A DNA stretch of 24,674 nucleotides. Source: a virus. The stretch covers positions 1-24,674 of the IMG/VR virus record IMGVR_UViG_3300003267_000424; one strand, written 5' to 3'. A model generated the notes under the pieces. The model saw nothing but the letters and a program-made list of their open reading frames with translations, ran no database searches and had not been told where the DNA came from. How positions within the stretch are numbered: position 1 is the first letter of the stretch; each line of letters begins with the position of its first letter. A program made the translations under genes and the position numbers. Positions 1 through 24,674 of the stretch are shown here, piece after piece.

Positions 1-16
1 CGAGATAGTAGCCCAT
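1..16 (-). CDS. possible start of the next head gene, cut by the window edge
   Basis: An ATG on the minus strand lies 5 bases after the stop codon of the capsid gene and opens a frame reading MGYYL that runs off the left end. The tight spacing fits the next gene of the head operon. No clear Shine-Dalgarno sequence precedes it and only five codons are visible, so neither the start nor the function can be confirmed. Confidence 0.3.
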
Positions 17-21
17 GGTCG

Positions 22-900
22 TTAGTTCGTGCGTAGGGCCACGACACCCGGCAAGGTGCCGCCCACCACGTGAGAGTAGCGATAGGCGATAAACCAGGTG
101 TGAATCGCGATCGCGGTGCTCGGCACCGTGATGTCGCGGAAGGTCTCGATCGTCGGGGTGCCGTTGTACCAGACGACCACGGCGCCGCGTTTGAGCAGCA
201 GCGTGGTGTACTTCGGCGGCGAGTCGGATGAAACGGTGTGCTTGTCCGACGTCTTGACGGGCATGCCGACAAACCGCGTGATCGAGCCGTCCTGCGGAAT
301 CGTCAGCAGGGGCGAGCCGCCGCCCGTCTTGAGCTTGAGCATGTCGCCGAGCACTTTGCTGTGCGCGCCGAGCAGCACGATGTCGTCTTGCTCATCGCCC
401 CAGAGCATCTTCGCGTCGACAACCGCGTCGTAATCAATCTTGCGCGGCGAGCTGGCGCTATAGAGATCCTTCACCATGCTCGAGGGCAGGTTCGCCGCCG
501 CGGCCGCGAGCGCGGCTTTGTCCATTCGGCGCAGAAAACCAATACGGAACTGGCGCGCGACCTCGGCATAGGGGTCCGCGAACGCGGCCTTCATCTTGGC
601 CCAGTCGGTGATCTCGACGACCTTGCCGCTGTGCTGCACAACGGCCTGCTCGCTGGACATTGTGAGCTTGGTCGGAGCGATCGCGTCGGTCTCGTTGTTC
701 GCATCGTCAAAGTCACCGACGACGTTGAAGTACGGAACGGTGACTTTGTCGCCCCCGCGTGCCGCCTCCGGAAGCGAGCCGTTCATGATGACGGCTTCGG
801 TGCCCTCAAGGGCCGTTCTGCCTGCGAATTCAGCCTTGATCGCATCCTGCAGGATCTCGGGTACAAAGAGATCGCTACCAGTGGTTGTCCCAGTGGCCAT
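22..900 (-). CDS. major capsid protein
   Basis: This 292-residue protein is the probable major head subunit. It is the last complete gene of a terminase-portal-protease-capsid series, the place where the coat gene normally lies. The N-terminus (GSDLFVPEILQDAIKAEF) and the pattern of short beta-rich segments ending in a YRYSHVVGG-type stretch resemble HK97-fold coat proteins annotated as phage capsid family. The length is normal for a coat protein that uses a separate scaffold rather than a long delta domain. The gene follows the protease/scaffold gene by 48 bases. The assignment rests on position and general sequence character; no catalytic motif exists to confirm it. Confidence 0.8.
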   Translation of the reverse strand: MATGTTTGSDLFVPEILQDAIKAEFAGRTALEGTEAVIMNGSLPEAARGGDKVTVPYFNVVGDFDDANNETDAIAPTKLTMSSEQAVVQHSGKVVEITDWAKMKAAFADPYAEVARQFRIGFLRRMDKAALAAAAANLPSSMVKDLYSASSPRKIDYDAVVDAKMLWGDEQDDIVLLGAHSKVLGDMLKLKTGGGSPLLTIPQDGSITRFVGMPVKTSDKHTVSSDSPPKYTTLLLKRGAVVVWYNGTPTIETFRDITVPSTAIAIHTWFIAYRYSHVVGGTLPGVVALRTN

Positions 901-948
901 TGCTATTCCTTATGGTCTGAAAGAGGGGTGGGTCGCAGGACGCGACGA

Positions 949-1485
949 CTAGGCCGCGTTGGCGGCGGCCTTGAGCGCTTCGTAGGTGGCGCGGTCAGAG
1001 TGATAGAGATCGGCCTTTTCCTGGGGCGCCATCTCGTTCCAGCTCTTGGCGCGAGACTTCTGGGTGCCGTCGCCGCCGGGCTGCACGAACGCACCGCCCT
1101 GCGCAACCGTGGTCTTGACGGCGAGATAGCCCTTGAGCCAACCCGGATCCTTCAAGCCCTGCTCGCGGAGCGAAGGCACTTCGGCCGGCATCACGCGCAT
1201 TTCTTTGACGGCCTTGTCCAGGGCCGCATCGACGTCGGCCGCGGTCTTGGCAGCCTTCATCTCGGCCACTTCCTTATCGAGAGTCGCAGCGCGGGCTGCG
1301 TCTTCCTTCCAGGCCTGGGCGACGCCGATGGCGGCACCGACGTCAGCCTGTCCGGTGATCGAGCAAAGCTTCTGGGTGGCTTGCTCTGCGCGCTCGGCTC
1401 GGGTCGTGAGCGCCTTGACGGCCTTGAGCGCCTCGGTCTCCGAAGCGGTCTCGGCCAGACCGAGTTCGATCATCAAACTCTTCAT
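949..1485 (-). CDS. nested in-frame scaffold protein (internal start within the protease gene)
   Basis: An ATG at residue 328 of the protease frame is preceded by CCTGGAGATGAAACG, which puts a GGAG core 8 bases before the start. This is a better ribosome site than the one in front of the full gene. Initiation here yields a 178-residue protein starting MKSLMIELGLAETASE, rich in Ala, Lys and Glu and probably mostly helical, as expected of a head scaffold. The design matches the lambda C/Nu3 pair, where scaffold and protease share a C-terminus. The internal site is seen directly; its use in the phage is inferred. Confidence 0.7.
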   Translation of the reverse strand: MKSLMIELGLAETASETEALKAVKALTTRAERAEQATQKLCSITGQADVGAAIGVAQAWKEDAARAATLDKEVAEMKAAKTAADVDAALDKAVKEMRVMPAEVPSLREQGLKDPGWLKGYLAVKTTVAQGGAFVQPGGDGTQKSRAKSWNEMAPQEKADLYHSDRATYEALKAAANAA

Positions 1486-2466
1486 CGTTTCATCTCCAGG
1501 GACCTGCGCAGGCGCGCCGTCCAATGGCTTGTCAGCACTAACCGGATGCCCTTGGGCATCGGGAACGTCGGAATCGCCCGGGCTTTGCCGCGCTGTTGCG
1601 GCGGCGTATCCGGGCTCCATGGGGCGTCGCGGGCGGGTTCGATTCGCCGCGATCGAGAGGGCAAGGTCGAGTCCCCCGACGTGATCGGCGAGGTGTTGGG
1701 CTATGGCGTGCTCGCCGAGAAAAACGCCGGCCTGAAGGGCGAGCACCGCTTCGGGGGTCAGGCCACGAGAGGCGGCGACCTCGCGCGCGAAGACCTGCGC
1801 AAGGTAGTCGATCTCGTCCTGGATCACGGCGAGCGTGTCTTCGCTCACAGGCAACGCCGGGTGTCCGTCGGCCTTACGAGCGCCCGACGTAATCACGTGG
1901 ACCTTGTTGCCCGAGGCCTGCACCTGCGCACTGCGGTCGACGATCGTGGTGATCACGCCGATGGAGCCGACGGCACCCGTATCGGGCAGGACGATCGTGT
2001 CGGCCGCGCACGCCAAGGCGTAGGCGGCGCTGCACGCCATCTCATCGGCATAGGCCACTAGGGGCTTACCTGCGGCTTGGGCCATCGCACGAAGGGCCCG
2101 CACGGCTTCAAAGCAGCCGGCCACTTCGCCGCCCGGTGAGTCTAGGCGCATCAGCACGCCACCGGTCTTCGGATCCGCGAACGCGGCTTGCATCCGCTCG
2201 ACGATCGCGTCGTAGCCATCACCGCCGAACAGGCCCATGCAATCCCAAGCACGCTGCGCGAGCGGACCGTGGATGTCGACCACGGCTACGCTCCCCATAC
2301 GTGTGAACTTTTCGGCCTTCGCAGGGGGCAACTCGCCCGACTGCAGGTGAAAGACGGCCGCGGCGAGCACGGTCTCGACCGCGCGCGGGTCGAGCAGCAC
2401 GGGGCGCTTCAGGGCATTCTGAACGCCAAGCAGTAACGCTTGCGTCGGTTCCGGGTGAGTTTGCAT
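949..2466 (-). CDS. S49-family head maturation protease with C-terminal scaffold domain
   Basis: The N-terminal two thirds is a SppA/ClpP-like serine peptidase of the S49 family. It shows the LDSPGGEV turn (about residues 108-115), the nucleophile region MACSAAYALA with Ser146, and ARKADGHP with the likely general-base Lys198. The C-terminal third (residues 328-505) is charged and helix-rich and looks like a scaffold. In lambda and its relatives such proteins cleave head components inside the procapsid and then degrade themselves. The start lies 7 bases after the portal stop, and no good Shine-Dalgarno sequence is visible there, so coupling to portal translation is likely. A second in-frame start at 1485 would give the scaffold alone. 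Confidence 0.88.
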   Translation of the reverse strand: MQTHPEPTQALLLGVQNALKRPVLLDPRAVETVLAAAVFHLQSGELPPAKAEKFTRMGSVAVVDIHGPLAQRAWDCMGLFGGDGYDAIVERMQAAFADPKTGGVLMRLDSPGGEVAGCFEAVRALRAMAQAAGKPLVAYADEMACSAAYALACAADTIVLPDTGAVGSIGVITTIVDRSAQVQASGNKVHVITSGARKADGHPALPVSEDTLAVIQDEIDYLAQVFAREVAASRGLTPEAVLALQAGVFLGEHAIAQHLADHVGGLDLALSIAANRTRPRRPMEPGYAAATARQSPGDSDVPDAQGHPVSADKPLDGAPAQVPGDETMKSLMIELGLAETASETEALKAVKALTTRAERAEQATQKLCSITGQADVGAAIGVAQAWKEDAARAATLDKEVAEMKAAKTAADVDAALDKAVKEMRVMPAEVPSLREQGLKDPGWLKGYLAVKTTVAQGGAFVQPGGDGTQKSRAKSWNEMAPQEKADLYHSDRATYEALKAAANAA

Positions 2467-2473
2467 CGTGAAG

Positions 2474-3727
2474 TTACGGGGCGGCTTGATTGGGATCTGG
2501 CGGCATTCGGTTGAGCACGGTCACGGCCCCTACGGGCTCGGCAAGCTCGAGACCGAACTCCTCGAGAACCGGATCGAGCTTGACGCCTGCGGCGCGAAGC
2601 GCAGTGATCGCGTCGGCTTGCGCCTTGCGCGTTTGGGCCTGCGCGAGACGGTCTTCATCCGGATCCGTCGGCCAGCAGGGCCAGGGCGCGAGGTTGCGAT
2701 CGCCGAAGTTCCATTCGGACCAGTAGATCAGCGACTGATCGTGTAGGGTGGTGCTCGCCGCTTCGGCATCGGCAGCAACGAGATCGTTGCGAATCAGCAG
2801 GTGCACCCTCGCGGCCGCGAGCGAGCCGCCCTGCACGTTGGTGGTGAGATTTTGTCCCGCGAGGCGAATCGTGATGCCGAGATTCGCCAACTCGATCTGG
2901 TCGCGAAACATCTGCCAGGTGCGCGCCGTAGCCTCGACGAGCTTCAGATCGTAGCCCTTCGGCAGCACAAGCCCGGTATCGCGACCGAGATTGGCGAGGT
3001 CATTGGCAAGCTCCTGCCGCTGCTCCTTGGTGCTCCCTTCGGCGCCGACGCCCGCACGAATGGGGCTACCGTGCACTTCGCTATGCCGTGCGTAGTCTTC
3101 TCGGGCGAGTTCCTTGAGCAGCCACCAGCGCGCCACGGCGCGCCAGGCGCCGTTGACCCACGGCCGGTGCGCGCCATAGGGCATGTGAATGACCCAGCGT
3201 CCGTCGCCGGCGACCGCCGGCACTTCGCCAGCATTCTCAGTCGTCACCAGGTAGGATCGGGTGTCCCAGTCGTACCGGAGCCATCGCTCGTGATAGCGCG
3301 AGAGTTTCGGGATGACCCTCCCGTTGTCGCGAAGGGTAGGAATCTGCTGAGACAATCCGACGCCGAGGATCACTCCCCAGTCGAGCAACGGACCGAGTTC
3401 TGATTCGGGATAGGCTGCCCAGAAGTCTTCGCCGACCTCGAGGGCCTTAATGGCCTTGCCGCTCCGGCGTTTATCGCCCGCGGCCTCGAAACCGACGGGC
3501 AATCGGAGTAGGCCCCGCGTTCGGGCCGTCAGCACCCCTTGGACGTGGTCGTCGGCAAGCAGGCGCTCGCACAGATCGGCCGCATAGCGAAGGTTGCCCG
3601 CATCCGCGATGATCTCGGCGTTCTTAATCTGCGCGGCCGTCCAGGTGATGAACGTGCGAGCCGAAGGCTCTTTTGCCGGTGTCTCGCGCGAGACGGCCGC
3701 GTTACGTTTAGAGGTCGGTGCGGCCAT
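2474..3727 (-). CDS. portal protein, DUF935 / Mu gp29-like
   Basis: This 417-residue protein would form the dodecameric portal ring through which DNA enters the head. It sits directly between the large terminase (3 bases away) and the head protease (7 bases away). Features typical of the DUF935 portal family include an early ADLCERLLADDHVQGVL stretch, the Trp-rich central block around PYGAHRPWVNGAWR and ARWWLLKELAREDYARHSE, and an Ala/Leu-rich C-terminus with TLHDQSLIYWSEWNFG. The C-terminal clip and crown part is short. The start codon follows closely on the terminase stop. I recognise the family by sequence pattern and context. Confidence 0.85.
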   Translation of the reverse strand: MAAPTSKRNAAVSRETPAKEPSARTFITWTAAQIKNAEIIADAGNLRYAADLCERLLADDHVQGVLTARTRGLLRLPVGFEAAGDKRRSGKAIKALEVGEDFWAAYPESELGPLLDWGVILGVGLSQQIPTLRDNGRVIPKLSRYHERWLRYDWDTRSYLVTTENAGEVPAVAGDGRWVIHMPYGAHRPWVNGAWRAVARWWLLKELAREDYARHSEVHGSPIRAGVGAEGSTKEQRQELANDLANLGRDTGLVLPKGYDLKLVEATARTWQMFRDQIELANLGITIRLAGQNLTTNVQGGSLAAARVHLLIRNDLVAADAEAASTTLHDQSLIYWSEWNFGDRNLAPWPCWPTDPDEDRLAQAQTRKAQADAITALRAAGVKLDPVLEEFGLELAEPVGAVTVLNRMPPDPNQAAP

Positions 3728-3730
3728 CGG

Positions 3731-5317
3731 TTAGCGACGGGACGGAATGCGGACGCTCTCGTACGGCTCGGAGAGTGAGGCTTGCCAAAGCGCGTTCACG
3801 AGTGCCGATACCAGGTCGCCGTGGCTGCCGTCGCTCTTGCGCGGCGAGGTGATCGTAAGCCCTCCGCCCGGCTGCGGCTTTCTCATCACGTCCCGCAATT
3901 GCCGGATCAGGCGGGGGTGGTTCGGCATCACCACTTTGCCTTCGTGGAAGAGCTTGCGGGCCAGGATGTAGCTCTCGATCTTTTCCGGCGCGTTCACGGC
4001 ACTGAGTTGGTGTCTGGCAAGCTCCAGCGAGACTTGTTCACGCTCGTGCGAGTCCACCGACATCGATTCGCAGCCATACTCTTTGATCACCGGCGCGAAT
4101 TCATCGGCAACGCCCGCGGGCTTGAGCGGCAGCCCGGGCTTCGGTCTTCGCTCTTCGACACAGGCGACGCGATAGATCTCGCCATCCCGTTCGACCACTA
4201 CCAGCGCGGAGGAGTTCCGCCGGAACGCCATGTCCCCGCCCGCGCCATAGCTCGCGCCGTCTCGCTTCGGCAGTTTCTGCGGCAGATCGTCGCAGACGGA
4301 TGCTTTGATCGCTTCGGGGCTGAAGAATTGTTGCGAGCCGGCCGTGAGCGGGATGGCCTCGATCTCTCGATCGGCGGCATCCGGGTCGCTCTCGCGAAGG
4401 TCCCGTTCAATCTCGCCCGTCGGATCCCACGTCGGATTGAGTGCTCGAGTCGGCGCGACGCAGCAAAGGGCATTGTCGTTGGCCGCGAAGTTCTTGGCGA
4501 GCAGCTCCTCGAGCAGGCCGATCCCTTCGACCCACGGCGTGCTGACAATCCAGCACTGACCGCCGGGCACGATACGCTGAAGGACCGCGCGGTAGATCTC
4601 GGAGTCGTTGACAATTCCGGTGGACTCGTCACGGAAGAAACAAGCCTCGTCCAGGCCTGCGAACACCAGGGTTTTGGCGCGTCCGCCCTTGCCACCGCGA
4701 CTGGCGGCGCGGACCGCAATCTTGCAGATCTTGCCGTCGGGACGATGGAGTCGAATCTCATTCTTGTTCGGCTTGCCGACAACCGCCGCACTCAGCGTCG
4801 GCGAGTCTTCGATATACCCTTTGCAAAACGAGAGCGCCTGGCGCGCCAGGTCAAGATCGGGGGCGATGAGAAGCGCAACGGCCTCTTCGCCCTTGCCCAG
4901 CGTGGGAAGCGGAACCGTCCAGGCCGCATGGATCGCTTTGGGTGCAAGGAGCCTTGAGGTCTTGCCGCCGCGCCCGCCGGCTCGAACCACGACGGTTCGC
5001 GGCGGCGTCTTCGGAAGCCAATCCGCCTTGCAGCCGAAGTGCCTCTCGCACGTTTCGTCGTCGATCTCGGGGCGGAGGCCTTCGCTGGCATCCATGATCG
5101 CCGCCACCAGCGGCGAGGGCTCGATCGCGCAATACCATCGTGCAAAGTCACGAAGGTTCGGAACTTCCTCCTGATGGAGCTTCTGGATCGTCGCTAATTC
5201 CGCCTGGCTCATCGAGCGCAGGATCTTCAGTCTCTGTTTCGGCGTTGCCTGGCGCAGGATCGTCAGCGGCGAGCGGCGCGATCCGGCGAGCGAGTTCGTC
5301 GGGGTCGATAAGGACAT
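3731..5317 (-). CDS. terL: terminase large subunit (ATPase and nuclease)
   Basis: This is the packaging motor. The N-terminal ATPase carries a Walker A-type loop RAGGRGGKTS (residues 112-121), a Walker B strand LVFAGLDE (217-224) and the coupling motif WIVSTPW (256-262). The C-terminal RNase H-like nuclease shows acidic residues in GGDMAF (Asp362) and SVDSH (Asp422), and a late HGD (499-501). The first ATG overlaps the small-subunit gene by 170 bases out of frame, which is unusually long. A second Met at residue 36 (position 5212) would cut the overlap to 65 bases. Neither start has a convincing Shine-Dalgarno sequence, so the N-terminus is uncertain while the gene identity is not. Confidence 0.93.
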   Translation of the reverse strand: MSLSTPTNSLAGSRRSPLTILRQATPKQRLKILRSMSQAELATIQKLHQEEVPNLRDFARWYCAIEPSPLVAAIMDASEGLRPEIDDETCERHFGCKADWLPKTPPRTVVVRAGGRGGKTSRLLAPKAIHAAWTVPLPTLGKGEEAVALLIAPDLDLARQALSFCKGYIEDSPTLSAAVVGKPNKNEIRLHRPDGKICKIAVRAASRGGKGGRAKTLVFAGLDEACFFRDESTGIVNDSEIYRAVLQRIVPGGQCWIVSTPWVEGIGLLEELLAKNFAANDNALCCVAPTRALNPTWDPTGEIERDLRESDPDAADREIEAIPLTAGSQQFFSPEAIKASVCDDLPQKLPKRDGASYGAGGDMAFRRNSSALVVVERDGEIYRVACVEERRPKPGLPLKPAGVADEFAPVIKEYGCESMSVDSHEREQVSLELARHQLSAVNAPEKIESYILARKLFHEGKVVMPNHPRLIRQLRDVMRKPQPGGGLTITSPRKSDGSHGDLVSALVNALWQASLSEPYESVRIPSRR

Positions 5318-5675
5318 GCTGAACGGGCCCGCCTCCGGGCGCGCTGTGCTCCATTCGGTCGCGCCGTCCCCACTTGTCAGGGTATCGGCGCTCGAGCCGC
5401 CATGCGGCGGCCTGCCAATGCTCGGTCGCAGCCTTCGCGATCAGGGCAACGTCACGGATCTCCGAGGCCGCCAAGGCCTGTTGGACTGCCTCGTGAAAAT
5501 CGCGATAGGGGCCCTGCGACTCATTCGCACCTCGTCGTAGCCAGACATACAGTGTGTCTTTTACGATCCCAGCGTATGCAGCTGCAGTCTCAATGTAGTT
5601 TCCTGCACGAATTGCATCACAAATCTTAGTTGTAATTTCCTCGGTTAATTTCGAGGGGGGACCTGTCCGAGACAT
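5148..5675 (-). CDS. terS: terminase small subunit (HTH DNA-recognition protein)
   Basis: The 175-residue protein begins MSRTGPPSKLTEEITTKICD, followed by a helix-turn-helix region (AGNYIETAAAYAGIVKDTLYVWLRRG, about residues 24-49). It then has an Ala-rich helical stretch and the motif WRLERRYPDKWGRRDR near residue 92. This order is characteristic of one large group of phage small terminases, which bind the packaging site and load the large subunit. The last 60 residues are acidic and Pro/Gly-rich and overlap the large-subunit frame. The gene starts the leftward morphogenesis block and faces away from the plus-strand island, with 93 bases between them. Confidence 0.88.
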   Translation of the reverse strand: MSRTGPPSKLTEEITTKICDAIRAGNYIETAAAYAGIVKDTLYVWLRRGANESQGPYRDFHEAVQQALAASEIRDVALIAKAATEHWQAAAWRLERRYPDKWGRRDRMEHSAPGGGPVQHVLIDPDELARRIAPLAADDPAPGNAETETEDPALDEPGGISDDPEAPSGGSSEPS

Positions 5676-5768
5676 GAAGACTACACTCTCACACTAAACC
5701 GGCGAAACTGCTTAACTATCTGCCATTGCCGTCGTTCAATATAGATAGAAGGTGAGGGTGGCAGAACG
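5676..5768. promoter_or_regulatory. divergent intergenic region between terS and the plus-strand island
   Basis: These 93 bases separate two divergent transcription units and are AT-richer than their surroundings, so promoters for one or both directions are expected here. TTGAAC on the minus strand (5739-5734) and the TATAGA on the plus strand (5741-5746) are possible promoter pieces, but no pair with good 17-base spacing stands out. The plus-strand gene has a purine-rich ribosome site (AAGGTGAGGG) about 10 bases before its ATG. A late promoter that needs a phage activator would explain the weak match on the terminase side. Confidence 0.35.
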
Positions 5769-6167
5769 ATGGCAAAGCGATACATCGGGGACGCTGTAGT
5801 TACGATTAAGTACGTTGGAACTGACCGGGATGGCCGGGATGAATATGTGGGAACTATTCGGGTAGAAAACTACGCCTGGAAGTTCTCGTCTTTATATGCG
5901 CCTGCAGTCGGATTCGGCGCTGGGGTCGCCTACGACTCTCCGGCTGCCTACGACAGCATGGCCAAAGCCGCCGTGTCGTTCGGGTCGTACTACACGACGT
6001 GCAATCGCGGTGACGACGTTCCCGACTGGGCGCCCGACGCCGAGACTGCGGACGCGATTGACGCAGCGGCCTGGGATCGTGACGAGTCCGGAGAATACAG
6101 CGTCAGTCGCAAGCCGGTCGGATTGCTCGACCGCGCGAGCCGCACCGTGATCGCGACTCGATCGTAG
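5769..6167 (+). CDS. unknown protein, first gene of the plus-strand island
   Basis: I do not recognise this 132-residue protein. It starts with a short basic stretch and strand-like segments (AVVTIKYVG, DEYVGTIRVENYAWKF). An aromatic, Ala-rich centre follows (residues 45-75), then an acidic tail (PDWAPDAETADAIDAAAWDRDES). Two pieces resemble phage proteins that bind small ligands or DNA only in composition. A good ribosome site lies upstream. The gene is oriented against the surrounding head and early genes and is followed by the first copy of a structured intergenic element, which suggests a separately transcribed accessory (moron-like) module. Confidence 0.7.
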   Translation: MAKRYIGDAVVTIKYVGTDRDGRDEYVGTIRVENYAWKFSSLYAPAVGFGAGVAYDSPAAYDSMAKAAVSFGSYYTTCNRGDDVPDWAPDAETADAIDAAAWDRDESGEYSVSRKPVGLLDRASRTVIATRS

Positions 6168-6212
6168 CGTGGAGCCCTCCGGGGGGAGGGCTCTGCGGTG
6201 CGATCGAGCACG
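6159..6212 (+). repeat. structured intergenic element, copy A
   Basis: The element begins at CGATCG inside the last codons of the upstream gene and ends just before the ribosome site of the next. It contains a perfect 9-bp hairpin (GAGCCCTCC, loop GGGG, GGAGGGCTC; 6172-6193) and a second hairpin GTGC-GATCGA-GCAC (6198-6211). A second copy of the same design lies at 6558-6610. The first stem differs in sequence between copies while still pairing, which argues for selection on structure. Confidence 0.75.
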
Positions 6213-6222
6213 GGAGGCGAGC

Positions 6223-6555
6223 ATGAGCAAGTCACGCAGTGAGTACGAGGCGCAGACGAAACATCCGGGCAAGTTTGAGTCGGAGCAGCCGTGGGTGCCG
6301 TACTTCTGGGAGCGAGCGCTCGACGGCGGCAGCGACGAGACGGTTGAAGTGTACGGCGAGCAGGTCGATTTGTTCACTGTGACGACGGAGGACCACGCGA
6401 TCTTCCCCGAGCTTGCCGTCGGTCAGAGAATCGCACTGCGTGAAACCGACTCGGGATTCGTTATGGAGCTGGACGCGAAAGCCGTAGCCCAAGAGCTGGA
6501 GCAGCCCGACCCCTACAGCGATCCAGAGCTGCGCGAGCTTGCGCAGCGCAAGTAG
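6223..6555 (+). CDS. unknown small acidic protein
   Basis: The start at 6223 is chosen because GGGAGG lies 5 bases upstream; the longer frame from 6169 would run through the hairpin element. The 110-residue product is acidic with the central segment EVYGEQVDLFTVTTEDHAIFPELAVGQRIALRE. That reads like a small beta-barrel, followed by an acidic helical tail (EQPDPYSDPELRELAQRK). No family is recognised. It lies between the two structured intergenic elements of the island, and each element precedes the ribosome site of the gene after it. Confidence 0.72.
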   Translation: MSKSRSEYEAQTKHPGKFESEQPWVPYFWERALDGGSDETVEVYGEQVDLFTVTTEDHAIFPELAVGQRIALRETDSGFVMELDAKAVAQELEQPDPYSDPELRELAQRK

Positions 6556-6557
6556 TC

Positions 6558-6610
6558 CGATCGCAGCGTGTAGCCCCGGTGCGAGGGGCTGTGCAGTGCG
6601 ATCGGGCACG
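6558..6610 (+). repeat. structured intergenic element, copy B
   Basis: This is the second copy of the element at 6159-6212, beginning 3 bases after a stop codon. It has CGATCGCAGCGTG, a 6-bp hairpin AGCCCC/GGGGCT (6572-6590) and the hairpin GTGC-GATCGG-GCAC (6596-6609). The flanking CGATCG blocks and the second hairpin are almost identical to copy A. The first stem has changed bases on both arms and shortened from 9 to 6 pairs. Confidence 0.75.
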
Positions 6611-6624
6611 AAACGAGGTGTGGC

Positions 6625-6798
6625 ATGAAAGCCTGGGAAGTTCTCGGATACACGTACGAGGATGGCTATGCGCTCTGCGTCGAGTGCGCAGGCCATAACG
6701 AGAAGGGATCAAGCGGAACGATCTTCGTTTCAGACGAAGTCGACGGCATGACGTGCGACGAATGCCATGAACCCATTAGCCCGACCGGTGAATCATGA
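6625..6798 (+). CDS. 57-residue zinc-ribbon-like protein
   Basis: The frame starts at ATG 6625, seven bases after a GAGG ribosome site, and ends in ATGA, so its stop overlaps the start of the ASCH gene. It encodes 57 residues with two CxxC knuckles, CVEC (residues 18-21) and CDEC (44-47), which is the usual layout of a one-zinc ribbon. Such small proteins often serve as RNA- or protein-binding adaptors; the actual role is unknown. The overlap with the following ASCH gene suggests the two are translated together and may act together. Confidence 0.72.
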   Translation: MKAWEVLGYTYEDGYALCVECAGHNEKGSSGTIFVSDEVDGMTCDECHEPISPTGES

Positions 6799-7175
6799 AA
6801 GCGCTATCCGTCCGCCAGCCCTGGGCCTCGTTGATTACGATCGGCCGAAAGACCCTCGAGCTACGCACGTGGCAGACATCGTACCGTGGCCCCTTGCTAA
6901 TCTGCGCAGGGGCTCGACCCGATCCTCGAGGAGCCCACATTCAGTCGTGGGTTCATCTCGGGGCCGCCGAGGCCATCGTCGAACTGGTGGACATTCGTAG
7001 TGCGACCGACGCGGATGAAGACGCCGCCTGCTTTCGTCCGAGCGACTTCGCCCCAGAGTGCTACGCCTGGGTCCTGGCGAACCCTCGTCCGGTCAAAGTG
7101 TTCCCGGTGAAGGGGCAGCTTGGGCTCTTCGAAGTCACGCTGCCAAAAGTCTCTCGGCGTCGGCGCGCGGCATAG
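6795..7175 (+). CDS. ASCH-domain protein
   Basis: The 126-residue protein opens with KALSVRQPWASLITIGRKT, then ELRTWQTSYRGPLLICAGA, the signature of the ASCH domain, a PUA-like beta-barrel fold. Members bind RNA or nucleotides, and one characterised bacterial member, YqfB, hydrolyses N4-acetylcytidine. The rest (AIVELVDI, ECYAWVLANPRPVKVFPVKGQLGLFEV) covers the remaining strands of the barrel. It is translationally coupled to the zinc-ribbon gene upstream. Its 3' end overlaps the ABC-ATPase/GNAT gene on the opposite strand by 41 bases. Substrate and reaction cannot be read from the sequence. Confidence 0.88.
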   Translation: MKALSVRQPWASLITIGRKTLELRTWQTSYRGPLLICAGARPDPRGAHIQSWVHLGAAEAIVELVDIRSATDADEDAACFRPSDFAPECYAWVLANPRPVKVFPVKGQLGLFEVTLPKVSRRRRAA

Positions 7176-8247
7176 CCTCGCCGCAGTATTCGAAGACGGC
7201 ACAGGGGCGCGTGCCCATCACCCCGCTGAGCCCGGAGGTGCCGCTGTTTCGGGTGCTGCAATGCTCAAAGCCTGGCTTTTTGTCTAGCTTCCACCGCGGT
7301 GACTTGTCGAACGTTCGGATCAGCGCGGGGTGCGCCGGGTAGGTTCGCGCACGCTTGCCGATGCCGCGATAGGCCGCGCCCACCTTGTCAATGAGCGCCA
7401 TCGCTAGCCCCATTCCCTGCCAGTCTGGCAGCGTTACCAGGCGCGAGCACGCCATGATGTCTTTGACTCTCGGGTGCGGCATGTGGAGCATCCCGGCGAA
7501 CGCGGCGAGTCTGCCATTGGCCCACAGTCCGAAGCATCGGGCTCCTTTGTGCAACTGTGCGGTCAGATAGTGAAACGGAGCGAAGACGCGCCATGCGGCG
7601 TAGGGAACGCGACCGACGGTGCACTCGAGCGCTGGCCGTTGCTGAAGTAACCTCCGGGTGAACGACATCGTGGAGACATCGAGCACCCAATCAGGCTGCA
7701 GCCAATCGATGACGTCGAAGTGGCAGGTAACGGCCACGAACTTTCGCCCGGCACGTCGCACATGCTTCTGCACCGCATGCGATCCGATCTGCGCCACCTG
7801 CCGATCGACCACGGACGTGAATTCGTCCACCACGATCGGGTCGGGCAGCTCGAGCAACCGGCGCGCGATATCGACACGGAACTTCTCGCCATTGGACAGT
7901 ACGGCGTACGGTCGGAGCCAGGCGGGAATTGTATTGAACCCCACGGCCTGGCAGACCGCGGCGATGTCGGCCACCGAAAGTTTTTTTGAAAAGTCGTCAA
8001 TCGTCGATGCGGCACCCCATTGCAGTTCGGGTTGCGCTCCGAAGACTTCTTTTGCGATCGTGCTCTTGCCGGATCCCGAGGGCCCCACGATCAGGCCGAC
8101 GTTCCAGTCCTGCCCCTCGATGGGCAGCTCGCCATGCCAGTCCAAACGGCACTTGTCCTGAGGCGGTACGTCAAACATGGCCGAGACCTGTTGCGCTCGC
8201 ACGCTGCGAGAGATCGCGGTCTCCACATGGATTTCAATCTTCGGCAT
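7135..8247 (-). CDS. ABC-type ATPase fused to a GNAT acetyltransferase domain (COG2401-like)
   Basis: Residues about 35-200 form a complete ABC ATPase without membrane segments. They show Walker A GPSGSGKST (55-63), the signature LSNGE (117-121), Walker B PIVVDEF with Glu142, and a switch His176 in VTCHF. Residues about 215-330 form a GNAT-like domain with the acetyl-CoA loop QGMGLA (277-282) after SRLVTLPDW, and an HY pair (226-227). This architecture matches the uncharacterised group described as ABC-type ATPase fused to a predicted acetyltransferase. A relation to the Mu Mom base-modification fold is possible but unproven. The gene lies 3 bases downstream of the ParB-like gene and converges on the ASCH gene. 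The acyl acceptor is unknown. Confidence 0.87.
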   Translation of the reverse strand: MPKIEIHVETAISRSVRAQQVSAMFDVPPQDKCRLDWHGELPIEGQDWNVGLIVGPSGSGKSTIAKEVFGAQPELQWGAASTIDDFSKKLSVADIAAVCQAVGFNTIPAWLRPYAVLSNGEKFRVDIARRLLELPDPIVVDEFTSVVDRQVAQIGSHAVQKHVRRAGRKFVAVTCHFDVIDWLQPDWVLDVSTMSFTRRLLQQRPALECTVGRVPYAAWRVFAPFHYLTAQLHKGARCFGLWANGRLAAFAGMLHMPHPRVKDIMACSRLVTLPDWQGMGLAMALIDKVGAAYRGIGKRARTYPAHPALIRTFDKSPRWKLDKKPGFEHCSTRNSGTSGLSGVMGTRPCAVFEYCGEAMPRADAERLLAA

Positions 8248-8250
8248 GGA

Positions 8251-8883
8251 TCAGCTGATTAGCGGCTTGCAGTTCAGACCCTCGGAGGTGAACCGCTCGA
8301 GCAGTGCGGACTGCTCTGCCTCAGTCGCGCACTCGATCACGATTCGATATTGCAGCCCGCCGAGTTCCGGTTCCGCGGGTTCCGCAGCAAGGATCTCGTT
8401 GCCCGAGTCCTTGAGCATCTTATCGATTTCGGCATCGTTCCACCCCGCGACCAACGCGGCATCGTTGCCCTGCTGCCTCAGCTCGCCGAGCAGCTGGAGC
8501 AGTCCGTCCTCATCCCACTCGCCTAGATCAGTCAGACGGTTGTCGGCCAGCGCCAGCAGGTGCGCGTCGGCCGGATCCAGATCCAGGTAGCGTACCGGAA
8601 CGCGATCCAGCCCGAGCTTCTTGGCGGCCAGTAGGCGCGTGTGTCCCGCAATCACCTCGCCATCGGCGCGACGCGCCAGGATGGGTGCCGCAAAGCCGAA
8701 GCGCTTGATGCTGCTCACGACTCGAGCAACATTGGCCTCGTTTTTGCGCGGATTGCGGGACCATGGCTTGAGCGCCGAGGTTTCGACCCATTCGGCCGCA
8801 GCCTCTTTTTCGCGTCCGGGATTAGACACGGACGCAGGACTGGACTCGAGCTTCGGCTCGATCTTACGACCCGGCTTGCTCAC
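8251..8883 (-). CDS. ParB/Sulfiredoxin-fold nuclease-like protein
   Basis: The 210-residue protein carries a ParB N-terminal domain. It has the strand LKPWSRNPRKN (38-48), a helix with VVSSIKRFGFAAPILA, and the core motif GEVIAGHTRLLAAKKLG (75-91), followed by a helical part ending near WDEDGLLQLL. Such proteins in phages are often found near terminase and DNA modification genes and are thought to bind or nick DNA. There is no adenine methyltransferase domain, unlike the common ParB-methylase fusions. It begins at a GTG that overlaps the stop of the small gene upstream (GTGA) and lacks its own ribosome site, so translation is coupled. A repeat-palindrome cluster lies about 290 bases upstream. 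Confidence 0.87.
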   Translation of the reverse strand: MSKPGRKIEPKLESSPASVSNPGREKEAAAEWVETSALKPWSRNPRKNEANVARVVSSIKRFGFAAPILARRADGEVIAGHTRLLAAKKLGLDRVPVRYLDLDPADAHLLALADNRLTDLGEWDEDGLLQLLGELRQQGNDAALVAGWNDAEIDKMLKDSGNEILAAEPAEPELGGLQYRIVIECATEAEQSALLERFTSEGLNCKPLIS

Positions 8884-9092
8884 CTTGACTCATCTGCGAA
8901 GGGGTAAGACCCAGAAAGGGGGTCGGGGCTCGTTCCCAATGAGGACCCTGCAGCGGCAGCATCCCGGCGTCTGGCCCATTCCGTGATCACATCGAAGTCG
9001 GGCACCCGGCAGCCGTCCCACTCGTTCCAGCAGGCTCGCTCGAGCCGGGCGTACTCGTTGCGTGGGGCAAGCGTGTGCGCTGGGAGGATCAT
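8880..9092 (-). CDS. 70-residue unknown protein coupled to the ParB gene
   Basis: The main support for this gene is its end: its TGA overlaps the GTG start of the ParB-like gene, the same coupling used all along this operon. The product has an aromatic and charged centre (YARLERACWNEWDGCRVPDF) and a low-complexity Pro/Ser tail. No family is recognised. The start follows a GGGA piece at a short distance. Another frame over the same bases (8890-9171) is longer but has a composition typical of shadow frames, and it ends with no relation to the next gene. Confidence 0.55.
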   Translation of the reverse strand: MILPAHTLAPRNEYARLERACWNEWDGCRVPDFDVITEWARRRDAAAAGSSLGTSPDPLSGSYPFADESR

Positions 9093-9170
9093 TGAGAATC
9101 CCGCGCCGCCTGTAACCCGCGGCGGTGTCGGGGAGCACCGCTTTCAGTCCAAGCGGGCGGGAGTGGGGCA

Positions 9171-9213
9171 ACTTGTCGGTCGCTTGCCGGTGGACTTGCC
9201 GGTACCGGCAAGT
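9171..9213. repeat. direct-repeat and palindrome cluster, candidate protein-binding site
   Basis: Three direct copies of CTTGYCGGT begin at 9172, 9183 and 9195, so they are 11 and 12 bases apart, close to one helical turn. The third copy is the left half of a perfect 20-bp palindrome, ACTTGCCGGTACCGGCAAGT (9194-9213), which supplies an inverted fourth copy. The cluster lies in a non-coding stretch between the tRNA-Val gene and the small gene before parB. This is the layout of an iteron or operator array. The nearest candidate binder is the ParB-like protein, but that link is only positional. Confidence 0.65.
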
Positions 9214-9221
9214 CGGAGTGT

Positions 9222-9264
9222 CAGGGCGCCAGTCCCCACAAGCGAACCCGGGACCGACGCCCTG
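9222..9264 (-). other. long hairpin directly after tRNA-Val
   Basis: On the minus strand the 3' end of the tRNA runs straight into a hairpin with a 7-bp outer stem (CAGGGCG/CGCCCTG), a 3x3 internal loop, a 5-bp inner stem (GTCCC/GGGAC) and a 13-base loop. It lacks a run of T after it, so it is not a standard factor-independent terminator. A processing or stabilising role at the tRNA 3' end is the simplest reading. Confidence 0.5.
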
Positions 9265-9338
9265 GCCACAGGGGCAGGACTCGAACCTGCGATCTCGGGG
9301 ACGTGATCCCCGCGAGCATGCCTGCGCTCAACCCCGTG
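9263..9338 (-). tRNA. tRNA-Val with anticodon CAC
   Basis: All arms can be drawn: acceptor CACGGGG with CCCTGTG (one G-U pair), U8, D-stem GAGC/GCTC, anticodon stem CGGGG/CCCCG with loop ATCACGT, variable loop AGATC, T-stem GCAGG/CCTGC with loop TTCGAGT, discriminator G and an encoded CCA. The anticodon CAC reads GUG, a common valine codon in GC-rich genes. The D-loop (GCAGGCAT) lacks the usual A14 and A21, so the molecule is somewhat divergent. It is 76 bases with CCA and follows tRNA-Met by a 77-base structured spacer. Confidence 0.85.
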
Positions 9339-9357
9339 GTACGCGAAAGATGTCAGA

Positions 9358-9412
9358 CCCTGGCCCCCTCAGACGCCGCCACGGGGCGATCGTGGAAGCT
9401 CGGGGACCAGGG
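9358..9412 (-). other. hairpin spacer between the two tRNA genes
   Basis: The spacer can fold into an 11-bp stem, CCCTGGTCCCC with GGGGGCCAGGG (one G-U pair). Inside it is a second 5-bp hairpin, CCACG/CGTGG (9379-9395). Nearly the whole space between the tRNAs is therefore base-paired, which would present each tRNA end cleanly to RNase P and 3' nucleases. A role in processing is inferred from shape and place only. Confidence 0.5.
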
Positions 9413-9415
9413 TCT

Positions 9416-9492
9416 TGGGGACGGGGGCACGATTCGAACGTGCGACCTCAGGGTTATGAGCCCTGCAAGCTACCGGGCTGCTCCACCCCGTC
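9416..9492 (-). tRNA. tRNA-Met (CAT), initiator-like body
   Basis: This 77-base gene has acceptor GACGGGG/CCCCGTC, D-arm TGGAGCAGCCCGGTAGCTT, anticodon stem CAGGG/CCCTG with loop CTCATAA, variable loop AGGTC, T-arm GCACG-TTCGAAT-CGTGC, discriminator C and encoded CCA. Three G-C pairs next to the anticodon loop and the A11:U24 pair are hallmarks of bacterial initiator tRNA, and the body closely follows the E. coli tRNA-fMet as I know it. Yet positions 1 and 72 are G and C and can pair. Bacterial initiators instead carry a 1:72 mismatch needed for formylation. It lies 5 bases after a protein stop codon, so it must be cut out of a longer transcript. Confidence 0.92.
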
Positions 9493-9497
9493 ACAGT

Positions 9498-9749
9498 TTA
9501 CGAAAGCCTGGGTGCTGGTAACTCTCCGGATCGCCACGCGTCCGGTAGCCATGCTTCTGCGGCGTACCGAAATCCTGCGCTGCCCTTGCTTCGGACTCGA
9601 TGGATTCCGGGAACGCCGAGCGCTTCCCATTTCGAGAGCCATCGCCGAATTGAACGCACAGGAATGGCCATCGCCTTCGCCAGCTCGCCCGCGTTCAGCA
9701 GGCTCTGCTCGACGTCCGGGCGCAAGGCTCCCGGCAAAAAGCGAAACAT
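9498..9749 (-). CDS. small winged-HTH / excisionase-like DNA-binding protein
   Basis: The 83-residue protein has a clear helix-turn-helix: LLNAGELAKAMAIPVRSIRR (about residues 17-36), then the wing-like WLSKWEALGVPGIHRVRSKG and a short aromatic tail. This pattern is found in MerR-type and excisionase-type small DNA-binding proteins. The ATG is preceded closely by GGGG, and no longer in-frame start exists because a stop lies 11 codons upstream. It lies between an unknown gene and the tRNA-Met gene, only 5 bases before the tRNA. A role in controlling late genes or excision is possible but not shown. Confidence 0.72.
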   Translation of the reverse strand: MFRFLPGALRPDVEQSLLNAGELAKAMAIPVRSIRRWLSKWEALGVPGIHRVRSKGSAGFRYAAEAWLPDAWRSGELPAPRLS

Positions 9750-9787
9750 GGCCCCATAGGTTTTGCAAGAAAGATTCGTGCCCTACG

Positions 9788-10300
9788 TCATCCGAGACCA
9801 AACCACGCCCGCGCGGCCGACCATAAGCGCTCCTTGCCAAGATTCTCCGAGCCGTCCAACGCCGGTCGTGAATCCTTCGCGACGATCTTGCCCACCCAGC
9901 GATCATGCTGCTCCGTTTTCGCGAGCCGGAACCCAATCCGTTGCTCGAATCCGAGCGCGATCCGACGCTCGCCGAAGGTTAGCTCCACCAGCTCGAACCC
10001 TCTGCCGTCGGCAATGACTGCATCGGCCGTCCGTAGATCCTCGCCCCGTAGCGCTTGGTAGCGAGCGGTGGCGATCGGGTCCGCCCGCCGGGCCTCGCGA
10101 TCATCCATTGGCGGTTTTCCTACGCCCTTGGTGCCCGAGCATCCGGTGCCGATGACCTCGAGCTCGAGCGAGGTGATCACCGACACAATGCTCGAGCGGC
10201 TGCCGATGGCGATCCGCTCGATCCGCGCGACGGCCGAGTCCCAGCTCAACAGCTCGTAGACAAACGCCCGGACCGTACGATCCGATACCTGTGCCGCCAT
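9788..10300 (-). CDS. unknown 170-residue protein
   Basis: A strong ribosome site (GGAGG, 4 bases spacing) precedes the ATG at 10300. The protein starts with a helical basic region (VSDRTVRAFVYELLSWDSAVARIERIA). A Gly/Cys-containing loop follows, and the C-terminal half has ALGFEQRIGFRLAKTEQHDRWVGKIVAKDS. I recognise no family. Position just before the tRNA genes and the ParB-to-terminase part would suit a late regulator, but no DNA-binding motif is evident. The 149 bases before it (10301-10449) hold no start codon on this strand and contain only a duplicated GGCAGCGTGT; I see no gene there. Confidence 0.72.
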   Translation of the reverse strand: MAAQVSDRTVRAFVYELLSWDSAVARIERIAIGSRSSIVSVITSLELEVIGTGCSGTKGVGKPPMDDREARRADPIATARYQALRGEDLRTADAVIADGRGFELVELTFGERRIALGFEQRIGFRLAKTEQHDRWVGKIVAKDSRPALDGSENLGKERLWSAARAWFGLG

Positions 10301-10449
10301 GCTACCTCCAGCTCCGCGTTGACAGGGTGCCGTTTGCTGCCACAGAAACCGCCTGTCCTGGCAACGAGGTTCCAGACGGTTCGTGGGGACCAGGTATAGC
10401 CTCGGCGGGCCCCAGAACGGCTTCTACGTGGCAGCGTGTGGGCAGCGTG

Positions 10450-10944
10450 TCAGCCACGGGCGGTCTCCCGCGCTGGCATCCCTGAGACCACGCACCAGCC
10501 ACGGCGCTTCGGGTTGTGCCCCATGGGCCAGCCGTTGAGTTGGTACCAGCCGTCCTGGGGCCAGCCCTCACGGGGCTCGCGCTGCCACCGCTCCGGCTCA
10601 ATCGCGATCCGCACGCAACTGTCCGCTCGCTCGACGATACGCCCGCGAACACTCTCGTTCCGCGCCGGATCGCCATCCGTTCGACACCACGCGATCGAGA
10701 CAATACCGTAAACTTGCTTGGTAATTTGCTTGGCAAACCAGATCGACTCGTTGAGCCCCTCAGCCAGCTCCCGCGCTTCGGCCGGGGTGAGATCCACCCG
10801 CAAGCGCTCCGTGTCTTCGTCGTCATGCCAGGTGACGGCGATGTGTTCGCCGCCTTCGACGGGCGCCACGCGGAAGCTGCCACGGGGCAAGCCCGCAGCC
10901 TTGTGCGCGGCTTTGGCTCGAAGCTCGGCCAACTCGATAATCAT
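10450..10944 (-). CDS. unknown 164-residue protein
   Basis: The start at 10944 is fixed by an ATGA overlap with the gene upstream and by GGAGG 7 bases before it. The protein has an N-terminal helical part (ELAELRAKAAHKAAGL) and a middle segment (LRVDLTPAEARELAEGLNESIWFAKQITKQ) that reads like a helical hairpin. The C-terminus is Trp-rich and strand-rich (PQDGWYQLNGWPMGHNPKRRGWCVV). No family is recognised. It is the last member of a block of three small genes behind dnaB, all joined by stop/start overlaps. Confidence 0.75.
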   Translation of the reverse strand: MIIELAELRAKAAHKAAGLPRGSFRVAPVEGGEHIAVTWHDDEDTERLRVDLTPAEARELAEGLNESIWFAKQITKQVYGIVSIAWCRTDGDPARNESVRGRIVERADSCVRIAIEPERWQREPREGWPQDGWYQLNGWPMGHNPKRRGWCVVSGMPARETARG

Positions 10945-11258
10945 GGCGCCACCTCCTCGCTCGACTCCCACGGCGCCTTGTTCTCGGCCCGCAATCGCAG
11001 CCCGCGCTCAGAGCACCCCGTGTACCACGGCCAGACCTGCTCGCCGGGCGCGAGGAGCTTGAGCGCCTCGTGGACTGCGTAACCGGCGTCGCTATGGCTT
11101 ACGCTGCGACCGTCACTCAAGCGTGCGGTGTGGCGAGGACCGCCGGCAGTCCACTGCCGCGTCACGGTCAGCGTGGCAAACGGGCGGCCGTCACGAAGCA
11201 CGGCGTAGGTGCCCGTCCAATCGGAACGGGGTTTCTTGACAGGCGCGGGGGCGTTCAT
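10941..11258 (-). CDS. unknown 105-residue protein
   Basis: The frame starts and ends in ATGA overlaps with its neighbours, which supports both borders. The sequence begins with a basic Pro/Lys segment. Strand-like pieces follow (GTYAVLRDGRPFATLTVTRQW, HTARLSDGRSVSHSD), then a Trp-containing loop (QVWPWYTGCSERGLRLR). It may be a small beta-sheet protein. No family is recognised and no catalytic motif is seen. Confidence 0.72.
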   Translation of the reverse strand: MNAPAPVKKPRSDWTGTYAVLRDGRPFATLTVTRQWTAGGPRHTARLSDGRSVSHSDAGYAVHEALKLLAPGEQVWPWYTGCSERGLRLRAENKAPWESSEEVAP

Positions 11259-11482
11259 TTCGCGTCAAGTCTCCTGAGCGCCTCGCGAACCCGCTCGCAC
11301 TTGGCGTAGTGTGTTTCGTTATCATCGGGGCCGAACACCAAGTCTCGCGCAGCCTCCACCGCTTCCCACAACAGACTGTTCGCCAAGGCGTACTCGTCGC
11401 GCTGGGCCATCAGATCTTGGCAGAGTTGCTCAAGCGGCACGTTGAGTCGGACGCGTACTTCGCTCGGTTCACCGCGGTTCAT
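11255..11482 (-). CDS. unknown 75-residue helical protein
   Basis: The small protein is almost entirely helical and charged (LEQLCQDLMAQRDEYALANSLLWEAVEAARDLV), with a second helix near the end (KCERVREALRRL). It overlaps the dnaB stop by ATGA at its start and the next gene by ATGA at its end. Co-translation directly after the replicative helicase could hint at a replisome accessory role, but this is only positional. Confidence 0.72.
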   Translation of the reverse strand: MNRGEPSEVRVRLNVPLEQLCQDLMAQRDEYALANSLLWEAVEAARDLVFGPDDNETHYAKCERVREALRRLDAK

Positions 11483-12882
11483 TCGTCGTCGCCTTCGCTG
11501 TCCAGACCATACCCCGCAGACGCGGCGGCTTGCATGCGGCGACCTCGCTTTTCACGCCGCGGGATGCTCGCGGGGTCGAGGTTTTCAAACCTTGTCTGCG
11601 CCCCGTTCCAACGCAAATGAACCGTGCCGGTGGGGCCGTTGCGTTGCTTGGCAACGATGACCTCCGCGAGGTTTTTCACACTCTCATTCTCCTTGTCGTA
11701 GACCTCCTCGCGATAGACGAACGCCACCACGTCCGCGTCTTGCTCGACCGCGCCGGATTCGCGCAGATCACTCAGCATCGGTCGCCTGTCGGCACGCTTC
11801 TCACAATCTCGATTAAGCTGCGAGAGCACCATCATCGGCACTGCAAGCTCCTTGGCCAGCACCTTGATCGTGCGGCTGATCTCTGCAATCTCACGCTCGC
11901 GCGACGGCCAGTTGCCGCCGGCGCGCATCAGTTGCAGATAGTCGATCGCGACCAAAGAGAGTCCGAAGCGGATCTGAATGCGCCGGCAGATCGCACGCAG
12001 CTCCGGTAGGGTCACGTTTCCGTCATCGTGAATGTAGATCGGTAGTCCGTACGCTTGCTGCGACGCCTGCACGAGCCGATCGATCTCACCGGCGGCGAGA
12101 TGCAGTGAGCGCATGCGCTTTTGATCAACGCCCGCGCGTCCGCAGAGAAGCCGCGCGGCAAGCTCGGTACGGGGCATCTCGAGTGAGAAGACCAGCACGG
12201 TTTGACCTGTCGTCTGCGCAACGTGCTCGACCGTGTTCATCATCAGACTGGTCTTGCCCATCGCGGGTCTAGCCGCGATCACGATCGCTTGCCCGGGATG
12301 CATACCGGACGTGATCGCGTCGATCTCGTAAAACCCGGTCGTCAGTCCCGCGATGCGACGGCCGGTCTCGCTGCTGACCATGACACGTTCCATCGCTTCG
12401 TCGATGGCCGTGGCGATCGGCACCACGTCACGAGCGTATCGGGCGTTTGCCGCTTCGGCCAGGCGCTGATCCGCATAGGACGCCAGATCCTCGGGCGTCA
12501 CCGTCGGGTCGCTGCCTTTGGCTACAACCTCCCGCGCCGCGGCCATCACGCGCCGAGCAAGGGCGAACCGTTGCACCAGTTTTGCGCTCGATTCGACGTG
12601 CGCCGTGGTCGGCGCCGAGTCGGTCAAGCTTGCGACGTAGGCCGCGCCGCCGGCGGCTGCAAGTTTGTTCTGGGCCTTGAGTTCGTTGGCAATCGTGATG
12701 ACGTGGATCGACTCGCCGCGGGCACTGAGAGCCTGCGCCGCTGCGTAGATCAACGCGTGCGCAGGGTGGTAGAAGTCCTCGAGTTTCACAAGCGGCTCGA
12801 TCATCGCCATCACGGTGTCATCGAGTTGGATCGCGCCGAGAATCTCGCGCTCGGCTTCGAGGTCAAAGCGCTCAGCTCCCAT
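11479..12882 (-). CDS. dnaB: replicative DNA helicase, DnaB family
   Basis: The 467-residue protein is a full-length DnaB. It has the N-terminal helical domain (EREILGAIQLDDTVMAMIEPLVKLEDFYHPAH), the linker, and a RecA-like motor with Walker A ARPAMGKTS (204-212), VFSLEM, Walker B LVAIDYLQLM, VLSQLNR and the late motif LSDLRESGAVEQDAD. It unwinds DNA ahead of the phage fork. An AAGG ribosome site lies 6 bases before the ATG, and the start overlaps the replication initiator gene by 11 bases, so both are made together. The C-terminus carries a basic then acidic tail. Confidence 0.96.
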   Translation of the reverse strand: MGAERFDLEAEREILGAIQLDDTVMAMIEPLVKLEDFYHPAHALIYAAAQALSARGESIHVITIANELKAQNKLAAAGGAAYVASLTDSAPTTAHVESSAKLVQRFALARRVMAAAREVVAKGSDPTVTPEDLASYADQRLAEAANARYARDVVPIATAIDEAMERVMVSSETGRRIAGLTTGFYEIDAITSGMHPGQAIVIAARPAMGKTSLMMNTVEHVAQTTGQTVLVFSLEMPRTELAARLLCGRAGVDQKRMRSLHLAAGEIDRLVQASQQAYGLPIYIHDDGNVTLPELRAICRRIQIRFGLSLVAIDYLQLMRAGGNWPSREREIAEISRTIKVLAKELAVPMMVLSQLNRDCEKRADRRPMLSDLRESGAVEQDADVVAFVYREEVYDKENESVKNLAEVIVAKQRNGPTGTVHLRWNGAQTRFENLDPASIPRREKRGRRMQAAASAGYGLDSEGDDE

Positions 12883-14032
12883 GGGCTACCTTGGTCTTGC
12901 CGGCCTTTAGGGCCGTCATCGCGTCACGGAGCCGGCGCCAGTCCTCGGGCGCTGCGGGCTGTGCAGGCGGTTCGGTCGGCACCAACCGGACCGCGGCGAG
13001 CTGCTTTTGTTGCGACGCATTCCAACTCAGCGCTTCTTCCATGGCCGTCATGAGCATCTCGCCGCCGGCTCGAAGGAGCTGGCCCACGCAGGGCGGCTTG
13101 ACCATCCAGGTCAACGCCTTGCCGGCCTTCCATGCTGCGCCGAGGACTTTGAAGTCTTCGGCCGTCAGGGGTCGCGGCGTTGCCGAGCGAGCCACCTCGG
13201 CTAGCTCGGCCAGCTGGGCCGCGGAGGCCATCGCGCCGAGCTGCCCCCGACGGCCGCCCTCGGAGGCGGCTCTTAGGGCGTAGAGCGCCTCGGTCGGGTC
13301 GAAGGCGTAGGCATGCTCCTGCCGGGGGCAATGGGCCGCTGGCGGGGCCGCTGGGGCCCTTGTCGGGGCTGGTTCCGGGACTGGCAAAGCCGGAGGCTCT
13401 TGGGGGGGAGAGGGAGGGCTTGGCTTTGGTACGGCGCATGGCGCACCCAGATCGCGCGCGCGCCCCAGGTCTCTCTCTTCCTGTTCCTGTTCCTGTTCCT
13501 GTTCCTGAGAGCAAAGGGTCCCCAAAGGCTCTACCAAAGGCTTTGGTTTGGCTTTCCCGCTAGGATTATTAGACTTTCTTGGCTTTGCTTTGCCCTGGAC
13601 GATCGCAAACGATCGAGCAAATTCAGGGCTCATTCGGACCAGAAACCCACCAAAAAACTCAGCAGCCTCCCGCTTGAGGGCGCAGTCCGGAAGCAGCGCC
13701 CACTCCTCGCGCCAGCCGACGACGACGTTCGGATTGCCGGGCTTGTTCGACCGAAGGGCATTGGGCAGCCAGACCAGCCGGGTTGCCTGATCAAACCTTG
13801 CCATGCCCGCGGCCGTGATCTCCTGGAAGCATGCCTTGGTCGCCTCGAGGGACCAGTTCAGCTCATCCGCGATGGTGGCCATGCCCAGCACAAATAGACC
13901 CGGGATCGGCGTGTTGTGCGGACCGGTGAGCAAGTACTGCCAGAGTGTTTGTGCATTCGGCGCGGGCGCAGAGAGGGCCCGAAACTTCTCATCCCGCCAC
14001 ATGCGACGCTCAACCCTCGAGTACAGACTCAT
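12872..14032 (-). CDS. replication initiator / helicase-loader-like protein
   Basis: The first about 130 residues resemble the N-terminal winged-helix domain of phage replication proteins (SLYSRVERRMWRDEKFRAL, a PGLFVLGMATIADELNW-type helix pair, WLPNALRSNKPGNPNVVVGW). A linker follows with an EQ repeat (about 177-185) and a long Pro/Ala stretch. The C-terminal domain (residues about 265-386) contains FKVLGAAWKAGKALTWMVKPPCVGQLL. The order is what one sees in origin-binding proteins placed just before dnaB. AAGGGAG lies 6 bases before the ATG. No ATPase motif is visible, so it is more like lambda O than a DnaC loader. Confidence 0.72.
   Translation of the reverse strand: MSLYSRVERRMWRDEKFRALSAPAPNAQTLWQYLLTGPHNTPIPGLFVLGMATIADELNWSLEATKACFQEITAAGMARFDQATRLVWLPNALRSNKPGNPNVVVGWREEWALLPDCALKREAAEFFGGFLVRMSPEFARSFAIVQGKAKPRKSNNPSGKAKPKPLVEPLGTLCSQEQEQEQEQEERDLGRARDLGAPCAVPKPSPPSPPQEPPALPVPEPAPTRAPAAPPAAHCPRQEHAYAFDPTEALYALRAASEGGRRGQLGAMASAAQLAELAEVARSATPRPLTAEDFKVLGAAWKAGKALTWMVKPPCVGQLLRAGGEMLMTAMEEALSWNASQQKQLAAVRLVPTEPPAQPAAPEDWRRLRDAMTALKAGKTKVAHGS
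13478..13507. repeat. five perfect TTCCTG hexamers inside the replication gene
   Basis: Five uninterrupted TTCCTG units (CAGGAA on the coding strand) encode the alternating Glu/Gln run of the initiator linker. The unit length is a multiple of three, so slippage would change linker length without breaking the frame. Position inside a replication initiator gene also resembles the lambda origin layout, but the units are simple and not palindromic. Confidence 0.9.
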
Positions 14033-14193
14033 GACAAAGCTCCCTTCGCTCTATCGCCACATCGCGCTTCGACCAATCCGCGAGAGTCATTTCCGCAGAC
14101 GTTCAGGCGTCTGGACGTCCCGGTGCACTGAGTGAACCCGGTGCCTCCGGCGCACCGAGCGCGCTGATATCGATAAGAAGCAGCGGCAATCAT
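14029..14193 (-). CDS. possible 54-residue protein ahead of the replication gene
   Basis: A frame from ATG 14193 ends in ATGA, overlapping the start of the replication gene, as most neighbours in this operon do, and it begins 13 bases after the preceding stop. It encodes a basic, Cys/Gly/Arg-rich peptide with four cysteines. The ribosome site is weak (GGA, 5 bases away). The composition is not clearly that of a folded protein, and the two hairpins in this stretch (14097-14114, 14139-14157) could mean it is a leader instead. Confidence 0.38.
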   Translation of the reverse strand: MIAAASYRYQRARCAGGTGFTQCTGTSRRLNVCGNDSRGLVEARCGDRAKGALS

Positions 14194-14206
14194 CTCGATC
14201 CGCGGC

Positions 14207-14992
14207 CTAGTTGCACTGCCTTGTTGCCCAATCCATCAAAGGCTCTCTCAATCTGTCCTTTGCTTCGGCTCTCTTGAGCCGAAGTTCGAGAAAGCCCGTC
14301 ACGCTATTCAATTCGTCTGGATTGAGTTTCTTCCATGATCTAGTAAAGGGAAGAGACGCAACACCTCTCGCTTCCGCCGTGACTTCGCCAAGCGCTGACC
14401 TCCAAGTCTTTCGCTCTTCAGGGGTCATCTTTTTCCCCGGAAGGCCCGTTTCAAGGCTTGCGATCTTGCGCAGCTGTTGACCGATCTGACGGACGGCCTT
14501 GTCGCTGATGATGCCGCGCTCGGAGGATAGAACGACGACCTCCTTGCGAAGCTCTAGTAGCTCTTCATTTTGCTGATCGAATTTGCGTGTCAAAGCCGCC
14601 AATGCGTGAGAGAGCGGAGCGAGAATTGGGGCTAGGGCGTCGGGACTGAACGTTGCTCCGTGTTGCCGGCGATCGAGCCACTGCTCGAACACGTCAGCCA
14701 TCTTGCGGGTTAGCTCGATGCACCGCGGCTTGTTGCATCGGGTCATCAGAAGCAACGCCGCTTTTCGGGTCAGCACCCAATCTGCGTACGGTATTCCGCT
14801 CTTTCCAAGTTCGGAAAAACCGAACACCTCGTTTTTATTAATCAATCCGTCCTTGACCGCTTTGCGAAGCGTTTCTGCTAGGTGACCAGGGCCAGCCGCT
14901 CCGGCATACCCGGCCCACCCCGCTAAGGCCCCAAGGGTTGTGGTCAAATCGCCCTGGCGTTCCTCCATTTCCAAAGATCGGTCTTCGCACAC
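14207..14992 (-). CDS. phage regulator-like protein (possible antirepressor)
   Basis: The 261-residue frame starts at GTG 14992. The N-terminal part (TTTLGALAGWAGYAGAAGPGHLAETLRKAVKDGLI) and the segment LTRKAALLLMTRCNKPRCIELTRKMADVFEQW look like a DNA-binding antirepressor-type domain. A helical connector follows (EELLELRKEVVVLSSERG), then a C-terminal module with TPEERKTWRSALGEVTAEARGVASLPFTRSWKKLNP. The whole resembles two-domain phage regulators, though no named domain is certain. Another ATG with a much better ribosome site lies upstream in the same frame at 15064 but is cut off by a TGA, so the true start is doubtful. Confidence 0.6.
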   Translation of the reverse strand: MCEDRSLEMEERQGDLTTTLGALAGWAGYAGAAGPGHLAETLRKAVKDGLINKNEVFGFSELGKSGIPYADWVLTRKAALLLMTRCNKPRCIELTRKMADVFEQWLDRRQHGATFSPDALAPILAPLSHALAALTRKFDQQNEELLELRKEVVVLSSERGIISDKAVRQIGQQLRKIASLETGLPGKKMTPEERKTWRSALGEVTAEARGVASLPFTRSWKKLNPDELNSVTGFLELRLKRAEAKDRLREPLMDWATRQCN

Positions 14993-14998
14993 TGCTCG

Positions 14999-15064
14999 TC
15001 AGTGTCCGTTCCCGAGATCCTGAAGTTCGACACTATCCTGAGTTCTTCTTTTCGCGTTTGTCAT
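14999..15064 (-). CDS. 21-codon leader frame in phase with the downstream regulator
   Basis: ATG 15064 is preceded by GAGGGG at 5 bases and by a further AGGAGG, the best ribosome site in this stretch. The frame reads MTNAKRRTQDSVELQDLGNG, then His and TGA, and after two more codons meets the GTG start of the regulator in the same phase. It could be a leader peptide, or the real N-terminus of the regulator broken by a nonsense change. Confidence 0.4.
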   Translation of the reverse strand: MTNAKRRTQDSVELQDLGNGH

Positions 15065-15100
15065 TGAATCCCCTCTATCCTCCTCACTCCCAACCCGGAA

Positions 15101-15892
15101 TCACCCTGCTTCCGCTGACTCGCCCATCCCCTCGAAGATCGCGCGAATGCCCTCAGTGAGCTCGACCGGTGAACACTCTCCGATTGTTTGTTCGAACGCG
15201 ACGAGTCCTGAAAGCAGGCCCTGGCCGATCGCATAGATCCATGAGTTCTGAACCATCATGGCCCGATTCGGTTTGCAGCCCTCTGCGTCTTGAGACGTAT
15301 AGCCGCGACACAGTAGAGGTCTGACGGGATAGATCGAGCATTCGTTCGAGACGAGGAACGGGCAGGGAAGTTGTGCTGCAGCCCGCTTGCGCGGAGCATC
15401 AGCGTCACGCAAACGCTTGACGCCCACGCGGAACCGCCCTTGATATCCGGACTGGCTCTGTGTGCCGAAGATCTCGTCTGTCTTTCGAGAAGTGGCCAAG
15501 ACACGTTCCCAAAGCGCTTTGCGTGCCTCCGCCGAGAAGTGTTTGCGAACGTAGAGGAAGATACTTCCGAGTTCCGATGAAGACACACCGACTTGAAATG
15601 AGCAGCACCAAGCGCATCCCTGCTTGCATGCGGGGGGCTCGAATCTCGAGTCAGGAATAATTCGAAGGCTGTCGATATGGGCCTGGACGAGCCGATCGCA
15701 CACAGTCAATATCTGTCTTACGAGGCCGATCAACTTCGCTTCTCGGGGCCAGTCAGCAGGAAACCTTGGGTACGCGTCGGAACACGTCCGAAATACGTCC
15801 TGCCCGAGTTCAACGATCTTCTCTTTGACCTGCGAAGGTATGTCGGGACTCGCAGCGGTCCCCTGGAGTAACGGAAGATGCGCCCTGCTCAT
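15101..15892 (-). CDS. YkgJ-family cysteine-cluster protein
   Basis: The 263-residue protein contains the cysteine set of the YkgJ/UPF0153 family: CKQGCAWCC near residue 93, then CPFL, NECSIYPVRPLLCRGY (about 182-197) and a later C in AEGCKP. The family is thought to bind a metal or iron-sulfur cluster; its reaction is not established. The N-terminal 80 residues are helical and variable. The ATG overlaps the stop of the nuclease gene upstream (ATGA) and has a GAGGTGAG ribosome site. Such a gene within a phage early operon is unusual, and nothing here shows what it modifies. Confidence 0.86.
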   Translation of the reverse strand: MSRAHLPLLQGTAASPDIPSQVKEKIVELGQDVFRTCSDAYPRFPADWPREAKLIGLVRQILTVCDRLVQAHIDSLRIIPDSRFEPPACKQGCAWCCSFQVGVSSSELGSIFLYVRKHFSAEARKALWERVLATSRKTDEIFGTQSQSGYQGRFRVGVKRLRDADAPRKRAAAQLPCPFLVSNECSIYPVRPLLCRGYTSQDAEGCKPNRAMMVQNSWIYAIGQGLLSGLVAFEQTIGECSPVELTEGIRAIFEGMGESAEAG

Positions 15893-16308
15893 CGCTCACC
15901 TCGCTCCCAGTTCGGAATCACCGCACTCAGCCCGCTCCTATTCGCTTGCGAAAACCACCGCTGCGGAATCACCACGATCGTTTCATCGGGGTAGTACTTC
16001 GCCATGCGCTTGAGCCGTGTTTTGCTCTGCGGATCCATCCATCCCTTGCACTCGTGCCACTCGTGCCGGCCATCTGGGTACTCGACACGAAAGTCCGGCG
16101 TGTAGCTCATCGTGCCGCGCTTGATTCCCTCGAACACGAACGTGTGCGGCTCGTAGGCCCAGCCGACGATCTTTCCGCTGCGCTTCAGCAGGTTGAGATA
16201 TCGGGCGTAGTTGGCTTCCGAACGGGAGCGAAAGAACTGGCCGCCTAGGTCCGCGCGTTTGCCTTTCTTGGCCACTGAATGGGCATTACGAACCGGCGAG
16301 AGTTTCAT
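15889..16308 (-). CDS. DUF1064-type PD-(D/E)XK endonuclease
   Basis: The start at 16308 is chosen because of an ATGA overlap and AGGAAG 6 bases upstream; a longer frame to 16383 is likely spurious. The 139-residue product has a basic N-terminus, then FFRSRSEANYARYLN. The nuclease core follows: YTPDFRVEYPDGRHEWHECKGW with Asp, then Glu-x-Lys (ECK), then a helix with KTRLKRMAKYYP and the strand TIVVI. This is the DUF1064 arrangement, related to small resolvase-like phage nucleases. A role in recombination or fork processing is likely, given the replication genes nearby. Confidence 0.86.
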   Translation of the reverse strand: MKLSPVRNAHSVAKKGKRADLGGQFFRSRSEANYARYLNLLKRSGKIVGWAYEPHTFVFEGIKRGTMSYTPDFRVEYPDGRHEWHECKGWMDPQSKTRLKRMAKYYPDETIVVIPQRWFSQANRSGLSAVIPNWERGER

Positions 16309-16637
16309 CGAACGCTTCCTATATGCGCGCCGCAGTAGGGCAGCCCCTGCAGAGCGCGCGCTTTGCAGTCTCTGATCGCGCACCAGCCGTCATTGAATCC
16401 CTCGGGCGGTAGGTATTCAGCGATGTGCTGCGTCGCGGCTGTTCCTCGCGCAATCACGCGTGCCTCGTGTGATCGGCGCATGCTCTGCCGCGCGCCAGTA
16501 TCGGTACGTAGGACCATGATGTTTTCGTCGACGTAGAGCACGAACGCGTTTTGCGCGTAGACGCCCCGAGCGAAGGTCTCGATCCGTTCCTCTGGCCAGC
16601 CTGCCGCCGCCGCAAGGCGCTTCCAGTCATGGAGCAT
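16305..16637 (-). CDS. unknown 110-residue protein with a C-terminal Cys/His cluster
   Basis: The first half is helical and strand-like (MLHDWKRLAAAAGWPEERIE, AFVLYVDENIMVLRTD). The last 25 residues hold a CX4CX10CX2H set (CAIRDCKARALQGLPYCGAH), which could bind one zinc. The ATG follows GGGG at a short distance and overlaps the gene upstream by 11 bases; its stop overlaps the nuclease start by ATGA. No family is recognised. Confidence 0.72.
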   Translation of the reverse strand: MLHDWKRLAAAAGWPEERIETFARGVYAQNAFVLYVDENIMVLRTDTGARQSMRRSHEARVIARGTAATQHIAEYLPPEGFNDGWCAIRDCKARALQGLPYCGAHIGSVR

Positions 16638-16842
16638 CGTCCCCGTTCCGTCGATCTTCGACGTCGCTTGTGAGAATGATCATCCTGGCACCGCAGCAAC
16701 AGTCGCCCGCGGCCTGAATCAGCTCGCTCGCCGCCACGGCATCCAGCGGCAGTCGCAGGTCCACGGCGTAGTGAGCATAGGGTATCGACGGGTCACCCAG
16801 ACCGCGCGGACAGCGCAGTCGCAGCACATGCACGTCAATCAC
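16627..16842 (-). CDS. 71-residue cysteine-cluster protein, paralogue of its upstream neighbour
   Basis: The start is placed at GTG 16842, which overlaps the upstream stop (GTGA) and has GGAGG 5 bases before it; a GTG four codons earlier is the alternative. The sequence (VHVLRLRC, YAVDLRLPL, ELIQAAGDCCCGARMIIL) lines up with the protein encoded next to it at 16839-17045. The pair looks like a tandem duplication. The lone Cys after VLRLR plus CCCG could form a small zinc site. The function is unknown. Confidence 0.72.
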   Translation of the reverse strand: MIDVHVLRLRCPRGLGDPSIPYAHYAVDLRLPLDAVAASELIQAAGDCCCGARMIILTSDVEDRRNGDDAP

Positions 16843-17045
16843 GGCCGCCTCCACGGATCGGCCTGGCTTTCAGACAACGGCACTAGCTCACCTCCGCATG
16901 CACAGGTGCCGATCGCGCTCAGGAGCCGGTGCAGCAGCGCCGGCGGTACCGGCTGCCCAATGTCGACGCGAACGTGCCCGCCGCTGTCGTCCGGTTGCGC
17001 GATGTTATGAGAACACCGCAGATGCAGCACGCGTTCGTCGCTCAC
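16839..17045 (-). CDS. 68-residue cysteine-cluster protein, paralogue of its downstream neighbour
   Basis: GTG 17045 overlaps the upstream stop (GTGA) and has AGGAG 8 bases upstream; the longer frame to 17138 has a composition typical of an artefact. The product reads ERVLHLRC, then VRVDIGQPV, then LLSAIGTCACGGELVPL. It matches the neighbour at 16627-16842 position by position: VLxLRC, VDxxxP, a helix, then CxCG. Both likely fold alike around one metal ion. The function is unknown. Confidence 0.72.
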   Translation of the reverse strand: MSDERVLHLRCSHNIAQPDDSGGHVRVDIGQPVPPALLHRLLSAIGTCACGGELVPLSESQADPWRRP

Positions 17046-17290
17046 CGCCCGCGCTCCTGCTTGATCGCAGCCACGGCCGTCTGCAGAAATGCCGCGAGCG
17101 AGAGCGCTTCGTCGGGGGCGAGGCGCGTCGAGCCGCAAGCGGTCGGGCGCCAGACGCCGTCGGGCCCACGGAAGCGTTCGTCGAGCGCAACACGACTCGC
17201 AGTCGCGTCGTCGCCTTCGATGCGTATGCGCAGCTCGTAGCGATCACCGCGCTGAATGCTCGCGATGTGTCGGTCGAAGGGCTTCGCCAT
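17042..17290 (-). CDS. unknown 82-residue protein
   Basis: ATG 17290 lies 2 bases after the stop of the gene before it, so the start twelve codons further in from the longest frame is preferred. The protein has strand-like and Arg-rich pieces (DRYELRIRIEGDDATASRVAL, RPTACGSTRLAP) and ends in a helix (EALSLAAFLQTAVAAIKQ). No family is recognised. It is coupled by GTGA to the cysteine-cluster gene pair that follows. Confidence 0.7.
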   Translation of the reverse strand: MAKPFDRHIASIQRGDRYELRIRIEGDDATASRVALDERFRGPDGVWRPTACGSTRLAPDEALSLAAFLQTAVAAIKQERGR

Positions 17291-17292
17291 GG

Positions 17293-17496
17293 CTACACCA
17301 GCCCCGCTTTCGTGGCCCACCACTCCGAGACCACTAGCGTGCCCTCTTGACTCTCCTGGTACACCTCGCTGTCGTCATCGACGCAGCTCCGAGGCACCCA
17401 GCGTTCCTTGCCCTCGATCACGCACAGCAAAGCGCTCGCGGTCTGTTTGATCGCACGAACGTGTTCGAACGAAACCTTGTTCGCGAAGTCGGTCAT
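17293..17496 (-). CDS. 67-residue conserved-type phage protein
   Basis: ATG 17496 overlaps the methyltransferase stop (ATGA) and has a very strong AGGAGG site. The sequence VRAIKQTASALLCVIEGKER, then WVPRSCVDDDSEVYQ and TLVVSEWWATKAGLV has the look of a small phage protein seen widely in early regions, a compact beta-barrel with a SEWWA ending. Its function is not known. The tight coupling to the methyltransferase could be functional or simply operon packing. Confidence 0.8.
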   Translation of the reverse strand: MTDFANKVSFEHVRAIKQTASALLCVIEGKERWVPRSCVDDDSEVYQESQEGTLVVSEWWATKAGLV

Positions 17497-18380
17497 GACC
17501 CCTCCTGGGCGAGCGCCTGCACCACGCACCCGATCACATAGGCGCACTGGGGAACTACGGCGTTACCGAGTGCCTTGAGCCGATCTCGCCGTCGCGGGAT
17601 CTTCGGGGCCGTCCTGGGCGGTTCCCACGGATATTGCGTTTCGCCGCGACCCGCGGGCCAATGTCCGTCCAAGCCTCTGGGAATCCCATGAGCGATTCGA
17701 CCCATGCTGGATTGAGAGAGCCGCCGACTGTGGTCGCGAGCCCGTCTCCGCTGGTTGGAGACGTGTTCGCCCGGTTGTTGTTTCCGCTGACCGTCGGGGT
17801 CGGCCAGCGCATCCGCACCGTCTGTTCCAAGGAGACCTGCTTCCCGCGAGCTAAAGCCTCTGGACTCCGATGTCTGCCGCCGTTGCCGCAACTGGCCTCT
17901 GGCGTGGGCCACGACAAAAACCCGTTCTCGTCGATGCGGCGCACCGACGTCGGAAGCTCGCAAGCAATCCCACCACGCGTCATACCCGAGCGTGGCCAAG
18001 TCTCCGAGAACGGTGTCGAGCCCTCGAACAGTGAGAGCTGCGACGTTTTCCACAACGACGAAACGGGGTCGTAGTTCGCGAACGATTCTGGCGTACTCTC
18101 TCCAAAGACCCGAGCGCTCACCCGTGATGCCAGCCTGCTTGCCAGCGTTGCTAATGTCTTGGCAGGGGAAGCCTCCGCAGATGAGATCGACCGGCTCGAG
18201 TTGCTTGGCTCCGATGGAGCAAACATCTTCGTATCGAGCGGCAGCTGGCCAGTGCTTTGCAAGCACGGCGCGACAGAATTCCTCACGCTCTACCTGCCAC
18301 TTCACAGGGCCCAGACCGGCCCATTCCAAGCCAAGTTCCAGACCGCCGATCCCAGAAAACAACGAGCCGATGGTGATCAT
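17493..18380 (-). CDS. DNA cytosine-C5 methyltransferase
   Basis: The 295-residue enzyme transfers methyl from S-adenosylmethionine to cytosine C5. Motif I is SLFSGIGGLELGLE (6-19), motif IV GGFPCQDIS with catalytic Cys73, motif VI VVVENV (108-113), motif VIII APHRRERVF (147-155), and motif X LGNAVVP (271-277). The target-recognition part between motifs VIII and IX is short and contains a Gln/Arg-rich stretch. In a phage it probably protects DNA from host restriction, and no cognate nuclease gene is near. The ATG overlaps the membrane-protein stop (ATGA). A second open frame runs through most of the gene (see 17555-18286). Confidence 0.95.
   Translation of the reverse strand: MITIGSLFSGIGGLELGLEWAGLGPVKWQVEREEFCRAVLAKHWPAAARYEDVCSIGAKQLEPVDLICGGFPCQDISNAGKQAGITGERSGLWREYARIVRELRPRFVVVENVAALTVRGLDTVLGDLATLGYDAWWDCLRASDVGAPHRRERVFVVAHARGQLRQRRQTSESRGFSSREAGLLGTDGADALADPDGQRKQQPGEHVSNQRRRARDHSRRLSQSSMGRIAHGIPRGLDGHWPAGRGETQYPWEPPRTAPKIPRRRDRLKALGNAVVPQCAYVIGCVVQALAQEGS
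17555..18286 (-). CDS. overlapping frame inside the methyltransferase gene resembling Dcm-associated phage proteins
   Basis: On the same strand but in another phase, 243 codons stay open from GTG 18286, with AGGT 5 bases upstream. The product has pieces that do not look random: EASPAKT (38-44), SSLWKTSQLSLF (76-87), FSETWPRSGMTRGG (93-106), two WPTP motifs (126, 161) and LNPAWVESLMGFPEAWTD (191-208). As I know it, this order marks a phage protein family usually encoded beside cytosine methyltransferases. Here it lies wholly within the enzyme gene. Translation is not shown. The alternative is that these motifs are simply the shifted reading of conserved Dcm DNA and that some database members arose the same way. 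Confidence 0.4.
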   Translation of the reverse strand: MRNSVAPCLQSTGQLPLDTKMFAPSEPSNSSRSISSAEASPAKTLATLASRLASRVSARVFGESTPESFANYDPVSSLWKTSQLSLFEGSTPFSETWPRSGMTRGGIACELPTSVRRIDENGFLSWPTPEASCGNGGRHRSPEALARGKQVSLEQTVRMRWPTPTVSGNNNRANTSPTSGDGLATTVGGSLNPAWVESLMGFPEAWTDIGPRVAAKRNIRGNRPGRPRRSRDGEIGSRHSVTP

Positions 18381-18646
18381 CGCCGTGCTCCGGCGCCAAA
18401 CATCAACCGTCGCAGCATGCGCAGCGCTTCGGACCGCTCGGCCACGGTGGCGTATCGCACCCAGCGGTCAGTGGCCCAAAGAGCGACGTCTCCGCAGTGA
18501 TAAACGAGCCAACGCATCCACGCGTGTGGCAGCGGCAACAGGGTACAGACGTAGCCCGCCCAGCACGCGGTATACAGCACCGCGCACAGCAGGAGCTTGG
18601 CGACGGCGGCCAGAGCATGGGTGAGCAGGAGGTGGGGACCCGTCAT
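18377..18646 (-). CDS. 89-residue small membrane protein
   Basis: ATG 18646 overlaps the stop of the 28-codon gene before it (ATGA) and has GGAAGGG 5 bases upstream. Residues about 5-36 are hydrophobic (LTHALAAVAKLLLCAVLYTA, then CWAGYVCTLLPLP) and form one membrane helix or a hairpin. A Trp-rich middle follows (AWMRWLVYHCGDVALWATDRW), then a basic helical end. The stop overlaps the methyltransferase start. It may sit in the inner membrane; the role is unknown. Confidence 0.75.
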   Translation of the reverse strand: MTGPHLLLTHALAAVAKLLLCAVLYTACWAGYVCTLLPLPHAWMRWLVYHCGDVALWATDRWVRYATVAERSEALRMLRRLMFGAGARR

Positions 18647-18729
18647 CGCTGCCCTTCCCGCGCTTTGTGCGAGCACCAGTCCGAGGCGCGGCGGAGCCAG
18701 AGCGCGAGGGCGATCAGGACTCGCGTCAT
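18643..18729 (-). CDS. 28-residue micro-protein
   Basis: This tiny frame has ATGA overlaps at both ends and a strong GGGAGG site 4 bases before its ATG, which together make it more credible than its length suggests. It begins MTRVLIALALWLRRASDW, with a short hydrophobic then basic helix, and ends in a basic tail. It may attach to the membrane next to the protein encoded after it, or it may mainly carry ribosomes to the next start. Confidence 0.6.
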   Translation of the reverse strand: MTRVLIALALWLRRASDWCSHKAREGQR

Positions 18730-18935
18730 GTCGCCTCCCTGCGCGCGCGAACAAAGACGGCTGCGAGCAATGCCTCGGCAACCTGCTTCGGACTGCCTCG
18801 CAACTTTTCGGTAAGCGATACCACCCCGTCACACCACAACGTTTCTGCGGAACGGCCACGTTGGCCGTCCGCTCGCGTATTGCGGTTATTCCCGACTCGT
18901 GCGACCTTGGCACGATGTGCGCGTTGCGCCTCCAT
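18726..18935 (-). CDS. unknown 69-residue basic protein
   Basis: The ATG has GGAGCG 5 bases upstream and the stop overlaps the micro-protein start (ATGA). The N-terminal half is Arg-rich and probably flexible. The C-terminal half (LTEKLRGSPKQVAEALLAAVFVRARR) forms a helix pair. No family is recognised. It is the second gene after the leftward promoter, a position where many phages carry host-takeover or antitermination proteins, but no such motif is visible beyond its basic character. Confidence 0.6.
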   Translation of the reverse strand: MEAQRAHRAKVARVGNNRNTRADGQRGRSAETLWCDGVVSLTEKLRGSPKQVAEALLAAVFVRARREAT

Positions 18936-18953
18936 TCGATTCGCTCCGCTCGA

Positions 18954-19238
18954 TCAGGCCGCGGCGCGCGAGCGTTTGGGTTTGCGAGATCGCTGGAAGG
19001 GCTTAGCCTCCGCGATCGCCTCGCGCTCCTCAGAGGTCATCCATGACACCGCCGTCACTTTGCCGCGCGTCCACTTTTCGATGGCGAGACGGTGGGCTTC
19101 GCGGGGGCGCTGCGTGCCCTCCAGCCAATGGTGAATCGCGACGTTGGAGACACCGATTGCGTTGCCGCAATCGATCTGACTGAGCTCGTGTTTTACAAGA
19201 AACGCGGCCAAAGCTTTGGCGCCTCGAGTAAATCGCAT
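18954..19238 (-). CDS. Cro-like HTH repressor, first gene of the leftward operon
   Basis: The 94-residue protein has a Cro/XRE helix-turn-helix: ALAAFLVKHELSQIDCGNAI, then GVSNVAIHHWLEGTQRPREA (about residues 8-48), then a charged C-terminus ending KPKRSRAAA. Start 19238 is preferred over the upstream in-frame ATG at 19274 because the latter lies inside the -35 box of the leftward promoter. The -10 box ends only 7 bases before this ATG and no ribosome site is present, so the mRNA is probably leaderless. It likely binds the GTTTAATTAAAC operators during lytic growth. Confidence 0.82.
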   Translation of the reverse strand: MRFTRGAKALAAFLVKHELSQIDCGNAIGVSNVAIHHWLEGTQRPREAHRLAIEKWTRGKVTAVSWMTSEEREAIAEAKPFQRSRKPKRSRAAA

Positions 19239-19245
19239 GGTTTTA

Positions 19246-19274
19246 AGTTTAATTAAACGAAATAAACCCGTCAA
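19246..19274 (-). promoter_or_regulatory. leftward early promoter
   Basis: On the minus strand TTGACG (19274-19269) is followed by 17 bases and TAAACT (19251-19246). The first hexamer matches the sigma-70 -35 consensus at five of six positions and the second matches the -10 at four of six. Transcription would start at or just next to the A of the Cro-like ATG at 19238. The operator palindrome covers the -10 box. Confidence 0.78.
19247..19258. promoter_or_regulatory. operator palindrome GTTTAATTAAAC, left copy
   Basis: This perfect 12-bp palindrome overlaps the -10 box and spacer end of the leftward promoter. Exact copies occur at 20964-20975 and 21005-21016, and nowhere else that I can find in the window. 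A bound protein would block RNA polymerase. A diverged half-site, GTTTAAGTAATC, lies at 19293-19304 on the side of the diverging regulator gene. Confidence 0.85.
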
Positions 19275-19275
19275 G

Positions 19276-19288
19276 CCGGCCCGGCCGG
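19276..19288. promoter_or_regulatory. GC-rich palindrome between the divergent regulators
   Basis: CCGGCC-C-GGCCGG is a perfect inverted repeat with a one-base centre, located just upstream of the -35 box of the leftward promoter. It differs entirely from the AT-rich operator, so it could be the target of a second regulator, or a stem in the transcript of the rightward gene if that begins upstream of it. Confidence 0.45.
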
Positions 19289-19312
19289 TAGAGTTTAAGT
19301 AATCGAAATCAC

Positions 19313-19933
19313 ATGTGTGCTAGCCATTTACACATGACCGCAAGCCACAATAAACGTAGTCGTGGTCGTGGTCTGCCCGAGTATCTCCAGAAGTATTTGC
19401 AATCTGAGATCCGTGCGTGGCTGGCCACGGATCCATCGAGAACCGGCGAAGACCTCGGAAAAAGGGCCGGGGTCTCGGGTGCTCAGATTTCGATCGTCAA
19501 GAATCACGGACGGGGGGCAGGCTGGGACACCGCGGAGGGCATGGCGTTGGTCCTTGGGATCACGCTCGATGAACTCAAAAAACGCGCGCATGAGGCGTGG
19601 CAAACTCGCTCGCCTCCGCCCCGTCTTCAGCTGGTACGCGAGGGCGACGGCCTTGCGAATGGCGAGATGGCGGGATGGCACGAAGCCGAAGCAAAGGTGC
19701 GTGCTCAAACAGGCCTGCCAGACTGGGCCTTTGAAGTGGCACGACGACGCACGGGGCTTGTGCCCCGAGACGGCGTTACGCCGCAGTATGTCGCCGATGA
19801 GGCCATGGAAGTGCTGCGTTATGCGAGTCCAGATATCGTGATTCAGCGGACGAACGAGGAATTGGATCGCAAGGTGAACGCAATGCGTAAACGGAAACGT
19901 AAACGCACAAGCGAGCCCAATGAGCCGAAGTAG
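19313..19933 (+). CDS. XRE-type regulator, candidate lysogenic repressor
   Basis: The 206-residue protein has an N-terminal HTH (IRAWLATDPSRTGEDLGKRA, then GVSGAQISIVKNHG, residues about 33-70; helix DTAEGMALVLGITLDELKKRAHE). A C-terminal part has no LexA-type protease motif, and the tail is very basic (RKRKRKR). It is transcribed away from the Cro-like gene across the operator region, the position of cI in lambda-like switches. No ribosome site is visible before ATG 19313 or the next ATG at 19334. With no self-cleavage domain, induction could depend on the nearby ImmA-like peptidase. Confidence 0.75.
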   Translation: MCASHLHMTASHNKRSRGRGLPEYLQKYLQSEIRAWLATDPSRTGEDLGKRAGVSGAQISIVKNHGRGAGWDTAEGMALVLGITLDELKKRAHEAWQTRSPPPRLQLVREGDGLANGEMAGWHEAEAKVRAQTGLPDWAFEVARRRTGLVPRDGVTPQYVADEAMEVLRYASPDIVIQRTNEELDRKVNAMRKRKRKRTSEPNEPK

Positions 19934-19940
19934 CAAAATC

Positions 19941-19978
19941 CTAAGTTTTTTTCGAGACTTAGTGCCTATTGAGTAGGC
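19941..19978. terminator. two small hairpins between convergent regulator genes
   Basis: CTAAGT/ACTTAG with a T-rich loop (19941-19962) and GCCTA-TTGAG-TAGGC (19964-19978) lie where the XRE gene on the plus strand meets the convergent XRE gene. Neither is followed by a clear run of T, so factor-independent termination is uncertain. The second overlaps the stop codon of the minus-strand gene. Confidence 0.3.
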
Positions 19979-20262
19979 CGTGTAGCAAATAGCCGCACCG
20001 GTTCAATTCCGAGGCCACGCGCAATCCGAGCAATCGTTTTGAGCGTCGGGTTCGATTTCTTCCCCTCGATCTGCTGATACCGCTGCATCAACATTCCGCA
20101 ACGCTCCGCAGCCTGCTCTTGCGTCAAGCCGAGCTCTTGACGGGCCTGTCTTAGACTTTGCGTAAACTGGCGCCGTAAACTCTGATAAGTAACTGAATTT
20201 TTTGAATTCTTTTTTGCCGCCACGCAGGCTAAGCAACACAAATTCTTGCCCGTGAGACACAA
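19966..20262 (-). CDS. second XRE-type HTH regulator
   Basis: The HTH is textbook: LRQARQELGLTQEQAAERCG, then MLMQRYQQIEGKKSNPTLKT, then IARIARGLGIEPVRLFA. The frame can be entered at TTG 20262, TTG 20241 or GTG 20223; none has a good ribosome site. A possible promoter (TTTCCA-17-TATAGC) would start transcription just inside the TTG at 20262, so one of the inner starts is more likely, giving 85 to 91 residues. It faces both neighbours tail-to-tail or head-to-head and may control the peptidase gene across the shared upstream region. Confidence 0.8.
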   Translation of the reverse strand: MCLTGKNLCCLACVAAKKNSKNSVTYQSLRRQFTQSLRQARQELGLTQEQAAERCGMLMQRYQQIEGKKSNPTLKTIARIARGLGIEPVRLFATRPTQ

Positions 20263-20280
20263 GCTATAAGTTGTATTTGC

Positions 20281-20360
20281 GAGTCTGGAAAAAAAGTGTT
20301 CGATAGAATACGTCTCACCAAATCTTATAAAGAATTACGCGATTCGATGTATCCAGACTC
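20281..20360. promoter_or_regulatory. inverted repeat pair in the divergent region before the XRE and peptidase genes
   Basis: GAGTCTGGA (20281-20289) and its exact reverse complement TCCAGACTC (20352-20360) stand 62 bases apart in the AT-rich 144-base region between the two divergent genes. The spacing suits two operator half-arrays that could be bridged by a looped protein complex. The left arm overlaps the putative promoter of the minus-strand regulator. The arms are too far apart for a simple hairpin terminator. Confidence 0.5.
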
Positions 20361-20406
20361 ACGACTTTTGCTTGCGAAATAGCACCTTATCCGTCATCTT
20401 CGAAGC

Positions 20407-20946
20407 ATGGGGCAGATCCATGCCCTCCAGGGGGTCGGCTCAACACAGGAGCCACAGACCCGCTTGGTGAGGGTGAATCAAACTTCGCGCTTGGTAGCGA
20501 CCGATGCCATCGAATCGCTGGCTGAGTTGGTCTATAAACGCGCCGACTTGCGGGTGCAATTTCCCGATCCATTGCTCTTGGCGCGCGCGAATGGCTTTGT
20601 CATGTGCCCAGCACCAGATCCGCTGCAATGCTGGAGTTCGTATACGAGCCAAATTCTCTATTACAAACCCATCGGAGAACGCCGACAACGTGGTTATTTC
20701 ACCTACCATGAGTTAGCTCATGGTCTTTTTACGCGATTGGGAATTCCCCATGCGCACGACGACGTCCACGAACTCACGACCGAGCTGGTCGCGCCCCGAC
20801 AGATCGTAGCTACCCTCTTAAAAAACCGATCCGCGATACAGGCTACGCGACTGCTGATCCGCAGTAATCCGCATGCGCCGACGCATCTCTTGCGTCGACG
20901 TATCGAAAGCCTGCGGCCTCTCGCCGATCTCTCTAAGCCCGCGTAA
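20407..20946 (+). CDS. ImmA/IrrE-type zinc metallopeptidase
   Basis: The 179-residue protein carries the zinc signature HELAH (101-105) within YFTYHELAHGLFTRLG, and a later Glu (126) in ELTTELVAPRQ, fitting the third ligand of the IrrE N-terminal-like domain (DUF955). Relatives such as ImmA of ICEBs1 cleave a phage- or element-encoded XRE repressor and so trigger induction. Here two XRE regulators are close by and neither has a self-cleaving domain, which makes them the natural substrates. There is no separate HTH in this protein. The ATG lacks a clear ribosome site. The start is the only good one before the conserved part. Confidence 0.83.
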   Translation: MGQIHALQGVGSTQEPQTRLVRVNQTSRLVATDAIESLAELVYKRADLRVQFPDPLLLARANGFVMCPAPDPLQCWSSYTSQILYYKPIGERRQRGYFTYHELAHGLFTRLGIPHAHDDVHELTTELVAPRQIVATLLKNRSAIQATRLLIRSNPHAPTHLLRRRIESLRPLADLSKPA

Positions 20947-20962
20947 ACAGATCGATATCCGT

Positions 20963-20976
20963 CGTTTAATTAAACG
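20963..20976. promoter_or_regulatory. operator palindrome, upstream right copy
   Basis: CGTTTAATTAAACG is a 14-bp perfect palindrome holding the same 12-bp core as the other two sites. It lies 41 bases (about four turns) before the copy that overlaps the rightward promoter, so proteins at the two sites would face the same side of the DNA and could bind together. No promoter is evident directly at this copy. Confidence 0.82.
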
Positions 20977-20988
20977 GCAGGCACTCCC

Positions 20989-21017
20989 TTGCGTGCGGTA
21001 TTAAGTTTAATTAAACT
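20989..21017 (+). promoter_or_regulatory. rightward early promoter
   Basis: TTGCGT (20989-20994), 17 bases, and TAAACT (21012-21017) form a sigma-70-like promoter whose -10 box is identical to that of the leftward promoter and is overlapped by the operator in the same register. Transcription would begin near 21024, leaving a leader of about 48 bases before the first gene. Confidence 0.7.
21005..21016. promoter_or_regulatory. operator palindrome GTTTAATTAAAC, promoter-overlapping right copy
   Basis: This is the third exact copy of the 12-bp core, extended here to AGTTTAATTAAACT. It covers the end of the spacer and the -10 box of the rightward promoter, exactly as the left copy does on its promoter, so one repressor can shut both lytic operons. 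Confidence 0.85.
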
Positions 21018-21071
21018 AAATACATCGCGACCGGTATTAGTGCCGCGATCGCGCTGCGACGGAGCCGTTCC

Positions 21072-21329
21072 ATGTCATTCGACCCCCGCGATGATCGTGC
21101 GCGCCTCTGTAGCCAATGCGAATCTCGAGACGCCGTCGATGGCGAGCTATGCGGCCTATGCGCCGTGCAAGCCTGCGTGGACGACGGGGAGTACGCGCTA
21201 GCGCGCGCGATCGCAGTCACACACGGCGTCACTCACGAGACCGTGGAGCGGATGATTCGCGAGGTGACGGAAAAGCTCGCCGCGCTCGAAACGAATGCGA
21301 TGCATGCGGCGGTCGGGAGGATGGCATGA
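21072..21329 (+). CDS. zinc-ribbon plus HTH small protein, first gene of the rightward operon
   Basis: The 85-residue protein has CSQC (residues 13-16) and CGLC (27-30), forming a one-zinc ribbon, then a helix-turn-helix-like part (ALARAIAVTHGVTHETVERMIREVTEKL). GGAG lies 7 bases before the ATG and the stop overlaps the next start (ATGA). The next gene encodes a longer protein of the same plan. As the first product of the rightward operon it may act on transcription, but this is inferred from place and domain type. Confidence 0.78.
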   Translation: MSFDPRDDRARLCSQCESRDAVDGELCGLCAVQACVDDGEYALARAIAVTHGVTHETVERMIREVTEKLAALETNAMHAAVGRMA

Positions 21330-21727
21330 GTTACGATTTGCCCTCCCGCTGCAGCGCGTGCAACGTCCTGCTCTGTACTCGCGAGGCCTTGATGGGCCAG
21401 GTTTGCGATCTGTGCGCGCTCAAGGCCGAAGCGCTGCTTGCCGCGCGTACCGGCGATCCTGCGGCACTTTACGCCGTTGCGAAGGCCCGTCGCGTCTCTG
21501 AACAGACCGCGCGCCGGTATCTCAAGCTCGCAAGCGAGATGGACCTACCGCTGCCCTGCGGCGGCCGGCTGCCGACGGAATGGACGCGAGGGCCGCGGGG
21601 TGATGCCGCAGGGCTGCATGAGATCTGGGCCGGCGCGGTGCTTAGCCACGTGGCCTGGGTGCCCAGGGACACGATCGTGCGCGCGGGGCAGGATGCGGCG
21701 ACGGCGCGACCGGGAGTTGCGGCATGA
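21326..21727 (+). CDS. zinc-ribbon plus HTH protein, paralogue of the preceding gene
   Basis: ATG 21326 has GGAGG 5 bases upstream and overlaps the previous stop (ATGA); the longer frame from 21116 is a shadow of the preceding gene. The protein shows CSAC (9-12) and CDLCA (27-31), then AVAKARRVSEQTARRYLKLASEM, matching the ribbon and the HTH of its neighbour. It adds a 50-residue C-terminal part (GGRLPTEWTRGPRG, LHEIWAGAVLSHVAWV). The pair looks like a tandem duplication with later extension. Confidence 0.78.
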   Translation: MSYDLPSRCSACNVLLCTREALMGQVCDLCALKAEALLAARTGDPAALYAVAKARRVSEQTARRYLKLASEMDLPLPCGGRLPTEWTRGPRGDAAGLHEIWAGAVLSHVAWVPRDTIVRAGQDAATARPGVAA

Positions 21728-21921
21728 GCCCGAAGGAGTTCGCGGATATCGCGATGTTAGCCGAGAGCCTACTGCTGAAACTACTCGACCAAGCCGAGGC
21801 GCTTGAGAACATTGATCCGGACGCGGCGCGATTGATTCAACTCTGTCGCGAGGCGCACGAATCAACCGGAAGGCTCGCGCGACACCTGAATCGACAGCTG
21901 AAACCAAAGGGAGGGACGTGA
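21724..21921 (+). CDS. unknown 65-residue helical protein
   Basis: This small acidic-to-neutral protein is all helix by composition (EFADIAMLAESLLLKLLDQA, then AARLIQLCREAHESTGRLA) and ends in a basic tail. It is linked by ATGA to the zinc-ribbon gene before it and overlaps the next gene. No family is recognised; a coiled dimer is plausible. Confidence 0.72.
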   Translation: MSPKEFADIAMLAESLLLKLLDQAEALENIDPDAARLIQLCREAHESTGRLARHLNRQLKPKGGT

Positions 21922-22115
21922 TGAGGACACGAAACGGACCGGCACTAGAACACGGACTCGAACTGTTTGCGGCCGCGTGCGGCGATATGCGCGATGCGGC
22001 CACCAAGATCGCGCTCGCGTGCCGTGCGATGCATGCGGCGACCACGGAGATGGACTTGGCGTGCCAGCGGCTTAGCGAATCGCTCGGTCGAGTGAACTTC
22101 CGCAGGGCGGCGTAG
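21921..22115 (+). CDS. unknown 64-residue helical protein
   Basis: The start is set at ATG 21921, because AAGGGAGG lies 6 bases before it; a GTG one codon earlier is too close to that site. The protein is helical and heptad-like (LELFAAACGDMRDAATKIALA, then MHAATTEMDLACQRLSESLGRV), consistent with a short coiled coil. It precedes the recombinase gene by 48 bases. The function is unknown. Confidence 0.68.
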   Translation: MRTRNGPALEHGLELFAAACGDMRDAATKIALACRAMHAATTEMDLACQRLSESLGRVNFRRAA

Positions 22116-22163
22116 CAGGCAGGGTTCGGGCGGCAACAGGGCGAGGGCGAAAGGAGCGCGGCG

Positions 22164-23669
22164 ATGGGCAACGAATCGACAGCGATTCAGAAGAGTGCGA
22201 ACGCGGGCGAAGTTCTCGTAAGGCATCCGCTGCCTGCGCTGAAGTTTTCTGCAGAGCAGCGCAAGATGATTCGCGACTCTTTCGCGAATGGCGCCAGTGA
22301 CGCTGAGTTCGAAGTGCTCATGGCCGTAGCGAGTGCGCGTGGCCTGAATCCTCTGCTTAAGCAAATCTACTTCGTCAAGCGCTACGACAGCCAAAAGCGC
22401 TGCGACGTGTGGTCCACACAGGTCAGCATCGATGGCTTGCGGGTTATTGCAGACCGAACCGGCTTGTACGCGGGTCAAGACGAACCTGAGTGGGTCGAAG
22501 AAAACGGAGCGATCAGGCTCTGTAAGGTCAGAGTGTATCGCAAGGACTGGACCCGTCCGGCCGTCGGCGTGGCGTACTGGTCGGAGTACGTTCAGCTCAC
22601 AAAGGAAAACAGACCCACGCACATGTGGGCCACCAAGGCCCATTTGATGATCGCAAAGTGCGCGGAGGGGCTCGCGCTGCGCAAGGCATTTCCAGAGCAA
22701 CTTAGCGGTTTGTACGCCCCAGAGGAATTCGGCCGAACCGACACCGAAGTCGAAGGCACCGGGGTTGTTGTCGAAACACCGGTCAAGTCAGCAACCGCGC
22801 CATCGACAGGGTCCCGTGCCGCCGACGCTAGGGACGCCCCCGTCCAGGACACGCCAGCGCTTGACGCGCTATGCCGTGACCTCGCCGAGATCGAAGGGGC
22901 CACGCTTCTGGACGCCGCGCGAGTTTGGAAGAAGCATTGCCAGGCGGTCTACACCGAGGCCGCTGGCGACGCCCGGTATCTGCACGAAGCACAACGGGCC
23001 GTACTCGGCGTCACGAGAGTGGGCTGCACCCATAACCAGCTCAACGAACATGTTGCGGCCCTCGAGGCGCGCGAGCGGACGCCACGGGACACCACTTACG
23101 CGGACGTGATGGACTTGCTCGCGCTCGCAGACTCGGCCGAGGACGTGGTGGAGACCTGGCGGACGAACAAGGCCGCCATCGAGCTGCGGTCCGAGGAGCT
23201 TCGCTTGTTGCTACGGAAGCTTGCCACACGTCGCGTGCAGGAGCTGATGCCTGGTATGAGCGACGCCAAGCAGGCGGCACAATGGCTCAAGAACGCCTTG
23301 TCGAAGGAGCCCGAGCCCCCGAACGGCGGCGGTGCACCGAAGCCTGAGATGTCCCCAGCGAACGACGTCGGGGACGTGGAGCGCGAGGCGATTGCTGCCG
23401 AGGGCGACGGCGCATCATCAGCGGTCGCTATGTCACCCGCCGACACTTTGCGCGCCAAGCTCGCGGAGTGCACCGCGCCCGATCATCTCTACAACGCGCT
23501 GTTCAAACACGGCCCCGCGCTTGGTCTCAGTGAGCACGAGGGCATGGCGATTGCGAAGGAACGCTTGGTGCAGCTGGGCAAGAGCGAAATGACCGCCACC
23601 AACATGGTGCGCGGGGAGATCAGCAAGCGCGGGTGGAAACCTGCCCGGCACAAAAGGAAAGCAGCATGA
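22164..23669 (+). CDS. bet: Bet/RecT-type single-strand annealing protein with long C-terminal extension
   Basis: Residues about 25-205 match the phage Bet core: DAEFEVLMAVASARGLNPLL, then KQIYFVKRYD, VSIDGLRVIADRTGLYAGQD, then GVAYWSEYVQ, and MWATKAHLMIAKCAEGLALR with KAFPEQLSGLYAPEE. Bet anneals complementary strands and drives homologous recombination. The usual length is about 260; this one has 501 residues. The extension contains three similar helical modules (about 230-305, 310-380 and 425-495) separated by Pro/Ala linkers. AAAGGAG lies 7 bases before the ATG, and the stop overlaps the next gene (ATGA). No partner exonuclease is in the window. Confidence 0.9.
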   Translation: MGNESTAIQKSANAGEVLVRHPLPALKFSAEQRKMIRDSFANGASDAEFEVLMAVASARGLNPLLKQIYFVKRYDSQKRCDVWSTQVSIDGLRVIADRTGLYAGQDEPEWVEENGAIRLCKVRVYRKDWTRPAVGVAYWSEYVQLTKENRPTHMWATKAHLMIAKCAEGLALRKAFPEQLSGLYAPEEFGRTDTEVEGTGVVVETPVKSATAPSTGSRAADARDAPVQDTPALDALCRDLAEIEGATLLDAARVWKKHCQAVYTEAAGDARYLHEAQRAVLGVTRVGCTHNQLNEHVAALEARERTPRDTTYADVMDLLALADSAEDVVETWRTNKAAIELRSEELRLLLRKLATRRVQELMPGMSDAKQAAQWLKNALSKEPEPPNGGGAPKPEMSPANDVGDVEREAIAAEGDGASSAVAMSPADTLRAKLAECTAPDHLYNALFKHGPALGLSEHEGMAIAKERLVQLGKSEMTATNMVRGEISKRGWKPARHKRKAA

Positions 23670-24025
23670 GCAGTAGTTCGATTGAATCGTTTGACGAACT
23701 CGTCGCGAAGCATGACGCCGGGCTTACGAATACCGAATTGAGTCGTGAGCTGCGCGAGATGGTCGAGTACTTAAACGAGCGCGCCCGGCAAGGTCACAAG
23801 GCCAAAGGCGAGATCGGCGCGAAGTTCATCCTCGAGGCCGTCGGCGGCGGTCGCGTGGAGATTCGTTTTCAGTCCTCGGTCAAGCGCCCCGGCCCGCCGC
23901 GCACGCAAGAGATTCGTTGGGTCGGCGACAAGGGCGCGCTTGTCGCGTCCGATCCGCGACAGAAAAAGATGCCGTTTGCAGAAGTGCCACCGCCCACCCC
24001 GATCCGAGCCCGGAAGGAAGACTAG
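23666..24025 (+). CDS. 119-residue conserved-type phage protein next to bet
   Basis: ATG 23666 overlaps the bet stop and has an AAGGAAAG site. The N-terminal half is helical (DELVAKHDAGLTNTELSREL, then REMVEYLNERARQGHKAKG). The centre has two strands (KFILEAVGGGRVEIRFQSSVK), and the tail is basic and Pro-rich (KMPFAEVPPPTPIRARKED). It lies between the annealing protein and the DUF2303 gene, an order often seen in phages. No enzyme motif is visible; a helper role in recombination is a guess from place. Confidence 0.78.
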   Translation: MSSSSIESFDELVAKHDAGLTNTELSRELREMVEYLNERARQGHKAKGEIGAKFILEAVGGGRVEIRFQSSVKRPGPPRTQEIRWVGDKGALVASDPRQKKMPFAEVPPPTPIRARKED

Positions 24026-24031
24026 CAACCA

Positions 24032-24674
24032 ATGGATTCCCAGACCCTTCGCGACATGCACGACCTGGTCAGAGAACATCTGGAACCCGCTGTCATTGGC
24101 GTCGCAGCCCATCAGGTCCTTGTCACGTCCAACGAGCATACGGTTCACGACTTACACGAGATCTTCGAAAAGCATCTGCCCCATCCGAAGCGGCCCAAGG
24201 GCACCTCGGTGCACCAGACGCTAGACTCGCTGATTGCCCATGCCCAGCGGCATAGCGATCCGGGCGAGACCGTCGCGTTCTGCAATCTGACCAACGGACA
24301 GGGGCGCATTATCGCGGTCTACGATTATCACCCCGCAGAGATGGACCGTGGCGGCTGGCGGCAGCATCACGCGGTCTACGACTTCCCGCTCACCGATGCG
24401 TGGAAGCGCTGGACGAGTCTCGCGGGACGGAGCCTGAGCGTGCAGGAGTTTGCTGAGCTGCTCGAAGAGCGCATCGAAGACGTGCGTGACCCGTCCGAGG
24501 CCCCCGAGCTGCCGGGCGTGACGTACGCCACGGCCTCCGAGCTGCTCACGCTCGCGCAAGGCCTATCCGTGCGCGTGGAGCAACAGGTCGCCGAAGTGCG
24601 GCGGTTGCACAACGGCACCTCGCAGATCCAGTTCTCCGAGGAGCACAAAGGGCCCGATGGCACGCCAGTACGTG
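24032..24674 (+). CDS. DUF2303-family phage protein, truncated by the window edge
   Basis: The frame opens at ATG 24032 and is still open at the right end, giving 214 residues. The middle shows the DUF2303 pattern: SLIAHAQRHSDPGETVAFCN, then IIAVYDYHPAEM, HHAVYDFPLTDAWKRW and EFAELLEERIEDVRDP. The family is found next to phage recombination genes and its activity is not known. A purine-rich AAGGAAG lies about 12 bases before the start, longer than ideal, so a later start is possible. Confidence 0.85.
   Translation, partial: MDSQTLRDMHDLVREHLEPAVIGVAAHQVLVTSNEHTVHDLHEIFEKHLPHPKRPKGTSVHQTLDSLIAHAQRHSDPGETVAFCNLTNGQGRIIAVYDYHPAEMDRGGWRQHHAVYDFPLTDAWKRWTSLAGRSLSVQEFAELLEERIEDVRDPSEAPELPGVTYATASELLTLAQGLSVRVEQQVAEVRRLHNGTSQIQFSEEHKGPDGTPVR

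Follow-up and report, generated by a model that had tools for sequence, protein, structure and literature searches.

In the phage studied here and in hundreds of related phages, one stretch of DNA appears to encode both halves of a DNA-methylating enzyme. We propose, with a probability of roughly 0.8, that frame A specifies the catalytic subunit and frame B, nested within it, the recognition subunit, and that the two chains together make one cytosine-5 methyltransferase. The window, i.e. the whole stretch that was analysed (24,674 nucleotides of IMG/VR record IMGVR_UViG_3300003267_000424), is a viral contig: it carries genes for a terminase, a head protease, a DnaB-like helicase, a Holliday-junction resolvase and a RecT-like protein.

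Results

Two frames of one gene carry different motifs of a methyltransferase

The two frames and their parts are located in the window as follows.

17493–18380, minus strand: frame A, cytosine-5 DNA methyltransferase of 295 aa starting at ATG, with motifs I–VIII and X; proposed catalytic subunit
17555–18286, minus strand: frame B, open for 243 codons (243 aa) from a GTG in the +1 frame of A; proposed nested recognition subunit
18224–18226, minus strand: candidate ATG start of B, at residue 52 of the enzyme and close to the ATG that relatives commonly have; no ribosome-binding site in the window
17663–18100, minus strand: conserved and selected part of B (about B residues 62–208), with the near-invariant columns of alignment A1; the fourfold sites of A residues 97–266 are constrained
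18026–18088, minus strand: N-terminal module of B, ESFANYDPVSSLWKTSQLSLF, conserved and overprinted on the ENVAAL motif of the enzyme (18033–18050)
17975–18010, minus strand: B motif FSETWPRSGMTR; W97, P98, R99, S100 and G101 are each at least 90% conserved
17810–17911, minus strand: variable module 1 of B (WPTPEASCGNGGRHRSPEALARGKQVSLEQTVRM), a predicted target-recognition segment
17720–17809, minus strand: variable module 2 of B (WPTPTVSGNNNRANTSPTSGDGLATTVGG), 61–69% identical to segments of other genes and clades
17663–17716, minus strand: motif IX of B, LNPAWVESLMGFPEAWTD; the identical DNA reads GRIAHGIPRGLDG in frame A
17547–17582, minus strand: motif X of frame A, RLKALGNAVVPQ

Frame A matches PF00145 (1.2e-42), TIGR00675 and phrog_363 (2.3e-79), and the FPCQD, ENV, GAPHRRER and GNAVVPQ blocks of the PF00145 catalytic fold are all found in it. 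The recognition domain and motif IX of that family are not in the frame A chain; motif IX lies in frame B. Frame B matches phrog_1008 (2.4e-27), and Pfam and NCBIfam searches with it returned no family.

The first-pass annotation, made from the letters alone, had described the second open frame, its motifs and the double reading at 17663–17716. All of this is present: the frame spans enzyme residues 32–275, and SLWKTSQLSLF, FSETWPRSGMTR, two WPTP and LNPAWVESLMGFPEAWTD were each found. The frame is indeed open from the GTG, but its functional part starts only near enzyme residue 65–97 (B residue ~62), and the silent sites upstream are almost unselected in the clade of the window. The conserved part of B ends with LNPxWVEWLMGFPxGWTD, which resembles motif IX of cytosine-5 methyltransferases (LTPRECARVMGYP in M.HhaI). 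As the conserved part of B ends just after this motif, B would supply the small recognition domain that is absent from A. The spacer that leads from the nested motif IX to motif X in the enzyme (window 17547–17660, HWPAGRGETQYPWEPPRTA) resembles that of a Paenibacillus-phage clade (KWPAGLGQEQYDWEPARI), unlike that of most of the closest overall relatives of the window.

Taken by itself, the length of the second frame in the window gene is only mildly unusual and counts for little as evidence: a +1 frame at least as long arises in 2.8% of synonymous-codon shuffles (p=0.03), and the gene has 5 stops in that frame against 5.2 expected. Matching at its fourfold sites is 0.62 in the overlap and 0.30 in the flanks.

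Frame B is nested within the enzyme gene across phages

A tblastn search with frame B gave matches in 306 phage records, and a scan of a genome collection with B gave only 8 loci. At all 89 loci from the first pass of this survey (89/89), the match is to the +1 frame of a dcm gene, and amino-acid identity is about as high in B as in the enzyme frame. The proposal in the first-pass annotation of a companion family encoded beside such enzymes, and later separate from them, is not supported: these 89 relatives are all nested, no free-standing B was found among the relatives, and B is a distinct gene only as a split subunit that begins within the enzyme gene and still overlaps it. Three candidates for a free-standing companion gene (L173, L001 and L175) proved to be nested or to be an extra fragment beside a dcm gene; in L001 and L173, the nested frame was annotated, as a hypothetical protein, and the enzyme was not. 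At least two records thus list B where the enzyme would be expected, and both frames are listed for Paenibacillus phage Bloom. An E. coli prophage copy (L193:2001-2762) is marked as a pseudogene and has an internal stop; its frame B stops at nearly the same place.

Motif IX is in B and motif X (GNAVVPQ) in A at 109 of 191 loci. A few phages have split forms, in which A stops early and B holds both IX and X, and a few have fused forms, in which both motifs are in A. In one split form, that of Arthrobacter phage KBurrousTX (L009:2420-4039), B has many LLPTP modules, which suggests a multispecific enzyme. In the fused enzyme of Gordonia phage Lton, the catalytic frame itself includes LLPTP... and LNAAFAEWMMGLPDGHVT; the B profile can be aligned with the TRD-IX part of this enzyme (E 3.9e-7).

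A second set of relatives was picked through the enzyme frame alone and is thus free of bias toward B. Its 75 distinct genes have a mean of 4.5 stops in the +1 frame against 7.1 expected; the longest +1 frame exceeds 95% of synonymous shuffles in 59/75 genes, and the +2 frame does so in 5/75. Three further clades, nested or mostly nested, preserve the +1 frame in 48/50, 30/31 and 52/56 genes. By contrast, the fused sister clade, with IX and X in one frame, preserves it in only 5/28, and its second frame is unselected.

Both frames are under selection

In the +1 geometry, the third codon position of A coincides with the second codon position of B, and silent changes in A therefore nearly always alter B. 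We compared third bases in 127 non-redundant nested genes, at fourfold sites with the same amino acid in both genes of a pair; matching by chance is about 28% there. Third bases match at 61% of such dcm sites within the overlap and at 32% outside it, against 28% expected, so that silent substitution is reduced in the overlap only; the overlap exceeds the flanks in 126/127 genes. Along A, in these non-redundant genes, matching is 30–31% over residues 1–96, 56% over 97–160, 46% over 161–220, 94% over 221–240 (motif IX), 80% over 241–266 and 37% after 267; a per-residue table built on a redundant set also places the constraint at residues 97–266. Stops in frame B tell a similar story: none is seen over A97–160 against 249 expected and 19 over A65–96 against 71 expected, and A1–31 shows no depletion.

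The reverse comparison, in which the B protein was held fixed and its synonymous codons were shuffled, gave no stops in frame A over the recognition region against 353 expected, in genes preselected to reach motif X and hence biased toward zero. In a set chosen by B alone, A is open past the last matched residue of B in all but about 2 of 80 loci. Distant phage clades in which both frames are selected have enzymes about 45–60% identical.

The synonymous-site comparison across relatives that the first-pass annotation had called for thus finds selection on both frames. That annotation had also named unselected stops in relatives as evidence against dual coding; they occur only in the fused clade, which would no longer need the second frame. 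The silent-site constraint of the motif IX region differs in the same way: it is slight in the fused clade (0.39 vs. 0.29), against 0.82 in Leptospira-type and 0.95 in Salmonella-type nested genes. Judged from these sequence comparisons, which are decisive where the window gene by itself is not, the second frame is almost certainly a real gene. As B is conserved as a protein and both frames are selected, it is very probable that two proteins are made from one gene here, one of the two outcomes envisaged in the first-pass annotation.

The division between the frames probably follows the division between enzyme domains

The AF2 model of A is confident over residues 1–172 and about 271–295 (a C-terminal helix), and residues 173–270 mostly have pLDDT < 50. 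The model matches the large domain of M.HhaI over about 165 residues at 1.5–1.9 angstrom. Because A is modelled as ordered only as the large domain, the division between A and B would be the division between the two domains of the enzyme. The AF2 model of B alone is poor (pLDDT 59) and gave no structural match, and its fold was dropped as evidence for a recognition domain; the B profile likewise found no meaningful match among the sequences of solved methyltransferase structures.

Between the N-terminal module and motif IX, B mostly has one to four segments that start with WPTP or a variant of it. Segments of different clades share up to 89% identity, while the rest of B shares 15–37%; the core comparison is crude, and three loci that belong to two sets give trivial 100% pairs. 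On sequence grounds, such sharing is the behaviour expected of exchangeable target-recognition segments. Extra motif-IX-like fragments (LNPAWVECLMGFP and INPAWIECMMGFP) occur inside or after dcm on Paenibacillus plasmids (L174:2412-2558 and L175:1734-2198), as if modules had been duplicated.

An unlikely alternative is that A alone is a complete minimal methyltransferase and that B has another job, e.g. inhibiting a host restriction enzyme or acting as its partner. The intactness of A through motif X would suit such a division of labour, as would the lack of a Pfam family or structural match for B. However, B has a motif-IX-like block and modules that are seen in the enzyme's own frame in the fused forms, and the model of A has no ordered small domain; both argue for a recognition subunit of the same enzyme.

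B probably has its own translation start

Ahead of its constrained part, and with no stop in between, the B frame has an ATG in 117/125 genes, against 66.7 expected, and an ATG with a ribosome-binding site in 69/125, against 18.3 expected. In the Salmonella-phage clade, the ATG of B stands 4 bases after the start of A in 53/56 genes, and the silent-site constraint already begins with the first few codons. This arrangement (GTGAATGAG or ATGAATGAG) is seen in L192 and in the clade L388–L467; in L192, B ends past the enzyme stop, so that the two frames are almost coextensive. The start signals of B are thus evident in the relatives and weak in the window: none of the possible starts there (GTG 18286, TTG 18263, ATG 18226 and GTG 18121) has a good ribosome-binding site, and all are weakly supported. 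The first-pass annotation had suggested a GTG with an AGGT site as a possible start; the GTG exists, but its ribosome-binding site is weak.

A programmed +1 frameshift from A, which would fuse motifs I–VIII to the recognition domain and IX with no internal initiation, is slightly less likely still than a separate job for B. The order of the motifs in the DNA is compatible with such a fusion, and in the window clade strong selection on B begins only at about A97, as a frameshift predicts, since nothing upstream in B would be needed. The strong enrichment of B-frame starts with ribosome-binding sites and the position and constraint of the start in the Salmonella-phage clade favour internal initiation instead; moreover, B stops are already depleted upstream of A97, and the fusion would lack motif X, yet motif X is kept in frame A.

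That B is a translational shadow without a product, left by GC-rich codons and the conservation of enzyme residues, is very improbable: the frame length and stop count of the window gene by itself would allow it, but silent-site constraint is confined to the overlap, stops are absent even in AT-rich relatives and against codon shuffles, start signals are enriched, the fused clade has lost the second frame, and the codon-preserving shuffles and silent-site tests speak against a shadow of base composition.

Discussion

Our analysis suggests a two-chain enzyme with the following division of labour. Frame A would yield the large catalytic domain with motifs I–VIII and X, and the stretch from VIII to X would be a poorly ordered linker. 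Frame B, started internally and read in +1, would yield SLWKTSQ...WPRSGMTR as a module for association at the N-terminus, at least one exchangeable WPTP module for recognition, and motif IX. We infer that B is translated in the window phage, that A and B bind each other and that B sets the specificity. The probable use of the enzyme is methylation of the phage's own DNA, with protection from host restriction as the most likely purpose.

It also seems reasonably likely that the DNA between VIII and X encodes a disordered linker of the catalytic subunit and, at the same time, an exchangeable specificity domain of its partner; that the frames overlap nearly end to end in some clades; and that few long same-strand overlaps between genes of tailed phages are as widespread as this one, which one-frame annotation would have concealed.

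The C-terminal half of B (WPTP modules and LNPxWVEWLMGFP) is most likely a displaced methyltransferase domain and not a new protein, because it is similar to the part of single-chain enzymes that holds their recognition region and motif IX. The origin by overprinting envisaged in the first-pass annotation may thus apply to one part of B only: the N-terminal module, which lies atop enzyme motifs IV–VIII. In the history that we propose, the recognition region and motif IX of an ordinary enzyme would have been displaced into +1, with motifs I–VIII and X kept in A, and the N-terminal module of B would have been overprinted on motifs IV–VIII. Displacement and overprinting would be the simplest history, and the fused forms could be ancestral or derived.

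Enzymes of this kind are already known. Bacillus phages of the SPbeta and phi3T type have multispecific cytosine-5 methyltransferases with several recognition modules. They have several modules as B does, but on a single chain read in one frame, unlike A and B. M.EcoHK31I (YGGCCR), reported by Lee et al. in 1995, is a two-polypeptide cytosine-5 methyltransferase. One region encodes both of its chains, the small one in an alternative frame. The large chain of this enzyme has motifs I–VIII and X, and motif IX belongs to the small one (PMC3404938). A and B of the window divide the motifs in the same way, and the likeness is one of motif division. In M.EcoHK31I, the recognition domain has been assigned to the large chain, whereas here variable recognition-like modules are on the small chain; and M.EcoHK31I is a restriction-modification partner, whereas the enzyme of the window is a phage gene.

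In M.AquI (CYCGRG), also a two-polypeptide cytosine-5 enzyme, the catalytic chain has motifs I–VIII and the second chain has part of the recognition region and IX. M.AquI resembles the split forms of Mycobacterium and Arthrobacter phages (L002, L008 and L009). Motif X is on its small chain, whereas in the window it is on the large chain (frame A) and the small frame is nested; a small chain with motif X is found only in split relatives, e.g. L008, L009 and L178. The profile phrog_1008 (329 positions, labelled DNA methyltransferase), which B matches, appears to include motif X as the split forms do, and A residues 246–281 match its positions 283–311, weakly; the B of the window, unlike phrog_1008, ends before motif X. 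The present case differs from the known ones in that the nested chain has the recognition modules, in its very wide spread among phages and in the near end-to-end overlap seen in one clade. Searches of the open literature gave no earlier description of this overlap in phages, although one may exist elsewhere.

Annotation programs usually discard long genes that overlap on the same strand in bacteria and phages, and for few such pairs has a role been suggested for each frame. In the present case, the evidence for selection on both frames is strong in distant phage clades, and there is a proposed reason for it, namely that the frames encode two domains of one enzyme. With a domain displaced to another frame and a new N-terminal module overprinted, the pair offers a readily testable case of overlapping-gene origin. 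If our reading is true, current annotation covers only part of a common phage methyltransferase, a recoded version of the annotated gene may yield an inactive enzyme, and phage specificity modules are swapped by recombination while being read in two frames.
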